NCBI RefSeq assembly: GCF_011927765.1
Contig: NZ_JAATJG010000001.1
Span: 220,792 to 284,791, forward strand
Reading direction: 5' to 3'
DNA: 64,000 bases
DNA from: Wenyingzhuangia aestuarii
GTDB taxonomy: Bacteria > Bacteroidota > Bacteroidia > Flavobacteriales > Flavobacteriaceae
This document shows positions 1-64,000 of the stretch, one piece after another; the stretch's first letter is position 1, and the number at the start of each line of letters is the position of its first letter. The notes under the pieces were generated by a model. It saw only the letters and a list, made by a program, of their open reading frames with translations, ran no database searches and was not told where the DNA came from. The position numbers and the translations under genes were made by a program.

Positions 1-819
1 TCCGATGCTCCGGTGATTTTATTTAAAGATGGAGGAGAAAACACAAATAACTTTAAGAGAATAATTAGCGTAGTAGGTACCAGGAATATTACAGCATATG
101 GTAGAGATTTTTGTAAAGAACTTTTAGTATCGTTAAAAGGATACAATCCATTAATTGTAAGTGGTTATGCTTTTGGAGTTGATATTTGTGCACATATTGG
201 AGCGTTAGAAAATGATTTGTCTACGTTAGCGGTGTTGGCTCATGGTTATGGATCCGTTTATCCAAAAGAGCATAAAAAGTATTATAGAGATGTTAAAGAA
301 AGTGGTGGGTTTCTATCTGAGTTTACTTTTGAAGAACCTCCTTACAGAGAAAACTTTTTAAAGCGAAACAGAATTGTTGCAGGAATGAGTCAGGCTACTA
401 TTGTTGTAGAGTCTGCAGCTAAAGGTGGAGCTCTGGTTACGGCAGATATTGCAAATTCGTATAATAAAGATGTTTTTGCAGTGCCAGGTAGAACTACAGA
501 TCCGTATAGCAAAGGATGTAATAATTTAATTAAACAACACAAGGCTGCTTTAATTACGTCTGGAGAAGATTTAATAGAGCAATTAGGCTGGAGTTCTAAA
601 ATAGAATCTAGTCCTAAAATAGTGCAACCACAGTTATTTGTAGATGTAGAGGGAGAGGAAAAGACAGTGTACGATATGTTAGAAATATCATCTCTGTATA
701 TGGATGAGATTTCTAGAATTAGTGGAATTCCTATTTACAAAATAGCAAATATTGTTTTTCAGTTAGAAATGAAAGGATTGGTACAAGTACTGCCCGGAAA
801 AATGATAAAGAGAGTTTAA
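1..819 (+). CDS. dprA: DNA-processing protein DprA (5' end outside window)
   Basis: DprA binds single-stranded DNA and loads RecA during natural transformation. The open frame continues to the left edge: the first codons read SDAPVILFKDGG, a typical internal DprA stretch, so the GTG at 13 is not a real start. The Rossmann-like core is visible as SVVGTRN, then SGYAFGVDICAH, the AHGYGSVYPKEH segment, SEF, and FLKRNRIVAGMSQATIVVESAAKGG in two adjoining pieces, followed by DVFAVPG. The last ~60 residues look like the C-terminal winged helix (DML1-like) found in many DprA proteins. About 272 residues are present against ~365 in the family, so roughly the first 95 are missing. The 3' end overlaps the convergent EamA gene by 4 bases. 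Confidence 0.93.
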   Translation, partial: SDAPVILFKDGGENTNNFKRIISVVGTRNITAYGRDFCKELLVSLKGYNPLIVSGYAFGVDICAHIGALENDLSTLAVLAHGYGSVYPKEHKKYYRDVKESGGFLSEFTFEEPPYRENFLKRNRIVAGMSQATIVVESAAKGGALVTADIANSYNKDVFAVPGRTTDPYSKGCNNLIKQHKAALITSGEDLIEQLGWSSKIESSPKIVQPQLFVDVEGEEKTVYDMLEISSLYMDEISRISGIPIYKIANIVFQLEMKGLVQVLPGKMIKRV

Positions 820-1679
820 TTTTTCTTAGAAATTAAGCTTTCTAAAATTACAGCAGAAACAATAATACTACCTCCAATTAAAGTTGCTATTGTAGGTTTT
901 TCATCTAAAAATAAATAAGCTAGAATTACTACATATACAGGTTGAATACAACTTAGTAGTGATGCGGTTGTAGCTGAAAAATATTTAAATGTTTTTACGT
1001 AATAAGTGTGTCCAATAGCAGTGGTAAAAGCTCCTAAAAATATTAAGTAAGGAAGTAAACTGTTGTAGTGAGCTACTTTAAAATCTAATAAAAATAAAAG
1101 AGGTGCTAGAAATAGAGCGATCCATCCGTTCTGATAAAACATTAGCATACTAGCATCGTAAGTAGCCACATGTTTTTTCATTAAAATATTTCGAGAGGCA
1201 AAAAATATAGCAGAAATAATTCCAAAGAAGATTCCAAGGCTAGTGTCGTTTCCAAAATTGAATTCAGGAGTTAAGATGTATAGTCCAAAAAGTACAACCA
1301 ATGCTAAGAATAAATGCTTTGGATTAAATTTTGTTTTTAATAGCAAAGGTTCTAATAAAGTGGTAAAAATAGGAAAGGTAAATAGAGCAATTACACCCAA
1401 GCCAGCACCAGCTAACTGAAGAGCATAAAAATAAGTAATCCAGTGTCCACCTTGTAAAAAGGCACAAAAAATAAAAGAAGCAGTATCTTTTTTGTAATTG
1501 TAGCTAAGAGATGTTCCTTTGATTTTGTTATAAATAGCAAGAGTAATAAAGGCAAAAAAACATCGAGACCAAATTCCTATTTCAGGTGGTAAAGATATAA
1601 AGTTTCCTAAGGGAGCGGCTCCTGCAATAATTATTAAAGCAATGTTTAACTCTATAACATTCTTAAATTCTTTTTTCAT
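816..1679 (-). CDS. EamA/DMT-family transporter
   Basis: This 287-residue protein is almost wholly hydrophobic with about ten predicted membrane segments, the pattern of the drug/metabolite transporter (EamA) family made of two repeated five-helix halves. The first half begins ELNIALIIIAGAAPLG and the second around residue 145 (SLGIFFGIISAIFFASRNILMK). The conserved ending with a proline-containing helix (SCIQPVYVVILAYLFLDEKP) is typical of EamA repeats. The substrate cannot be read from sequence; family members export amino acids, purines or other metabolites. It is the last gene of a minus-strand run after the flippase gene and dut, 5 bases downstream of dut. Confidence 0.88.
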   Translation of the reverse strand: MKKEFKNVIELNIALIIIAGAAPLGNFISLPPEIGIWSRCFFAFITLAIYNKIKGTSLSYNYKKDTASFIFCAFLQGGHWITYFYALQLAGAGLGVIALFTFPIFTTLLEPLLLKTKFNPKHLFLALVVLFGLYILTPEFNFGNDTSLGIFFGIISAIFFASRNILMKKHVATYDASMLMFYQNGWIALFLAPLLFLLDFKVAHYNSLLPYLIFLGAFTTAIGHTYYVKTFKYFSATTASLLSCIQPVYVVILAYLFLDEKPTIATLIGGSIIVSAVILESLISKKN

Positions 1680-1684
1680 GCTTT

Positions 1685-2119
1685 TTATTTAGTACCAGTA
1701 CTTCCAAATCCTCCAGTTCCTCTGTCCGTAGTGCCTAATTCTTCAACTTCTAGCCATTCAGCTTGTTCGTGTTTGGCAATTACTAGTTGAGCGATACGTT
1801 CACCATCAGTCACTTCAAAAATTTCGTTGGATAGATTTACTAAAATGACTCCTATTTCACCTCTGTAATCAGCATCTACAGTTCCTGGAGAATTTAATAC
1901 GGTAATTCCTTTTTTAGCAGCCAATCCACTTCTAGGTCTAACTTGCGCTTCGTAGCCATGTGGTAGTGCAATAAACAAACCTGTTTTTATAATGGCACGT
2001 TCTAAAGGTTTTAGAAATACACTTTCGCTAATGTTTGCTTTTAGGTCTAAGCCTGCTGCCCCAGTTGTTTCGTATTGAGGTAAAGCATGTTTAGATTTGT
2101 TGATGATTTGCACTTTCAT
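1685..2119 (-). CDS. dut: dUTP diphosphatase (dUTPase)
   Basis: Hydrolyses dUTP to dUMP and pyrophosphate, keeping uracil out of DNA and supplying dUMP for thymidylate synthesis. At 144 residues it has the normal length of the homotrimeric enzyme. The five family motifs are visible: AAGLDLKA near the N terminus, [27 protein letters not shown] with the catalytic Asp, RIAQLVI, and the glycine-rich C-terminal arm [10 protein letters not shown] that closes over the substrate. The gene lies 33 bases after the flippase gene and 5 bases before the EamA gene, so the three are probably cotranscribed. Confidence 0.97.
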
Positions 2120-2152
2120 ACTAAAGAAATTTAGTACAAAGAAACTTCTTAT

Positions 2153-3595
2153 TTACCTGTTAAACAATCTTTGTTTTATGAATTTTTGCTCACTGTAGTA
2201 AATCAATCCTAACGTAAACAATATAAAACCTGTGTTGATAAGAAAGTTTCCTCTAAAAAAATAAAAAGAAGTAAAACTTAAGGCTGAAATTAACAAAAAT
2301 AAGCCTCCTATTTTAGTTATATTATAGGGGGTTTTATAGTGTTTTTGTCCGTATGTATAAGAAGTTACCATCATAATTGCGTAAACTACAAATGTAACCC
2401 AAGCAGCTCCCATATAACCCAATATTGGAACCATGGTAACCAAACCTAATACAGTTAAAATTCCTCCTAATACAGAAAAGTACATGGCATATCTTGTTTG
2501 TCCTGTGTTTTTGTACCACACAGAAAGGTTGTTGTAGATCCCTAATAATAAATTTGCTAATAGAATAACAGGTACAATAGCTAGTGTTTCAAAATACTCA
2601 GGCTGTTTTAATAATAGACCCGCAAAAAAATCTATATAAGCAACAATAAATAAAACAATTAGTGCTCCTAAAATAGTAAACCACTCTAAAATAAGTGCAT
2701 AGGTTGCTTTTGCATTTTTTTGTTTGGCAATGTTAAAAAAGAAAGGTTCTGCACCTAATTTAAATGCAGTAATAAATAAGGACATAAAAACTCCTAGTTT
2801 GTAGGTTCCTGCGTAGGCACCAGCAATGCTTTTGTTTAGGTATCTAGGTAAAATTAATTTGTCTAAATTTTCGTTAGTTATGTAGGCAATTCCTGCAATT
2901 AAAATTGGCCAACTATAACTTAACATTCTTTTTAAAAGTGTTGTGTTTAGCTGAATTTTAAACTTTAAAAACATAGGTAATAGCAAGGCAAATATAAGTG
3001 CACTAGCTATTAAATTGGCTAAAAATATATAGCCTACTTTAGAAGTTGTGTGGAACCAATTAAGACTACTTTCGTTACCATGTGTTGGGATGTACCATAA
3101 AAATAGCAAGTTTAAAATGGCATAAATGGTAATGTTTAAAATTTTAAAAACGGCATAGTTTAATGCTTTGTTTTTTACTCTTAAATAGGCAAAGGGAATA
3201 ACCACAAGGGTATCTAGTAAAGCAGTAATAATTAAAATTCTAAAGTGATTGGTTTCGCTAAACTCTAATACAGGAGCAATGGTGTCGGCTAAAAAAAACA
3301 AAGGAGTTAATAGTAGTAAGGCTACTAATCCTACCATGGTAAAAGTGGTGTTAAGTACTTGCGTTTTGTCTTTTTCCGAATTAAAAAATTTAAAAAAGGT
3401 GGTTTCCATTCCAAAAGTAAGCAATACGTTAAAATAAGCAGCCCAAACATAATATTCGGTGTTTATGTTAAAATCTGCAGTACTTGGTAAGATTTTTGTA
3501 TGTAACGCAACTAGAAAAACGTTAATAGCTTTAGGTAAAACGGCTGCAATACCATAAACCAAAGTGTTTTTTATAAAAGATTTTAATGTGCTCAA
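2153..3595 (-). CDS. Polysaccharide flippase (Wzx/MATE-like, MVF superfamily)
   Basis: A 480-residue integral membrane protein with about 12-14 hydrophobic helices, matching polysaccharide biosynthesis/export proteins that flip lipid-linked sugar units across the inner membrane. It starts MSTLKSFIKNTLVYGIAAVLPKAINVFL in register with family N termini; charged residues are confined to short loops, and a longer loop carries TKILPSTADFNINTEYYVWAAYF. The specific glycan is unknown and no polymerase gene is adjacent. It heads the flippase-dut-EamA run. A TATATTTG element 17 bases upstream of the start is a candidate promoter, back to back with that of the divergent gene. Confidence 0.88.
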   Translation of the reverse strand: MSTLKSFIKNTLVYGIAAVLPKAINVFLVALHTKILPSTADFNINTEYYVWAAYFNVLLTFGMETTFFKFFNSEKDKTQVLNTTFTMVGLVALLLLTPLFFLADTIAPVLEFSETNHFRILIITALLDTLVVIPFAYLRVKNKALNYAVFKILNITIYAILNLLFLWYIPTHGNESSLNWFHTTSKVGYIFLANLIASALIFALLLPMFLKFKIQLNTTLLKRMLSYSWPILIAGIAYITNENLDKLILPRYLNKSIAGAYAGTYKLGVFMSLFITAFKLGAEPFFFNIAKQKNAKATYALILEWFTILGALIVLFIVAYIDFFAGLLLKQPEYFETLAIVPVILLANLLLGIYNNLSVWYKNTGQTRYAMYFSVLGGILTVLGLVTMVPILGYMGAAWVTFVVYAIMMVTSYTYGQKHYKTPYNITKIGGLFLLISALSFTSFYFFRGNFLINTGFILFTLGLIYYSEQKFIKQRLFNR

Positions 3596-3612
3596 ATTAG
3601 AAATATATAGAG

Positions 3613-3620
3613 CAAATATA
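3613..3620 (-). promoter_or_regulatory. Candidate -7 element (TATATTTG) of the flippase-dut-EamA run
   Basis: On the minus strand TATATTTG fits the Bacteroidota -7 consensus TAnnTTTG and lies 17 bases before the flippase ATG at 3595. I see no convincing TTG -33 element. It abuts the divergent plus-strand element at 3624-3631. Confidence 0.45.
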
Positions 3621-3623
3621 TTC

Positions 3624-3631
3624 TATTTTTG
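3624..3631 (+). promoter_or_regulatory. Candidate -7 element (TATTTTTG) for the DUF6973 gene
   Basis: TATTTTTG matches TAnnTTTG and lies 26 bases before the ATG at 3658. The two opposed -7 elements are only 3 bases apart, so RNA polymerase could hardly occupy both at once. No clear -33 TTG is seen. Confidence 0.45.
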
Positions 3632-3657
3632 CAGAAAGAAAATGAAAGTAAGAGGTT

Positions 3658-4350
3658 ATGAAATTTAAAAAATCAACGTGGGTATTGTTGTTTGTGTTTT
3701 TGGCTGGTATTTCGGGTTATAGTCAATCTTCTAAAAAAGCCTTTAAAAAACTAAGTTCACCAGAAAAATGTTGGGTTGTATTTCATCCTTTTAAAGCTAA
3801 GAGAGCCTATAGAGTTACTAAAGAAGTAGAGCAGGTAATAGATTCTATAAGACAAATAGGGAATATGGGAACGCATCATGCAGGAAACCAGTTAGATGCT
3901 TTTAAGCATGCTTTTTGGATGTGGAGTTTGGCCGAAGAAATAGGATGGAGATCTGCTAAAAGTTTAGGAGATCAACACGAAAAAGGAAATTATGAATTCC
4001 ATAAAGAACACAAATTAGAAGATAGAACTACTCCCGATAAAGTAAGTGGAGAAATGGATTTGTATAATAATGCTGTTGGAATTAGGCTTTATAAGAAATA
4101 CAAAAAACAAAAATTAACGCAACAAGAACGAATTGAAAAAGTAAAAGAGGCGGTGTTAAGGGGAGAAATGAGAATGATTTATCAGACCTATTCTGGTAAA
4201 TATTTAGATGCAACAGGTCGTTTGATTCCTAAAAACGAATATTATGGGGTGTGGGAAAACTCTAAATGCTTGGTGCCATCAACCTCTATTTTTTTAATGG
4301 CCGATAATAAATCTAAATCGTTAAATTTGTCTCAAAATATTAAAAAATGA
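3658..4350 (+). CDS. Secreted protein with DUF6973-like domain
   Basis: A 230-residue protein with an N-terminal signal peptide (MKFKKSTWVLLFVFLAGISGYSQ, in the first 23 residues). The body carries the pattern of the DUF6973 family: a QLDAFKHAFWMWSLAEEIG helix, then LGDQHEKGNYEF and SGEMDLYNNAVGIRLYKK. The conserved His, Asp, Glu and paired Asn residues suggest a possible metal site or hydrolase, but no activity is known to me. The stop overlaps the start of the next gene by 4 bases (ATGA), so the two are probably translationally coupled and share the run ending with the acyltransferase. Confidence 0.72.
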   Translation: MKFKKSTWVLLFVFLAGISGYSQSSKKAFKKLSSPEKCWVVFHPFKAKRAYRVTKEVEQVIDSIRQIGNMGTHHAGNQLDAFKHAFWMWSLAEEIGWRSAKSLGDQHEKGNYEFHKEHKLEDRTTPDKVSGEMDLYNNAVGIRLYKKYKKQKLTQQERIEKVKEAVLRGEMRMIYQTYSGKYLDATGRLIPKNEYYGVWENSKCLVPSTSIFLMADNKSKSLNLSQNIKK

Positions 4351-4775
4351 AAACAGTACATTCAATTTTAGCAGCCTTTGTATTAATTGCCATTGCTATG
4401 GTAGTTTTTAATGCTGTAATGAGTTTAAAAAGAGAAGAAAAGTTTAAAGCCGGAGATCGTAAATTAGGATTGATAGCCTTAATTTTAACTCATACGCAGT
4501 TAATTATTGGTTTAATAACTTTTTATATATCAGATTGGTATATGGAGTTAAGAAGATTAGGCATGGGTGGAGCTATGAAAGATTCAGAAATAAGATTAAT
4601 GAGTGTTGAGCATCCTTTAATGATGATTATAGCGATTGCTTTAATAACTGTAGGTTGGTCTAAGCACAAGAAAGCTACGGAAGACAAAGCTAAATTTAAA
4701 TCTTTTGTAATTTTTTACGGATTGGCTTTGTTGGTAATTTTATCAAGAGTGCCTTGGGCTCAATGGTTCCAATAG
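4347..4775 (+). CDS. Small four-helix membrane protein, function unknown
   Basis: A 142-residue protein with four hydrophobic helices (roughly residues 5-25, 42-62, 88-105 and 122-140). One conserved-looking loop reads YMELRRLGMGGAMKDSEIRLMSVEHPLMM, with a His at the start of the third helix; a second His lies in helix two (LTHTQLIIG). Two membrane histidines could in principle bind haem, and related proteins are sometimes labelled cytochrome b, but the sequence does not prove it. It overlaps the preceding DUF6973 gene by 4 bases and is followed after 10 bases by the acyltransferase gene. Confidence 0.7.
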   Translation: MKTVHSILAAFVLIAIAMVVFNAVMSLKREEKFKAGDRKLGLIALILTHTQLIIGLITFYISDWYMELRRLGMGGAMKDSEIRLMSVEHPLMMIIAIALITVGWSKHKKATEDKAKFKSFVIFYGLALLVILSRVPWAQWFQ

Positions 4776-4785
4776 ATTTTACTTT

Positions 4786-5544
4786 ATGGGAAAATATAAA
4801 AAAATGCCAATAGGTAAACGCTTATTGGCATATCCTTTATCTGTTGTTTTTTATTTAATGTATGCTATTTTGTTATGTGTATTTCATCCTTTACAATGGA
4901 TGGCATTAAAAGTAGGTGGCTATACAGCACATAAAAAAATAGTAGATATTTTAAATTGTTGTTTAACGGCTTCTTTATACATTTTAGGAACTCGTGTAAA
5001 ATTTATAAATACCTATAAGTTTGATAATTCAGTACCAAATATTATTGTTTCGAATCATCAAAGTACACACGAAATATCTCCTTTAGGATGGTTTTTTAGA
5101 GATTTGCATCCTAAGTTTGTGGCTAAGCAAGAATTAGGAAAAGGAATTCCAAGTGTCTCTTTTAACTTAAAACATGGAGGATCTGCTCTAATTGACAGAA
5201 AAGATGCTAGACAAGCATTGTCTGCAATTGGTGCTTTTGCAAAGTATTTAGAAAAAAACAAGAGAGCTGGAGTAATTTTTCCGGAAGGAACAAGAAGTAG
5301 AGATGGACAACCTAAACGTTTTTCGGAAAATGGGGTAAAGATTTTAACCAAGTTTGCTCCATCGGCAACGGTTATTCCTGTAACCATTAACAATTCTTGG
5401 AAGCTGTGGGAGTATGGTCAATTTCCAATGAATATTGGTGTAAAAATGACCATAGAAACACATCAACCTATTAAGGTTGCAGACCAATCTTTTAATGAGT
5501 TGTTTGCAGAGGTTGAAGAAAAAGTAAAGAGTAAAATAATATAG
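4786..5544 (+). CDS. plsC: 1-acyl-sn-glycerol-3-phosphate acyltransferase (PlsC family)
   Basis: Transfers a fatty acyl chain to lysophosphatidic acid, or to another lyso-lipid, at the inner membrane. The 252-residue protein has an N-terminal hydrophobic helix pair (residues ~13-45) and the family blocks in order: block I as NHQSTHE (an H-x4-E version of the usual HX4D), a block around FVAKQELGKGIP, block III FPEGTRSRDG and block IV VIPVTIN. Glutamate in place of aspartate in block I occurs in other PlsC-type enzymes. It is the last gene of a three-gene plus-strand run and is followed by a strong hairpin terminator. Whether it is the main PlsC or a paralogue such as an aminolipid acyltransferase cannot be decided here. 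Confidence 0.9.
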   Translation: MGKYKKMPIGKRLLAYPLSVVFYLMYAILLCVFHPLQWMALKVGGYTAHKKIVDILNCCLTASLYILGTRVKFINTYKFDNSVPNIIVSNHQSTHEISPLGWFFRDLHPKFVAKQELGKGIPSVSFNLKHGGSALIDRKDARQALSAIGAFAKYLEKNKRAGVIFPEGTRSRDGQPKRFSENGVKILTKFAPSATVIPVTINNSWKLWEYGQFPMNIGVKMTIETHQPIKVADQSFNELFAEVEEKVKSKII

Positions 5545-5558
5545 ATTATAGATTTGCC

Positions 5559-5598
5559 AAAAAAGGGAGGTTTTGAATATTCAAAACCTCCCTTTTTT
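5559..5598. terminator. Bidirectional Rho-independent terminator
   Basis: A perfect inverted repeat, AAAAGGGAGGTTTTGAATAT and its complement, is flanked by A and T runs. It separates the plus-strand plsC run from the convergent SusD-like gene and can serve both. Confidence 0.92.
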
Positions 5599-5613
5599 TA
5601 TGCTTGTATTTAT

Positions 5614-7161
5614 TTAATCCCCTGGATTTTGTTCTGCATTTATATTTGCAGATATCTCACTTTCGGGTATGGGTAATATTAGTTGATAACTCTCAATGTC
5701 AAGCACATTCACAGCTTTATGAAAAGCCTTTAAAATGTAGAATCTGTTTCCGTCTAATTTTAACTCCTTTGTCCATTGATTGAAAATAATCTCAGTCAAT
5801 TCATCTTTTGTTTTAGGCTCAGTAATTGGAGTGTTAACGTTGGTTTTGTTTAAGTTTTCAATAGCTAAATTAGCTTTGTTGGTTTGGTTGTAAGCTTGAG
5901 CTAATGTTAATAAGACTTCTGTATAGGTTCCAAAAACAAGTTCATCTTTTTTAATAAATCTATTAAAATTAAAATCTATAGAATTGTTTTCAAGTGTGTT
6001 TAAAAAGACACTATAAATATTATTCTCCAATGTAGGGATTGTAATAGTTGTTAAAGTTTCAATGGTTTTAGTATAGTTGTTCTGATTAAAATAAATTCTA
6101 CCTAAAAGGAATTTTGCAAAATCTGGAGAAACTTTTGAAATGTTTGAATCATTTTTTGGTAAATGTGCAATAGCAAATTCTAAGTCGATAATAATTTGCG
6201 TTTCAATTTCAGAAATACTGTTAAATGATGGATTGAAATCAGAAATATTACTTGCTGTTTTTAAGACTAATGGAACTTTTCCAAACCAATTTATAAGAGA
6301 TGCGTATGTATAAGCTCTTAGTATGTAGGCTTGTGATAGAATTGTATTTAAACCATCAATATCATTGGGATAAGCTTTGTGAGCATTTTCTAATAACTGG
6401 TTTGCTTTATAAATGGTTGTGTAATATTCATTCCACAATTTACTCAAGGTTTCATCTTTGGAAGTAAGAGTATGATTTTTAATATCTGCAAAAGAACCAA
6501 AGACTTTGTCTTCTATTTGGTTTGTATATAAAGCATCTACTAAAATATGTTGTTGTTCTGTATTGATTAAACTATTGTAAACGCTTTGTAGTGCAGCTTC
6601 AACATCTTTCTTTTGTTGATCAAATCCCTCTGAAGGTAATTCATCGATAACTGTTGGTTTAATAGGAGTAATATTGTTGAAAGAACCATTGTTTAACTCT
6701 AATACATCGTTATCATCATTCACATTGACAAGCGAGAAATTAAATTTTCCAGAGATATTATATTTCTCATCTTTAGTAATGGTTAATGTTCCACCTTTTT
6801 TAGTGATGTAAGCATTTTGATTATCTAAATAAGAGGCAATTGCAATCGATTTTTGATTGAACAATTCTTCAGAAAAATAAATGGTATCCCCTTCAATATT
6901 AATAGGATTGTTTATAATTTCATAATTCCCTTCTATAGTATCGTTAATTCCTATTAATAAGGTTTCTGTATTATTTCCAAATGTTATTAAATACTCATCT
7001 ACTATTTTGTAGGCAAAAACAGAGTCAGTAGTAAATATATTTCCGTTGATCGTGATTTCGGTATCTAATGCAGGTAAATCGGTAGGAGTGTTTTCTTTTT
7101 CCTCATTACAACTTAAAAGAAGTAAGAGGCAAGTAAAAATTAGATAGCATGTGTTTTTCAT
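5614..7161 (-). CDS. SusD/RagB-like lipoprotein with extra N-terminal DUF6252-like domain
   Basis: SusD proteins are surface lipoproteins that capture glycans or peptides and sit on a SusC TonB-dependent channel. The signal peptide ends in the lipobox LLSC with Cys18. Residues ~30-165 form a beta-rich domain with the pattern seen in DUF6252-type lipoproteins: GTLTITK, then ISGKFNFSLVN, then LELNNGSFNNI. Residues ~180-515 are SusD-like: helix DVEAALQSVYNSLI, a TPR-like core (AYILRAYTYASLINWFGKVPLV; FAKFLLGRIYFNQNNY) and the hallmark C terminus QLILPIPESEISANINAEQNPGD in two adjoining parts. The ending shows the SusD part is intact. No SusC gene is adjacent on either side, which is unusual, so the partner must be elsewhere or absent. 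The ligand is unknown. Confidence 0.85.
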   Translation of the reverse strand: MKNTCYLIFTCLLLLLSCNEEKENTPTDLPALDTEITINGNIFTTDSVFAYKIVDEYLITFGNNTETLLIGINDTIEGNYEIINNPINIEGDTIYFSEELFNQKSIAIASYLDNQNAYITKKGGTLTITKDEKYNISGKFNFSLVNVNDDNDVLELNNGSFNNITPIKPTVIDELPSEGFDQQKKDVEAALQSVYNSLINTEQQHILVDALYTNQIEDKVFGSFADIKNHTLTSKDETLSKLWNEYYTTIYKANQLLENAHKAYPNDIDGLNTILSQAYILRAYTYASLINWFGKVPLVLKTASNISDFNPSFNSISEIETQIIIDLEFAIAHLPKNDSNISKVSPDFAKFLLGRIYFNQNNYTKTIETLTTITIPTLENNIYSVFLNTLENNSIDFNFNRFIKKDELVFGTYTEVLLTLAQAYNQTNKANLAIENLNKTNVNTPITEPKTKDELTEIIFNQWTKELKLDGNRFYILKAFHKAVNVLDIESYQLILPIPESEISANINAEQNPGD

Positions 7162-7196
7162 TTTGAGTAAGCTCTTTTTAATTGCTAATTTATCAA

Positions 7197-7967
7197 TTAT
7201 AATAGTTTAAATTCATCTCTATCTTCTAAAAAACGAAACTGATTTCTGGTTTTTGTTAAGGTGTTTTTTTGGAGTGTAATTTGTCTTACAACAGCTTGGT
7301 TAGAACAGTGTGTTAACAATTCTCCTAGAGGACCAATTACTTGGGAATCTCCTTGGTAATTTAAATGGTTTCCATCTATTCCTAATCTGTTTACGGCCAC
7401 TACATAGCTCATGTTTTCTATAGCTCTAGCTGTTAATAAGCTGTTCCATGCAAAAGCTCTTTTGGCTGGCCAATTGGCAACATAGATAGCAATGTCATAA
7501 TCATTGGTGTTTCTAGACCAAACAGGGAATCGTAAATCGTAACAAATAAAAGGTTGTATTTTAAATTCTTTATAGTTTATAGGGGTTAAGTTGCTTCCTG
7601 AAGTGTAAACATCATTTTCTTTACCATAAGTAAATAAATGTTTTTTATTGTAAACAGATTGGATTCCTTCTGGGGTTACAAATATAAACCGATTAAAGTA
7701 ATTGTTGTTTTCTTGAATACTTAAAGATCCACAAATAGCACAATTTAATTCTTTGGCTTTGGCAAGCATCCAGGTAACAGAAATTCCATCCATAGGTTCT
7801 GCAATTTTAGCAGGTTCCATACTAAAACCTGTGCTAAACATTTCTGGTAGCACAATTAAATCTGTAGTTATGTTTGCAAGCTGCTTGTCTAAAAAATCAA
7901 TAGTGGCTGTGCTGTTCATCCATTGAATGTCTGTTTGTACAAGCGTTATGTTTATTGAATTTTGCAT
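7197..7967 (-). CDS. Omega-amidase (nitrilase superfamily, YafV/NIT2-like)
   Basis: Hydrolyses omega-amides such as 2-oxoglutaramate and 2-oxosuccinamate, the keto acids left when glutamine or asparagine serve as amino donors. The nitrilase catalytic triad is visible: Glu42 in LPEMFSTGFS, Lys109 in YNKKHLF and Cys142 in ICYDLRFPVW. The 256-residue length and the MEP/DG pattern after the Glu fit the YafV subgroup. Its start overlaps the 3' end of the aminotransferase gene by 16 bases, indicating cotranscription. The pairing is the known coupling of glutamine transaminase K-type enzymes with omega-amidase, which pulls transamination forward, for example in methionine salvage. Confidence 0.92.
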   Translation of the reverse strand: MQNSINITLVQTDIQWMNSTATIDFLDKQLANITTDLIVLPEMFSTGFSMEPAKIAEPMDGISVTWMLAKAKELNCAICGSLSIQENNNYFNRFIFVTPEGIQSVYNKKHLFTYGKENDVYTSGSNLTPINYKEFKIQPFICYDLRFPVWSRNTNDYDIAIYVANWPAKRAFAWNSLLTARAIENMSYVVAVNRLGIDGNHLNYQGDSQVIGPLGELLTHCSNQAVVRQITLQKNTLTKTRNQFRFLEDRDEFKLL

Positions 7968-9097
7968 AGTATTTCTGTAGCTTTAATAATTGTTTCATCT
8001 GTTTTGGCAAAACAGAATCTAAGAACTTTTTCATCTAAATGATTCACGTTAAAAACGGAAATTGGTATGGTGGCTATTTTAAATTCAATAACCAATCTTT
8101 TGGCAAAATCAACATCGTTTTCTTGCGTAATGTTGTCGTATTTTAACAACTGAAAATAGGTTCCTTTAGAAGGAATGTAGCTAAACTTAGCATCTTTAAT
8201 TCCGTTTAAAAACAAATCTCTTTTGTTCTGATAAAACGTAGGTAAATAATTATAATTGTTGGAGTCTTTAATAAAAGTAGCAAATGCTTTTTGATAAGGT
8301 GTATTAATGCTATACACATTAAATTCGTGAACTTTTACAAACTCATCCATTAAGGGTTTTGGAGCAGCACAATATCCAATTTTCCATCCTGTGTTGTGAA
8401 ATGTTTTTCCAAAAGAAGCAATCACAAAACTTTGTGCTTTTAGAATAGGATATTTACAAGCGCTTTGATGAATGTTTCCATCAAAAGTCATGTGTTCATA
8501 AACTTCATCACTTAATACAATAATATTAGTGTTTTTAATTAAGTTTTGTAGCGCTAGCATGTCTTGATCCTCAAACAAAGTTCCGGTAGGGTTTAGCGGA
8601 GTGTTTAAAATAATCATCTTAGTTTTTGATGTTATTTTAGAAGCTACTTCTTGCCAATTTACTTTGTAATTAGGGTAGTGTAGCTGAATAAAAACTGGAA
8701 CTCCTCCAGATAATTTAACCACAGGTTCATAACTATCAAAAGCAGGTTTAAATATAATTACTTCATCATTTTTATGTATAAAACAAGTAATAGCATTAAA
8801 CAAGGCTTCGGTAGCACCTGCTGTTATGGTAATTTCGTTTTCAGGATTGTATGTAGATTGATATAGCGTTTTAATTTTTTGTGCAATTACAGTTCGCAAT
8901 TCAAGATCACCACGCATATGTGCGTATTGATTGTGCCCTTCTAACATAGCTTTGCTAACCAAATTTTGTAAAACAGTTGAGGTTTTAAAATTTGGAAAAC
9001 CTTGAGATAGGTTAATGGCATTGTGTTCATTTGCCAAGCCACTCATGGTGGTAAAAATACTTTCTGGCAAATTGGGTAGTTTGGAATTGATAGTCAA
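7952..9097 (-). CDS. Methionine (glutamine-dependent) aminotransferase, PLP fold type I
   Basis: A class I/II PLP aminotransferase of 381 residues. The cofactor lysine is Lys231 in SFGKTFHNTGWKIGYC, with NPxNPTG-type substrate loop NTPLNPTG (residues ~165-172), the aspartate that binds the pyridine nitrogen in LSDEVYEHM, and the C-terminal arginine in LRFCFAKTDE. Aromatic and His residues near the N terminus (NQYAHMRGDLELR) resemble YbdL/MtnE-type enzymes that transaminate 2-oxo-4-methylthiobutyrate to methionine or act on kynurenine. The downstream overlapping omega-amidase gene supports glutamine as amino donor. Specificity is inferred from this context. Confidence 0.88.
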   Translation of the reverse strand: MTINSKLPNLPESIFTTMSGLANEHNAINLSQGFPNFKTSTVLQNLVSKAMLEGHNQYAHMRGDLELRTVIAQKIKTLYQSTYNPENEITITAGATEALFNAITCFIHKNDEVIIFKPAFDSYEPVVKLSGGVPVFIQLHYPNYKVNWQEVASKITSKTKMIILNTPLNPTGTLFEDQDMLALQNLIKNTNIIVLSDEVYEHMTFDGNIHQSACKYPILKAQSFVIASFGKTFHNTGWKIGYCAAPKPLMDEFVKVHEFNVYSINTPYQKAFATFIKDSNNYNYLPTFYQNKRDLFLNGIKDAKFSYIPSKGTYFQLLKYDNITQENDVDFAKRLVIEFKIATIPISVFNVNHLDEKVLRFCFAKTDETIIKATEILCKIQ

Positions 9098-9181
9098 CGT
9101 ACTAGTTTTTTATATACTATAAAAATAAGCATTGATTTGTGATTTAAATGTAAATTAAGGCTTAATTCCATAGAGAAGTCT

Positions 9182-9189
9182 TATTTTTG
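9182..9189 (+). promoter_or_regulatory. Candidate -7 element (TATTTTTG) for gpsA
   Basis: TATTTTTG fits TAnnTTTG and lies 25 bases before the gpsA ATG at 9215. No good -33 TTG is visible at the expected distance. Confidence 0.45.
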
Positions 9190-9214
9190 AGCGAATTGAA
9201 AAGAGTGATTTTTA

Positions 9215-10210
9215 ATGAGAAGAGATACAAAAGTAGCAGTTTTTGGAGGAGGTAGTTGGGCAACAGCTATTGTTAAAATGTTGTGCGAAAAAGTAGATTT
9301 AGTAGGTTGGTATATGCGTAATACTACTGCTATTGAGTATATTAAGGAGCATAGTCACAATCCAAATTACTTAACTTCTGTAGAATTTAAACCAGGTCAA
9401 CTATTCTTGTCAGATGACCTTAATGAGTTAGCAGCTTATGCAGATATCATTATTTTTGCCATTCCATCTGCCTTTTTAAATACAGAACTTTCAAAGTTAA
9501 CAGTTTCTTTAAGCGATAAAATGGTGTTTTCTGCCATTAAAGGAATTGTTCCAGAAGCAGGATTAATTGTAGGAGAGTATTTAAACGAAAAACATGCAAT
9601 TCCATTTGATAATATTGGAGTTATTGCAGGTCCTTGTCATGCAGAAGAGGTGGCTATGGAACGTTTGTCTTATTTAACAGTTGCTTGTCAAGATGAGTCT
9701 AAAGCTAAATGTTTGGCAGAATGTTTAACCTCTGATTATATTTTTTGTAAAACTTCTGATGATATTATTGGTACGGAATACGCAGCCATGCTAAAAAATA
9801 TTTATGCCATTGCAGCGGGTATTGCTCATGGTTTAGGATATGGAGATAATTACCAAGCTGTTTTAATGTCTAACGCTATTAGAGAAATGAAGCGCTACAT
9901 TAAAAAGGTTCATAAAATGAAACGAAATATTAACAATTCTGCTTACTTAGGAGATTTGTTGGTAACCGGATATTCTACGTTTAGTAGAAACCGTATGTTT
10001 GGGAATATGATAGGTAAAGGATATACCGTAAAATCTGCCATGATGGAAATGAAAATGGTAGCAGAGGGGTATTATGCAGTAAAATCTGCTTATGAAATGA
10101 ATCTAATAAACGGAGCTAGAACTCCTATTATAGATACGGTTTATGCAGTTGTTTACGAAGGAAAAAGCCCAAGAAAACACTTTAAAATTTTATCGGAAAA
10201 GTTAGACTAA
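9215..10210 (+). CDS. gpsA: NAD(P)-dependent glycerol-3-phosphate dehydrogenase
   Basis: Reduces dihydroxyacetone phosphate to sn-glycerol 3-phosphate, the backbone precursor for phospholipids. The N-terminal Rossmann motif is KVAVFGGGSWATAI. The family block around the catalytic lysine is KNIYAIAAGIAHGLGYGDN, and FSAIKGI and GVIAGPCHAEEVA mark the substrate region. The 331-residue length is normal. It stands alone on the plus strand and converges on the conserved hypothetical gene, whose stop is 4 bases away. Confidence 0.95.
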   Translation: MRRDTKVAVFGGGSWATAIVKMLCEKVDLVGWYMRNTTAIEYIKEHSHNPNYLTSVEFKPGQLFLSDDLNELAAYADIIIFAIPSAFLNTELSKLTVSLSDKMVFSAIKGIVPEAGLIVGEYLNEKHAIPFDNIGVIAGPCHAEEVAMERLSYLTVACQDESKAKCLAECLTSDYIFCKTSDDIIGTEYAAMLKNIYAIAAGIAHGLGYGDNYQAVLMSNAIREMKRYIKKVHKMKRNINNSAYLGDLLVTGYSTFSRNRMFGNMIGKGYTVKSAMMEMKMVAEGYYAVKSAYEMNLINGARTPIIDTVYAVVYEGKSPRKHFKILSEKLD

Positions 10211-10214
10211 TTTT

Positions 10215-10619
10215 TTAGTTTACTATTATTCCTTCTTTTCCTCCTAATTGTTTAATAACACGTAAAGCACCTTCTTTAATAGTGTTTTTTTCAAATTCGT
10301 ACCTTTTTTCGTACATGGTGTTACCTACAAAAAAAGTAGTGTTAAAAAAGTTGGTTAGCTTAAATAAATCAGGTTGAATTAATTCTACTTTTGCAAAAGA
10401 TTTTGCAGGAAGTTTCTGTAGGGTTTTACGCATAACAGAAGTTTCTATAAGCTTGTCTTCATCATATCCTTTAGAAACAATAAGAACCATTTCTAAGTCT
10501 TCTTCTTTATCGTTTACCAAATAAACATTCCAATCTTCGCATTGAAACTCATCGTTGTATTCTTTTACAACAGCCATAAATACGTTTTCTAATGTTGGAA
10601 TTTTAATGTCTTTTTTCAT
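10215..10619 (-). CDS. Conserved hypothetical cytoplasmic protein
   Basis: A soluble 134-residue protein without signal peptide or membrane segment. It alternates short beta-like and helical stretches (EDWNVYLVNDKEEDLEMVLIVSKGYD; MRKTLQKLPAKSFAKVELIQPDLFKLTNFFNTTFF) and has no catalytic motif I can recognise. Homologues occur across Flavobacteriia and, as I recall, some carry the label phenylalanyl-tRNA synthetase subunit alpha; nothing in this sequence supports that, and the true pheS is 2 kb away on the same strand. The label may have spread from this neighbourhood. Function unknown. Confidence 0.75.
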   Translation of the reverse strand: MKKDIKIPTLENVFMAVVKEYNDEFQCEDWNVYLVNDKEEDLEMVLIVSKGYDEDKLIETSVMRKTLQKLPAKSFAKVELIQPDLFKLTNFFNTTFFVGNTMYEKRYEFEKNTIKEGALRVIKQLGGKEGIIVN

Positions 10620-10721
10620 GGTAATAGGTTGATGAGTTAAAATTGTTGCTTACAAATTTTAAAGGCACAAAAATACAAAGAAAAGGATGGTTAAAACAAA
10701 TCCTTAAAAATTTTATTAGGT

Positions 10722-12587
10722 CTATTCTTTTTCTTTAAAAAATAAATCTCCACTAATACTGTTTAGCTCTAAAGTATCGTTCTTATAAGAAAAGTGTAGT
10801 CTTTCAATTTCTAATTTAATATCTAGTTTAGAAGTTTTAAAAAACTGAGTTAATTGTTCTTTTGGAATTTGGGTATTAGACCCCTTACCATGTGTTTTGT
10901 ATAGTTCTTGATGAATTTTTGAAATATTTAGAACTACAGAGTCTTTATTTGTAGTAAGGTATAAAACTTTGTTTTTTCTGCTGATTTGAATTTTTTGATT
11001 TCCAATGTTAAAAGATTTTGTATTCTTCTTGTTTACAGAAAATGAATAATAATAATCGTAGCCTTTAGTCTCTATAACCTTTTTATATGGAGATCCATAA
11101 GTGTAAGATCTATTGCTTCTCCAACTATAATGTTTCTGATACTTTAAACCCATACTCTCCATGTATTTTTTTGCTTCGTTGTTATAGGAATATCTATGAT
11201 TGGTTTCTGAGCTAATCATTGCATCTATATCTTGTGTAAACCAAGGTCTAATTTGTTTAAATCCATGATGATCATCTAAATAATCTATAATAGACTTTAC
11301 CTCGTTATGAACAGAATCGGTTAGAATATTGTTGTTGGTAAGTTTTTTTTCGGCATAAAATTTAGGCAAACTATCTTGTGCCCAAATCACTTCGTTTTTT
11401 ATCTTTCCATCAACTAAAATATGATTGTGTTCTAAAATTTCTTTTAATCGGTGTACTTGACTTTTTTCGCTTATAGTAAACATTCCCCAAGGTCCAAAAG
11501 AAACCAGAGCCAAAATAATAGCTAAGGATATTGGAATAAATTTGATGTTATTTTTTTTAAGGATAAAATACAAGCAAACTAAGGAAATCCATATTCCTAA
11601 AGCAAAGGCAGCATATCTTTTAATGGTAATACCATAGTCGTTTATCCTCATACAAATGGCTATAAATAGCACAATTAATAAAGGAGTAAGTAGTATGTAA
11701 AAAGCTCTGGAAAATTTTTGAATCCACTCGTTTTCTGAGGTTTTTCCGTAAGGATAGATTAATAAAATATTAAAAAATCCTAAGATAGAAACTCCCGAAA
11801 TTAGATAAGAAACAATTCCTTTAGGCCAATTCCAATAGAAAATAATTTTGCCTACATAAATGTATAAGATAACTAGATAGATCATCAATAATGGCAATAA
11901 CACGTATTGACTAAATATTTTTAATCCTTTAGGATATGTTTTAATAGTTTCTAATTGATTTAAATCTTCTGGAATTCCAGCTACAAAAAACCAAGTGTTA
12001 AACAATCCAATGGTAATGATGTAGATGTCTAAATACAATTCATCATGAACATTTACATTAAATAATTCCTTAACAGCAAAAATGGCTAAAATTAAACCTA
12101 CGTATATAAAAAAGCTATAAAGTACAGAGGTGCAAAGCCTAATAAATAAGGTTTTGTTGTAGTTCCAAAAACCGTTTAATTCTTTTGTTTTAACAAATGG
12201 AGTAAAGGAAACTAGTAAATGTATAATTACGTTAAAAACACCGTATCTAATATAAGGAACCGAGGTGCTGTGGGTGTCTTCTATAGAAGGAAGAGATAAA
12301 TAAATAAGAATTAAAACTAGAAATGCAATACCATATAGTATGTAAAGAAGTTTGTTGGTTAGGTTGTTTTTATTACTGTAAACCGATAAGCAAAAAAACA
12401 AAGGAACTCCAAGTGCTGAGCTTAATAAGCTATTAATATAAGGTAGTTTGTTTTTAATTTCATCATCATATTCAATAAGAATCAGAGATAGTACAACACC
12501 TACAAAAGCAAATAGAATAACTAGTGGAAATCTTTTTAAAGATTTTAGTGCGTTGTTAAACAAATATTTAAATGATAAAAATTTCAT
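10722..12587 (-). CDS. DUF4153-like polytopic membrane protein
   Basis: A 621-residue protein. Residues ~15-375 contain about a dozen hydrophobic helices; the remaining ~245 residues are hydrophilic and rich in Lys, Asn and Tyr, probably one extracytoplasmic domain. The membrane part fits the DUF4153 family, with an early FPLVILFAFVGVVLSLI helix and a loop SFTPFVKTKELNGFWNYNKTLFIRL typical of the family. The role is unknown; family members have been suggested to act in the envelope. It follows pheS on the same strand, but a hairpin terminator lies between them, so it may have its own promoter. Confidence 0.78.
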   Translation of the reverse strand: MKFLSFKYLFNNALKSLKRFPLVILFAFVGVVLSLILIEYDDEIKNKLPYINSLLSSALGVPLFFCLSVYSNKNNLTNKLLYILYGIAFLVLILIYLSLPSIEDTHSTSVPYIRYGVFNVIIHLLVSFTPFVKTKELNGFWNYNKTLFIRLCTSVLYSFFIYVGLILAIFAVKELFNVNVHDELYLDIYIITIGLFNTWFFVAGIPEDLNQLETIKTYPKGLKIFSQYVLLPLLMIYLVILYIYVGKIIFYWNWPKGIVSYLISGVSILGFFNILLIYPYGKTSENEWIQKFSRAFYILLTPLLIVLFIAICMRINDYGITIKRYAAFALGIWISLVCLYFILKKNNIKFIPISLAIILALVSFGPWGMFTISEKSQVHRLKEILEHNHILVDGKIKNEVIWAQDSLPKFYAEKKLTNNNILTDSVHNEVKSIIDYLDDHHGFKQIRPWFTQDIDAMISSETNHRYSYNNEAKKYMESMGLKYQKHYSWRSNRSYTYGSPYKKVIETKGYDYYYSFSVNKKNTKSFNIGNQKIQISRKNKVLYLTTNKDSVVLNISKIHQELYKTHGKGSNTQIPKEQLTQFFKTSKLDIKLEIERLHFSYKNDTLELNSISGDLFFKEKE

Positions 12588-12612
12588 AGCAAATGGATTT
12601 TTATCAAATATA

Positions 12613-12650
12613 AAAAAGCTGCAAGGTTCAAAGTACCTTACAGCTTTTTA
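12613..12650 (-). terminator. Rho-independent terminator of pheS
   Basis: Arms AAAAAGCTGCAAGGT and ACCTTACAGCTTTTT pair with one mismatch around a 7-base loop. On the minus strand the second arm is followed by a T-rich run. It lies just after the pheS stop at 12673. Confidence 0.8.
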
Positions 12651-12672
12651 TTTATAGTTTATTTTAAATGGA

Positions 12673-13692
12673 TTAACTAATCGATTTAAATTGTTCTAAG
12701 AAGCGAACATCGTTTTCGTAAAACATTCTAATGTCTGGAATTTGGTATAACAACATTGCAATACGCTCTATTCCCATTCCAAAAGCGTAACCGCTATATT
12801 TTGTAGGGTCTATATTTGCGTTTTTTAATACGTTAGGGTCTACCATTCCACATCCCATAATTTCTAACCAACCTGTTCCTTTGGTGATTTTATAGTCAGT
12901 TTCGGTTTCTAGTCCCCAATAAATATCTACTTCGGCACTAGGCTCTGTAAATGGAAAATAAGATGGACGTAAACGTATTTTAGATTTTCCGAACATTTCT
13001 TGTGTAAAGTACAACAAGGTTTGTTTTAAATCGGCAAAAGATACATCTGTATCAATATACAATCCTTCTACTTGATGGAAAATACAGTGAGCTCTGGCAG
13101 AAATATCTTCGTTTCTAAACACTCTACCAGGTGATAAGGTTCTAATAGGTGGGGTGTTATTTTCCATATACCTAGTTTGTACAGATGATGTATGTGTACG
13201 CAATAAAATATCTGGATTTTGCTCAATAAAAAACGTGTCTTGCATGTCACGAGCAGGATGGTATTCTGGCAAGTTTAATGCCGTAAAATTATGCCAATCA
13301 TCTTCAATTTCAGGTCCTTCAGAAACGGTAAATCCAATTCTAGAGAATACATCAATAATCTGATTTTTAACAATAGATATAGGATGACGAGATCCTAAAT
13401 TTAAAGGTTCAGCAGGTCTAGTTAAATCGTTTAAGCTGTTTTTGCTAAGATTTGCATCTTCTAAAGCCTCTTTTAATTCGTTAACTTTTCCTTCTGCAGC
13501 ATTTTTAAAAGTGTTTAATGCTTGACCAAATTCTTTTTTCTGATCATTAGCTACATTTTTAAACTCCGCAAAAAGATCGTTTAAAATTCCTTTTTTACCA
13601 ATATATTTAATTCTAAATGCTTCAAGCTCCTCTTTAGTAGTGGCCTTAAAATCATTTACTTCACCAATCAGTTCTTTAACTTTATCTAACAT
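12673..13692 (-). CDS. pheS: Phenylalanine--tRNA ligase alpha subunit
   Basis: Catalytic subunit of the alpha2beta2 enzyme that charges tRNA-Phe. The 339-residue protein has the N-terminal coiled coil that binds tRNA (residues ~1-90), then the class II core: motif 2 region [36 protein letters not shown], and motif 3 [20 protein letters not shown]. The alanine of the [10 protein letters not shown] block and the phenylalanine-pocket region look standard. The beta subunit gene pheT is not adjacent, which is common in Bacteroidota. A TAAATTTG element lies 24 bases upstream of the start. Confidence 0.97.
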
Positions 13693-13716
13693 ACTTGTTG
13701 TTCAGAAATTAGATTG

Positions 13717-13724
13717 CAAATTTA
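13717..13724 (-). promoter_or_regulatory. Candidate -7 element (TAAATTTG) for pheS
   Basis: Minus-strand TAAATTTG fits TAnnTTTG, 24 bases before the pheS ATG. No clear -33 TTG at the usual spacing. The rest of the 253-base gap up to gdhA holds only a 7-bp hairpin at 13770-13786 with no evident role. Confidence 0.4.
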
Positions 13725-13945
13725 ACAAACTATTTGGAGTAATACTTTATTTAGATAGACTTTTATGCAAAAGAGCGTGGCTCTTTGTGGCTTTCGTTTC
13801 TATGTAAGGAGAACAGTTGCTTTTTCTACTACTTTATAAGGTTTAATAAGACGTTTATTTGGTTTGTTTTTTTAAATTAGATAGAGAATGGAGTTTCCTT
13901 TGGAACGTGTTTTGTTAGCTTATAATAACTAGATAAAATTTTAAT

Positions 13946-15289
13946 ATGGATAAGAGAGTACAAGAGTTTATGGAGACTGTAAAAGTTAGAAACAGTCACG
14001 AACCTGAATTTTTACAAGCAGTACAAGAAGTTGCCGAAACGGTAATTCCTTATATATATGAGCACGATATTTATGCTGGTAAAAATATATTATCAAGAAT
14101 AGTAGAGCCAGAAAGATTAATTTCTTTTAGAGTTTGCTGGGTAGATGATGATGGTGTAATTCAAATAAACAGAGGATATAGAGTACAAATGAATTCTGCC
14201 ATAGGTCCTTATAAAGGTGGTTTGCGTTTTCATCCAACGGTAAATCAAAGTGTTTTAAAGTTTTTGGCTTTTGAACAAGTCTTTAAAAACTCGCTAACTA
14301 CTTTGCCAATGGGTGGTGGTAAAGGAGGTTCTGATTTTGATCCTAAAGGAAAATCTGACGATGAAATTATGCGTTTTTGTCATGCATTTATGAGTGAATT
14401 GTTTCGTCATATTGGTCATGATACGGATGTGCCTGCTGGTGATATTGGAGTGGGAGCAAGAGAAGTGGGGTATTTGTTTGGAATGTATAAAAAACTTAGA
14501 AATGAATTTACAGGAGTGTTAACTGGTAAAGGTTTGTCTTGGGGAGGTTCTCAAATTAGACCAGAAGCTACAGGTTATGGAGCTGTTTATTTTGCGGATT
14601 CTATGTTAAAAAGAAAAGGAGATGAAATTAAAAATAAAATAATTTTAATATCGGGGTCTGGAAATGTGGCGGAGTACGCTGCGGAAAAATGTATTCAATT
14701 AGGAGGAAAGGTGGTTACCATGTCTGACTCTTCTGGATATATTTATGATAAAGATGGAATTAATCAAGAAAAATTAGATTTCATCAAAGATTTAAAAAAT
14801 GTGAAAAGAGGTAGAATATCAGAATATGTAAAAGAATATCCATCAGCAGTATTTCATCAAGGAAAGACACCGTGGTCAGAAAAATGTGATATGGCTTTTC
14901 CATGTGCTACTCAAAATGAATTACATAAAGAGGATGCAGAAACATTGGTGAAAAATGGATGTATTTGTGTGACCGAAGGTGCAAATATGCCATCTACTAT
15001 AGAAGCAGTTACTGTTTTTCATAAAGCAAAAATATTGTTTGCTCCCGGAAAAGCATCTAACGCAGGAGGTGTGGCAACATCTGGTTTAGAAATGACTCAA
15101 AATGCTTTGCGTTACAAATGGACCCGTATGGAAGTAGATGAGAAATTAAAAGATATTATGAAAGATATTCATGCTTCTTGCGAGCAGTATGGTGCTGAAG
15201 ATGATGGTTTTGTAAACTATGTAAAAGGAGCAAATATAGCAGGTTTTGTAAAAGTGGCTGATGCTATGTTGGCACAAGGAGTGATATAG
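13946..15289 (+). CDS. gdhA: NADP-specific glutamate dehydrogenase
   Basis: Catalyses 2-oxoglutarate + ammonium + NADPH to glutamate, the low-affinity route of ammonium assimilation. At 447 residues it is the hexameric small GDH. The signature with the catalytic lysine is LPMGGGKGGSDFDPKGKSD, with the preceding GPYKGGLRFHP block binding glutamate, and DVPAGDIGVGAREVGYLFG contributing the catalytic Asp. The dinucleotide fold starts at ILISGSGNVAEYAAEK, whose GSGNVA fingerprint fits NADP-type bacterial enzymes. It is a single-gene unit; I saw no consensus -7 box in the 250 bases upstream. Confidence 0.96.
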   Translation: MDKRVQEFMETVKVRNSHEPEFLQAVQEVAETVIPYIYEHDIYAGKNILSRIVEPERLISFRVCWVDDDGVIQINRGYRVQMNSAIGPYKGGLRFHPTVNQSVLKFLAFEQVFKNSLTTLPMGGGKGGSDFDPKGKSDDEIMRFCHAFMSELFRHIGHDTDVPAGDIGVGAREVGYLFGMYKKLRNEFTGVLTGKGLSWGGSQIRPEATGYGAVYFADSMLKRKGDEIKNKIILISGSGNVAEYAAEKCIQLGGKVVTMSDSSGYIYDKDGINQEKLDFIKDLKNVKRGRISEYVKEYPSAVFHQGKTPWSEKCDMAFPCATQNELHKEDAETLVKNGCICVTEGANMPSTIEAVTVFHKAKILFAPGKASNAGGVATSGLEMTQNALRYKWTRMEVDEKLKDIMKDIHASCEQYGAEDDGFVNYVKGANIAGFVKVADAMLAQGVI

Positions 15290-15516
15290 TTTTTATACTT
15301 TTTTTAAAAACAAATAGCCTTAATCTTAAAAGATAATAGAACTTTATTTAGTTCCATGTGATTTTTAAGAAATCAATCTGCTTTGTGTTAACTTGTTGTT
15401 TTTTAGGTGTTTGTTTAATTTTTAGAACCATTTGTTTCTTGTTAAAAACCATATAAGGATAGGGTTAAGGTCTGTTGTTTCTAATTTTAATGCAACTAAT
15501 TTTAAAAAATTTAAAC

Positions 15517-16716
15517 ATGATTAAAAAACTATCTTTAATGGTTGCTTTTGTAGCAACATTATTTTCGTACGGTCAAGCAGCAGTACAACAAGCTGATAAA
15601 ATTGTATTTGGTATAACTCACGATGCTGCAAATGAGTTAGTAATTTCTACTAATGGTTTTTTCTTAAACAAATTACCAGGGGGTGGATATGAACCAGCAA
15701 CTTTAACAATTACTTCTATTAGTGATTTTAGAACTTTAGGTGTGGGTAATGAGCCTAGTTATAATACAGCTTGGACACCTATTAAAACACCTGATAATGC
15801 TAATGTCTTTGCTGTTTCAAGTGGTTCTAAAACAGACAATGCAACAAGCAATGTGTTAAGTGCTAATACAGAGGACAGTGACCAGTTAACTTTAAGAACT
15901 AGAACATGGAATTACACTAAATTTGATATTACGAACGCAGGGTTAGCAGTTGTGGGGACTGGTTATGTATTAAAAATGAGTGGTGCTCTTGCTACCGGTT
16001 TGACACTTGTTAAGTTTCCAAATACCAATATAGAAATTGTAGAAGCTTACTACCCTGCAAACTATGTTGCGATCACAGAAGAGCAAACTGCTTTTGCTAG
16101 TGTTACTAGAGGTGAGGATTTTACAATGAGCTTTAAGTATACGGCAAACACTAATATTTCAGGGTTAAGATATAGAATATTACTAGTTCATCCTGCAGGA
16201 GAAGATCCTGTAGCTGATCCTTATACTAATGCAACTATTGATGATGTTACTGTGCCAGATATTACAGTTACAGGTACGGAAGAAAAACAAACTGGAACAG
16301 TTACTTTTGAGTTCCCAGAAGAAACAACATTAGGTGGTTTAAATGTAGGAACTACAGTTGCTGATGGAGAAGGTATGCATAAATTAGATGGTGTTAATTT
16401 TTATGGTTTGCAAAAGTATAACGGAACAGGTTGGGACTATGTTTCTTATAGTTTAGAATTTCCTGTGATTGAAGCAGCTACTTTGTCTGCAGGTAATTTT
16501 AACAAACAAGGTTTGGGTATTTACCAAGATTTAGAGAACGGAATTATTACAATTTCTGATGTATCGGGATTTGAAACAATTTACTTAAGAAATGTTTTAG
16601 GACAATTAGTAAAAACGTTTAAAGCTCAAAACAATTTGAATATCTCTTCATTGCCAGCAGGTATTTATTTCTTACAAACAAATACAGGGTTAAGACAAAA
16701 GATTATTAAAAACTAA
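15517..16716 (+). CDS. Secreted protein with T9SS type A sorting domain
   Basis: I chose the ATG at 15517 because it begins a clean signal peptide (MIKKLSLMVAFVATLFSYGQA); an in-frame upstream ATG at 15475 would add 14 residues before it. The 399-residue protein has a beta-rich body with no family I recognise (one stretch, residues ~170-290, looks like an immunoglobulin-like fold). The last ~75 residues are a T9SS type A sorting domain: GLGIYQDLENGIITISDVSG, YLRNVLGQLVKTF, LPAGIYFLQTNTG, ending KIIKN. It should therefore be exported through Sec, cross the outer membrane by T9SS and be attached to the cell surface or released. A terminator follows directly. Confidence 0.85.
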   Translation: MIKKLSLMVAFVATLFSYGQAAVQQADKIVFGITHDAANELVISTNGFFLNKLPGGGYEPATLTITSISDFRTLGVGNEPSYNTAWTPIKTPDNANVFAVSSGSKTDNATSNVLSANTEDSDQLTLRTRTWNYTKFDITNAGLAVVGTGYVLKMSGALATGLTLVKFPNTNIEIVEAYYPANYVAITEEQTAFASVTRGEDFTMSFKYTANTNISGLRYRILLVHPAGEDPVADPYTNATIDDVTVPDITVTGTEEKQTGTVTFEFPEETTLGGLNVGTTVADGEGMHKLDGVNFYGLQKYNGTGWDYVSYSLEFPVIEAATLSAGNFNKQGLGIYQDLENGIITISDVSGFETIYLRNVLGQLVKTFKAQNNLNISSLPAGIYFLQTNTGLRQKIIKN

Positions 16717-16740
16717 AATTAGTGTTATAACAATTTTTAA

Positions 16741-16774
16741 AACTCCTTTGGTCTAGACCAAAGGAGTTTTTTTG
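16741..16774 (+). terminator. Rho-independent terminator
   Basis: A perfect 28-base palindrome with arms AACTCCTTTGGTCT and AGACCAAAGGAGTT, followed by a T run. It ends the T9SS cargo gene before dinB. Confidence 0.92.
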
Positions 16775-16808
16775 TTTAGGTCTAAAAAGGAGTGTGTATC
16801 TTTATCGG

Positions 16809-17900
16809 GTGGAAAACAGAATAACCAAACATCGTAAAATAATTCATGTAGATATGGATGCTTTTTTTGCATCTGTAGCTCAATTGGATCATCCTGAGCT
16901 TAGAGGGAAAGCAATTGCTGTAGGAGGTGATGGACGAAGAGGAGTAATAGCAGCAGCTAGTTATGAAGCTAGAAAGTTTGGAGTAAAATCTGCCATGGCA
17001 GGTTCTTTGGCTAAAAAAATGTGCCCTCATCTTATTTTTGTTGGGACTGATTTTGCTAGGTATAAAGAAATCTCTAATCAGGTAAGAGAAATTTTTTATG
17101 AATATACAGACCTGGTAGAGCCTTTGTCATTAGATGAAGCTTATTTGGATGTTACTACTAATAAAAAAGGAATGCAATCTGCAACTCTGATTGCAGAAGA
17201 AATTAGAAAAGAAATTTTTAAGAGAACTGGGTTAAATGCTTCTGCAGGAATTGCACCTAATAAGTTTGTGGCTAAAATAGCTTCAGATATAAACAAACCT
17301 AATGGGCAAAAAACCATTGTTCCTAGTGAGGTTATCCCTTTTTTGGAAACCCTACAAATCCGAAAATTTTATGGAGTAGGAAAAGTAACTACTCAAAAAA
17401 TGTATCAACTAGGAATTTTTACGGGAGCCGATTTAAAAAGTAAAACCTTAGCTTTTTTAGAACAACATTTTAAGAGTTCTGCACAACATTATTACAATAT
17501 TGTTAGGGGAATTCATACTAGTCCTGTTCGTCCATCAAGGACTAGAAAATCTGTAGGAGCAGAACATACTTATTTAGAAAATTTAACTTCAGAAATTTTT
17601 ATTCTTAAAAAGTTAGAAACTTTATCATCAGAAATAGAAAAAAGGCTCTTAAAGTCTGATGTTAAAGGAAGAACAATTACTCTAAAAATAAAATATAGCG
17701 ATTTTTCTCAGACGACTAGGAGTAAAACTTTAACTAATTTTATTCATTTGCAAACGGATATTTTTCCAGTAGTTAAAGAGTTATTGTATCAAAATGAGTT
17801 GAATGAATCTGTAAGACTTTTAGGAATTTCTATCTCTAATTTAGATAATGAAGAGCCCAAGAGTGTAAAACAATACATTCAGTTAAAATTAAATTTATAA
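16809..17900 (+). CDS. dinB: DNA polymerase IV (Y family)
   Basis: Error-prone translesion polymerase that lacks proofreading. The palm motifs are HVDMDAFFASVAQLDHPELRG (metal-binding Asp) and SLDEAYLDVT (the second catalytic Asp-Glu pair). The thumb helix-hairpin-helix region is FYGVGKVTTQKMYQLGI, and the little-finger domain follows from about residue 240 (SVGAEHTYLENL). There is no ATG before the first motif. Of the two GTG codons, 16809 (VENRITKHRKIIHVDMD) gives the usual family N terminus; 16794 would add five residues and sits too close to the AAAAAGGAG stretch. The C terminus lacks an evident clamp-binding pentapeptide. Confidence 0.93.
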   Translation: MENRITKHRKIIHVDMDAFFASVAQLDHPELRGKAIAVGGDGRRGVIAAASYEARKFGVKSAMAGSLAKKMCPHLIFVGTDFARYKEISNQVREIFYEYTDLVEPLSLDEAYLDVTTNKKGMQSATLIAEEIRKEIFKRTGLNASAGIAPNKFVAKIASDINKPNGQKTIVPSEVIPFLETLQIRKFYGVGKVTTQKMYQLGIFTGADLKSKTLAFLEQHFKSSAQHYYNIVRGIHTSPVRPSRTRKSVGAEHTYLENLTSEIFILKKLETLSSEIEKRLLKSDVKGRTITLKIKYSDFSQTTRSKTLTNFIHLQTDIFPVVKELLYQNELNESVRLLGISISNLDNEEPKSVKQYIQLKLNL

Positions 17901-17991
17901 GACAAGTAGCACAGCTTATCTAGTGTTATTTGTTCTTTAATACAATTGGTTTAAATTCACTACTTTAGTAAGAATCCCATTGTTTAAAATT

Positions 17992-19644
17992 ATGAGTTCA
18001 ATTACTCCTTTGTCTGCTGTATTAGGTAAAACCAGAGCTAAGCATCTTTTAAAAAGAGCAAGCTATTGTGTGACTAAATCTAGAATAGATGAATTTAGTG
18101 CGTATACTGTAGATCAGGCTTTGTCTAAACTTTTAGAGCCTAACGTAAAAAAACGAAGTCAGCCTATTAATTACGAAACAGGCAATCCATGGATAGAAAA
18201 CGATGCTGTTTTAGGAACAGCGGATGCTGAATTTGTGCCTGTTAAGTTAATAGAAGGAACCATTGCTTGGTGGTTAGATGAGGCTAAAGATGATGCATCT
18301 TTAACTTCTAGAATGACCTACTTTCTGTTTAGTTTTTTATGTGTAGATACCGTTCTTTTAAGAGGAAATAGAGGTATTTTTTATGATTATTTAAGGTTGC
18401 TAGAGAATTTTTCGTTAGGAAATTTTAAAAGTTTACTCTATCAAATTACCATCAACAATCTAATGTTGGCTTATTTAGACAATGGATCTAATAGCGTTAG
18501 CAATCCTAACGAAAATTTTGCAAGAGAAGTTTTAGAGTTGTTTACCATTGGTAAAGGACCTGTTGCTGGAATTGGAGACTATACAAACTTTACAGAAGAA
18601 GATATTGTTCAGGCAGCTAGGTTGTTAACCGGTTGGAGAATTAGTTACAATAGAGCTACAAACCATGGTGGTGGTAATGGAGGAATACCAACAGGGTGGC
18701 CATCGGTTGCAAAGCACGATTTTGGTAAAAAAACATTTTCTAACAGGTTTGGAAATAGGGTAATTGAAGCTTACGATACAACTGGAAAATCTTCCGATGA
18801 GAAAATTGTAAGAATGAAAGAGGAACTTATTGAGTTCTTTGATATGATTTTTGACCAAGATGAGGCTGCAAAATATATATGTAGAAGAATGTATAGGTAT
18901 TTTGTGTCTAGCAACATAACTACAGAAATAGAAAACAATATTATTGCTCCGCTGTCTGTAACTTTTAAAGCCAATTACAATCTAAAGGATGCCATTACTC
19001 AATTGTTAAAAAGCAAACATTTTTACGATGAAGATGATACTGTAAGTGGTGATGAAATTATTGGAGGAATGATAAAATCTCCCTTAGAGTTGGCTTTACA
19101 AACATTAAGTATAACTCAGTATCCTGTACCTGATGCAATATTGGAGTCTACCGAACATTACTTGTATTTTTATAGAAGAGAAATTGTAAGAGATTTTTTG
19201 GAATTGTGTAGTCAAAAACCTTTTGATCCTCCTTCTGTAGCAGGTTTTCCCCCAATATACGAAGCACCTGTTTATGATAAGTATTGGTTTAATTCTACCA
19301 CGATTATTCCACGTTATAATTTAGGAGAAATTTTATTGAACAAAAATACTACTAAGGCCAATTTTAAAGTTACCCAATTTGTAGAAGATGTTGTTAGCAA
19401 TCCTGCTGATGTAGAAAGTTTAATTCCAGAGTTAATAGCATTGCTTTTTTCTAAACCAGTAAGTAATAATAGAGTTCTGTATTTTACCAACGAAATTTTA
19501 TTAGACAATGGTTCTTTAACGCCAAATATGTGGACAAGAGAATGGAATAATTACATAGCATCGGGTAGCGATGTAGGAACAGAGGCAGCCTTGGTTCCTT
19601 TATTTAAGGCATTATTGTGGTCTCAAGAATATCAAACTAATTAA
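17992..19644 (+). CDS. DUF1800 family protein
   Basis: A 550-residue protein of the DUF1800 family, whose members almost always occur next to a DUF1501 gene, as here. The ATG at 17992 is preferred to the in-frame TTG four codons earlier. Family features are visible: LLKRASYCVTKSRIDEFSAY at the N terminus, MTYFLFSFLC, YDYLRLLENFSLGNFKSLL, NPNENFAREVLELFTIGKG and EEDIVQAARLLTGWRI, then HDFGKKTF and ICRRMYRYFVS. I see no obvious signal peptide or T9SS sorting domain, although its partner has both. No biochemical function is established to my knowledge. The stop is 11 bases before the DUF1501 start. Confidence 0.9.
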   Translation: MSSITPLSAVLGKTRAKHLLKRASYCVTKSRIDEFSAYTVDQALSKLLEPNVKKRSQPINYETGNPWIENDAVLGTADAEFVPVKLIEGTIAWWLDEAKDDASLTSRMTYFLFSFLCVDTVLLRGNRGIFYDYLRLLENFSLGNFKSLLYQITINNLMLAYLDNGSNSVSNPNENFAREVLELFTIGKGPVAGIGDYTNFTEEDIVQAARLLTGWRISYNRATNHGGGNGGIPTGWPSVAKHDFGKKTFSNRFGNRVIEAYDTTGKSSDEKIVRMKEELIEFFDMIFDQDEAAKYICRRMYRYFVSSNITTEIENNIIAPLSVTFKANYNLKDAITQLLKSKHFYDEDDTVSGDEIIGGMIKSPLELALQTLSITQYPVPDAILESTEHYLYFYRREIVRDFLELCSQKPFDPPSVAGFPPIYEAPVYDKYWFNSTTIIPRYNLGEILLNKNTTKANFKVTQFVEDVVSNPADVESLIPELIALLFSKPVSNNRVLYFTNEILLDNGSLTPNMWTREWNNYIASGSDVGTEAALVPLFKALLWSQEYQTN

Positions 19645-19655
19645 TTTAAGGTGTT

Positions 19656-21293
19656 ATGAATAGAAGAAAGTTTTTACAATTATCTGCTTTAAGTTCTACA
19701 GGTGCCTTATTATTAAATGGTCACAAAGTAAATGCGTTTTCACAAACTAATTTAGTGAATGCTATTCCAGAATCTGTAATTGATGGTAGAACGTTAGTGT
19801 TGATTCAGTTAAGAGGAGGTAACGATGGTTTAAATACCTTAATTCCCTTAAATCAGTATGATGAATATGCCAGGTTAAGACCTATAATTAGACTAAAAAA
19901 TACAGGAACTAATGCAGCTATCTCTCTAGACAGTACGTTAAGTGATTCCGAAAAAATATTAATTCATCCTTCTTTAACGGGTTTAAAATCTTTGTATGAT
20001 GAAGGCAAATTGAATATTTTACATTCTGTAGGATATCCTCAATTAAATAAATCTCATTTTGCTTCTAGAGCTATTATGTTTCAAGGAGGAGATGGAACTG
20101 CAGAAAATGCAACTAAATCAGATGGTTGGATGGCTAGGTTTTTAAACTCCGCATATGATTATTCTCAATATCAAGATCCTTTAGGAATTCAATTAGGAAG
20201 TCAAAAACCCTCTCTAGGGTTTCAATCTAGTCATGAACATAAGGTAGATTTAAATTTAGCAGGGCAAGATGTTTCTGGTTATTACAATGTGGTATCTAAC
20301 ATAGGAAACCCAGTTCCAGAAATTCCAAGTTCCGATTATGGAGATGCCTTGGCATACATTGCAAACATAGAAAGTGGAATTAATACCTATTCTCAACGAA
20401 TTAGTGAAGTTTTTGATTTGGGCTTGTCCAAAAGAAGTTTAGAAAGTACAATCACCTATCCATCAGGAAATAAATTAGCGGATCAATTAAAAACAGTAGC
20501 TACCTTAATAAGAGGAGGATCTAAAACAAAAGTGTTTTTGGTGTCTCATGATGGTTTTGATACACACGGAAATCAAGTTCAGAGTCAAGATGAAACTCAC
20601 ATAGGAAAGCACGCAAACTTGTTAAAAGATGTGGGCGATGCTCTTAAATATTTTCAAGATGATTTAAAAATGTTGGGGATAGAAGATAAGGTGATTTCGG
20701 CTACATTTACAGAATTTGGTAGAAAGCCAGCAGAGAATGGAAATTTAGGGACTGATCATGGAAATTTAGGGCCTATGTTTGTAATAGGTAAGCATGTTAA
20801 TGGTGGAATATCGGGTACAAATATGGATTTGTCTCAGGTAACAGAACATTACGATCAAACCATAATGCAACACGATTACAGACAGGTTTTTACGAGTATT
20901 ATTAGTGATTATTTAGGAGCCTCTGAAGAGGTGTTGAGAGAAACAGAGTTTAATGAATTTAGTGCTGCTAAATTAGATTTAATAGCAAGTTCCCAAAAAG
21001 CTAGCACAGACTTATCTGTAGATGATGTATTAAAAGATAAGCTTATTTCTTTGTCAGAAAATCCGGTGTCAGCTGCTTTTACAATTAATTATGTGAGTAG
21101 CAGATATTTTAGAGGAAAGGTAGAGTTAAAAAGTATGGCGGGTAGTTCTGTTTTTACATTAACACAAGATTTTGTGCCTAGATTAAATACGGTGGCAGTA
21201 AATATTAGTCATGTAATATCAGGTGTGTATGTGTTGGTAATGTATGACGAAAATAACAGAAGTTTTCACAGGCAAAAAATTATAAAACAATAA
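19656..21293 (+). CDS. DUF1501 family protein with Tat-like signal and T9SS sorting domain
   Basis: A 545-residue protein of the DUF1501 (sulfatase-like/alkaline-phosphatase-fold) family, partner of the DUF1800 gene 11 bases upstream. The N terminus MNRRKFLQLSALSSTGALLL has the twin-arginine pattern followed by a hydrophobic stretch. The core shows LVLIQLRGGNDGLNTLIPL, HPSLTGLKSLYDEGKL, SHFASRAIMFQGGDG, LVSHDGFDTHGNQ and TFTEFGRKPAENG with GTDHGNLGPMFVIG, residues that in the superfamily bind metal. The last ~75 residues end GVYVLVMYDENNRSFHRQKIIKQ in two parts, a T9SS type A sorting domain. The predicted path is Tat or Sec export followed by T9SS secretion. The substrate is unknown. Confidence 0.9.
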   Translation: MNRRKFLQLSALSSTGALLLNGHKVNAFSQTNLVNAIPESVIDGRTLVLIQLRGGNDGLNTLIPLNQYDEYARLRPIIRLKNTGTNAAISLDSTLSDSEKILIHPSLTGLKSLYDEGKLNILHSVGYPQLNKSHFASRAIMFQGGDGTAENATKSDGWMARFLNSAYDYSQYQDPLGIQLGSQKPSLGFQSSHEHKVDLNLAGQDVSGYYNVVSNIGNPVPEIPSSDYGDALAYIANIESGINTYSQRISEVFDLGLSKRSLESTITYPSGNKLADQLKTVATLIRGGSKTKVFLVSHDGFDTHGNQVQSQDETHIGKHANLLKDVGDALKYFQDDLKMLGIEDKVISATFTEFGRKPAENGNLGTDHGNLGPMFVIGKHVNGGISGTNMDLSQVTEHYDQTIMQHDYRQVFTSIISDYLGASEEVLRETEFNEFSAAKLDLIASSQKASTDLSVDDVLKDKLISLSENPVSAAFTINYVSSRYFRGKVELKSMAGSSVFTLTQDFVPRLNTVAVNISHVISGVYVLVMYDENNRSFHRQKIIKQ

Positions 21294-21311
21294 TGATTAG
21301 CTTTGAGTTCT

Positions 21312-21343
21312 AAAAATCATCTTATTTTATAAGGTGATTTTTT
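21312..21343 (+). terminator. Rho-independent terminator
   Basis: Arms AAAATCATCTT and AAGGTGATTTT pair with one G-U position across a short AT loop and are followed by T6. It ends the DUF1800-DUF1501 unit. Confidence 0.75.
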
Positions 21344-21365
21344 TATGAAGAATAAATAAGTGTCT

Positions 21366-21809
21366 ATGGATAAACAAAAATTGGTGGAATTGTGTTTAAG
21401 TATTGTGAATAAAAAACTAGCAGTCATTCAACAAGCTATAGATGGTTATAAGGTTGATTTATTGAGTGAATCTAAAAGTTCTGCAGGGGATAAACACGAG
21501 ACGGGAAGAGCTATGTTACAGTTAGAAATGGAGAAGCTAGGGCAACAGTATCAAACAGTTTTGGTTCAGAAAGAAGGTTTGGCTAAAATAAATAGTTCAG
21601 AAACTACAAAAGCTAGAGTTGGTAGTTTGGTAATGCTGAATGGTATTTATTACTTTATAGCAAGCAGTATTGGTCAGATCAATTATGAAGAAAAAACGAT
21701 AATGGTAGTGTCTGTAAATTCTCCTATAGGTCGGTTGTTATTAGGAAAAGAAAAAGGAATGGTTTTGTTGTTTAACGGTAAGCAGTTAAAAGTAGAAGAA
21801 GTATTGTAA
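21366..21809 (+). CDS. Gre-like transcription factor homologue
   Basis: A 147-residue protein resembling GreA/GreB. The N-terminal ~75 residues form a helical hairpin-like region (MDKQKLVELCLSIVNKKLAV; AGDKHETGRAMLQLEMEKLG). The C-terminal half is a beta-rich FKBP-like fold ending VNSPIGRLLLGKEKGMVLL, close to the GreA signature SPIGRALLGK. GreA and GreB insert an acidic tip into the RNA polymerase channel to stimulate transcript cleavage; here the tip region reads SESKSSAGDKHE and lacks the DxxxE pattern, so a different role on RNA polymerase or elsewhere is possible. Related proteins carry, as I recall, a misleading 3-oxoacyl-ACP synthase label. The ATG at 21366 is preferred to the GTG at 21360. 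Confidence 0.75.
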   Translation: MDKQKLVELCLSIVNKKLAVIQQAIDGYKVDLLSESKSSAGDKHETGRAMLQLEMEKLGQQYQTVLVQKEGLAKINSSETTKARVGSLVMLNGIYYFIASSIGQINYEEKTIMVVSVNSPIGRLLLGKEKGMVLLFNGKQLKVEEVL

Positions 21810-21814
21810 ACATA

Positions 21815-21852
21815 AAAAAATCCCTATTTAAAATTTTAAATAGGGATTTTGT
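21815..21852. terminator. Bidirectional Rho-independent terminator
   Basis: Perfect repeat AAAATCCCTATTTAAAA and TTTTAAATAGGGATTTT with flanking A and T runs, placed between the converging Gre-like gene and the helicase gene. Confidence 0.9.
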
Positions 21853-21870
21853 GTTTTTAAAGAAACTCAA

Positions 21871-23208
21871 TTATTGTTTGGGTCTTCTTCGTTGAGGTTT
21901 CTTGTATTTTTTGGCAATTATTCTACGGTAACTACCTCCTTGATTTGTTTTGCTGTTTTTTTCTGACTTTTCGTGAAAAGCAGGACCTGGTGCAAATTCT
22001 TTAGAACCTAATTTTTGGTAAGGAGTAATATCATCCAACTCAAGTTCTTCTTCTAATAGTTTAGTTTCAATACGGATATCATCTGGCATTCCATATTTTG
22101 GAATTTCATAATCCATTAGAGTTTCAATTTCTTCTAAAATTTCAGCATTTTTGTCTGTAATAAAAGAAAGTGCAAATCCTTCATTTTCTGCACGACCTGT
22201 TCTACCAATACGGTGCATGTAAGCTTCTGCTTCTTTAGGTAAATCAAAATTAATTACGTGTGTAACTCCAGGAATATCCATTCCTCTAGACAGTACATCT
22301 GTGGTAATTAATACACGGTGCTTTCCTTCTTTAAAGTTTTCTACAGAACGCAAACGGTAGTTTTGAGTTTTGTTAGAGTGAATTAAAGCAAAAGTGTCTT
22401 CGGGATATTCTGCCATTCCCTGAATTTCATTGTACACTAAATCGGCTAAATATTTATGTTTTATAAATACCAAAACACGAGTCATTTCCTCGTCTTCTTG
22501 CAATAAGTAGTTTAGTAAATTAATTTTGGTGTAGAAGTTTGGCACTTCAAAGGCCATTTGTTCTATGTTTTCTAATCTTGTTCCCGATGCTGCTGCTTCT
22601 ACATTAATTGGGTTGTTAAAAAACTCATTAATCAAGTCGTTCACATCATCTGTCATGGTTGCAGAAAACAAAATGGCTTGTTTCTTTTTAGGAACCAAAT
22701 CAATAATATCAATTAACTGCAATCTAAAACCAAGGTTAAAGATTTCATCAACTTCATCAATTACTAATTTTTGAATAAACTTAAGTTTTAAAGCTCCAGC
22801 CATTCCTAAATCTATAACTCTTCTAGGAGTAGATACTAAAATATCTAATCCATTATGAATCATTTCTTTTTGTTTGTTGATGTTTGCACCACCGTAAATA
22901 CCCCCGTATCTAACATTTAAATAGGTTGTTAATTTGTCCAAAGCATCTATTACTTGTACAACTAATTCACGAGTAGGAACAACAATTAACACTCTAGGGT
23001 GCTTTTGTTCCGAAAACGGTAACATTCTTAAAATAGGTAATAAATAGGCAAAAGTTTTACCTGTACCCGTTTGGGCAATACCTACAACATCTCTACCAGA
23101 CATAATGCATGGGAATGCATCTTGTTGTATTTTAGTAGGTTCCGTATAGCCTAAATCATTAATGGCATTACGAAGTTGATTGTTAAGGTTTAAATTTTCA
23201 AAAGACAT
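21871..23208 (-). CDS. DEAD-box ATP-dependent RNA helicase (DEVD variant)
   Basis: A 445-residue superfamily 2 helicase that unwinds short RNA duplexes, probably in cold adaptation, ribosome assembly or RNA decay. Motifs in order: Q motif (GYTEPTKIQQDAFPCIMSG), motif I AQTGTGKT, Ia PTRELVVQ, Ib TPRR, motif II VIDEVDEIFNLGF, motif III SATM, then motifs IV-VI in the second RecA domain ending HRIGRTGRAENEG. Motif II reads DEVD rather than DEAD, as in a subset of Bacteroidota helicases. The basic C-terminal tail (RRIIAKKYKKPQRRRPKQ) probably binds RNA. A TATCTTTG element lies 21 bases before the start. Confidence 0.95.
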   Translation of the reverse strand: MSFENLNLNNQLRNAINDLGYTEPTKIQQDAFPCIMSGRDVVGIAQTGTGKTFAYLLPILRMLPFSEQKHPRVLIVVPTRELVVQVIDALDKLTTYLNVRYGGIYGGANINKQKEMIHNGLDILVSTPRRVIDLGMAGALKLKFIQKLVIDEVDEIFNLGFRLQLIDIIDLVPKKKQAILFSATMTDDVNDLINEFFNNPINVEAAASGTRLENIEQMAFEVPNFYTKINLLNYLLQEDEEMTRVLVFIKHKYLADLVYNEIQGMAEYPEDTFALIHSNKTQNYRLRSVENFKEGKHRVLITTDVLSRGMDIPGVTHVINFDLPKEAEAYMHRIGRTGRAENEGFALSFITDKNAEILEEIETLMDYEIPKYGMPDDIRIETKLLEEELELDDITPYQKLGSKEFAPGPAFHEKSEKNSKTNQGGSYRRIIAKKYKKPQRRRPKQ

Positions 23209-23229
23209 AAGTTCCTAAATTTCTAACTG

Positions 23230-23237
23230 CAAAGATA
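23230..23237 (-). promoter_or_regulatory. Candidate -7 element (TATCTTTG) for the helicase gene
   Basis: Minus-strand TATCTTTG fits TAnnTTTG and lies 21 bases before the ATG at 23208. The upstream gene ends 38 bases away, so the helicase may have its own promoter. Confidence 0.5.
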
Positions 23238-23274
23238 GGTAAACAAGACTAAGGAAAAGTTTATAGTAGAAAGC

Positions 23275-23883
23275 TTATTTCTCTTTCTTCCAATTTTTGT
23301 TTAATTCGTCTTGTAATTTTCTGCTTATTTCCTGAAAACGCTTTAACGAAGTCTTTTTGTGTTGTTCAAATTCTATTTCTAATTCGTTTAAATTAGAAAC
23401 AGCCTTGTTGGTAATGCTTAAGTTTTGCTTGTATTTAAAAATAAAGAAACCTAAAAGAATTAATAAAACACTGTAGGTAATAACAATAATGATAGAAAAA
23501 ATAGATTTATTTACAGGAATTCCAAATACAGATCTGCTGTCTTTTAAGTCTATAGAAGCCGTAAGTTCTTGTTGAGTACTAGCTAATTTTTCTTTAAGAG
23601 CAAGAATTTCTTTGTTATTAGCATTAATGGTTTTTACCTTATCTGTAATAATTTTCTGCTGAGAATTTAAAGAGTCTAGAACGTTTTGCTTTAATCCTTG
23701 GTATTTGTTTATAGAGATTACCTTGTACTCTTGGTATTTGGTAGAGGTTCTGTATAAATAATCAAATTGAGAGGAGATGTTTTTTTCTGTTTCTTCTTTA
23801 GGGGTGTCTGCTTGATTTTGGCTGTTTTGCGCATGGCAAAGAGGAGTTAAAATCAATAAGAAAAAATAGATGAAACTTTTCAT
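23275..23883 (-). CDS. Signal-peptide protein with coiled coil and one membrane helix, function unknown
   Basis: A 202-residue protein beginning MKSFIYFFLLILTPLCHAQN, a signal peptide. Residues ~25-120 are helical and polar (coiled-coil-like; LKEKLASTQQELTASIDLKD), residues ~125-150 form a membrane helix (SIFSIIIVITYSVLLILLGFFIF) and the last ~50 are a charged, probably cytoplasmic helix ending QDELNKNWKKEK. No enzyme motif is present. As I recall, homologues carry the label tRNA (guanine-N1)-methyltransferase, which this architecture contradicts. It is divergent from clpP, with candidate promoters facing away from each other. Confidence 0.72.
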   Translation of the reverse strand: MKSFIYFFLLILTPLCHAQNSQNQADTPKEETEKNISSQFDYLYRTSTKYQEYKVISINKYQGLKQNVLDSLNSQQKIITDKVKTINANNKEILALKEKLASTQQELTASIDLKDSRSVFGIPVNKSIFSIIIVITYSVLLILLGFFIFKYKQNLSITNKAVSNLNELEIEFEQHKKTSLKRFQEISRKLQDELNKNWKKEK

Positions 23884-23911
23884 AACTGGTTGTTTTAGGT
23901 AAGAGGTTACA

Positions 23912-23919
23912 CAAAGGTA
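23912..23919 (-). promoter_or_regulatory. Candidate -7 element (TACCTTTG) for the coiled-coil gene
   Basis: Minus-strand TACCTTTG fits TAnnTTTG, 28 bases before the ATG at 23883. A TTG lies 22 bases upstream and may be the -33 element. The same octamer forms the clpP candidate on the other strand. Confidence 0.5.
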
Positions 23920-23990
23920 ACAAATTCATCAAATATAAGGCCAATTGACAATTTTATGGATATGTTAATTCAACTTTACTTTAGTATATT

Positions 23991-23998
23991 TACCTTTG
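23991..23998 (+). promoter_or_regulatory. Candidate -7 element (TACCTTTG) for clpP
   Basis: TACCTTTG fits TAnnTTTG and lies 21 bases before the clpP ATG at 24020. No strong -33 TTG. It is followed by GTAACC; the opposed element of the divergent gene is similarly flanked (GTAAC), so the two promoters share sequence beyond the octamer. Confidence 0.5.
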
Positions 23999-24019
23999 TA
24001 ACCTATAAGAACAGAATAT

Positions 24020-24679
24020 ATGAATTACGGAAAAGAATTTGAAAAATATGCTACTAAGCACCACGGTATTAGTAGTACACATTACGATAAAATAGTTAGT
24101 TCAGTAACTCCATACATTATGGAAGAACGTCAGTTGAATATTACTCAAATGGATGTTTTTTCTCGTTTAATGATGGATAGAATTATCTTTTTAGGAACAG
24201 GAATTAACGATCAGGTAGCAAATATTATTCAAGCACAGTTGTTGTTTTTAGAATCTGTAGATGCTACCAAAGATATTTCTATTTACATTAACTCTCCAGG
24301 TGGAGGTGTGTATGCCGGATTGGGTATTTATGACACAATGCAGTTTATTAAACCCGATGTAGCAACAATTTGTACAGGAATGGCTGCAAGTATGGGAGCT
24401 GTGTTAATGTGTGCAGGAGCTGAGGGGAAACGTTCTGCGTTACCACACTCTAGAGTCATGATTCACCAACCTTTAGGTGGAGCACAAGGACAAGCTACAG
24501 ATATGGAAATAACTGTAAGAGAAATTAACAAGTTAAAGCAAGAATTATATACCATTATTTCAAATCACTCGGGACAGCCTTTTGAAAAAGTATCTCAAGA
24601 TTCTGATAGAGATTATTGGATGAAAGCCGAAGAAGCAAAAGCTTACGGAATGGTTGATGAAATTCTTGCAAGAAAATAA
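24020..24679 (+). CDS. clpP: ATP-dependent Clp protease proteolytic subunit
   Basis: Serine protease subunit that forms the two-ring degradation chamber docked by ClpX. The catalytic Ser124 lies in CTGMAASMGAVL and His149 in SRVMIHQPLGG; the third residue, Asp, is in the C-terminal QDSDRDYWM region. The oxyanion segment NSPGGGVYAG is intact. At 219 residues it is slightly longer than E. coli ClpP at the N terminus, as usual in Flavobacteriia. clpX follows after 27 bases, the usual gene order, so the two are probably cotranscribed. Confidence 0.97.
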   Translation: MNYGKEFEKYATKHHGISSTHYDKIVSSVTPYIMEERQLNITQMDVFSRLMMDRIIFLGTGINDQVANIIQAQLLFLESVDATKDISIYINSPGGGVYAGLGIYDTMQFIKPDVATICTGMAASMGAVLMCAGAEGKRSALPHSRVMIHQPLGGAQGQATDMEITVREINKLKQELYTIISNHSGQPFEKVSQDSDRDYWMKAEEAKAYGMVDEILARK

Positions 24680-24706
24680 TACCCAAAGCAATTAAAGCTT
24701 AAAGAA

Positions 24707-25939
24707 ATGTCAAAAGAAGGAATGGAGTGCTCGTTTTGTGGGCGTAAGAAGGAAGAAACAAATCTGTTAATTGCAGGAGTAGATGCACATATTTGTGATA
24801 GTTGTGTAGCACAAGCTCATGGAATTTTATCTGAAGAGACGGCCGAAGAAGCTGGAGAAAAAAATGCTGATTTGGTGGTAAAAAAGCCAAAGGAGATTAA
24901 AGAATTTTTAGATCAGTACATTATTGGGCAAGATCAGACTAAAAAAACCATGGCTGTAGCTGTTTACAATCACTACAAAAGATTAACACAGCCAGATACT
25001 TTAGAGCAAGAAGTAGAAATAGAAAAAAGTAACATGATTTTGGTAGGTGATACCGGAACAGGAAAAACATTAATTGCAAAAACCATTGCAAAAATGTTAA
25101 ATGTACCTTTTTCTATTGTTGATGCTACGGTATTAACGCAAGCAGGTTATGTAGGTGAAGATGTAGAAAGTATTTTAAGTAGATTGTTACAAGCTGCAGA
25201 TTACGATGTAGAAAGTGCAGAGCGTGGAATTGTGTTTATTGATGAAATAGATAAAATTGCTCGTAAAGGAGACAACCCATCTATTACTCGTGATGTTTCT
25301 GGAGAAGGAGTTCAACAGGCATTGCTTAAATTGTTAGAAGGTACAGTAGTAAACGTAGCTCCAAAAGGAGGACGTAAACACCCCGATCAAAAATTTGTTG
25401 AGGTAAATACCAAAGACATTTTATTTATTGCAGGTGGAGCCTTTGCAGGAATTCAGCGTAATATTAGCAAGCGTTTAAATAGACAAGCTGTTGGGTTTGG
25501 AGCTTCTTTAAGCGAAGATAGGGTTGATGAAAAAAACTTGTTAAAATACATCATCCCTACCGATTTAAAGAATTTTGGATTGATTCCAGAAATTATTGGT
25601 CGTTTACCGGTGTTAAGTTACATGAATCCACTAGATGCAAAAGCATTACGTGCTATTTTAACAGAGCCTAAAAACTCTTTAATTAAGCAGTATACTAAGC
25701 TTTTTGAAATGGATGGTATAGCGTTTACTTTAACAGAAGAAGCTTTAGAATACATTGTAGAAAAAGCAATTGAGTATAAATTAGGAGCAAGAGGATTACG
25801 TTCTTTATGTGAAGCTATTTTTACAGATGAGATGTTTGAAATGCCTAGTTCTGAAGAAACTTCTTTTGAAGTAACTAAAGAATATGCAGAAAGTAAAATA
25901 AGCAGAAATATGCTAACGCAATTAAAGACGGCTTCTTAG
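24707..25939 (+). CDS. clpX: ATP-dependent Clp protease ATP-binding subunit ClpX
   Basis: AAA+ unfoldase that recognises tagged substrates and feeds them to ClpP. The N-terminal zinc-binding domain keeps all four cysteines (Cys8, Cys11, Cys30, Cys33). Walker A is GDTGTGKT, Walker [10 protein letters not shown], and the pore loop [17 protein letters not shown] and sensor region (KGARGLRS-type, here [15 protein letters not shown]) are present. The IGF-type ClpP-docking loop appears as a variant in the region [16 protein letters not shown]. The 410-residue length is normal. A hairpin terminator follows before dnaG. Confidence 0.97.
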
Positions 25940-25969
25940 TAATAAAGCAGAATTACAAAATTTATAATT

Positions 25970-26003
25970 AAGCCTGATGAAGATTTTCTTCTTCAGGCTT
26001 TTT
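25970..26003 (+). terminator. Rho-independent terminator of clpP-clpX
   Basis: Arms AAGCCTGATGAAG and CTTCTTCAGGCTT pair with one mismatch around a 5-base loop and run into TTT. It lies 24 bases before the dnaG start, so dnaG needs its own signal or readthrough. Confidence 0.82.
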
Positions 26004-26026
26004 ACACAAATAACATATTCCTTAAA

Positions 26027-28099
26027 ATGATATCAAGAGAAACCATAGATCGTGTTTTTGAAACTGCTCGAGTAGAGGAGGTGATAGGGGAATTTGTAAC
26101 CTTAAAAAAATCCGGAAGTAGTTTTAAAGGATTGTCTCCTTTTGTAGATGAAAAATCCCCGTCTTTTATGGTATCTCCTGTAAAAGGAATCTGGAAAGAT
26201 TTTAGTACAGGTAAAGGAGGAAATGCCATTTCGTTTTTAATGGAGCACGAACATTACTCGTATCCAGAAGCTATTCGTTATTTAGCAGATAAGTACAATA
26301 TTGCTATTGAAGAAACGGAGCAAACAGATGAGCAAAAAGAAGCTGCTGATGAACGTGAAAGTATGTATTTGGTCTCTAAATATGCACAGGATTATTTTCA
26401 TAACACCATGTTAAATACCCAAAAGGGAAAGGCCATTGGGTTAAGCTATTTTAAAGAGCGTGGGTTTACTAATGAAATGATTGAAACGTTTCAATTAGGA
26501 TATTGTTTAGATGATTGGACCGCTTTTACAGATACAGCTTTAAAAAACGGATATGATTTACAATATTTAGAAAGCACAGGATTAACCATTGTAAAAGAAG
26601 GAGGAAAACAATTTGACCGATTCAAAGGTCGTGTAATGTTTCCTATTCACAGTATGAGTGGTCGTGTGTTAGGATTTGGGGGGAGAATTTTAACCAGCGA
26701 TAAAAAAGCAGCTAAATATTTAAACTCTCCAGAGAGTGATATCTATCACAAGAGTAAAATTTTATATGGGCTCTATCAAGCTAAAAAAACAATATCAAAA
26801 GAAGACAATTGTTATTTGGTAGAAGGATATACGGATGTAATTTCTATGTATCAAAAAGGAATTACCAATGTAGTAGCTTCATCGGGAACAGCTTTAACAC
26901 CAGATCAAATACGTTTGGTAAAAAGGTTAACCCCCAACATGACCGTTCTTTTTGATGGAGATGCTGCCGGATTAAGAGCTTCTGTTCGTGGTATTGATTT
27001 AATTTTGGAACAGGGAATGAATGTAAAAGTGGTTACTTTTCCTGATGGTGATGACCCAGATTCGTTTTCTAAGAAAAAATCAACAGAAGAATTAAAAGAG
27101 TATTTAGAAAATAATCAACAAGATTTTATCAGTTTTAAAGTTTCTTTATTGTTAGAAGAAGCAAAGAATGATCCTATTAAAAAAGCAGGATTAATTCGTG
27201 ATATTGTCATGAGTATTTCTAAAATCCCCGATAGTATTAAGCAAGAAGTTTATATTCAGGAATGTGCCCGATTGATGGATATTTCGGAAACTGTTTTGTT
27301 TAATGAGTTGGCTCAAATGTTAGACAAGCAGGCTAGAGATGCTGAGCGTAAGCCAAGTGCTAGACCAAGAATGACCATAGCATCGTCTAACAAACCTACC
27401 AATTCATCTTCGGGAGGAGATGTGCCAGATGATGCTGCTTTTAAGGAGATGATGATGGCTCAAGAAGGAGGAATGTCTGCTTCAAAAGCAAAACAAGCCA
27501 AGCAAGGCGGACCTGCTCTTAAAAAGATTAACACCCTAGATTTATACGAGCGTGAGATTATTAAAATATTACTGTTGTATGGAAATCACGAAGTAACTTT
27601 TATAGATTGGGTAGAAGATCATGATGATAGAGGAAAGGTAATTATGGTAAAAGAAGAGTTTGTAAATACCGTAGCTAATGAATTGTATTTACAGTTACAA
27701 GATGATGAAATTGAATTTAGTAATCCTTTATTTCAAAAAATATACAAAGAGTTAAGCCATCAAATTAATCAAGAAGAAAAGTTGGTTTTAGATCATTTAA
27801 CAAGTCATCAAGATCAAGAAATAGCAAGTGAGGTAACCAATATTTTAATGGATGATGAACATTACACTTTAAGTGATTGGGAGTCTAAGGAAATAGAAGT
27901 CACTCAAAAAACGGATGTATTACAAAAATTAGTTCAAGATGCTATTCTAAATTTAAGAAGAGTGCTTATTGAATTAAAAGTAAAAGAGTTAATGCAAGAG
28001 GTAGGTGTGGAAGAAAAAAGAGTGGAAGCCTTACAAGATGTAATGAATTACACACAGTTAAAAACATTGTTGTACGAAAAACTCCATAGAGTTTTATAA
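26027..28099 (+). CDS. dnaG: DNA primase (zinc-ligand-less DnaG)
   Basis: Synthesises RNA primers at the replication fork. The 690-residue protein has the three DnaG domains: an N-terminal zinc-ribbon-like domain (~1-100), the TOPRIM catalytic core (residues ~120-430: motif EGYTDVISMYQKGITNVVASSGTAL in two parts, and FDGDAAGLRAS with the metal Asp residues) and a C-terminal helicase-binding region. The zinc-ribbon fold is recognisable (KKSGSSFKGLSPFVDEKSPS) but all four ligands are replaced: CxxH by Ser37-Pro-Phe-Val40 and CxxC by Asp58-Phe-Ser-Thr61. The segment ~residues 445-500 is a low-complexity linker. This ligand loss appears typical of Flavobacteriia rather than a defect. Confidence 0.95.
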   Translation: MISRETIDRVFETARVEEVIGEFVTLKKSGSSFKGLSPFVDEKSPSFMVSPVKGIWKDFSTGKGGNAISFLMEHEHYSYPEAIRYLADKYNIAIEETEQTDEQKEAADERESMYLVSKYAQDYFHNTMLNTQKGKAIGLSYFKERGFTNEMIETFQLGYCLDDWTAFTDTALKNGYDLQYLESTGLTIVKEGGKQFDRFKGRVMFPIHSMSGRVLGFGGRILTSDKKAAKYLNSPESDIYHKSKILYGLYQAKKTISKEDNCYLVEGYTDVISMYQKGITNVVASSGTALTPDQIRLVKRLTPNMTVLFDGDAAGLRASVRGIDLILEQGMNVKVVTFPDGDDPDSFSKKKSTEELKEYLENNQQDFISFKVSLLLEEAKNDPIKKAGLIRDIVMSISKIPDSIKQEVYIQECARLMDISETVLFNELAQMLDKQARDAERKPSARPRMTIASSNKPTNSSSGGDVPDDAAFKEMMMAQEGGMSASKAKQAKQGGPALKKINTLDLYEREIIKILLLYGNHEVTFIDWVEDHDDRGKVIMVKEEFVNTVANELYLQLQDDEIEFSNPLFQKIYKELSHQINQEEKLVLDHLTSHQDQEIASEVTNILMDDEHYTLSDWESKEIEVTQKTDVLQKLVQDAILNLRRVLIELKVKELMQEVGVEEKRVEALQDVMNYTQLKTLLYEKLHRVL

Positions 28100-28108
28100 T
28101 TTTAAAAA

Positions 28109-28630
28109 ATGGAAAATTTAAGCGAATATAAATTTCAGTTGTTGTTTACACTTGTTATGGTGGTTTTAATGATAACAATTATTGTGTCAATTAAAAGAGC
28201 TATCAAAAAGTTTAGCTTTGTAAAAGCGATTGATGCAAACAGAAGAAAAATAATTTTTATACTTACTTACCTAATAGTTTACATAGTTTTTGGAGCATTT
28301 TTAGCAGTGGTTTGGGGAGTAGATTTTAAGCAGTTATCTATATTTATTTCCTCTATTTTAGCTGTTTTAGGTGTAGGTTTTTTTGCACAGTGGTCTTTGT
28401 TGTCTAATTTAACAGCCAGCGTTATTTTGTTCTTTAATCACCCAGTAAGAATAGGAAGTAGGATTAGAATTTTAGATAAAGATTTTGAGTTAACAGGAGA
28501 AGTAAAAGATATTACCGGGTTCTATTTTTTTATGAAAACAGACAAAGGAGAGGTCATTACATTTCCAAATTCGTTAATTATGCAAAAAGGGATAGAAATT
28601 TTAAAGGATGAAGACAATCCACCTGCATAG
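28109..28630 (+). CDS. Short MscS-like mechanosensitive channel protein
   Basis: A 173-residue protein with three membrane helices (residues ~10-28, 48-72, 78-105) and the MscS pore-helix/beta-domain pattern AVLGVGFFAQWSLLSNLTAS with FFNHPVRIGSRIRILD, then a short beta domain (VKDITGFYFFMKTDKGEVITFPNSLI). E. coli MscS has 286 residues; here the C-terminal alpha/beta vestibule domain is missing. The protein ends with a normal stop and no frameshift is visible, so it is a naturally short form. It starts 9 bases after dnaG and may be cotranscribed with it. Confidence 0.85.
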   Translation: MENLSEYKFQLLFTLVMVVLMITIIVSIKRAIKKFSFVKAIDANRRKIIFILTYLIVYIVFGAFLAVVWGVDFKQLSIFISSILAVLGVGFFAQWSLLSNLTASVILFFNHPVRIGSRIRILDKDFELTGEVKDITGFYFFMKTDKGEVITFPNSLIMQKGIEILKDEDNPPA

Positions 28631-28664
28631 TTTTAGAATAATTAACCTCTGAAAAAAATAATAA

Positions 28665-29768
28665 TTGAAAACAATTGTAGTTTCTGTAACTAACGATCTT
28701 GTCACCGACCAACGAGTACATAAGGTATGTACAAGCTTGCAAGAAATGGGGTTTTCAATTCATTTGGTAGGTAGGCGTTTAAAAAATAGTTTGCCTATAA
28801 AAAGAAATTACAAAACTACTAGAATGAAGTTGCTTTTTACCAAAGGTCCTTTGTTTTATGCAGAATATAATTTTCGTCTTTTTTTATTGCTGTTGTTTGC
28901 TAAAAAACAAGTGTTGTTGGCTAATGATTTAGACACCTTGTTGCCTAATTTTTTAGTAGCCAAATTAACTAATAAACCTATGGTTTATGATAGTCATGAA
29001 TTGTTTACCGAGGTGCCAGAGTTAATTCACAGGCCTAAAGTTCAAAAAATTTGGTTGGCCATAGAACAATTTATTTTTCCAAAGTTAAAAGATGTGTTTA
29101 CGGTTTGTTCTTCAATTTCCGACTATTATAAAAAAGAATATGGAGTTACTGTAAGAGTGCTAAGAAATCTGCCTAAACAGAAAAAAGAGCGTGATTCTAA
29201 AATTTCTTTAGAAATTTTAGAATTTATAAAAAACAAACCAGCTGTTATTTATCAAGGAGCGGTAAATTTAGGTAGGGGAATTGATGTAATGATAGATGCC
29301 ATAGCTACTATGGATAATACTGTTTTATGTGTTTTTGGAAATGGAGATATTTTTGATGAAATAGAATTAAAGATACAATCAGAAAACTTACAAGATAAAA
29401 TATTGTTATATGGGAGCGTTTGTCCTGAAGAACTTAGAAATATAACACCCCTGTTTGATGTGGGATTGTCTTTAGAAGAGGATTTAGGTATGAATTATAA
29501 ATATGCATTGCCTAACAAATTGTTCGACTATATTCATGGAGGAATTCCTTGTTTGGTTTCTGATTTGCCGGAAATGAAAAAAATGGTGAACTCTTATCAG
29601 ATAGGTCAAGTACTAAAAAGTAGAGAAATTAAGGTTGTTGCAGCACAAATACAGCAGGTAATACATCATAAAAATGATTACCAAAAAAACATAGAAATTG
29701 CAAAGCAAGCGTTAAATTGGGAAAAAGAATCAGAAGTTATTAAGCAGGTATATTCTAAATTTTTATGA
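28665..29768 (+). CDS. Glycosyltransferase (GT4-like), TTG start
   Basis: A 367-residue GT-B fold glycosyltransferase. The N terminus MKTIVVSVTNDLVTDQRVHK is strongly conserved in flavobacterial homologues, and no ATG precedes it, so the TTG at 28665 is the start. The C-terminal donor-binding half shows YQGAVNLGRGIDVMIDAI, VFGNGDIFDEIE and ALPNKLFDYIHGGIPCLVSD, the last matching the E-x7-E-like region of GT4 enzymes. Acceptor and donor are unknown. The stop overlaps the next start as ATGA. With the next two genes it forms a surface-glycan or cell-wall modifying group. Confidence 0.85.
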   Translation: MKTIVVSVTNDLVTDQRVHKVCTSLQEMGFSIHLVGRRLKNSLPIKRNYKTTRMKLLFTKGPLFYAEYNFRLFLLLLFAKKQVLLANDLDTLLPNFLVAKLTNKPMVYDSHELFTEVPELIHRPKVQKIWLAIEQFIFPKLKDVFTVCSSISDYYKKEYGVTVRVLRNLPKQKKERDSKISLEILEFIKNKPAVIYQGAVNLGRGIDVMIDAIATMDNTVLCVFGNGDIFDEIELKIQSENLQDKILLYGSVCPEELRNITPLFDVGLSLEEDLGMNYKYALPNKLFDYIHGGIPCLVSDLPEMKKMVNSYQIGQVLKSREIKVVAAQIQQVIHHKNDYQKNIEIAKQALNWEKESEVIKQVYSKFL

Positions 29769-31048
29769 TACTAGTATATTCAAAGACCATTAGCAGTAGA
29801 TTGATCTATGTTTTAAACGTGGTATTTAAATATGTGCTAGGAGTAGATTATAAATTGACAAAATCTTTAGCTGATTTTAAAAATCACAAGGGACCAAAAT
29901 TAAATTATTCAGATAGTAAAATAGAGGAAAGTCTTCAGATAATTCCTTCTAAAATTCTGTGGGAATCAACAATTTCAGTGCAGAATATTCAGGTAGATTG
30001 GGTAGATGAGGTTCCTTATTTCTTTAAGACGAATGAGAATGAATACGATTTGTTAGCTTCTTCTTTTTGGATGCTTACTAGGTATGAAGAATACTTGCCT
30101 TTTACTCCCGATAAACATCATAGATACCAGGCAGAAGATAGTTTGGCTTATCAACAAGGCTTTTTAAAAATACCTGTTGTAAATGTTTGGTGTCAAAAAA
30201 TTAAAGAAGAATTAAGTGCTAAGTTTCCCGAATATAGCTTTCCAAAAAGAAAATTCAAAGCTCTAAATACACTAGATATAGACACAGCTTATTTTTCTAA
30301 AGGAAAAGGAGTGTTTTACTTTTTAGGAGGGCTTTTGGTTGATGTTTTAAAAAAGAGAAAAGAAAAAGTACAAGTAAAATTAAGCTATTTAAAAAATAGA
30401 AAAGATGTTTTTGATACGTTTGATTTTATTGAAAAAGTTTCTAAAAACACAAAAACACATTACTTTTTTTTGTTAGGAGATAAATCAGAATTTGATTCCA
30501 ATATTAAACATTACAAAAGGTGTTTAAAACGGTTGATAAAAAAAATAGGGGCAAAACATTCTATAGGAATTCACCCATCTTATATTTCTAACACAGAAAA
30601 TCATCGAGTTACAAAAGAGAAACAACGTTTAGAAAAAATAGTAGGTTCTGAGGTTACCACAAGTAGACAGCATTTTTTAAAATTAGAATTTCCTAAAACC
30701 TATGAACATTTAATAAGTAATGGTATTAAGGTAGATTATTCTATGGGCTTTGCTAGTCAAGTAGGGTTTAGAGCAGGGATTTGTAATGCTTATCCTTTTT
30801 ATAATTTAGAATTAGAGCAAGAGAGACCTTTGTATGTAGTTCCTTTTCAGGTAATGGATGGAACATTAAATACGTACTTACTATTGAGTCCAGAACAAGC
30901 TGTAAAAGAAGTAAAAGAATTAATTCATCAGGTAAAAAAAGTAGATGGATTGTTTGTGTCTTTATGGCATAATTCTTCTTTGTCAGAAAAGTTTGGATGG
31001 CAAGGGTGGAAAAAAGTGTATCAAGAAATGTTAATTTTACTAAAATAA
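29765..31048 (+). CDS. Polysaccharide deacetylase-like protein (DUF7033-type)
   Basis: A 427-residue soluble protein. Residues ~1-150 form an N-terminal domain with the pattern LLASSFWMLTRYEEYLPF seen in DUF7033-type proteins; residues ~160-420 resemble a NodB-type deacetylase barrel (ALNTLDIDTAYFSKGKG, then IGIHPSYISN, DYSMGFASQVGFRAGICNAY and LFVSLWHNSSLSE). The first Asp pair and the IHPSY His could bind metal, but the canonical HxxxH motif is not evident, so activity is uncertain. It overlaps the upstream glycosyltransferase gene by 4 bases (ATGA), and the GT2 gene follows after 14 bases. Confidence 0.75.
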   Translation: MILVYSKTISSRLIYVLNVVFKYVLGVDYKLTKSLADFKNHKGPKLNYSDSKIEESLQIIPSKILWESTISVQNIQVDWVDEVPYFFKTNENEYDLLASSFWMLTRYEEYLPFTPDKHHRYQAEDSLAYQQGFLKIPVVNVWCQKIKEELSAKFPEYSFPKRKFKALNTLDIDTAYFSKGKGVFYFLGGLLVDVLKKRKEKVQVKLSYLKNRKDVFDTFDFIEKVSKNTKTHYFFLLGDKSEFDSNIKHYKRCLKRLIKKIGAKHSIGIHPSYISNTENHRVTKEKQRLEKIVGSEVTTSRQHFLKLEFPKTYEHLISNGIKVDYSMGFASQVGFRAGICNAYPFYNLELEQERPLYVVPFQVMDGTLNTYLLLSPEQAVKEVKELIHQVKKVDGLFVSLWHNSSLSEKFGWQGWKKVYQEMLILLK

Positions 31049-31062
31049 GATTGTATTTGCTT

Positions 31063-31929
31063 ATGATTTCTATCTGTATTCCTGTATATAATTTTGATAT
31101 TTCTAATCTAGTAAAAGCTATTGAAAAGCAAACTACAAATGTGGTGTTTGAACTTGTTGTGATAGACGATGCTTCTGATGAGGTTTTTAAAATAGAAAAC
31201 AGAAAATTGTTAGGAAACCATAAGTATGTTGAGTTGCCTAACAATATAGGGAGGTCTAAAATTAGAAACCTATTTAAGTCTTATGTACAATATTCCTATA
31301 TGCTTTTTATGGATTGTGATTCTATGATTCAGAATGATGATTTTTTACAAAAGTATGCAAATTCTTTAGTCCCAAATGTTGTAGTGTATGGTGGTAGAAT
31401 TTATCCGGATATTCTACCTAGTAAAGAACAGTTTTTGAGTTGGAAATATGGAATAGAAGTTGAAAGTAAAAGTGTAATAAAAAGAAACCAAGAGCCTTAT
31501 TTGTCTTTTATGACGAATAATTTTTTAATAGATAGCGCTGTTTTTGAGGATATATTTTTTAATGAAGGTATTGATACATATGGGCATGAGGATACTTTTT
31601 TTGGCTATGAATTGGCTCAAAATAAAATAAAAATAATCCATTTAGAAAATCCTGTTTTAAATCTAGATTTAGAAACAAACGAACGTTTTTTTGTTAAAAA
31701 CGAAACAGCAATTGCTAATCTTATCAAACTACAAGATGGTCTTTTTTCTAATCATGTTAGATTGTTGAGCTACTATAAAAAAATGAATGTTTTTCAGAAA
31801 ATAATTGTAAAACGATTGTTTAATTTAACAGGATCCCTCATCAGAAAAAAAATGATAGCGGGTTTTTATTCAACTAAATTATTGAATTTTTACAAACTAG
31901 GATATCTAATTAAATCGGTTAAGAATTAA
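31063..31929 (+). CDS. Family 2 glycosyltransferase
   Basis: A 288-residue GT-A fold enzyme. I start it at the ATG at 31063, since MISICIPVYNFDISNLVKAI is the usual GT2 N terminus; the longer frame from 30997 would overlap the deacetylase-like gene by 52 bases. The nucleotide-sugar site is visible as VVIDDASDE and the DxD-type motif as FMDCDSMIQNDDF. The GHEDTFFGYEL segment carries the ED pair typical of the catalytic base region. Membrane segments are absent. It is the last gene of the glycan group and converges on the FtsE-like gene with a 4-base overlap. Confidence 0.88.
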   Translation: MISICIPVYNFDISNLVKAIEKQTTNVVFELVVIDDASDEVFKIENRKLLGNHKYVELPNNIGRSKIRNLFKSYVQYSYMLFMDCDSMIQNDDFLQKYANSLVPNVVVYGGRIYPDILPSKEQFLSWKYGIEVESKSVIKRNQEPYLSFMTNNFLIDSAVFEDIFFNEGIDTYGHEDTFFGYELAQNKIKIIHLENPVLNLDLETNERFFVKNETAIANLIKLQDGLFSNHVRLLSYYKKMNVFQKIIVKRLFNLTGSLIRKKMIAGFYSTKLLNFYKLGYLIKSVKN

Positions 31930-32615
31930 CTAGTTTGCTGTTGATGTGCTACTTCAAAAACTTCTCCGTTTTCTACTTTAAAAGTTCGTTGAGGATATTT
32001 TAAAATTAAAGAATAATCGTGAGTAGCCATTAAAATTGTTTTTCCACTTTGGTGAATTTCATTCAACAATTCCATTACCTCCATAGAGGTCTTAGGGTCC
32101 AAATTCCCTGTAGGTTCATCAGCAATAATTAATTCAGGATCGTTTAACATTGCTCTTGCAATAGCAATACGTTGCTGCTCCCCTCCAGAAATTTGATAAG
32201 GCATTTTATATCCTTTTTCCTGCAAACCTACCTTTCCTAAAACTTCTTTTATTTTAGCATCCATCAAAGCTTTATCTTTCCAACCCGTTGCTTTTAAAAC
32301 AAAAAGCAAGTTGTCGTAAATACTTCTGTCGTTTAATAATTTAAAGTCCTGAAACACAATTCCAATTTTTCTTCTTAAAAAAGGAATTTGTTTTTCTTTT
32401 AAAGCAGGTAAATCAAAACCAACTACTTCTCCAAGTCCACTGGTTAAAGGTAAATCACCATACAGTATTTTTAACAAACTACTTTTACCACTTCCTGTTT
32501 TTCCTATTAAATAAAAGAATTCTCCTGGCTGAATTTCAAAATCCACATTCTTTAAAATCAGAATGTTGTCTTGAAAAATATTGGCATCCTTTAAATGTAA
32601 AACAGGTTGTGACAT
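31926..32615 (-). CDS. ftsE: FtsE-like ABC transporter ATP-binding protein
   Basis: ATPase of the FtsEX type, which in other bacteria couples ATP hydrolysis through FtsX to peptidoglycan hydrolases at division. The 229-residue protein begins MSQPVLHLKDANIFQDN at 32615; the longer frame to 32690 reads through the candidate promoter and lacks family similarity. Walker A is GKTGSGKSS, the signature ISGGEQQRIAIARAML, Walker B LIIADEPTGNLD and the switch His is in ATHDYSLI. No ftsX is adjacent, so the assignment to FtsE rather than a LolD-like protein is probable, not certain. Confidence 0.85.
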   Translation of the reverse strand: MSQPVLHLKDANIFQDNILILKNVDFEIQPGEFFYLIGKTGSGKSSLLKILYGDLPLTSGLGEVVGFDLPALKEKQIPFLRRKIGIVFQDFKLLNDRSIYDNLLFVLKATGWKDKALMDAKIKEVLGKVGLQEKGYKMPYQISGGEQQRIAIARAMLNDPELIIADEPTGNLDPKTSMEVMELLNEIHQSGKTILMATHDYSLILKYPQRTFKVENGEVFEVAHQQQTS

Positions 32616-32632
32616 GGTGTTGATTGTTTTTA

Positions 32633-32640
32633 CAAACATA
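32633..32640 (-). promoter_or_regulatory. Candidate -7 element (TATGTTTG) for the ftsE-like gene
   Basis: Minus-strand TATGTTTG fits TAnnTTTG and lies 17 bases before the ATG at 32615. It supports this start over the in-frame ATG at 32690, which is upstream of it. Confidence 0.5.
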
Positions 32641-32776
32641 TTTAAAATTAGATGAAACTTAAAATTATCGTGTCTATAAGAATTGAACAATGATGTTTCA
32701 AATAAATAGGCCGTGTTTCCGTTAATTGATTGGGATATTATTTATTTTTAATCACTGAAATTATAGGTCTAGATAT

Positions 32777-35700
32777 ATGAAGAAACAATTTTTGCTGTGC
32801 GTAACAACAATGTTTATGGTTGCTTTGCCATTAACAGCGCAAAACAGTTACCAATCAACAGCATCTCTTAAGTGGTATGAAAAAGCAATTCAGGCATTTG
32901 ATAACAATCATTATTCACTAGCTAAAGCATATTTTAAAGAAGTAGAGCATTTAGACACTCAAAAAAGTATTGCACTAGAAAAATACAAGTTGTTAACTTC
33001 TTTGGAATTGAATGAGAAAAATGCGGGAGTAGAGACAGAACTGTATTTAAAAAAACATCCAAATACCATAGATAAAACTTCGTTAATACTAGCCTTGTCT
33101 AACTACTACTTTGCCAAAAGACAAGATTATAAGGCTTTGGAGTGGTTTGAGAAAATTGATGTAAAATCGTTAACAAATAAGCAAGAAACCAATTACAATT
33201 ACAAATTAGCTTTTGCGAATTACAAAACTGAAAATTATACCAAAGCAAAAGAGTATTTATTGCCAATTTCTACAAGTGGAGCTTATCAAAATGAGGCTCA
33301 TTACTATTTAGGAAATATTGCCATTCAAAATAAAGATTACAGTGCTGCTAATTTCCATTTTGATAAAATTAAGAACGTAAGAAAGTATTATAGAGAAGTT
33401 TCATATCAGTTATTGGTTATTGCTTATCAACAAAAAAAATACAAAGAGGCTATTGCTTTGGGTGAAAGTTATTACGGAAAAACTTCAGGAACAGAACAAT
33501 CAGAAGCTGCAAAAATTATTGGTGAATCTTATTTTTATATAGGAGATTACAAAAAAGCTATAACGTATTTAACTCAATACAAAGGCAGACAAAGAAAATT
33601 AACAGAAGTAGATTATTACTTTTTAGGATATGCTTATTACAAACAAAATAAGTATGATAAAGCTATTGAGAATTTTAATAAAATTACCGATGAAAAAAGT
33701 GGAGTTTCCCAAAACGCACATTATCATTTAGGAGATTGTTATTTAAAAATGAATCAGAAAACACAAGCTTTAAATGCTTTTAAAAACGCATCAGAAATGG
33801 ATTTTGATGTAAGCGTACAACAAGATGCTTTTTTAAATTATGCCAAATTGAGTTACGAAATTGGAAATCCATACCAAAGTAGTTCAGAAGTTTTGCAAGC
33901 TTTTGTAGATAAATATCCTAATGCAGAAGAAGCGAGTTTAATAGAGGGATTAATTGTAAATGCTTATTTGCAGTTTAAAGATTTTAAAGGAGCTATTGCG
34001 TATTACGACAAGCAAAGATTAATCAAAGATGCTCAGTATCAAGAATTGTTGCTAGAAAGAGGGTTTGAGTTGTTTAATGAAAATAAATACCAAGATGCAT
34101 TGCCTTATTTTTCTAAAGCATCGGAATTATACAACAACAAAACCATTACTAACAGAGCTTTGTTTTGGAAAGCAGAAAGTTTATCAGAACTAAACAATTA
34201 CCAAGAGGCAAGTTACTATTACAGTTCTTTTGTAAAAAACACAAACAATAAAAAGTTAGCAGAATATGCAGACGGAATTTATGGTTTGGCATATACATCG
34301 TTTCAGCAAAAAAGATACGAGGATGCGTTGGCCTATTTTACAGATTATGTAGCAATTTCTAAAAATCCAGCTAAAAAAAGAAATGCTGTTTTAAGAATTG
34401 CCGATTGTCATTTTGTAAACAAAACTTACTGGAGCGCTTTAGAAAATTACAATCAAGTAATAAAAGCCAATCAAGGTCAGGTAGATTATGCCATGCATCA
34501 AAAAGCATTGGCTTATGGATTCTTAGGGAAAAATGAACAGAAAAAAGAAACGTTAAAAGAGATTCAGACCACGTTTACACGTTCTGCTTATTTAGATGAT
34601 TCGTATTATCAATTAGGGAATTTATTAGTCAATCAGAATAAAAATGCAGAGGCTATTAAAGTGTTTGATGAATTAATTTCTAAATATCCAAAAAGTCCTT
34701 TGGTAGTTAAAGCCAAATTAAAAAAAGGTATTGTATTGTTTAATTCTAATGAAAATCAAGCATCGGTTACGGTGTTAAGAGACTTGGTGGCAAGTTACCC
34801 AGGAACTGGAGAAGCTGTGCAAGCGGTAAAAATGGCAGAACAGGTTTACAAAGAAATGGATAGAGTAGATTTGTATGCAGCTTGGGTTAAAAAAATAGAG
34901 TTTGTAAACATATCTGATCAAGATATTGATAGGTCTATGTTTGAAGCGGCAGAGAATAAATACTTAGCCAACGATTTAAAAGCAGCCATTACCAGTTGCA
35001 AAAAATATTTGATTAATTTCCCGCAAGGACTACATGCTTTAACGGCTCATTTTTATTTGGCACAAGCATATTACAATTCAGGAAATAAAGAAAATGCAAT
35101 TCCAGAATATCAAGAAGTATTAAAAGTAAATGCAAATGAATATACAGAGGTTGCTTTAAACAGATTGTCTCAAATTTATTTAGAAAAGGAACAATGGAAT
35201 TTAGCAAGTACTTTGTTGTTGCAAATAGAAAACGATGCTACAAATACTCAGAACATTGTATATGCGCAAAGTAATTTAATGAAATTTTATTACAAAGAAA
35301 ACAAGTTTGCCAAAGCGTTAGATTATACCCAAAAAGTGTTAGATAACAAAAAAAGTTCTGAACAAGCGGTAGCTGATGCTTATGTATACGGAGCAAGAGG
35401 TGCTACTGAGTTAGACGATTTTGTAAAAGCAAAAAGCTATTATCAAAAATTAGAAAGCATAGGAAAAGGAAGTGTAAAGGCAGAAGCTAATTATTACAAA
35501 GCTTTTTTCTTGCATCAAGAAAAAGAGTATCAAAAATCTAATGAACAAGTTCAGATTTTGGCTAGTAAATATCAAGCTTACAAAGTTTGGGGAGTTAAAG
35601 GTTTGTTACTAATGGCTAAAAACTTTCATGCTTTAAAAGATAATTTTCAGGCTAATTTTATTCTAAATAATATTATAGACAATGTAAAAGAACAAGATGA

Positions 35701-35806
35701 TTTGGTAGAACAAGCCAAAGAATTGTTAGAAGAATACCAATCAGAAAACACAAGTACTAAAGCCGTAAAAGGAGAAACAAAAAACAATGCTACAAATACA
35801 ATTTAA
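32777..35806 (+). CDS. Large periplasmic tetratricopeptide-repeat protein
   Basis: A 1009-residue protein with a signal peptide (MKKQFLLCVTTMFMVALPLTAQ) and then helical TPR-like repeats over nearly its whole length, recognisable by recurring W/Y-x-K-A and A-x-x-Y-F patterns (LKWYEKAIQAFDNNHYSLAK; AYYKQNKYDKAIENFNKI; AQAYYNSGNKENAIPEYQEV). The end (~residues 985-1009) is a polar tail. TPR solenoids usually bind proteins or peptides in the envelope. The following barrel gene starts 1 base after the stop, so the two are tightly coupled and may form a periplasm/outer-membrane pair. No specific function is known to me. Confidence 0.85.
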   Translation: MKKQFLLCVTTMFMVALPLTAQNSYQSTASLKWYEKAIQAFDNNHYSLAKAYFKEVEHLDTQKSIALEKYKLLTSLELNEKNAGVETELYLKKHPNTIDKTSLILALSNYYFAKRQDYKALEWFEKIDVKSLTNKQETNYNYKLAFANYKTENYTKAKEYLLPISTSGAYQNEAHYYLGNIAIQNKDYSAANFHFDKIKNVRKYYREVSYQLLVIAYQQKKYKEAIALGESYYGKTSGTEQSEAAKIIGESYFYIGDYKKAITYLTQYKGRQRKLTEVDYYFLGYAYYKQNKYDKAIENFNKITDEKSGVSQNAHYHLGDCYLKMNQKTQALNAFKNASEMDFDVSVQQDAFLNYAKLSYEIGNPYQSSSEVLQAFVDKYPNAEEASLIEGLIVNAYLQFKDFKGAIAYYDKQRLIKDAQYQELLLERGFELFNENKYQDALPYFSKASELYNNKTITNRALFWKAESLSELNNYQEASYYYSSFVKNTNNKKLAEYADGIYGLAYTSFQQKRYEDALAYFTDYVAISKNPAKKRNAVLRIADCHFVNKTYWSALENYNQVIKANQGQVDYAMHQKALAYGFLGKNEQKKETLKEIQTTFTRSAYLDDSYYQLGNLLVNQNKNAEAIKVFDELISKYPKSPLVVKAKLKKGIVLFNSNENQASVTVLRDLVASYPGTGEAVQAVKMAEQVYKEMDRVDLYAAWVKKIEFVNISDQDIDRSMFEAAENKYLANDLKAAITSCKKYLINFPQGLHALTAHFYLAQAYYNSGNKENAIPEYQEVLKVNANEYTEVALNRLSQIYLEKEQWNLASTLLLQIENDATNTQNIVYAQSNLMKFYYKENKFAKALDYTQKVLDNKKSSEQAVADAYVYGARGATELDDFVKAKSYYQKLESIGKGSVKAEANYYKAFFLHQEKEYQKSNEQVQILASKYQAYKVWGVKGLLLMAKNFHALKDNFQANFILNNIIDNVKEQDDLVEQAKELLEEYQSENTSTKAVKGETKNNATNTI

Positions 35807-35807
35807 G

Positions 35808-37478
35808 ATGAAAAAGCAGTGGATACTAGTAGCTCTATTTTTAGGAGCTGTAAATATATATGCTCAAACAGAAGATGAGGATATTAAAAAAGAAAATGTA
35901 GTGGTAGAGTTCTCTTTTAATCCTACGTTGTCTGATGTGTTTAAATTAAAATCTACACCAAATGCACAAGAAGAGTTTGCTAAGGAAAACATAAAGTATA
36001 AAATCAATCCAAAACAAGTTCCTTCGGATTTTGTGCCTATTACCAAGCAAGCTGTTTATGTAGATATAGATGATCCTAAACCTATAAATTATAGAAGCTA
36101 TTTATATGGAGCTGTAGGTGTCTATGGAAATGCAGAAATAGAAATGATGCTAAGACCTAATGCTGTAAATGGCTATACTTATGGAATAGATTTTTCTAGT
36201 TATAATATTCAGAACGGAATAGACGATGAAAGAGTAGACAATGGTCAGTGGAATTCTAAAGTAAACTTGTTTTTAGCTAAAAATAACAAGAAATACAATT
36301 GGAAAACTAATGCAGATTATCAAAGAAATAAAATTCATTGGTATGGGTTAGATAGTGATGTTTTAGAATCTGATTATCAAAATCAAAATGTAGAACAAGT
36401 CTACAATTCTTTAACTTTTTCAGGAACTATAGATTATAAAAATGCAAAAGTTAAAAGTTTGTCACCCTCAATTAATTTCTTTTCAGATGGATTTGAAAGT
36501 TCAGAGGTAGACCTAAAAGTAGCTACCGTTTTAGACAAGTCTATGTTTAAGGATTATATAGAAACCAAAGTAGATTTTGAATATTTAAACGGAAGTTTTG
36601 GACAACAATATACTAATACTACTAATATTAATTATAGTTTTTTCAATTTAGGAGTAACACCATCTTATACTTATCAAGCTAATAATTTTCAATTAAGTGC
36701 TGCTTTAGGATTGTATGTAAATGCCAATAGAGAGGCTTCTACCTCTAAATTTTGGATTTTGCCAAACGTTCAGGCGGATGTTAAGCTAATTAAAAATATT
36801 ATGACTTTACATGGAGGAATAAGAAGTAGCTTGGATCAAAATACGTATCAAAGTTTGGTTGCTCAAAATCCATTTATGTCTCCAACGGCTGAAATTTTAA
36901 CCACAACAACCCCTGTAGATGTTTTTATAGGTTTAGATGGAAAATTAACAAAAACAATTTCTTATTCAACAGAAGCTAGTTACAAACAAGTAAAAAATAA
37001 AGCGTTGTTTGTTCATAATGATGCTTTAGCACCCACATCAATCAATCAACCATTCCAAATGGGAAATAGTTTTGGTGTTATGTATGATGATGTAACCATT
37101 TTGTCTGTAAAAGGAGCTATAGAAATGATGTTCTCTAAACAATTAACAGGAGGAGTGTTGGCAACTTTAAATAGTTACAGTCCAGAAGCTTGGAATTTAC
37201 CCAACATGGTGATAGAAACTTATGTAAACTACACCCACAAAAAATGGTTTGGTCAAGTAGGATTAAATATAGTAGACGGTAGAGATGATTTAGTAGAAGA
37301 AGTGGCTACCAAAATTGATGGATTTTTAGACTTAAATGTAAAAGGTGGATACAAAATCAATAAAAGATTAAATGCTCACGTAAATATTTACAATTTACTA
37401 GACAACAATTATCAATCGTATACAAATTATCAAGTACAAGGGTTTCAGTTAGTGGCTGGACTTTCATTTAAATTTTAA
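35808..37478 (+). CDS. Outer-membrane beta-barrel protein, TonB-receptor-like C terminus without plug
   Basis: A 556-residue protein starting at the ATG at 35808 (signal peptide MKKQWILVALFLGAVNIYAQ), one base after the TPR gene; an earlier in-frame ATG at 35787 lies inside that gene. The body is rich in alternating aromatic beta strands, and the last strands look like a TonB-dependent receptor barrel (LDLNVKGGYKINKRLNAHVNIYNLLDNNYQSY, in two parts, ending VQGFQLVAGLSFKF with terminal Phe). A plug domain and TonB box are not evident, and the length is well below ordinary receptors. The tight coupling with the TPR gene suggests joint function. dgt follows 2 bases after the stop. Confidence 0.8.
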   Translation: MKKQWILVALFLGAVNIYAQTEDEDIKKENVVVEFSFNPTLSDVFKLKSTPNAQEEFAKENIKYKINPKQVPSDFVPITKQAVYVDIDDPKPINYRSYLYGAVGVYGNAEIEMMLRPNAVNGYTYGIDFSSYNIQNGIDDERVDNGQWNSKVNLFLAKNNKKYNWKTNADYQRNKIHWYGLDSDVLESDYQNQNVEQVYNSLTFSGTIDYKNAKVKSLSPSINFFSDGFESSEVDLKVATVLDKSMFKDYIETKVDFEYLNGSFGQQYTNTTNINYSFFNLGVTPSYTYQANNFQLSAALGLYVNANREASTSKFWILPNVQADVKLIKNIMTLHGGIRSSLDQNTYQSLVAQNPFMSPTAEILTTTTPVDVFIGLDGKLTKTISYSTEASYKQVKNKALFVHNDALAPTSINQPFQMGNSFGVMYDDVTILSVKGAIEMMFSKQLTGGVLATLNSYSPEAWNLPNMVIETYVNYTHKKWFGQVGLNIVDGRDDLVEEVATKIDGFLDLNVKGGYKINKRLNAHVNIYNLLDNNYQSYTNYQVQGFQLVAGLSFKF

Positions 37479-37480
37479 AC

Positions 37481-38824
37481 ATGCACTGGGAACAATTATT
37501 ATCTCTTAAGAGAGCTGGCGATACCAATGGTCGATATAGAAAAGATCAAGACGAAACAAGATTAGGATTTGAGGTAGATTTTGATAGAATTGTATTCTCA
37601 TCAGCATTTAGAAGCTTACAAGACAAAACACAAGTAATTCCACTGTCAGACACAGACTTTGTACATACGCGTTTAACACACAGTATGGAAGTATCTGTAG
37701 TAGGACGTTCTTTAGGTAGAGTGGTAGGAAAACAGTTGTTAGAAAAACATCCGTATTTAAAAGAATTAGGATATACTTTTAACGATTTTGGAGCCATTGT
37801 AGCAGCTGCAGCTTTGTCTCACGATATTGGAAATCCTCCTTTTGGACACAGTGGAGAAAAATCTATTGGAGAATATTTTAACTCAGGAGCTGGTCAAAAA
37901 TACAAAGAGGAATTAAGCGCTAAAGAATGGCAAGATTTAATTGATTTTGAAGGAAATGCCAACGGATTTAAAATTTTAACACAAGACGGTCAAGGAGTAA
38001 AAGATGGTCTTAGATTATCTTATGCAACTTTGGGTACTTTTATGAAATATCCTAAAGAATCCTTACCTAAAAAAGCCACAAAACACATTGTAGATAAAAA
38101 GTTTGGCTTTTTTCAATCGGAAAAAGAAAAGTTTAAAGATGTAGCCGAAACCTTAGGTTTAAAAGTAATGAGGTCTGGAGAAGATATTGCTTATCACAGG
38201 CATCCATTGGCTTATTTGGTAGAAGCTGCGGATGATATTTGCTATACCATTATAGATTTTGAAGACGGAATTAATTTAGGCTTGGTTGATGAAGAATTTG
38301 CCTTGGAATACATGATTAAATTAGTGCAAGATAAAATTGATACTAAAAAATATCATTCTCTAGGTTTAAAAAAAGATAGAGTTAGTTATTTAAGAGCTTT
38401 AGCAATTAGTACCTTAATAGAACAGGCGGCTACTATTTTTATAGAAAATGAAGAAGCTATATTAAACGGAACTTTTGAAAAATCCTTATTAGATAAATGC
38501 AAATACGAAGCGCAAATAAACGACATCATTAAACTAAGTATTGATAAGATTTACAATAGCAGAAGTGTTATAGAAAAAGAAGTAGCGGGTTACAAAGTAA
38601 TTGCAGATTTGTTAGATGTGTTTATCAATGCAATAAACAACTCTTACATGGGCAAAGCCTCTAATTACGACAAGCTAATTTTAATGATGTTACCTCAAGA
38701 ATTTAAAACTCAGCAAGAAACTTTGTATATACGTATAATGAATGTTTGTGCTTATGTAGCCGGAATGTCAGACAGTTATGCTATTTTAGTACATAAAAAA
38801 ATTAGTGGGGTTATTGTTTCTTAA
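37481..38824 (+). CDS. dgt: dGTP triphosphohydrolase
   Basis: Cleaves dGTP (and probably other dNTPs) to the nucleoside and triphosphate, controlling nucleotide pools. The 447-residue protein has the HD-domain metal residues in order: His in RLTHSMEVSVVG, the His-Asp pair in LSHDIGNPPFGHSGE, and the later Asp in YLVEAADDICYTIIDFEDG. The N-terminal QDETRLGFEVDFDRIVFSSAFRSLQDKTQV (in two parts) matches the family signature. It starts 2 bases after the barrel gene and is probably cotranscribed, although functionally unrelated. Confidence 0.93.
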   Translation: MHWEQLLSLKRAGDTNGRYRKDQDETRLGFEVDFDRIVFSSAFRSLQDKTQVIPLSDTDFVHTRLTHSMEVSVVGRSLGRVVGKQLLEKHPYLKELGYTFNDFGAIVAAAALSHDIGNPPFGHSGEKSIGEYFNSGAGQKYKEELSAKEWQDLIDFEGNANGFKILTQDGQGVKDGLRLSYATLGTFMKYPKESLPKKATKHIVDKKFGFFQSEKEKFKDVAETLGLKVMRSGEDIAYHRHPLAYLVEAADDICYTIIDFEDGINLGLVDEEFALEYMIKLVQDKIDTKKYHSLGLKKDRVSYLRALAISTLIEQAATIFIENEEAILNGTFEKSLLDKCKYEAQINDIIKLSIDKIYNSRSVIEKEVAGYKVIADLLDVFINAINNSYMGKASNYDKLILMMLPQEFKTQQETLYIRIMNVCAYVAGMSDSYAILVHKKISGVIVS

Positions 38825-38862
38825 CTTGTTATAATAAGAAAGCTCGCTAAAACACATTGTTC

Positions 38863-41577
38863 ATGAAAAAAAATACACGTTACATAGTTCTCTCTTTACT
38901 TTGTGTGATTGCAGCTTTTATTAGTTACGATGCCAATCATATCTCTAAAAAAGAATTTCACAATTTAGTCAAAAATCATCCTATACAAGAAAGATTAAAA
39001 CTATCTAAAAAGGAAAGAAAAAAACAAGGAATACCGCCCAATCGTTATTTTGATGAACAGTATTTGTTAGAAATGGATCCTGCCACAGGAAAAACATATC
39101 CAGAAAACTTAACTAAAGTTAGAGCTCAAAAAAAATCATCTTTGCGTTTTTCTGCAGTACCTGGAGAAAATTCAGACATGACATGGGAAGAAAGAGGTCC
39201 CGATAATATAGGAGGAAGAACAAGAGTTGTTTTTTACGATCCTAATGATGCTACTGGTAAAAGAGTTTTTGCAGGTGGAGTTTCTGGAGGTTTATGGGTA
39301 AACAATGATATTAGCAATGTTAACTCTATGTGGACTCAAGTTGGGATTGATGAGAATTTAGCAGTTTCTTGCTATGCTATAGATCCTAACAATTCTAATA
39401 TTTGGTATATAGGAACAGGTGAGGCTTATACCGGTGATGATGGTGTAGGAAATGGAATTTGGATTTCTACCAATGGAGGTAGTACTTGGTCTAGCTACAT
39501 TCCTGTTAATTTAGAGTTAGATGAAACGCAAAGAGTTTATTATGTCAATCAAATTTTGGCATGGAACAACAATGGAACTACAGAGGTTTTCTTTTCTTTA
39601 GACGGACAGTTTGATACTGATCCAGTTGGTTACAGCGCTTCTGGTTGGTGGAAAATAGGAGATAGTTCTATTAACAGAATTAGTTTTTTAACTACAGACG
39701 GAACCCCATCTCCCTACGTTTTTAGCGATGTAGAAATAGCTGCAGATAATTCTATTTGGGCAGCCACTAAAGGAAATCTTTTTGGAGATGGTGGTGGAAA
39801 AGTTTTTAGAAGTACAGATGGTGAAAATTTTACCGAAAAATATTCATTTACAAATGGAGGTAGAGTAGAGCTAGCGGTTTCTAAACAAAATGCAAACACA
39901 GTGTATGCTTTAGCTTCTACAAATGATAGTAAAAAAGTAGCGCTTGTAAAAACAACCAATGGAACCAACTTTATTGCAATGGCTAATCCAAATGATGTGG
40001 ATGTAGATATTCCTGCAGATGATTTTGCTAGAAACCAAGGGTTTTATAATCTTACGTTAGAAGTAGACCCTACAGATGATACTGTTTTGTATGCGGGTGG
40101 AATTGATTTGTTTCGCTCTGCAAATTCAGGAACATCTTGGAGTCAAATATCTAAATGGTCAAACAATAATAATTTAAATAGTTTAAATGTTTCGTTGGTA
40201 CATGCAGATCATCATGCTGTTGTTTTTAATCCTTTAGATAGTAATAAGGCTGTTTTTGCCAATGATGGAGGTATTTACTACAGTGCCAATATAAGTAGTG
40301 CTACTAGTAGCGCTACAGCTATAAAGAGTAGAAATACAGGTTATAATATAACTCAGTTCTATTCTGGAGCTATAGGTCAAGATAAAGATGATGAATTATT
40401 ATTAGGAGGTGCACAAGACAATGGTTCTTTGTTTGGGGTAAATGTTCAAGAAGGAGTAAATTCTTTTATAGATATTTATGGAGGTGATGGTATTCAGAGT
40501 TTTATTGATAAAGATGGGGATTACCTAATAGTTTCTTATGTTAATAATGTATATGGAGCCTATCCAATTCCCTTTGATGATGGAAATGATATCGTAGATA
40601 TTGCAGATGATCAAGACTCAGGGTCTTTTGCAAATATTGCAGATTTAGATGATAATTTAGACATGCTATATGCAAATGCTACTTTAGGGTCTAATGAAAG
40701 AATTGCCCGTTACTCAGATTTAATAGGCTCACCAGTCACAAAGTATTTTAGTAACAGTGCTTTGTTTGAAAATCCAACAGCCATAAAGGTATCTCCCTAT
40801 ACAACTACTTCGTCTACCGTTTTTATAGGAACCGAGGGAGCAAGTGTTTTAAAAGTGAGTAATCTAAATACAAACACTCCAACTTGGACTAATATTGATG
40901 TAGATAATGAAATTAATACAGGGTCTATTTCTGACATTGATTTTGGAAGGAATGAGAGTGAGCTATTAGTAACTTTACATAACTATGGAGTAAACAATAT
41001 ATACTATTCTAATGATGGTGGATTGTTGTGGGAAGAAAAGGATGGAGACTTTCCTGATATTCCCGTAAAAGCTATTAAAATGAATCCTAATAATGAAAAT
41101 GAAGTAATTATTGGAACCAATGCAGGTGTTTGGAAAACAAGTAATTTTTTGTCAGAATTTCCTAATTGGACTCAGTCTCAAAATGGAATGTCTAGTGTGA
41201 AAGTAACAAAGTTCGATTATAGAACTTCAGACAGTACTGTATTAGCAGCCACTTACGGAAGAGGTTTGTTTACAGGAGCTTTTAAAGAGTCTTTAAATTT
41301 TACTGGTTTAGGTAACGGAAAAGGTTTGGCTAATAAGGTGGTGTTTAAAACAAATCAGATAGAGAATCAGGTATTGGAGTTAGAATTGTCTGACCTAGAT
41401 GTTCAGTTTGATCTTTATGTATTTACTATGGATGGGCATACGGTTGCTCAACACCAAATAAATCCAGCAGATGGAAATACACAAGTTATTAATGTTCCTT
41501 TTCAGTCAGGAGTATACCTTGTAAAAGTTTATTGTGATGGAAAGAGTTTTTCTAGGAGAATAATAATTAGCAATTAG
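38863..41577 (+). CDS. Secreted Asp-box (BNR/VPS10-like) repeat protein with T9SS sorting domain
   Basis: A 904-residue protein started at the ATG at 38863, two codons after an in-frame TTG. The N terminus carries a signal peptide (KNTRYIVLSLLCVIAAFISY). Between ~residue 110 and ~810 it has beta-propeller repeats with Asp-box motifs: STNGGSTWSSY, RSANSGTSWSQI and YSNDGGLLWEEK. The region WEERGPDNIGGRTRVVFYDP is characteristic of glycosyl-hydrolase-like exoproteins of this kind. The last ~80 residues are a T9SS type A sorting domain (LDVQFDLYVFTMDGHTV; FQSGVYLVKVYCDGKSFSRR ending IIISN). Substrate unknown; such propellers bind glycans or proteins. It converges with the DUF3078 gene (4-base overlap). 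Confidence 0.88.
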   Translation: MKKNTRYIVLSLLCVIAAFISYDANHISKKEFHNLVKNHPIQERLKLSKKERKKQGIPPNRYFDEQYLLEMDPATGKTYPENLTKVRAQKKSSLRFSAVPGENSDMTWEERGPDNIGGRTRVVFYDPNDATGKRVFAGGVSGGLWVNNDISNVNSMWTQVGIDENLAVSCYAIDPNNSNIWYIGTGEAYTGDDGVGNGIWISTNGGSTWSSYIPVNLELDETQRVYYVNQILAWNNNGTTEVFFSLDGQFDTDPVGYSASGWWKIGDSSINRISFLTTDGTPSPYVFSDVEIAADNSIWAATKGNLFGDGGGKVFRSTDGENFTEKYSFTNGGRVELAVSKQNANTVYALASTNDSKKVALVKTTNGTNFIAMANPNDVDVDIPADDFARNQGFYNLTLEVDPTDDTVLYAGGIDLFRSANSGTSWSQISKWSNNNNLNSLNVSLVHADHHAVVFNPLDSNKAVFANDGGIYYSANISSATSSATAIKSRNTGYNITQFYSGAIGQDKDDELLLGGAQDNGSLFGVNVQEGVNSFIDIYGGDGIQSFIDKDGDYLIVSYVNNVYGAYPIPFDDGNDIVDIADDQDSGSFANIADLDDNLDMLYANATLGSNERIARYSDLIGSPVTKYFSNSALFENPTAIKVSPYTTTSSTVFIGTEGASVLKVSNLNTNTPTWTNIDVDNEINTGSISDIDFGRNESELLVTLHNYGVNNIYYSNDGGLLWEEKDGDFPDIPVKAIKMNPNNENEVIIGTNAGVWKTSNFLSEFPNWTQSQNGMSSVKVTKFDYRTSDSTVLAATYGRGLFTGAFKESLNFTGLGNGKGLANKVVFKTNQIENQVLELELSDLDVQFDLYVFTMDGHTVAQHQINPADGNTQVINVPFQSGVYLVKVYCDGKSFSRRIIISN

Positions 41578-42635
41578 AAAATGTAAGTAACTCCAACTCC
41601 TAAAATTTGTTTTAACTGTAGTTTTGGACCTATTTGAGTTCCATCAGACTGAAGTATTTTAGCATCATCATCGTACAATAAATGTGAACTAATTCTAGAG
41701 TTAATAAACTGATTTACTTTCATGTTAATATTAATTTCAACATCACTATCTACGTTTCCAAACTTGTTTAAGTAGTCAGAGTAAAAAGAACTCTTTAAAG
41801 CAAAATCAATATTTTTCATTAATGGAGTTTTGTATTCAATACGTATCAATGTTCCAAATTCTGAATAAATATTTTCTCCTTTTTTTATAATTTCTCCAGC
41901 CTCGTCTTTAACAGCAGGAGTAACCCCAAAAGCTCCTTTGTTTGCTAGTTCTTGGTCTAGTACAAAAGTAACCTGATTGGTAAGTGGTGATAGGTGAACT
42001 TTAAAGCTGTCATCATCATCTGTATAAACAGCACCTACCCCTAAACGCATTCTGGCAGGAGCAAAAAAATTAGAAATTACAGTAGATCTATTGTTTCCTT
42101 TATATCCTTTTCCAAACTGAGTTGTTAAGTTAAATTCCCCAGAGTAATACCATTTAGATTCTATGTCTTTTTTATATCCTATACTGGACTTAAGATCTAG
42201 TATGTCATCTGTTTTTTTAGAGTATTCTGTACCATTTTCTTTGCTTAATCCATATCTAAAAAGGACTCCGTTTCTCCAGAAAAATTGTCCCTTTTTATAA
42301 TTGTAGTCTCCTTTAAAAGAAAGAATTCCAGCAACAGTATTATTTCCCCCTTTTGTCCAGTTAAAAAATGAGGTTTGGGTAAGTAATAGCCCTGGTTTGT
42401 TGGTTAATTTCCAATAATTAGGTGCTACACTTTTTTTTAGAATTTGTTTAATGGTGTCTCTTTTTTCAGTTTTGGCAACACGAATAGAGTCTTTGTTTTT
42501 TTTAGTGAATACTTTTTTAATATTAGTAATTGCCTTAGGTGTAGGAATTGTATCGTTTATAAAGTACGTAGAACTATGGCTTTTAACACTAAATAATAGA
42601 GTAAACAGGAGAATAATGAATGTATGTTTTTTCAT
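41574..42635 (-). CDS. DUF3078 outer-membrane beta-barrel protein
   Basis: A 353-residue protein starting MKKHTFIILLFTLLFSVKSHSS at 42635, a normal signal peptide. An in-frame ATG at 42674 overlaps the dxs stop as TAATG, which would favour coupling but adds 13 residues before the signal peptide. Residues ~60-353 match DUF3078: NKPGLLLTQTSFFNWTKGGNN, WRNGVLFRYGLSKE, YSGEFNLTTQFGKGYKG and NFFAPARMRLGVGAVY, ending in an amphipathic strand with terminal Phe. The sequence predicts a beta-barrel in the outer membrane. Function unknown. Confidence 0.85.
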   Translation of the reverse strand: MKKHTFIILLFTLLFSVKSHSSTYFINDTIPTPKAITNIKKVFTKKNKDSIRVAKTEKRDTIKQILKKSVAPNYWKLTNKPGLLLTQTSFFNWTKGGNNTVAGILSFKGDYNYKKGQFFWRNGVLFRYGLSKENGTEYSKKTDDILDLKSSIGYKKDIESKWYYSGEFNLTTQFGKGYKGNNRSTVISNFFAPARMRLGVGAVYTDDDDSFKVHLSPLTNQVTFVLDQELANKGAFGVTPAVKDEAGEIIKKGENIYSEFGTLIRIEYKTPLMKNIDFALKSSFYSDYLNKFGNVDSDVEININMKVNQFINSRISSHLLYDDDAKILQSDGTQIGPKLQLKQILGVGVTYIF

Positions 42636-42673
42636 AGTCAAGTAATCTTGTAAAGTAGTATCTATAAAAGCCA

Positions 42674-44449
42674 TTATAGGGTAGATAAAATTGTGTTTAA
42701 AATTGAAGTTTCATCAATTTTTACTAATGTTTTTAATTCTTGTGTTTGCCCATGTTCTATAAACTGATCACCGATTCCACACATTTTAATTTTGGTTGTA
42801 TACCTGTGTTCTAAAATAAATTCACCTATAGCAGATCCCAATCCTCCATGTACCACACCATCTTCATATGTAATTATTTCACTGTAATTGCTACAAATAT
42901 CATGCAACAATTCCATGTCTAACGGTTTAATAAACTGCATATTGTAATGCCCTACCATTTCTTTTTGGTGTTGTGGTAATTTATCAATGGTAAAATTAAT
43001 AATATTTCCAAGGGTACCAATACTTAATACGGCAGTGGTTTTTCCTTTTTTAAGTGTTTTTGCTTTTCCAATGGTTAGCTTTTCAAAAGGTTGTTTCCAG
43101 TCCATAATTTCACCAATACCTCTTGGGTATCTAATGGCAATAGGAGTATTTAAACCTAATTGAGCGGTGTACATAATGTTTCTTAAATCCACCTCGTCCA
43201 TAGGTGCATAAATAATTAAATTCGGAATGCATCTTAAAAAGGCAATATCAAAAACTCCATGATGTGTAGCCCCATCGTTTCCAACTAATCCAGCTCTATC
43301 TAAGCAAAAAATAACCGGTAGTTTTTGCAAAGCTACATCGTGTATAACTTGATCATATGCTCTTTGTAAAAAAGTAGAATAAATGTTACAAAAAGGAATT
43401 AATCCTTCTTTAGCCATTCCCGCAGCTAAGGTTACGGCATGTTGTTCTGCAATTCCCACATCAAAGGCTCTGTTTGGCATTTTAGCAATCATATATTTTA
43501 GAGAACTTCCTGTTGGCATTGCTGGAGTAATTCCAACAATTTTAGGATTTTGTTCTGCTAACTCTATAATAGTATGTCCAAAAACATCTTGATATTTTGG
43601 AGGGCTGTTTTTATGAATGGTTTTAATTCTATCTCCTGTTTGAGCATCAAATTTACCAGGGGCATGATAGGTGATTTGATCTTCTTCTGCTTTTTGTAAT
43701 CCTTTTCCTTTGGTAGTTACTAAATGTAAAAATTTAGGACCTTCAATGGTTTTAAGTCTTTCAAATTCAGAAATTACTTTGGCAAGATTATGTCCGTCAA
43801 TAGGACCAGAATAATCAAAGTTTAAAGCTTCAAATATATTATCTCTATTAGGTTCTTTTCCGTTTTTAGTTTGGGTTAAATAGTCTTTTAAAGCTCCAAT
43901 GCTAGGATCTATTCCAATGGCATTGTCGTTAAGAATTACCAATAGGTTAGCGTTGGTAACTCCTGCGTGATTTAAAGCTTCAAAAGCCATTCCCGATGCT
44001 ATAGAGGCATCTCCAATAACAGCAATGTGTTGTTGTTTAGTGTTTCCTTGAATTTGAGCTGCCATAGCCATTCCCAATGCTGCGGAAATAGATGTAGAAG
44101 AGTGTCCTGTTCCAAAAGCATCGTACTCGCTTTCAAAAATATTAGGAAAACCAGATATTCCGTGTAAACGTCTGTTGGTCTCAAAATTATCTCTTCTACC
44201 CGTTAGAATTTTATGACCATATGCCTGATGTCCCACATCCCAAATTAACTTGTCTTTTGGAGTGTTAAATACATAGTGCAAAGCAATGGTAAGTTCTACC
44301 ACACCCAAGCTAGCTCCCAAGTGCCCTTCTTTAGTAGAAACTATATTGATGATAAAATTCCTTAGTTCCTGAGCTAGTTGTTCTAGTTCAGAAATACGAA
44401 GGCCTTTTAGGTCTTGCGGAGAATTTATGGTATTGAGAATATTTTTCAC
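42674..44449 (-). CDS. dxs: 1-deoxy-D-xylulose-5-phosphate synthase
   Basis: First enzyme of the MEP isoprenoid pathway: thiamine-diphosphate-dependent condensation of pyruvate and glyceraldehyde 3-phosphate. Blocks seen in order: LGASLGVVELTIALHYVFN, WDVGHQAYGHKILTGRRD, GHSSTSISAALGMA, the ThDP motif GDASIASGMAFEALNHAG to NDN, then AEQHAVTLAAGMA and DRAGLVGNDGATHHGVFD. The frame is open to an ATG at 44494, but a promoter-like TAATTTTG lies between, and the conserved N terminus begins at the GTG at 44449 (VKNILNTINSPQDLKGL). The mRNA leader would be very short. Confidence 0.95.
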   Translation of the reverse strand: MKNILNTINSPQDLKGLRISELEQLAQELRNFIINIVSTKEGHLGASLGVVELTIALHYVFNTPKDKLIWDVGHQAYGHKILTGRRDNFETNRRLHGISGFPNIFESEYDAFGTGHSSTSISAALGMAMAAQIQGNTKQQHIAVIGDASIASGMAFEALNHAGVTNANLLVILNDNAIGIDPSIGALKDYLTQTKNGKEPNRDNIFEALNFDYSGPIDGHNLAKVISEFERLKTIEGPKFLHLVTTKGKGLQKAEEDQITYHAPGKFDAQTGDRIKTIHKNSPPKYQDVFGHTIIELAEQNPKIVGITPAMPTGSSLKYMIAKMPNRAFDVGIAEQHAVTLAAGMAKEGLIPFCNIYSTFLQRAYDQVIHDVALQKLPVIFCLDRAGLVGNDGATHHGVFDIAFLRCIPNLIIYAPMDEVDLRNIMYTAQLGLNTPIAIRYPRGIGEIMDWKQPFEKLTIGKAKTLKKGKTTAVLSIGTLGNIINFTIDKLPQHQKEMVGHYNMQFIKPLDMELLHDICSNYSEIITYEDGVVHGGLGSAIGEFILEHRYTTKIKMCGIGDQFIEHGQTQELKTLVKIDETSILNTILSTL

Positions 44450-44454
44450 GGCCA

Positions 44455-44486
44455 CAAAATTACAATTTTGAGATTTGTCCTTGCAA
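44455..44486 (-). promoter_or_regulatory. Candidate dxs promoter (TTG, N21, TAATTTTG)
   Basis: On the minus strand a TTG at 44484-44486 is followed after 21 bases by TAATTTTG at 44455-44462, fitting the Bacteroidota pattern. Only 5 bases separate the -7 box from the GTG at 44449, so the transcript would be nearly leaderless if this start is right. Confidence 0.5.
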
Positions 44487-44536
44487 CTTATCAATCAATA
44501 AAGTAGTTTAGAGGTATAGATTTATGAGACACAATT

Positions 44537-44986
44537 ATGATTGATCCTTTTGATGATGACTATTACATGAAAAAAGCCTTAGACGAAGCTTATATTGCTT
44601 TTGAAAAAGGAGAAGTTCCTGTAGGAGCTGTTATTGTAATGAATAACCAAATTATTGCAAGAGGACACAATTTAACAGAACAATTAAATGATGTAACTGC
44701 TCATGCAGAAATGCAAGCGTTTACAGCTGCGGCTAACTTTTTGGGAGGTAAATATTTACAAGAATGTATTTTGTATGTTACTTTGGAACCATGCCAAATG
44801 TGTGCAGGTGCAAGCTATTGGACACAGATAGGGAAAATTGTTTACGGAGCATCTGACCTACAAAGAGGGTACTCTAAATTAAATACCTTGTTGCATCCTA
44901 AAACCAAAGTAATTTCTGGAGTTAGAGAAGAAGAGTGCAGTAAGGTGTTAAAAGATTTCTTTTTGTCTAGAAGAAACATGAATTAG
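44537..44986 (+). CDS. tadA: tRNA-specific adenosine-34 deaminase
   Basis: Converts adenosine 34 of tRNA-Arg(ACG) to inosine. The 149-residue protein shows the cytidine-deaminase-fold zinc site: His and Glu in TAHAEMQAFTAAA and the two Cys in LEPCQMCAGASYW. The C-terminal FFLSRR is typical of TadA. It diverges from dxs and converges with the next small gene (4-base overlap). Confidence 0.95.
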   Translation: MIDPFDDDYYMKKALDEAYIAFEKGEVPVGAVIVMNNQIIARGHNLTEQLNDVTAHAEMQAFTAAANFLGGKYLQECILYVTLEPCQMCAGASYWTQIGKIVYGASDLQRGYSKLNTLLHPKTKVISGVREEECSKVLKDFFLSRRNMN

Positions 44987-45213
44987 TCTTCAATTCTACT
45001 TGCGTTAGGATCGTTGTGTTTTAAAGAATATTTGGTTAAATCCTTACCGTTGTATCTGTGGTAAATAAATAAGGGCATTAAAACCAAAGTTAGAATAATC
45101 ACTCCAAAACCAATAAATTTAGGACTTTTAGGATTGTCTGTTAAAAAGAAAAAAGCTCCAATGGTCCAAAGAACAAAAACAATAGCCAATAATAATTTTA
45201 ATAATATCTTCAT
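44983..45213 (-). CDS. Small two-helix membrane protein, function unknown
   Basis: A 76-residue protein with two hydrophobic helices (residues ~3-25 and ~33-50) and a polar C-terminal tail (HRYNGKDLTKYSLKHNDPNA). Composition and a start ATG with AT-rich leader are consistent with a real gene, and similar small proteins are common in Flavobacteriia. No function is known to me. It overlaps the tadA stop by 4 bases tail to tail. Confidence 0.6.
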   Translation of the reverse strand: MKILLKLLLAIVFVLWTIGAFFFLTDNPKSPKFIGFGVIILTLVLMPLFIYHRYNGKDLTKYSLKHNDPNASRIED

Positions 45214-45276
45214 ATACGATCTCTTATAAGAATAGTAAAATTAGCTATTTTGGAATGAAATTGTACCATATCATTC

Positions 45277-46293
45277 ATGAAGTTATCTATTAGGATTCCC
45301 GTTGTTTATTTTGTTATTTTATACGTGTTGTTATCGTGTAAGCAACCTACCCAAAACAAAAATATGGTTATTATTGCCCATCGTGGTGCTTCTGGATATT
45401 TACCAGAACATACGTTACCTGCCAAAGCTTTAGCTTATGGTATGTTTCCAGATTTTATTGAACAAGATGTAGTGTTGTCTAAAGATAACGTTGCGGTTGT
45501 TATTCATGATATTCATTTAGAAACTACCACAAATGTTGCAAATGTTTATCCTGATAGAGCTAGAAAAGACGGAAAGTTTTATGTGGTAGATTTTACTTGG
45601 GAAGAACTTTCAACGCTAAATGTATCCGAAAGATTTAATATCAAAACAAAACAAGCTGTTTATAAAGATAGATTTCCAATACACACTTCTCATTTTAAAC
45701 TTCACACCTTAGCTGATGAAATTGAATTGATCCAGGGATTAAATAAATCTATGCATAAAAATGTAGGTATTTATGTAGAGATTAAAGAACCTCAATTTCA
45801 TAGAAATGAAGGGAAAGATATTTCTGAAATTGTGTTGACTATTTTGGCTGATTATGGTTATATATCAGTAAAAGATAACTGTATGTTACAGTGTTTTGAT
45901 GCTGTAGAATTACAGAGAATTAGAGAGGAATACAAGTCAGACCTATTTTTGGTTCAACTGTTGGAAATGGGATATTCGGATGCCATTTTTAAAGCGATGA
46001 TTCCTGAAGAGATGGTTGCACATATAGCCAAGTATGCCAATGGAATTGGACCTTGGTACAAACAGATGATAGAAGGGGATGATAAAATGAATATCAAAGA
46101 TTTTGAAAATTTGGTAAGCTATGCTCATCAACAAAACTTAAAAGTACATGCTTTTACTTTTAGAGCCGATGATTTAGGAGGTAAGACTTCTTTTAAGGAA
46201 GTCTTAAAAATAGCAGAAAATTTAAAATTAGATGGAGTTTTTACAGATCATCCAGATCAAGCAATTACTTATTTTAAGAAAAAGAATCACTAG
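45277..46293 (+). CDS. glpQ: Glycerophosphodiester phosphodiesterase (lipoprotein)
   Basis: Hydrolyses glycerophosphodiesters to glycerol 3-phosphate and an alcohol. The signal peptide ends in LLSC (Cys21), so it is a lipoprotein, probably periplasmic. The GDPD motifs are clear: MVIIAHRGASGYLPEHTLPA (catalytic His and metal Glu), DFIEQDVVLSKDNVAVVIHD, GIYVEIKEPQFH and LKVHAFTFRADD near the end. The 338-residue length fits GlpQ rather than the cytosolic UgpQ. It converges with the ClC gene with a 20-base overlap, so the two messages are antisense at their ends. Confidence 0.94.
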   Translation: MKLSIRIPVVYFVILYVLLSCKQPTQNKNMVIIAHRGASGYLPEHTLPAKALAYGMFPDFIEQDVVLSKDNVAVVIHDIHLETTTNVANVYPDRARKDGKFYVVDFTWEELSTLNVSERFNIKTKQAVYKDRFPIHTSHFKLHTLADEIELIQGLNKSMHKNVGIYVEIKEPQFHRNEGKDISEIVLTILADYGYISVKDNCMLQCFDAVELQRIREEYKSDLFLVQLLEMGYSDAIFKAMIPEEMVAHIAKYANGIGPWYKQMIEGDDKMNIKDFENLVSYAHQQNLKVHAFTFRADDLGGKTSFKEVLKIAENLKLDGVFTDHPDQAITYFKKKNH

Positions 46294-48073
46294 CCATAAT
46301 TAGTTTTCTTCTGTAGGAATTTAACAATCTAGATTTAGAAATAAATCCAAGATATTTTCCGTCTTTAATAATAGGAAGGTTCCATGCAGAAGTAATTTTG
46401 AATTTCTCCATAATTTCTTCCATAGAATCTTTGTCGTAATCAATAACTTCGGCAGGAGTAACCATTAAATCAGAAACAATAGTGTTTTCATACAATTCTG
46501 TATTAAACATTATTGGACGAATGTCATCCATATGTAATACACCAATTAATTCATGGTGATTGTTCACCACAGGAAAGTTGTTTCTTTTAGATTTTACAAG
46601 TGCTTTATGTACTAATTGACCTAAGGTCATGTTAGGTTTGGTAACAATAAAATCTTTTTCAACTACTTTGTCAATATTCATCATCATTAACACATTTTTA
46701 TCTTTGTCATGTGTCATTAACTGTCCTTTTTTAGCTAATTCGGAAGTATAGATGTTGTGTGGAATGAATTTTTTAGTAATCAAAAACGAGATAGATGATA
46801 CAATCATTAAAGGAATAAATAAATCATACCCTCCAGTAATTTCTGCAATTAAGAAAATTGCGGTTAGTGGAGCGTGTAAAACACCTGCCATTAGACCAGC
46901 CATTCCTACCATGGCAAAATTACTTTGAGAAACGGTATGAGATACTATTTTTGCATGGTTTACAATAGTAGCAACTACATAACCTGTTACACTCCCAATA
47001 AATAAAGTAGGAGCAAAAACTCCTCCAATACCTCCAGCACCAAAAGTAAGAGCCATAGCAATTACTTTAAAAATAATTAGACCTATTAATAGACCAACAA
47101 TCATCCATATAGTATCTGCTTCGGTATTAAATATGTTGTTTTTTAAGATGTGAGAAGCATCTCCTCTTAATACTGCGTTAATAGTTTCAAAACCCTCTCC
47201 AAATAAAGGGGGAATAAAGTAGACAATAACACCAATTAAACTACCTCCTAATAATAGTTTGTACCAGGGGTTTTCTATTTTTTTAAAAAAATCGTGCGAC
47301 CAAAAATAAACTTTGGTAAAGTAAATAGAGATTAAAGAACATCCCAATCCTAAAGTGATATAAAATACAATGTCTTGTAAGTCAAAGTTGTCTTTAATTT
47401 CAAAGTGTAATAAAACTTCATCACCTAAGAAAAAGTACGATGTTAATACAGCAGAAATAGAAGCTAGTAGCAAAGGAATCATAGAAACCATAGTTAATTC
47501 TAAACTAAAAATTTCTACAGCAAATACAATAGCGGCAATGGGTGCTTTAAAAATAGAAGACATAGCTCCTGCAGCAGCACAACCTACTAATAAAGTTCTA
47601 GATCTTTGGTCTAGGTGAAAAACTCTTGCAAAGTTAGATCCTAGCGCAGATCCTGTAGCAACAGTAGGACCCTCTAACCCAACAGATCCTCCAAAACCTA
47701 CAGTTAGGGGAGCGGTAATTACAGAAGCCCACATTTGATAACGATGCATGATGGATTCTCTTTTGGAAATAGCATACAAAGTAGCGGGAATACCGTGACC
47801 AATTTTTTTTCTGATGATGTATTTTACCACTAATAAGGTAAGAGATAGACCTATGATTGGAAAAATAAAGTAAAATCCTATGTGGATACTTTTAATAAAC
47901 CCCGTATTTAAAGACTCAAAAATAAAGTGTGTTAAGTTTTTAAGGGTAACTGCACCAATACCAGCCAGTAAACCTACAATAGTACTTAAAATGTAAAGAA
48001 AGTTTTCTTGAGAAATATGTTTGTATTTCCAAATTAGAAACTGATTTAACAAATTTCTTTTTTTTTGAGGCAT
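46274..48073 (-). CDS. ClC-family chloride channel with CBS domains
   Basis: A 599-residue ClC protein: about ten to twelve membrane helices, then two CBS domains (residues ~455-590). Selectivity regions: the first motif is IGHGIP (family GSGIP), the second GSVGLEGPT with the gating Glu134, and the third GGIGGVFAPTLF. In E. coli ClC the intracellular proton-path Glu203 follows Glu202; here the pair is Glu187-Ile188, so proton-coupled exchange is doubtful and a channel mode is possible. His in place of the central serine could change anion preference. It lies 60 bases after a small Cys-rich gene and overlaps the end of glpQ. Confidence 0.92.
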   Translation of the reverse strand: MPQKKRNLLNQFLIWKYKHISQENFLYILSTIVGLLAGIGAVTLKNLTHFIFESLNTGFIKSIHIGFYFIFPIIGLSLTLLVVKYIIRKKIGHGIPATLYAISKRESIMHRYQMWASVITAPLTVGFGGSVGLEGPTVATGSALGSNFARVFHLDQRSRTLLVGCAAAGAMSSIFKAPIAAIVFAVEIFSLELTMVSMIPLLLASISAVLTSYFFLGDEVLLHFEIKDNFDLQDIVFYITLGLGCSLISIYFTKVYFWSHDFFKKIENPWYKLLLGGSLIGVIVYFIPPLFGEGFETINAVLRGDASHILKNNIFNTEADTIWMIVGLLIGLIIFKVIAMALTFGAGGIGGVFAPTLFIGSVTGYVVATIVNHAKIVSHTVSQSNFAMVGMAGLMAGVLHAPLTAIFLIAEITGGYDLFIPLMIVSSISFLITKKFIPHNIYTSELAKKGQLMTHDKDKNVLMMMNIDKVVEKDFIVTKPNMTLGQLVHKALVKSKRNNFPVVNNHHELIGVLHMDDIRPIMFNTELYENTIVSDLMVTPAEVIDYDKDSMEEIMEKFKITSAWNLPIIKDGKYLGFISKSRLLNSYRRKLIMASDSFS

Positions 48074-48133
48074 ACCAATGATTTTTTCGGATGGCTAAGG
48101 TAGTGTTTATAAGTAGAATAAAGTCAAACTACT

Positions 48134-48283
48134 TTAAGCTTGTACAGGGCATTTTTTACAATGGTCTTTCCCTTTTTTCTTGTACTTTTTACAACACTTT
48201 TTCTTCTTATCCTTTGCCAAATATGTAAAGCAACATCCCGTATATTCAGGAGTTATAATCTCTTCAATTCCTTTATTTAACAT
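48134..48283 (-). CDS. Small Cys/Lys-rich protein of 49 residues, function unknown
   Basis: The frame is open and uninterrupted: ATG at 48283, TAA at 48134. It begins MLNKGIEEIITPEYTG and continues CCFTYLAKDKKKKCCKKYKK, ending KDHCKKCPVQA after a short Gly/Lys stretch. It contains six cysteines in three groups (two CC pairs and one CxxC), with a high lysine content, suggesting a metal- or nucleic-acid-binding mini-protein. No family is recognised. It lies between ferritin (upstream, 69 bases away) and the ClC gene (downstream, 60 bases), all on the minus strand. A -7-like TATATTTG and a perfect 12-bp inverted repeat directly precede it. Small size makes the call less certain, but composition, upstream signals and lack of conflict support it. 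Confidence 0.62.
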   Translation of the reverse strand: MLNKGIEEIITPEYTGCCFTYLAKDKKKKCCKKYKKKGKDHCKKCPVQA

Positions 48284-48285
48284 AA

Positions 48286-48320
48286 TTTGCACTGATTAAC
48301 TGTCTTAAAATCAGTGCAAA
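48286..48320 (-). promoter_or_regulatory. Perfect 12-bp inverted repeat upstream of the small Cys-rich gene
   Basis: Arms TTTGCACTGATT (48286-48297) and AATCAGTGCAAA (48309-48320) are exact complements around 11 bases. The right arm overlaps a TATATTTG -7 element (48317-48324, minus strand), so a bound protein could block transcription. Alternatively the repeat folds at the 5' end of the mRNA; it ends 3 bases from the ATG at 48283. No T run follows, so it is not a simple terminator. Confidence 0.55.
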
Positions 48321-48352
48321 TATAAGTTTTATTTTAACTAAATCTAAATAAA

Positions 48353-48871
48353 CTATTCGTTTTTAGCATTAATTTCTGTTTGAGCAACAATACTTTCTAT
48401 GTCTTTATCAAACAAATACGTTCCACTTTTATCGTTTCCAATAATTTTTAACTTGTCCAAAATAGTTCTTGCTAAAGATTCTTCTTCAGCTTGTTCTGCT
48501 ACATACCATTGTAAAAAGTTATGAACGGTGTAGTTTTTTTCTTCTAAAGTTTGAAAAACTAAGTGGTTGATGCTTTCTGTAACTTGCTCTTCGCTTTCTA
48601 AGAAAACAGTAAAAAGTTCGTGTAAATCTTTAAAGGTGTCTTTTGGTGCTTCTAAGCTTGGAATGTTTGCTTTTCCTCCACGTTCGTTTACAAACTTTAC
48701 TAGTTTTAACATGTGAACTCTTTCTTCATCTGCTTGATTGTAAAAGAATCCTGCAACTCCATTGTATCCAATTACTTCTGCCCAAGTTGCCATGGCTAAA
48801 TATTTCATTGAAGCGTTAGCTTCTAATTGTATTTGTGTGTTTAAAGCACTTTCAATAGTTTCTGATAACAT
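48353..48871 (-). CDS. ftn: Bacterial ferritin (Ftn)
   Basis: Stores iron as ferrihydrite in a 24-subunit cage. The 172-residue protein has the ferroxidase ligands at canonical places: Glu17, Glu50 and His53 (QADEERVHMLKL), with later Glu residues in LESEEQVTESINHL and Gln in VAEQAEEESLA. It lacks the haem-binding Met of bacterioferritin. It follows aspS on the same strand after 130 bases that hold a long hairpin. The next gene downstream is the small Cys-rich one. Confidence 0.95.
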   Translation of the reverse strand: MLSETIESALNTQIQLEANASMKYLAMATWAEVIGYNGVAGFFYNQADEERVHMLKLVKFVNERGGKANIPSLEAPKDTFKDLHELFTVFLESEEQVTESINHLVFQTLEEKNYTVHNFLQWYVAEQAEEESLARTILDKLKIIGNDKSGTYLFDKDIESIVAQTEINAKNE

Positions 48872-48892
48872 ATTTTCTTATTTTATTTGATG

Positions 48893-48963
48893 AAAAAAAC
48901 TCTCTAAGAACCATTGATAACTTTTACTTTGGAGTAAAAATAAAATCAATAGTTTTTAAAGAG
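48893..48963 (-). terminator. Long two-stem hairpin with T run between aspS and ftn
   Basis: Arms at 48900-48918 and 48945-48963 pair over 19 positions, with 3 non-Watson-Crick positions (two can be G-U in the minus-strand RNA). Inside sits a second hairpin, TTTTACT/AGTAAAA around TTGG. On the minus strand it ends in seven T residues (48893-48899). It can terminate aspS transcription, but it ends only 21 bases before the ftn start, leaving almost no room for a separate ftn promoter after it. Confidence 0.7.
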
Positions 48964-49001
48964 CTATGGTAAATTTAAGGAACTCTAAGTTTTATTACAA
49001 C

Positions 49002-50759
49002 TTATACCTTTGGAACTGTAACATTTATATTTAATTCAGATAAAACCTCGTTGGTAACAGCAGCAGGTGCATTGATCATTACATCTCTACCTGAATTGTT
49101 TTTAGGAAAGGCAATAAAATCTCTAATGGTTTCTTGTCCTCCTAAAATAGCAACCAATCTATCTAGTCCAAATGCCAAACCTCCGTGTGGTGGTGCTCCG
49201 TATTCAAAAGCATTCATTAAGAAACCAAATTGTTCTTTAGCTTCTTCTGGAGTAAATCCTAAATGTTTAAACATTAAAGATTGCATTTCTCTATCGTGAA
49301 TTCTAATAGAACCACCTCCAATTTCGTTTCCGTTTAAAACCAAATCATAAGCGTTAGCTCTTACTTTTCCAGGATCCGTATCTAATAAAGAAATGTCTTC
49401 TGGTTTTGGGCTTGTAAACGGATGGTGCATTGCGTGGAATCTTTCTGTGTCTTCGTCCCATTCTAATAAAGGGAAATCAATCACCCATAAAGGAGCAAAT
49501 TCGTTCGCTTTTCTCAAACCTAAACGTTCTGCCAATTCCATACGTAACGCAGAAAGTTGTGCTCTTGTTTTGTTTGCAGGACCTGATAATACACAAATTA
49601 AATCTCCAGGTTTAGCTCCTGTTGCTTTTGCCCAAGCGGCTAAATCTTCTTGGTCGTAAAATTTATCTACAGAAGATTTAAACGTGCCATCTTCATTGCA
49701 TTTTACGTAAACCATTCCTAAAGCACCTACTTGAGGACGTTTTACCCATTCTATTAATTTGTCGATTTCTTTACGAGTGTAACTAGCTGCTCCTGGTACA
49801 GCAATACCCACAACCAATTCAGCATCGTTAAATACTTTAAATTCTTTTTGTTGAGCAGCACTATTTAATTCTCCAAACTCCATCCCAAAACGGATATCCG
49901 GTTTGTCGTTACCATACGTTTTCATGGCATGTGCATAGGTCATTCTTGGGAAGTCTCCAATTTCTACATTGTTCACTTTTTTAAGTAAGTGACGAGTCAT
50001 TCCTTCAAAAATGTTTAAAATATCTTCTTGCTCTACAAAAGCTAATTCACAGTCTATTTGTGTGAATTCTGGTTGTCTGTCTGCACGTAAATCTTCATCA
50101 CGGAAACACTTTACAATCTGAAAGTATTTATCCATTCCACCTACCATCAACAATTGTTTAAAAGTTTGTGGAGATTGTGGCAAAGCATAAAACTCACCTT
50201 GATTCATACGAGAGGGTACAACAAAATCACGAGCACCTTCTGGAGTAGACTTAATTAAATAAGGAGTTTCTACCTCTATAAAGTCTTGATTAGATAAGTA
50301 GTTACGTACTTCTTGTGCAACTTTACTTCTAAAGATCAAGTTGTTTTTTACAGGGTTTCTACGGATGTCTAAATATCTGTATTTCATACGGATGTCTTCA
50401 CCTCCGTCTGTTTCATCTTCAATAGTAAAAGGTGGAAGTTTAGCTTCGTTAAGAATAGTTAATTCTTTAACCAAAACTTCAATTTCTCCTGTAGCCATTT
50501 TTTTGTTTTTGGCTTCACGCTCAATAACAGTTCCTTGTATTTGAATCACAAATTCTCTACCTAAGGTTTTGGCTTTGTCTAGAATTTCTTTTGGAGTTCT
50601 GTCTTCATCAAAAATAAGTTGCGTAATTCCATATCGATCACGTAAATCTACCCATACCATAAATCCTTTATCTCTAGATTTTTGAACCCATCCAGATAGA
50701 GTAACCTCTTGGTTTGCGTTTTCTATTCTTAATTCTCCGTTAGTGTGACTTCTGTACAT
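49002..50759 (-). CDS. aspS: Aspartate--tRNA ligase
   Basis: Class IIb synthetase charging tRNA-Asp (and possibly tRNA-Asn in organisms with the amidotransferase route). The 585-residue bacterial-type protein has the N-terminal OB-fold anticodon-binding domain ([20 protein letters not shown]), class II motif 2 [20 protein letters not shown] and motif 3 [16 protein letters not shown], and the bacteria-specific insertion GAD domain in the middle. A TAACTTTG element lies 26 bases before the start. Confidence 0.97.
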
Positions 50760-50785
50760 GTTATTGTGCTTGAATTTAAAGGTGG

Positions 50786-50793
50786 CAAAGTTA
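50786..50793 (-). promoter_or_regulatory. Candidate -7 element (TAACTTTG) for aspS
   Basis: Minus-strand TAACTTTG fits TAnnTTTG, 26 bases before the aspS ATG. A TTTC lies 19 bases upstream, a near match to the -33 TTTG. Confidence 0.5.
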
Positions 50794-50852
50794 CTTTTTT
50801 AATTCCATGTCTGAAAGCTAAAATTTGCTTTATACAATAGGCTATAAACAAT

Positions 50853-50881
50853 AAAACCTCCCTAATTATTAAGGAGGTTTA
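50853..50881 (-). terminator. Rho-independent terminator of mscL
   Basis: Arms AAACCTCC and GGAGGTTT with a 10-base AT loop, extended by flanking T and A; it lies between mscL and aspS, 25 bases after the mscL stop. Confidence 0.75.
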
Positions 50882-50905
50882 GGGTTGGTTACAGAGAATT
50901 CTGTA

Positions 50906-51319
50906 TTATTTTTTAGCTAATAAATCTCTAATTTCAGCTAATAATTCTTCTTGACTTGGTCCTTTTGGAGCTGCTGGAGCAGGAACCTCTTTCTTCTTCG
51001 TTTTTTCGTATGCTTTTACAATCATAAAAATTACGAATCCAATAATAATAAAATCAATAATAGCTTGTACAAAGTTACCATAAGTCATTACGGCAGCACC
51101 GGCTTCTTGTGCAGCTTTAAAGGTTTCGTATTCTCCTGTTCCTAACACAAAAAACAAATCGTTTACGTTTTTACCTCCCATTAATAAACCTACAATAGGC
51201 ATAATAACGTCTTTTACTAAAGAACTTACAATGGCTTTAAATGCTCCACCAATAATTACAGCTGTTGCCAAAGCAACAATATCGCCTTTCATTAAAAAGG
51301 CTTTAAAATCTTTTAACAT
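50906..51319 (-). CDS. mscL: Large-conductance mechanosensitive channel
   Basis: Opens under extreme turgor to release solutes. The 137-residue protein has the amphipathic N-terminal helix ([22 protein letters not shown]), pore-lining helix 1 ([22 protein letters not shown]), a periplasmic loop, helix 2 ([19 protein letters not shown]) and a cytoplasmic coil ending in [15 protein letters not shown] Pro/Ala linker ([11 protein letters not shown]) precedes the C-terminal helix. It is a single gene with a hairpin after it. Confidence 0.96.
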
Positions 51320-51359
51320 AATTTAAAATAGTTTAGTTATACTACCAATATAATTAAAA

Positions 51360-52466
51360 TTAATGTATAAAAGTTCTTTTTATTCGTTGAGATATGGCGG
51401 TTAGTATTTCATAGGAGATAGTGTTACAGATAGTTGCAAATTTTTCTACGGTTTCTTGACTGTTAAAAATGATGACTTCATCACCTTCTTTACAATCAAT
51501 ATTAGTAACGTTTACTAAAATCATATCCATACAAACATTTCCAGATGTATATGCTTTTTGTCCGTTAATAGATACATATCCGTTTCCACATCCTAAGGGT
51601 CTAGAAAACCCATCGGCATGGCCTATAGGAATAATGGCTATTTTTTCTTGTTGTTGAGCTGTAAAAGCTCTGTTGTAACTTACGTTGTCTCCTTTTTGAA
51701 TGGTTCTAATTTGTGAAATAACCGATTTTAATGTGGCTACATTTTTTAATTGAGCAGTTTCTTTAGCATCGTTTCCAAATCCATACAAACCAATTCCTAA
51801 TCTAACCATATCAAAATGTGCATTAGGATAGTTAATAACTCCCGATGTATTACTCATATGGACCGTAAAACGGTCTGTTAATTTTGATTGTAGTTGCGCA
51901 ATAATATTGTTAAAAGTTGTGATTTGTTTCTCCGTAAATTCTTTTTCATTTAAATCTTCACTAGCGGCTATATGCGAAAATGCAGAAGCAACTTTAATGG
52001 TAGGGTTGTTTAAAACAAGTTTTAAAAGTTCATTAACCTCATTATTATTAAAGCCTAATCTGTTTAAGCCTGAATTAAATTTTAAATGAATGGGATATTC
52101 TTTTAGTTGTTGCTCTTTAGCAAAGTTTAAAAACTGTTTTAGAGTGTGTAATGAGTAGATATTAGGTTCTAGTTTGTACTTAACTAATAAACCGTAGTTC
52201 TGTGGTTGCGCATGTAAAACTAGAATGGGCGTATGGATTCCTTTTTCTCTTAATAAAATACCTTCATTAGCATAAGCCACTCCAAAATAATCAATGTTTT
52301 CCTTTTCTAGTTCGGCAGCTATGTGGGTAGGTTCTAATCCGTAAGCAGAAGCTTTTACCACAGCTAATACTTTTGTATTGGGCTTTGTTTTGCTTTTTAA
52401 ATATTGATAATTGTGCTTTAAAGCCGTTAAATCAATTTGGAGTTCGGTAACATGCATGTTTTCCAT
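51360..52466 (-). CDS. alr: Alanine racemase
   Basis: PLP enzyme giving D-alanine for peptidoglycan. The lysine that binds PLP is in VLAVVKASAYGLE and the second catalytic residue, Tyr, in GDNVSYNRAFTA. The substrate and cofactor surroundings LGIGLYGFG and IGHADGF and the MDMILVNV block are standard. The 368-residue length is normal for a stand-alone enzyme; some Bacteroidota fuse Alr to MurF, which is not the case here. The start is 1 base after the tdk stop, indicating cotranscription. Confidence 0.95.
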   Translation of the reverse strand: MENMHVTELQIDLTALKHNYQYLKSKTKPNTKVLAVVKASAYGLEPTHIAAELEKENIDYFGVAYANEGILLREKGIHTPILVLHAQPQNYGLLVKYKLEPNIYSLHTLKQFLNFAKEQQLKEYPIHLKFNSGLNRLGFNNNEVNELLKLVLNNPTIKVASAFSHIAASEDLNEKEFTEKQITTFNNIIAQLQSKLTDRFTVHMSNTSGVINYPNAHFDMVRLGIGLYGFGNDAKETAQLKNVATLKSVISQIRTIQKGDNVSYNRAFTAQQQEKIAIIPIGHADGFSRPLGCGNGYVSINGQKAYTSGNVCMDMILVNVTNIDCKEGDEVIIFNSQETVEKFATICNTISYEILTAISQRIKRTFIH

Positions 52467-52467
52467 A

Positions 52468-53046
52468 CTAGTTGTTTTTTGCCTTATAGTAAGCTGCTCT
52501 ACTTAAAGGTTCGTAAGCTTCATTTTCTCCTAACATTACTTGTTTTTCATCACTGTTTTTTCGGTGGCTGTAGTGAGCCAAATTTCCGGTTTTTGTGCAA
52601 ATGGCATGTACTTTGGTTACATATTCTGCAGTAGCCATTAAATTGGGCATAGGTCCAAAAGGATTTCCTTTAAAATCCATATCTAAACCAGCTACAATAA
52701 CTCTAATTCCTTTGTTGGCCAAATCGTTACAAACACTAACAATTTCATCATCAAAAAACTGAGCTTCATCAATACCAACCACATCTACATCGTTAGCTAA
52801 CAAACGAATGTTGGCCGCTGCAGGTACGGGAGTGGATTGGATGTAGTTTTCGTTGTGAGAAACTACATTTTCTTCATCGTATCTTGTGTCAATAGTAGGT
52901 TTAAAAATCTCTATTTTTTGCTTGGCAATTTGAGCACGTCTAAGTCTTCTAATTAGTTCTTCGGTTTTACCAGAGAACATAGATCCACAAATAACTTCAA
53001 TCCAGCCAAATTGCTCTTTATGGTTTACGGTGTTTTCAAGAAACAT
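52468..53046 (-). CDS. tdk: Thymidine kinase (type II), zinc-ligand-less
   Basis: Phosphorylates thymidine to dTMP in salvage. The 192-residue protein has the P-loop GSMFSGKT (residues 21-28), the DEAQFF block with the catalytic Glu94, and the lasso region near residues 150-165. Type II kinases normally hold a structural zinc by four Cys/His; here the first pair is Cys150-Thr-Lys-Thr153 and the second Ser182-Arg-Ala-Ala185, so the site is lost while the rest is intact. It starts an operon with alr. A TAAATTTG element lies 64 bases upstream. Confidence 0.95.
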
Positions 53047-53110
53047 TTTGTAATTTTAACAGTGTTAGTATCTATCTAATATGCTTATTTTAGCATTGAG
53101 ATAAGTTGCG

Positions 53111-53118
53111 CAAATTTA
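53111..53118 (-). promoter_or_regulatory. Candidate -7 element (TAAATTTG) for tdk-alr
   Basis: Minus-strand TAAATTTG fits TAnnTTTG, 64 bases before the tdk start, leaving an ordinary leader. No convincing -33 element. Confidence 0.4.
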
Positions 53119-53163
53119 TCAAATAAAAACGAACCTCTAGGACCTAAATTTATCAAACTACCA

Positions 53164-53913
53164 ATGCAGAAGAAATTAGAAGGAGAATTAATGAGTTTGG
53201 CTCATAGTATTCTAAAATTAAAAAAAGGAGATGATGTTGTTTTGTTAAAAAACAAAGCATATCAGGTATATGAAAAATTAGCCGTTTTGGCTTTTATAGA
53301 TAGTTATGTAAAAGAAACTCCTCAAAATACTAAAACAGTAGAGGAGTTGGTAGAAGAGACTTTTACAGCACCTTTAGAAGCATTAGAAAAAGAAGAACCT
53401 GTTGCACAAAAGGTAGTTAAGGACGAAATACAAGAAGTAGTTGTAGAGGATAACATTACAATAGAAGAAATAGAGGTAGAATTAGAAGAAGAGACCGTTA
53501 ATGAAAAAGAAGAAGAGTTGGTTGATTTGTTTTCTACTTTGGATGTTGTAGAAGAAAAACCTAAAGATTTACAATCTTCTTTAGAAAAAGAATTTGGGAA
53601 TACGGTTTCTTTAGATGTGGCTACAGATATTTTTGAAAATGCAGAAAGAGTAGCTCCTAAAAAATCGATCAACGATGCTATTATGCAACAAAAGAATTTG
53701 CAAATAGATTTAAATGATAGAATTGCGTTTGTAAAAAACTTGTTTGAGGGTAGTCAAGAAGATTTTAATAGAGTAATTTCGCAGCTAAATACAATGACTT
53801 CTGAGAAAGAGACTTTATCCTTCCTTAAAATGATAAAAAAGGATTATAATTGGGACGGAAAAGAAATTTATGAAGAAAGACTACTTTTGTTAATAGAAAG
53901 AAAATTTAATTAA
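53164..53913 (+). CDS. Glu-rich hypothetical protein
   Basis: A 249-residue cytoplasmic protein with a short folded N terminus (KKLEGELMSLAHSILKLKKGDDVVLLKNKAYQVYEKLAVLAFIDSYV, residues ~1-48, given in several parts), a highly acidic, Glu/Val-rich middle (residues ~55-135, many EE pairs; probably disordered) and a folded C-terminal domain (~residues 160-249: LQIDLNDRIAFVKNLFEGSQ; WDGKEIYEERLLLLIERKFN). No recognised family or catalytic residue. It lies 1 base before the DUF4254 gene, so the two are cotranscribed. Flavobacterial homologues exist, as I recall, but without known function. Confidence 0.7.
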   Translation: MQKKLEGELMSLAHSILKLKKGDDVVLLKNKAYQVYEKLAVLAFIDSYVKETPQNTKTVEELVEETFTAPLEALEKEEPVAQKVVKDEIQEVVVEDNITIEEIEVELEEETVNEKEEELVDLFSTLDVVEEKPKDLQSSLEKEFGNTVSLDVATDIFENAERVAPKKSINDAIMQQKNLQIDLNDRIAFVKNLFEGSQEDFNRVISQLNTMTSEKETLSFLKMIKKDYNWDGKEIYEERLLLLIERKFN

Positions 53914-53914
53914 G

Positions 53915-54523
53915 ATGAGTTTACAAGCACAAGATTTTAATAAAATATTTGATGCTGTGATAGCGAAATATCACGTGGTGGATGATGTAGATCAACCGTT
54001 TGAAAATATATATGAAGCAAGTACTATAGAGCATTTGTTGTACAGAAAATGTTGGATAGATACCGTTCAATGGCATTACGAAGATATTATCCGTTTGCCA
54101 GAAATTGATCCTATTGAAGCTTTGGCTTTAAAAAGAAGAATTGATGCTTCTAACCAAGATAGAACTGATATGGTGGAGTATGTAGATAGTTATTTTTTAC
54201 AGAAATACGCAGAGGTACAAGTAAAAGAGGGAGCTAAAATAAACTCAGAAAGTCCTGCTTGGGCTATTGATAGATTGTCTATTTTGGCTTTAAAAATTTA
54301 TCATATGAACGAAGAGGCTACACGTGAGTCTGCTTCGGAAAGTCATAAACAAGCTTGTCAAAAAAAATTAGATATTTTATTAGAGCAAAGAGTTGATTTG
54401 TCTACAGCTATTGATGATTTAATTACAGATATAGAAAACGGAGACAAATACATGAAAGTTTACAAACAAATGAAAATGTACAACGACGATGAATTAAATC
54501 CGATGTTATACAATAAAAAATAA
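53915..54523 (+). CDS. DUF4254 family protein
   Basis: A 202-residue, mostly helical cytoplasmic protein matching DUF4254: LLYRKCWIDTVQWHYEDIIR, then ALALKRRIDASNQDRTDMVEYVDSYF in two parts (the KRxIDxxNQxRxD signature). In many Bacteroidota this gene accompanies a family 9 glycosyltransferase involved in LPS; no such gene is adjacent here. The partner is the Glu-rich protein 1 base upstream. A strong terminator follows. Confidence 0.83.
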   Translation: MSLQAQDFNKIFDAVIAKYHVVDDVDQPFENIYEASTIEHLLYRKCWIDTVQWHYEDIIRLPEIDPIEALALKRRIDASNQDRTDMVEYVDSYFLQKYAEVQVKEGAKINSESPAWAIDRLSILALKIYHMNEEATRESASESHKQACQKKLDILLEQRVDLSTAIDDLITDIENGDKYMKVYKQMKMYNDDELNPMLYNKK

Positions 54524-54528
54524 GCATA

Positions 54529-54560
54529 AAAAAACCGAGACAATGTCTCGGTTTTTTTAT
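54529..54560. terminator. Bidirectional Rho-independent terminator
   Basis: AAAAAACCGAGAC and GTCTCGGTTTTTT pair perfectly around a short loop. It sits between the converging DUF4254 and ArsC-like genes and reaches into the last codons of the latter. Confidence 0.92.
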
Positions 54561-54904
54561 GCGGTTTTAGCAACCAATTCTTCAATTGTTTTTTTACTGT
54601 TTCCTACAAATATTTCATTATCTACAATAGCAACAGGTCTTTTTAGAAATGTGTATTCTGATAAGATTAAGTCTTTGTAATCGTCTTCGGATAGGTTTTT
54701 GTCTTTTAAACCTTGCTCTTTGTATAATCTTGCTCGCTTGTTAAATAAAGCTTCGTAAGACTTTGTAAAAGCATACATTTCATCTAATTGTTCTTTGTTA
54801 ACAGGAGTGTTTTTTATTTCTTGTATTTCAAATCCATCAAGATTTACTTGTTTTAAAATTCTTTTACAAGTATCGCAGGTTTTTAAATGATATATTTTTT
54901 TCAT
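54557..54904 (-). CDS. ArsC/Spx-like thioredoxin-fold protein
   Basis: A 115-residue thioredoxin-fold protein with the active-site-like CDTC motif at residues 10-13 (YHLKTCDTCKRILKQ). The region FLKRPVAIVDNEIFVGNSKKTI is the family cis-Pro and C-terminal block. I take the ATG at 54904 as start; the longer frame to 54976 would overlap the divergent gene and has no family similarity. It may be an arsenate-reductase-like oxidoreductase or a Spx/YffB-type protein; the catalytic arginines of ArsC are not clearly conserved, so arsenate reduction is not established. Confidence 0.82.
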   Translation of the reverse strand: MKKIYHLKTCDTCKRILKQVNLDGFEIQEIKNTPVNKEQLDEMYAFTKSYEALFNKRARLYKEQGLKDKNLSEDDYKDLILSEYTFLKRPVAIVDNEIFVGNSKKTIEELVAKTA

Positions 54905-54958
54905 AAGTGTTGTGTCTATTCTATCTTTACAATTATCAAAAGTATAAAAAACAAATAG

Positions 54959-55423
54959 ATGAGTATTACAAATCAAGTTGATGTTTTAGTAAAAGGTAGG
55001 GCATTAATGTTAAAATTAATTGGAGATTATTCTCTAGAACAGATTAATAAAATACCTGAAGGTTTTAGTAATAATATTGGATGGAATGTAGCTCACCTAG
55101 TGGTTACTCAACAATTATTGTGTTACAAGTTTTCGGGACTAAAAGTAGCTGTTTCTGAAGAGATGATTGAGAGGTATAAAAAAGGAACAGCTCCTAATGG
55201 ATATGTAATTGCTCAAGAAGAGTGGGCTTTAATTAAAGACTTGTTTGTGCAATTACCTGTGCAGTTAGAAAAAGACTATAATAACAAACTATTTGCATCG
55301 TATTCTGAGTATACAACAAGTGTAAATGTAACTTTAGATAGTATAGAAAAGGCAATAGACTTTAATAATTTCCACGAAGGAATTCATTTAGGAGTGCTAT
55401 TAGCATTAAGAAAGCTAGTTTAA
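54959..55423 (+). CDS. DinB-superfamily (DUF664-like) helical-bundle protein
   Basis: A 154-residue four-helix-bundle protein of the metal-binding DinB superfamily, unrelated to polymerase DinB. The metal histidines are probably those in GWNVAHLVVTQQLLCYK and FNNFHEGIHLGVLLALRKL. Such proteins include thiol-dependent detoxification enzymes (bacillithiol transferases); the substrate here is unknown. The stop codon lies in the loop of the following terminator hairpin, so coding and termination share sequence. Confidence 0.83.
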   Translation: MSITNQVDVLVKGRALMLKLIGDYSLEQINKIPEGFSNNIGWNVAHLVVTQQLLCYKFSGLKVAVSEEMIERYKKGTAPNGYVIAQEEWALIKDLFVQLPVQLEKDYNNKLFASYSEYTTSVNVTLDSIEKAIDFNNFHEGIHLGVLLALRKLV

Positions 55424-55439
55424 TAACTAGCTTTTTTTT
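55411..55439 (+). terminator. Terminator overlapping the end of the DinB-like gene
   Basis: Arms AAAGCTAGTT and AACTAGCTTT with a 4-base loop run into seven T. The CDS stop (55421-55423) lies within the loop region, and the last codons form the left arm. Confidence 0.85.
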
Positions 55440-56361
55440 AGAATAAATGATAAATAATTCCTACACTAATAACAGTGTTGTAGTCATTAAATTTATCTGC
55501 ATCTGTACCTTGACTTCCAAAGCTGTTTGTGTCTTTTAAATCAGGGTTTACAGCATCAATTCTGTCAGATAAATAGTAGTTTATTTTCATTTCAGTAACT
55601 AGGTCTACACTTCTACTTAATTTATATCTAGTACCTATAGCTGCTGTAGCAGAAATTACAAGACCCTTAATACCCGTAATTGTTTCAGGTGTATAATTAT
55701 CTGGTAGTCCCCCAGACTCAGCCGTGTTGCTACCTGCGTTGTTGTTAAGTGCTTCTTGATCATAGCTAGGTGTTGAGCTTACATAATTAGCTCCAAAACC
55801 TAATGCTATATATGGGTTTGCTTTACTTTTTTGTCTGTATTTATTAAATCTATGTAAGTAAGATGTAATGTCTTTAAAGTAAAATTCTAGTTGTGTACCA
55901 AAGGTGATGATAGAAGTTTTAGATGTTAATCTAGCTAATAAAACATTATTTGGTGTTCTAGAATAATCTTTACCATCTGCATTTCCATCTCGAGTATCTT
56001 GACTAGGATCTACATTTTTGTATAAAAGTTCGTTTCCTGTTCCAAGTCCATGATTGTTAAAAGAACCGTAAGAATATCCAAAATTAGATTTTAAAATTAA
56101 TCTTTTTACAAATATACTAGCATCATATCTTCTTGGTAATAGGTGAACTGAATGAGTTGCATTTATACTAAGTCCGTTTATGGTAACTAATCCGTCTATA
56201 GGTCCGTTTGCTTTAAAGTCAGATTGAAAGTTAGAAACACCAATGTTTCCCCCGATTTCATGCTGATATAGAACTATTCTTCTTCTCCCTCTACTCCATT
56301 GCGCATTAACATTTGCATACGAAAAGAATAGCATAATTATTAGTAGGTAAAAATTTTTCAA
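55438..56361 (-). CDS. Outer-membrane beta-barrel protein, function unknown
   Basis: A 307-residue protein with signal peptide MKNFYLLIIMLFFSYANVNA. The sequence after it (QHEIGGNIGVSNFQSDF) resembles families of flavobacterial outer-membrane barrels that start with an EIG/FQSD motif, and many strands alternate aromatic and polar residues, ending VISVGIIYHLF with a terminal Phe as in outer-membrane proteins. No specific ligand or activity can be assigned. It is 57 bases after the Ig-like lipoprotein gene on the same strand. Confidence 0.8.
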   Translation of the reverse strand: MKNFYLLIIMLFFSYANVNAQWSRGRRRIVLYQHEIGGNIGVSNFQSDFKANGPIDGLVTINGLSINATHSVHLLPRRYDASIFVKRLILKSNFGYSYGSFNNHGLGTGNELLYKNVDPSQDTRDGNADGKDYSRTPNNVLLARLTSKTSIITFGTQLEFYFKDITSYLHRFNKYRQKSKANPYIALGFGANYVSSTPSYDQEALNNNAGSNTAESGGLPDNYTPETITGIKGLVISATAAIGTRYKLSRSVDLVTEMKINYYLSDRIDAVNPDLKDTNSFGSQGTDADKFNDYNTVISVGIIYHLF

Positions 56362-56418
56362 CTCTAGTGTATTTATTAGGGTTATGTAGCCAAAAGTATA
56401 AAAAAATACTGAGCTATG

Positions 56419-57999
56419 TTAGTCTATTGATATATTTTCATTGATTTCTGAATTCGCTCTTAAAGTAATCGTTTTCGGGAAGTTAAAAACAGTTTCGGGC
56501 TGTGTTTTTGTTCTATAATTCCCTTTGTCAAACTTGTTGTTGCTATTCATGTCTTTAATGATTCTGATATTATATTCTTTGGGAACTAGCTTGGTAAAAT
56601 ATACTTTGTCAGATTTATTTATTATTTGGGTAGACTTAAAGTTTGTTTTTGAATCAAATAGTTCAATAATTAAATTAATTTCTTTAGGATTCTTGATATC
56701 TAGGATAATATCTCCATATTCTTCAATATCTAAAGTGGTGAAATTAATTTTTTTGTAGTGACTAGTGCTGTCAAAAAAATCTGCAAAAGCATGGTCTTTT
56801 AAAATTAACGAATAGCTTTTGTTGGTTTCTCTTTCAAAATCAATAATAAGTTTATGATTTTTGTTTTTAGAAATTACGTTGTATGTAATTGGAATAGAGT
56901 CACTCTCAAACAACTGAATGCTGTCATTATTTACAAAATAAACAGGTGTGTTGGTTGTTAATATTAAAGAGTCACTAGGGTGTAAAATACTTTTAATATT
57001 ACTGTTTAAAACTAGTGTGTCTTTTTCTAATTCTCGTAGTTTATAAGTAAATTTTTCTGATAAAGTATCTTGAAGTACGTTTATGTATAAACTATCGGCT
57101 ACTAATTCTTTAAACCAAACATATAAAGAATCTTTTTCTATTTCTCTACTTACAAAATAATTGTTTTCTGCAGTTCCCTTAATTTTTAAGGTCGGAATAT
57201 CTTTTCCTTGATAACCAATAATAAGTTGGTTTCCTTTAGTTTGTTTGGGTCTGTAAATTTTATTGTCCTTAGGTTCTTTAAATAAAACAAAATCTATAGA
57301 GTCTACGGGTTGGTTTAAATCAATAGATTGATTGATGAAACCAATTCTTTCTAAACCTTTGTCGTATTTATAATTATTGTTTTTATCTTCTAAAGCAATT
57401 ACTTTATAGTTAGCTTCGGATAAGTTTTCTAATTGAAAAATATTGGTTTTTAATGTATTTGTTAGGTAGTTAGGTGTGTAATTTCCTACCAGTGTATCAT
57501 TTGCATTTTTATAAGCCATAATGCTAATACCTTCTACTTCTTCTTTGGCAAGTGGGTCTATAATTTTCCCAGAAATACTTAAAGAATCTAATTCTGGCCC
57601 TGTACTAAATACATAAGAAAATCTACCCAACTCGTTTCCTTCATTATTATCTACAATACTGTTCCCAAAATTAATAGTGTAAGTTGTGTTAGGAGTTAGA
57701 CTATCTAAAAATTCAATACTTATTTTCTTAGAAACTCCAGATTGAGGTTTAATAATAGGCTTTTTCTCCATGGGAGGAGAAATAATTAATTGAGAGTTTA
57801 ATTTTTCAAATTTGATGTATTCATCAAATAAAATCACAATCTTTTGTTCTTTAAAAGAGGTGGTTTTATTCATAGGTTTGGCAACAGCCATCACGGGAGG
57901 AATACTGTCCTTAGGTCCTCCATCTGGACTTCCCATTCTTGCACAACTCGATATTTTTAGTGCTAAGATTACAAAAATAAATACTAGTAGTTTTCTCAT
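56419..57999 (-). CDS. Ig-like domain lipoprotein
   Basis: A 526-residue lipoprotein with signal MRKLLVFIFVILALKISSCA, lipobox SSC (Cys19). Residues ~30-130 form an Ig-like (Big_5-type) domain recognised by IPPVMAVAKPMNKTT, ISIEFLDSLTPNTTYTINFG and GRFSYVFSTGP. The rest is beta-rich with carboxypeptidase-regulatory-like repeats (ALEDKNNNYKYDKG; IRIIKDMNSNNKFDKGNYR; both have Asp/Asn-rich turns that could bind calcium). It is probably anchored in the outer membrane. Function unknown. comF starts upstream on the same strand. Confidence 0.83.
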   Translation of the reverse strand: MRKLLVFIFVILALKISSCARMGSPDGGPKDSIPPVMAVAKPMNKTTSFKEQKIVILFDEYIKFEKLNSQLIISPPMEKKPIIKPQSGVSKKISIEFLDSLTPNTTYTINFGNSIVDNNEGNELGRFSYVFSTGPELDSLSISGKIIDPLAKEEVEGISIMAYKNANDTLVGNYTPNYLTNTLKTNIFQLENLSEANYKVIALEDKNNNYKYDKGLERIGFINQSIDLNQPVDSIDFVLFKEPKDNKIYRPKQTKGNQLIIGYQGKDIPTLKIKGTAENNYFVSREIEKDSLYVWFKELVADSLYINVLQDTLSEKFTYKLRELEKDTLVLNSNIKSILHPSDSLILTTNTPVYFVNNDSIQLFESDSIPITYNVISKNKNHKLIIDFERETNKSYSLILKDHAFADFFDSTSHYKKINFTTLDIEEYGDIILDIKNPKEINLIIELFDSKTNFKSTQIINKSDKVYFTKLVPKEYNIRIIKDMNSNNKFDKGNYRTKTQPETVFNFPKTITLRANSEINENISID

Positions 58000-58033
58000 A
58001 ATTTATTTTACAAAGAAACTATTTTTTAGCCTA

Positions 58034-58720
58034 TTAAACTACACAAGCAATGGTAATTATAGATATGTTAACATTGTATGTGTTTTTAAGTGTATTGATG
58101 CAAGCCAATAAGGTGGCTCCAGTAGTTAAAACATCATCTACAATTAAAATATGTTTGTTGTTTAAGTTGTGTTTTAAATTTACTTTAAACATGTTTTTCA
58201 CACTATTGTGTCTTTCTTCTTTGGTTTGTTTGGTCTGAGATTTATTGTTTGCTGTTTTTATAAGCGCATCTCTAATATACGGAGCCTTTAAATGTGTAGC
58301 TATTGTTTTTCCAAAGGTTTCTACCTGATTGTAGCCTCTTTTCTTTTCCTTTTTAGGATGTAAAGGAACAGGAACTACCATGTCAATTGCAGAAAATCTA
58401 GAAGTTTCTTTTAATTCATGAATAAGCGTATTAGCAGCTTCTGTACCAAAATGTTGCAGACCATTGTACTTTAGTTCTTTTAATAAGGTTTGAATGGGAC
58501 TGCCTTTGTAGTAAAAATACAAAGAACATGCTTGATGAATTTCTACTCGTCCCCAAAACAGTTTTTCTAGTGGATTGTTGTTGTAGTCTGTAAAATTGGT
58601 ATGACTTAATTGCAAACTACAAGACAGGCACAGAAAATTTTGATGTTTATGAATAATTGTTTTACAATGCAAACATCTATTAGGAACAAATAAATCTCTT
58701 AAATCTTTCAGGAGATTCAT
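58034..58720 (-). CDS. comF: ComF-family phosphoribosyltransferase-like protein
   Basis: A 228-residue protein of the ComF/GntX family, needed for DNA uptake in competent bacteria. The start at 58720 (MNLLKDLRDLFVPNRCLHCK) is preferred to an ATG 8 codons earlier. The N-terminal zinc ribbon keeps four cysteines (CLHC and CLSC). The C-terminal phosphoribosyltransferase domain has the PRPP motif HILIVDDVLTTGATL and the pattern VVPVPLHPKKEKKRGYNQ. DprA at the left edge and ComF together suggest a transformation machinery in this genome, without proving natural competence. Confidence 0.92.
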   Translation of the reverse strand: MNLLKDLRDLFVPNRCLHCKTIIHKHQNFLCLSCSLQLSHTNFTDYNNNPLEKLFWGRVEIHQACSLYFYYKGSPIQTLLKELKYNGLQHFGTEAANTLIHELKETSRFSAIDMVVPVPLHPKKEKKRGYNQVETFGKTIATHLKAPYIRDALIKTANNKSQTKQTKEERHNSVKNMFKVNLKHNLNNKHILIVDDVLTTGATLLACINTLKNTYNVNISIITIACVV

Positions 58721-58788
58721 AGCTTTTGTTTTAAAAATAAACAATATTTTTAGATTACTTATGTGAACGCTTAAAAATAAATCACACT

Positions 58789-59700
58789 ATGAAAAATATC
58801 AAAGAAATAATCATTGCTATCCTAGTATTAATCTTGTTGGGAGTAGTGTTTTATCTATCAAAACTTAACAAAGAAAATAATCTTTATAAACAAGATATCT
58901 TAAACGAAAAAGTAGCTTTAGAAAAAGATTTAGACTTGGCTATTCAAGATTTAACAGCAAATCAACAGCAAAACATAGCAATTACAAAAGATTTTAATCA
59001 AGCTAATGATAAGTTAAAAGTAATTAGAACTCAGTTAGAAAAATCAAAAAAGGAAGTAACTGCTTTAAAAAGTAGATTAACATCTTCAGAAGAAAATAGC
59101 TTTAAAGCTTTGCAAACATTAAGAGCGGCACTAGAGGGAGTTAAAATAAATAACCAATTGTTGTTTAAAAGTTTAGACTCTATTAAAACGTTAAATGATA
59201 GTTTAATGGTAACTATTGCCGTTACTAAATCGGAACTAAATGCAGAAAAGTTACAGAGTAAGGAGTTGGCTTTAAAATTATCTGAGGCTACAAAAATCCA
59301 GATTTCTAATGTAGAAGTTTTTGCAGTTGAAGAAAAAAAATCTGGAGAGTTTAAAACAACCAATCGCTATAAAGATGCCAATGGAATCCAAGTAAATTAT
59401 AACATTTTAAATAACAAAGCATTAACAAATGCAGAGTGCGATGTTTTTTACATCTTAAAAAATTCAGATGGATTAATTGTAAAATCTAACGGAGAGTTTT
59501 TATACAAAGATGTCCTTAAAAAATTTACAGATGGAACTCGTTTAATTTTAAATGGAGAAACAATGCCTATAAGCGATGTGATTTCTTTAAAAGATGTACC
59601 GTTAAGCAAAGGAACCTATACTTTAGAGTTTTATAGCAACGATGCGTTGTTGTCTAAAGAATCTTTTGTCTTAAAAAGTAGTTTTTTAGGTGTTTTTTAA
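58789..59700 (+). CDS. Membrane-anchored coiled-coil protein, function unknown
   Basis: A 303-residue protein with one N-terminal membrane helix (IKEIIIAILVLILLGVVFYL), a long charged coiled coil (~residues 25-170, heptad-like, with many Lys/Glu) and a compact C-terminal domain (~residues 175-303: beta-rich, RYKDANGIQVNYNILNNKAL). The layout suggests a periplasmic or envelope scaffold. No motif identifies a function. It diverges from comF and is followed after 63 bases by glyS. Confidence 0.7.
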   Translation: MKNIKEIIIAILVLILLGVVFYLSKLNKENNLYKQDILNEKVALEKDLDLAIQDLTANQQQNIAITKDFNQANDKLKVIRTQLEKSKKEVTALKSRLTSSEENSFKALQTLRAALEGVKINNQLLFKSLDSIKTLNDSLMVTIAVTKSELNAEKLQSKELALKLSEATKIQISNVEVFAVEEKKSGEFKTTNRYKDANGIQVNYNILNNKALTNAECDVFYILKNSDGLIVKSNGEFLYKDVLKKFTDGTRLILNGETMPISDVISLKDVPLSKGTYTLEFYSNDALLSKESFVLKSSFLGVF

Positions 59701-59751
59701 ATAAAACAAGTAGTTTTTAGAACAGAATAATTATAATACAAAAAGCTTTTA

Positions 59752-59759
59752 TATTTTTG
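59752..59759 (+). promoter_or_regulatory. Candidate -7 element (TATTTTTG) for glyS
   Basis: TATTTTTG fits TAnnTTTG and ends 4 bases before the glyS ATG at 59764. A start a few bases after the -7 box would give a leaderless or nearly leaderless mRNA. I see no strong -33 element. Confidence 0.45.
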
Positions 59760-59763
59760 CGCA

Positions 59764-61308
59764 ATGGCAAAACAAGAAGATCAATTTAAGAAGGTTATAT
59801 CTCACGCAAAAGAATACGGATACGTATTCCAGTCTAGTGAAATATATGATGGGTTAAGTGCAGTTTACGATTACGCACAAAACGGAGTAGAGTTAAAGAA
59901 AAACTTACGTGAATATTGGTGGAAAGCCATGGTACAAATGCACGATAATATTGTAGGATTAGATGCTGCAATATTTATGCATCCAACTACATGGAAAGCA
60001 TCAGGGCACGTAGATGCTTTTAACGATCCATTAATTGACAACAAAGATTCAAAGAAAAGATACAGAGCCGACGTTTTAATAGAAGATTACGTAGCTAAGT
60101 ATGATGATAAAATTGAAAAAGAAGTTAAAAAAGCGGCAAAACGTTTTGGAGATTCTTTTGATAAAGCTCAGTTTTTAGGAACCAATCCTAGAGTTTTAGA
60201 GTACAAAGCAAAAGGAGCGGCTATTTTAGCAAGAATGGGTAAATCTTTAGAAAATGAAGATTTAGCAGATGTAAAAGCTTTAATAGAAGAATTGGGAATT
60301 GCTTGTCCTTTGTCTGGATCTAAAGAGTGGACAGATGTAAAGCAGTTTAATTTAATGTTTGGAACCAAATTAGGAGCTTCTGCAGAGCATGCTACTGATT
60401 TGTACTTACGTCCAGAAACAGCACAAGGTATTTTTGTGAACTTTTTGAATGTTCAAAAAACAGGAAGAATGAAAATTCCTTTTGGAATTGCACAAACAGG
60501 TAAAGCCTTCCGTAATGAGATTGTGGCTCGTCAGTTTATTTTCCGTCAACGTGAATTTGAACAAATGGAAATGCAATTTTTTGTGCGTCCTGGTACGCAA
60601 AAAGAATGGTACGAAACCTGGAAAGAATCTCGTTTAAAATGGCATTTATCTTTAGGTTTAGGAATGGATAATTACCGTTTCCACGATCATGATAAATTAG
60701 CTCATTATGCGGATGCTGCTGCGGATATCGAATTTAAATTCCCTTTTGGATTCAAAGAATTAGAAGGAATTCACTCTCGTACAGATTTCGATTTAAAAGC
60801 ACATCAAGAATTTTCTGGTAAAAAAATTCAATATTTTGATAATGAAATCAACGAAAACTATACACCTTATGTGGTAGAAACTTCTGTTGGTTTAGATAGA
60901 TTATTCTTAGCCGTTTTCTCTAATTCTTTGCAAGAAGAAGAGTTGGAAGATGGAAGTTCTAGAACCGTATTAAAATTACCATCAGTAGTAGCTCCATTTA
61001 AAGCAGCTATTTTACCATTGGTTAAAAAAGACGGATTGCCAGAAATTGCAAAAGAAATTTTTGATGCCTTAAAGTTCGACTTTAATATTGCTTACGATGA
61101 AAAAGATGCTATTGGTCGTCGTTACCGTCGTCAAGATGCAAACGGAACACCGTTTTGTATAGCAGTAGATTACGAAACTAAAGACGATCATATGGTAACC
61201 ATTCGTCATAGAGATACGATGGAGCAAAAACGTGTGGCTATTTCAGACTTAAAATCAATTATTGATGCTGAAGTAAACATGGGAGTTTGGCTAAATAAAG
61301 CTAAGTAA
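59764..61308 (+). CDS. glyS: Glycine--tRNA ligase (alpha2 type)
   Basis: Charges tRNA-Gly. The 514-residue homodimer type (not the alpha2beta2 GlyQS pair) shows the class II core: LYLRPETAQGIFVNFLN, RNEIVARQFIFRQREFEQ with the motif 2 Arg, and the motif 3-like end ETSVGLDRLFLAVF. The C-terminal anticodon-binding domain starts at about residue 405 (VAPFKAAILPLVKKDG). The ATG at 59764 is the only sensible start. A strong hairpin terminator follows. Confidence 0.97.
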   Translation: MAKQEDQFKKVISHAKEYGYVFQSSEIYDGLSAVYDYAQNGVELKKNLREYWWKAMVQMHDNIVGLDAAIFMHPTTWKASGHVDAFNDPLIDNKDSKKRYRADVLIEDYVAKYDDKIEKEVKKAAKRFGDSFDKAQFLGTNPRVLEYKAKGAAILARMGKSLENEDLADVKALIEELGIACPLSGSKEWTDVKQFNLMFGTKLGASAEHATDLYLRPETAQGIFVNFLNVQKTGRMKIPFGIAQTGKAFRNEIVARQFIFRQREFEQMEMQFFVRPGTQKEWYETWKESRLKWHLSLGLGMDNYRFHDHDKLAHYADAAADIEFKFPFGFKELEGIHSRTDFDLKAHQEFSGKKIQYFDNEINENYTPYVVETSVGLDRLFLAVFSNSLQEEELEDGSSRTVLKLPSVVAPFKAAILPLVKKDGLPEIAKEIFDALKFDFNIAYDEKDAIGRRYRRQDANGTPFCIAVDYETKDDHMVTIRHRDTMEQKRVAISDLKSIIDAEVNMGVWLNKAK

Positions 61309-61327
61309 ATGTTTAAAAATAGAATGT

Positions 61328-61362
61328 AAAAAAGGGCAAACGAATCGTTTGCCCTTTTTTGT
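61328..61362. terminator. Bidirectional Rho-independent terminator
   Basis: AAAAAAGGGCAAACGA and TCGTTTGCCCTTTTTT pair around a 1-base centre. It lies between converging glyS and lspA. Confidence 0.92.
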
Positions 61363-61403
61363 ACTTATATAATAGTATTCTTGTGTCAATATGTATAGAT
61401 AAA

Positions 61404-62018
61404 CTATTCTTTATTTTTAGATTCGTCCTTAGGAAAAATGGTTTTACTAAAGAACAATAAAATCATCACTCCAATAGATATTGCAGAATCGGCAATGTTA
61501 AAAATGGCATTAAAAAAAGTAAAGAATTTTCCTCCCATTACAGGAATCCATTCAGGTAAAATTCCTTGCCAAATAGGAAAGTATAACATGTCTACCACTT
61601 TACCGTGGAATATAGTTCCATAGGCTTCTGAGCTAGTAAAAGTAGCTACTTGACCATAAGAGTCGTTAAAAATAATTCCGTAGAATACAGAGTCTATAAT
61701 GTTTCCTAGCGCTCCACAAAAAATTAATGAAACTGCAATAATTAAAAGATGATGACTTTTGTCTCTAATGCAATTACGCAACCAAATTCCAATACCAACA
61801 ATGGCACACAAACGGAATAAGGTTAGAATTAACTTTCCTGTTTTACCACCTAGTTCTGTTCCCCAAGCAGCACCATTGTTCTCTATAAAATGAATTCTAA
61901 ACCAATCAAAAACATAAATTTCTTCTCCTAATTGGAAGTTGGTCTTAATGTATATTTTACTAATCTGATCTATTAACAGCACAAGTACAATTAATAAAAT
62001 GGATTTTTTTGCGTTCAT
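61404..62018 (-). CDS. lspA: Lipoprotein signal peptidase (SPase II)
   Basis: Aspartic protease that removes signal peptides of lipoproteins. The catalytic Asp residues lie in GALGNIIDSVFYG and FNAIFNIADSAISIG; the family first motif is KSILLIVLVLLIDQISKIY. At 204 residues it is longer than the ~165-residue family norm because of an insertion between the catalytic regions (about residues 120-165: FNDSYGQVATFTSSEAYGTI), common in Bacteroidota. The ATG at 62018 (MNAKKSILL) is preferred to 62075, which would add a 19-residue soluble stretch. It follows the dksA-like gene after a hairpin. Confidence 0.93.
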   Translation of the reverse strand: MNAKKSILLIVLVLLIDQISKIYIKTNFQLGEEIYVFDWFRIHFIENNGAAWGTELGGKTGKLILTLFRLCAIVGIGIWLRNCIRDKSHHLLIIAVSLIFCGALGNIIDSVFYGIIFNDSYGQVATFTSSEAYGTIFHGKVVDMLYFPIWQGILPEWIPVMGGKFFTFFNAIFNIADSAISIGVMILLFFSKTIFPKDESKNKE

Positions 62019-62033
62019 AGGATGTTTTAAAAA

Positions 62034-62064
62034 AAAAGTTTGCAATGGGTATTGCAAACTTTTA
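62034..62064 (-). terminator. Rho-independent terminator of the dksA-like gene
   Basis: AAAAGTTTGCAAT and ATTGCAAACTTTT pair perfectly around GGGT, with a T run after the second arm on the minus strand. lspA begins 16 bases further on, so it is either weakly terminated readthrough or separately transcribed. Confidence 0.85.
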
Positions 62065-62097
62065 TTATATGGCAATTAAAAGGATAGCGTCCTTTTG

Positions 62098-62484
62098 TTA
62101 TTTTCTTTCTGCGTTTTTTGCGTCAATACTTAAAGTTGCATGAGGAACCAATCTTAAACGTTGTTTTTGGATTAATTTTCCTGTTGCACGGCAAATTCCG
62201 TAAGTTTTGTTTTCTATACGTAACAAAGCATTTTTTAAATCACGGATGAATTTCTCTTGACGAATTGCCAACTGTACATTCGCTTCTTTAGACATGGTTT
62301 CAGAACCTTCTTCAAAAGCTTTAAACTGAGGAGAAGTATCGTCTGTATTGTTAGAACTTCCGTTCTTATATGAGCTTTGTAGAATTTCTAAATCTACTTT
62401 AGCCTTCTCAATTTTCTTTAAAATAATTTCTTTAAATTCTGCTAGATCAGCATCGCTGTATACTACTTTTTCATCTGTTGCCAT
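62098..62484 (-). CDS. DksA/TraR-family RNA polymerase-binding factor, zinc-ligand-less
   Basis: DksA-type factors enter the RNA polymerase secondary channel and, with ppGpp, tune promoter use. The 128-residue protein has the coiled-coil arm (residues ~12-40 and ~65-92) and the end KTYGICRATGKLIQKQRL and VPHATLSIDAKNAE, aligned with the DksA zinc finger. Only Cys98 remains of four ligands (CxxC as Cys98-Arg-Ala-Thr101; second pair Ser119 and Ala122). Zinc-free DksA homologues are known elsewhere (Pseudomonas DksA2). The coding unit with ileS 5 bases upstream and lspA downstream is typical. Confidence 0.9.
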   Translation of the reverse strand: MATDEKVVYSDADLAEFKEIILKKIEKAKVDLEILQSSYKNGSSNNTDDTSPQFKAFEEGSETMSKEANVQLAIRQEKFIRDLKNALLRIENKTYGICRATGKLIQKQRLRLVPHATLSIDAKNAERK

Positions 62485-62489
62485 AACAC

Positions 62490-64000
62490 TTAGATTTTAT
62501 GTATAAATATTTTACTTTTAATATCGTCAAATTCAATTTCTAAACCATCATTAAGTTCAGCTACAAATTCTAACTCGTTTGTTAATGTTTCACTTTTAAT
62601 GTATTCTTGATTGGTGTTTACTGCATTGTTTAAAACTTCGTTATCAAGAATAGATAATTTAATTTTATCAGTAACTTCTAAACCAGAATCTTTACGTAAG
62701 TTTTGTACTCTGTTTACCAATTCTCTTGCTACTCCTTCGTTTCTTAATTCATCAGAAATAGTAACATCTAAAGCAACGGTTAAACCTCCTTGGTTTACAA
62801 CCAACCAACCCTCAATATCTTGTGAGCTAATCTCTACTTCATCTAGTGTTAAATCTACTAAATTTTCTTCAATTTTAACAGAAATTTTACCTTCACGCTC
62901 TAATTTAGCGATGTCTTCTTGCGTAAATTTTTGAATTTCAGCACCTACGAATCTCATGTTTTTTCCAAAACGAGGTCCTAAAACTTTAAAATTAGGTTTG
63001 ATATTCTTAATCAATACCCCAGAAGCATCGTCTAACAATTCAATTTCTTTAATATTTACCTCAGATAAGATTAAACTTTTAACAGCTTCAATATCTTCTC
63101 TTTGTTGATCGTCTAATACAGGAATCATAATTTTTTGTAACGGTTGACGTACTTTAATCATTTCCTTTTTACGTAAAGACAATACCATAGATGATATTTG
63201 TTGTGCTTTTTGCATTTTACGCTCTAAGTCACTGTCAATAGCTGTTTTATCTGCCTTTGGAAACTCGGCCAAATGTACAGATTCAAAGTTTTCAGTTTGT
63301 GTAGCTGTTGTTAAATCTTTGTAAAGGTTGTCCATAAAAAACGGTGCAACAGGAGCTCCTAATTTAGCTACAGTTAACATACAAGTGTATAGGGTTTGGT
63401 AAGCTGATATTTTATCAGTTCCATAATCTCCTTTCCAAAAACGTCTTCTACTTAAACGTACAAACCAGTTTGATAAATTTTCGGTAACAAAATTCTGAAT
63501 TTCACGAGTTGCTTTGGTTGCTTCGTATTCATTGTAAAATTTGTCAACTTTCTCTATCAATGTATTTAATTCAGATAAAATCCAACGATCAATTTCTGGT
63601 CTATCTTCAAATTTAATATCTGCTTCTGCATATTTAAATCCATCAATATTGGCATATAAAGTAAAGAAAGAGTACGTGTTGTATAAAGTTCCAAAGAACT
63701 TACGTCTTACTTCATCAATTCCATCTAAATCAAACTTAAGGTTGTCCCAAGGGTTTGCGTTAGAAATCATGTACCAACGCGTAGCATCGGGTCCATATTG
63801 ATCCATAGTTGTAAATGGGTCTATTCCGTTTCCTAAACGTTTAGACATTTTTTTACCGTGTTTGTCTAAAACCAATCCGTTAGAGACTACATTTTTATAA
63901 GCAACATTGTCAAAAACCATGGTACTAATCGCGTGTAAAGTATAGAACCATCCACGAGTTTGATCTACTCCTTCTGCAATAAAATCAGCAGGATAGAATT
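62490..64000 (-). CDS. ileS: Isoleucine--tRNA ligase, C-terminal part (5' end outside window)
   Basis: Class I synthetase for tRNA-Ile. The frame continues through the right edge: the first codons read FYPADFIAEGVDQTRGWFYT, the usual sequence before the KMSKS loop, so the ATG at 63920 is internal. The KMSKS motif is KKMSKRLGNG, followed by the anticodon-binding region (NWFVRLSRRRFWKGDYGTDK) and a C-terminal domain ending KSKIFIHKI. The long C-terminal part without a zinc finger fits the Bacteroidota/eukaryote-like type. About 503 residues are present of an expected ~1100. The dksA-like gene follows after 5 bases. Confidence 0.95.
   Translation of the reverse strand, partial: FYPADFIAEGVDQTRGWFYTLHAISTMVFDNVAYKNVVSNGLVLDKHGKKMSKRLGNGIDPFTTMDQYGPDATRWYMISNANPWDNLKFDLDGIDEVRRKFFGTLYNTYSFFTLYANIDGFKYAEADIKFEDRPEIDRWILSELNTLIEKVDKFYNEYEATKATREIQNFVTENLSNWFVRLSRRRFWKGDYGTDKISAYQTLYTCMLTVAKLGAPVAPFFMDNLYKDLTTATQTENFESVHLAEFPKADKTAIDSDLERKMQKAQQISSMVLSLRKKEMIKVRQPLQKIMIPVLDDQQREDIEAVKSLILSEVNIKEIELLDDASGVLIKNIKPNFKVLGPRFGKNMRFVGAEIQKFTQEDIAKLEREGKISVKIEENLVDLTLDEVEISSQDIEGWLVVNQGGLTVALDVTISDELRNEGVARELVNRVQNLRKDSGLEVTDKIKLSILDNEVLNNAVNTNQEYIKSETLTNELEFVAELNDGLEIEFDDIKSKIFIHKI

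Follow-up and report, generated by a model that had tools for sequence, protein, structure and literature searches.

The window analysed here is a 64,000-nucleotide stretch of the genome of Wenyingzhuangia aestuarii, a marine bacterium. On its minus strand, the open reading frame at positions 5614–7161 starts with ATG and encodes a protein of 515 amino acids, as taken from the ORF list and its translation. The protein is a lipoprotein made up of a signal peptide, a DUF6252 domain and a compact SusD core. The signal peptide (residues 1–18, positions 7108–7161), recognized by eye, ends in the lipobox LLLSC, the cysteine of which (Cys18) is invariant across the four aligned flavobacterial proteins described below. 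Cys18 is followed by N-E-E-K-E (residues 19–23, positions 7093–7107), a candidate surface-export signal: by eye, these residues run from polar to acidic, like the SDDFE signal proposed for Flavobacterium johnsoniae in the accessible part of PMC5080379, and it is because of this resemblance that the protein is predicted to be exported to the cell surface. The DUF6252 domain spans residues 37–164 (positions 6670–7053) and the compact SusD core residues 179–515 (positions 5617–6627). The core includes a shortened TPR3/TPR4 junction (residues 376–411, positions 5929–6036) and, as seen in the alignment, the conserved SusD C-terminus (residues 490–515, positions 5617–5694; SYQLILPIPESEI..N.NA.QNPG); all of these features lie on the minus strand.

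On the same strand, 35 nt upstream of the SusD-like gene, lies an amidohydrolase gene (7197–7967; NF007757, 273.7 bits for a cut-off of 249), which we take to be of the omega-amidase type and which is probably co-transcribed with the SusD-like gene. It overlaps by 16 nt with the gene for a methionine-type aminotransferase (7952–9097, minus strand; NF006569, 527.6 bits for a cut-off of 420), the first gene of the presumed operon. The other side of the site is bordered by a convergent acyltransferase gene (4786–5544, plus strand; PF01553, 62.6 bits).

The core is recognized by two Pfam families, PF14322 (SusD-like_3; 75.8 bits over residues 185–357, cut-off 27) and PF07980 (SusD_RagB; 32.5 bits, cut-off 23.1). 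The AF2 model, computed with 39 sequences, is confident over residues 179–515, with mostly high pLDDT except at the junction, and is less confident for the beta domain (residues 37–164). Compared by VIA-align, the core model matches 3jq1_B with a Z-score of 36.6 over 333 residues at 2.5 Å, and most of the titles of the 50 structures listed name SusD; the remaining ones are presumably SusD-type as well. Structure prediction therefore assigns a SusD fold to residues 179–515, and this agrees with the sequence-only reading, which had described a SusD-like lipoprotein anchored through Cys18. With 337 residues, however, the core is smaller than the solved chains among the VIA-align matches listed, which have at least 423. 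In the alignment with the 19 other SusDs of the same genome, the window protein shows insertions at residues 22–110 and 118–172, which excludes an ordinary SusD segment as the origin of its N-terminal part; behind its residue 394 it also lacks 59–117 residues that the other 19 carry. Smaller gaps are also present, the largest of them after residue 488 (6–64 residues). The spacing between the TPR3 and TPR4 landmarks is 66 residues in the window protein, compared with 124–239 in 94 ordinary SusDs. The junction at residues 376–411 thus takes the place of the long TPR3–TPR4 region, a usual SusD trait that is absent here. Judged from these alignments, the core is about 60–170 residues short between TPR3 and TPR4, a shortening that is newly recognized here.

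Several of the sugar contacts of SusD itself presumably fall in this TPR3–TPR4 region. According to the accessible part of PMC2954216, the N-terminal TPRs and the fourth TPR of BT_3984 are separated by about 100 residues that are largely unstructured, and the reduced part of the window protein corresponds to this region. The same part of that source proposes the TPR face and the C-terminal helices as the contact with SusC; these elements are retained in the window protein, which would thus fit a SusC-type partner. Residues 412–515 are the best-kept part of the protein, with 60% identity to its W. heitensis relative. On the other hand, in BT1762-63 the lid pivots on the segment that directly follows its lipid anchor, according to the accessible part of PMC7782687. 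In the window protein, about 150 residues (the two insertions at 22–110 and 118–172) occupy this place, and the pivot segment directly behind the anchor, a trait of SusCD lids, is absent.

Scanned alone, the domain behind the anchor matches PF19765 with 35.9 bits (cut-off 27.2; E = 9.9e-9) over residues 37–164, and the motifs TLTITK, ISGKFNF and NNGSFNNI all lie inside these limits; the proposal that a DUF6252 domain separates the lipid anchor from the SusD fold is thereby borne out. A six-frame search of the genome also finds PF19765 at 6670–7053 with 33.8 bits, over the cut-off; at E ≤ 1e-5, no other DUF6252 match occurs in the genome. Built from 20 DUF6252 domains of other genera, the profile A6, searched with --max against 4039 ORFs, matches the window ORF at 8e-9, with the next best match at 0.45; it gives no match to the orthologues L051 and L052, both within the same set. 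In profile–profile comparison (hhalign), the probability of a match between the four-species N-terminal alignment and DUF6252 is 93.8% (107 columns), compared with 0.1% for the SusD core as a control. One relative (G253) scores 20.8 bits with PF19765, below the cut-off of 27.2, and the relatives L009 and L038 give no match in the same scan. On these scores, only the window protein matches DUF6252 clearly; its relatives are less certain cases. DUF6252 is not listed in the whole-protein Pfam scan of the 515-residue protein: whole-protein HMMER scans with default filters miss the domain at 6670–7053, although it reaches 35.9 bits when scanned alone, and annotation may under-count weak domains of fused proteins.

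When the N-terminal domain is modelled alone from three sequences, the mean pLDDT is 53. A Foldseek search with this model returned nothing at E ≤ 0.001 (best match LpqH, 0.038), and no N-terminal-domain relative of solved structure emerged from the sequence search, the best matches (E = 0.018 and 0.0075) being short stretches of apparently unrelated proteins. Residues 1–161 also align nearly end to end with NF052634 (Riean_0653), at 42.8 bits for a cut-off of 57, in a family the best members of which are stand-alone frames of about 176–235 amino acids. A second match to this model in the same genome (C5:143250–143759, 2.7e-6, below the cut-off) lies in a 541-residue lipoprotein downstream of an ordinary SusC–SusD pair; we rejected it as a second fusion, as by eye the protein has no SusD core. 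In W. heitensis, adjacent Riean_0653-family matches are found at G003:C1:151426–152633, one with an internal TAG beside an open one.

DUF6252, a family with no assigned function, occurs at E ≤ 1e-5 in 27 of 80 related genomes. The 66 DUF6252 loci that we scanned hold 69 ORFs of 77–484 amino acids with one to four copies of the domain each (a few genes are counted twice owing to overlapping loci). These other DUF6252-like ORFs carry the domain singly or in tandem and none of the 69 contains a SusD core, in a scan with HMMER default filters, which miss the domain of the window protein itself and could let a weak fused copy escape. The only SusD matches within the 66 loci belong to the window protein and to the proteins of G186 and G253. 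A literature search, which reached few subscription journals, found no publication on DUF6252 by name.

In the current view SusD forms the lid of SusC, and polysaccharide utilization loci are usually recognized by their SusC/SusD pairs. In this genome, PF14322 gives 20 matches at E ≤ 0.001, including one that scores under the family cut-off, and by their coordinates 19 of the 20 (the low-scoring match among them) have a SusC gene right before them on the same strand. The usual order is thus that expected by the sequence-only reading, and the sole exception is the window gene. Neither the ORF list nor a search with the TIGR04056 profile revealed a SusC in the 64 kb window, so that the gene is indeed an orphan; on this contig, TIGR04056 has a single match over the cut-off, at a distance of about 84 kb. 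The genome as a whole has 21 SusC genes over the TIGR04056 cut-off, each with a SusD beside it. For two of the 21 no PF14322 neighbour is present, and in each case a SusD of PF12771 takes its place (276.7 and 298 bits). There is therefore no free SusC over the cut-off that could serve as a distant partner, which weakens the idea of a dedicated distant channel; 19 weaker TonB-receptor matches in the genome stay possible partners. At one of the SusC–SusD pairs of this genome, a sodium:solute symporter family protein (L228:5306–6643; PF00474, 30 bits) is encoded 7 nt behind the SusD.

Three flavobacterial relatives were found: in Wenyingzhuangia heitensis DSM 101599 (G003; 43% identity), Ochrovirga pacifica (G186/L052; 32%) and the Flavobacteriaceae genome G253 (31%). 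Among seven Wenyingzhuangia genomes, only the present one and W. heitensis give a match at E ≤ 1e-20. When 397 family genomes were searched with the query P0001, with three candidates scored in each, at least eight had a match at E ≤ 1e-18. Among the matches scored, those of this genome, G186 and G253 alone extend outside the ordinary SusD region, and the other five lie within residues 173–393; of two such loci inspected, that of G166 is directly preceded by a TonB barrel (PF00593), and that of G140 has an upstream ORF that is SusC-like by eye and has no Pfam match. In W. heitensis, Ochrovirga and G253, the 19 kb around the gene contain no SusC homologue, and since the relatives examined also lack SusC, its absence is not a local loss restricted to this genome.

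In W. heitensis and Ochrovirga, the gene occupies the same site as here, behind the amidohydrolase gene (at 35, 21 and 31 nt in this genome, W. heitensis and Ochrovirga, respectively) and next to the convergent acyltransferase gene. The site is empty in four of the seven Wenyingzhuangia genomes, in which the acyltransferase gene abuts the amidohydrolase gene with an overlap of 4–11 nt, and in G006 a different gene occupies it. In the nitrilase tree, this genome groups with W. heitensis (support 95); the support for Ochrovirga is 31, which is compatible with either gain or repeated loss at the site. The G253 copy is at another location, downstream of genes for a heavy-metal-domain protein and a 750-residue TonB receptor that is not of the SusC type. 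This receptor lies between two heavy-metal-associated-domain proteins (PF00403; L047:11209–14799); together they probably form a metal-uptake locus, next to which the SusD-like relative lies.

We then compared the window protein with SusDs from a control sample of 80 loci, run as a first pass of 64 loci (with an ORF in 63) and then the other 16 together with L111. SusC is directly upstream of 71 of the 72 ordinary SusDs of the 80-locus sample, and these cases are not independent, as several of the loci are near-copies; the exception, L058, has no SusC in its 921 nt upstream, and four loci with less than 600 nt upstream (L064, L087, L127 and L111) are outside this count. The same sample contains four compact SusDs, none of which has a SusC nearby. 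Altogether, six proteins combine a compact core with an extra N-terminal region: two from Wenyingzhuangia, those from Ochrovirga and G253, a 727-residue protein from Parabacteroides sp. Marseille-P3160 (L053:2741–4924) and a 658-residue protein from a Prevotella MAG (L054:4798–6774). In the landmark alignment of 101 rows (the six compact proteins, 94 ordinary SusDs and L111, a 129-residue fragment left outside the ranges), the TPR3–TPR4 spacing splits cleanly, being 62–83 residues in the six compact proteins and 124–239 in the ordinary ones, and the conserved arginine of the LRA helix lies at residues 250–479 in the former and at 79–194 in the latter. No SusC is present near any of the six genes, in the 10.9–64 kb around each; for L053 and L054, the stretches examined are 10.9 and 12.8 kb, with 2.7 and 4.8 kb upstream. 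Both of these proteins have a lipoprotein-like start followed by about 310–370 residues of different N-terminal sequence, in which no Pfam family is over its cut-off and no common domain could be named; the N-terminal region of L054 is weakly fasciclin-like (21.9 bits, cut-off 22). Finally, it should be noted that the compact form is rare. In a survey of 395 Bacteroidota genomes with the compact-core profile A4, only this genome matches at E ≤ 1e-42 among the five candidates scored per genome, a threshold set above ordinary SusDs at which distant members would be missed.

We may wonder at this stage whether the six compact proteins have one origin. A tree of 67 rows, computed under a site-heterogeneous model without the columns of the trait itself, unites them in one clade (bootstrap 96, SH-aLRT 96), and a simpler quick tree recovers the same clade at 92. 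The SH-aLRT support is 96 when either of the long rows, L053 or L054, is removed. For these trees, 17 of 84 rows were left out as near-copies, partial or far, and three more long rows were dropped in the long-row test. An alternative is that the six are independent truncations joined by long branches, the window protein being a fusion particular to a few Flavobacteriaceae. The end branches of L053 and L054 are indeed very long (2.5), and their scores with a four-sequence profile of the flavobacterial core (131.6 and 79.3 bits) do not separate them from ordinary SusDs. With the flavobacterial rows removed they join only each other, flagged as meeting long branches, and their N-terminal regions share no domain that can be named. 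In view of the support for the clade, which holds without the trait columns and with either long row left out, we regard independent truncation as unlikely, while giving it some weight, and a single origin of the six proteins as likely but not settled. The distant relatives of the same build point to a small branch of the SusD family that has been overlooked, and a rare compact SusD form, without SusC and with differing N-terminal regions, is the more general finding. A recent truncation is improbable, since the compact form is also found in the two Bacteroidales proteins. This bears on a further alternative, that the window gene is a decaying SusD paralogue that has lost its SusC and is eroding. 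Its patchy distribution in the genus, where the site is empty in four of seven genomes, would fit decay, as would its dN of about 0.52 between this genome and W. heitensis, compared with 0.115 and 0.082 for the neighbouring genes. Against this, the reading frame is open and the lipobox cysteine and the C-terminal motif are retained in four genomes, and dN/dS is about 0.28, a rough value because dS (1.9) is near saturation. The gene thus apparently evolves fast under purifying selection, and together with the well-kept C-terminal part this makes decay very improbable.

Two other alternatives concern the partner of the protein. It could act in trans, as a lid that docks on a distantly encoded SusC or other TonB-dependent receptor and shares it with the receptor's own partner. 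The conserved TPR face and C-terminus are retained, and the genome offers 21 SusC proteins and the 19 weaker TonB-receptor matches. Moreover, the G253 relative has a TonB receptor encoded upstream, between the two heavy-metal-domain proteins, but this receptor matches the SusC model only over residues 21–208 with 61.5 bits (cut-off 368), and no such receptor is present in the stretches around the other five compact genes. As all 21 SusC genes already have an adjacent SusD, and as the pivot segment is replaced and the TPR3–TPR4 region short, a lid in trans appears rather unlikely. The protein could instead serve the aminotransferase/amidohydrolase pair, for instance as a capture protein for an amide or amino-acid substrate. 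Its gene lies on the same strand, 21–35 nt behind the amidohydrolase gene, in three genomes, and in G253 another amidohydrolase-type gene is found 252 nt downstream of the SusD-like relative, with 70.8 bits to an NAD+ synthase model, far below its cut-off. The G253 gene, however, is of another subfamily and on the other side, the pair exists without the SusD-like gene in four congeners, and no such neighbour was seen in the ORF lists of L053 and L054. We consider such a service highly doubtful; the proximity of the pair may reflect a functional link or chance.

The reading that we prefer, with a probability of about 0.60 (lowered from 0.62 because the relatives lack an equally clear DUF6252 match), is that of an outer-membrane lipoprotein of a small SusD-derived lineage which is independent of SusC and in which the TPR core is a scaffold or capture module and not the lid of a transporter. 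The lid is set aside because about 150 residues replace the segment that is the pivot in BT1762-63 (accessible part of PMC7782687), and the absence of this pivot points to a TPR module for scaffolding or capture that is tethered through a stalk formed by the beta domain. The lipid anchor would be followed by the DUF6252 beta domain as a spacer or second binding module; as a stalk, this domain would hold the compact, TPR-rich SusD core off the membrane. The core would keep the SusD scaffold and the conserved C-terminus, minus most of the TPR3–TPR4 region, and would offer a scaffold or capture surface to a candidate partner or ligand other than SusC. We infer both the surface location and the independence from SusC in the cell. 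The observation made from the sequence, an orphan SusD-like lipoprotein with an additional N-terminal domain, is thus confirmed, and the interpretation placed on it is partly supported: the protein is a candidate binding protein, and the idea of a distant TonB-dependent channel is weakened. The shortening of the core at TPR3–TPR4, and the recurrence of the compact SusC-less design in Bacteroidales with other N-terminal regions, go beyond it.

Compared with the SusD/RagB family (PF07980, PF14322) and the SusCD lids, the window protein is alike in its fold, its C-terminal motif and its lipoprotein anchor, whereas it differs in that SusC is not encoded next to it, the anchor is separated from the fold by about 150 residues and the TPR3–TPR4 region is about 60–170 residues shorter. 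The idea of a spacer that lifts a functional module off the membrane is shared with surface lipoproteins of polysaccharide loci, for example those with DUF1735 (accessible part of PMC11216935), but in the window protein the module at the distal end is a SusD fold, and we noticed no polysaccharide locus in the surroundings of the gene. On a SusD without SusC, or an orphan SusD, our literature search, which mostly did not extend to subscription papers, found nothing, including in the accessible part of PMC8115612.

We would give even odds to a broader proposal, namely that a rare SusD lineage spanning Flavobacteriales and Bacteroidales has left the SusCD system, shedding the TPR3–TPR4 region and SusC and gaining an exchangeable N-terminal cassette (DUF6252 or others), to become a free-standing modular surface adaptor. 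The window protein joins DUF6252 to a fold of known use. If the proposal is true, a lineage without SusC, without the TPR3–TPR4 region and without a direct membrane pivot would distinguish the parts of SusD that serve the channel from those that serve something else, and would allow testing of whether the SusD fold can act alone.
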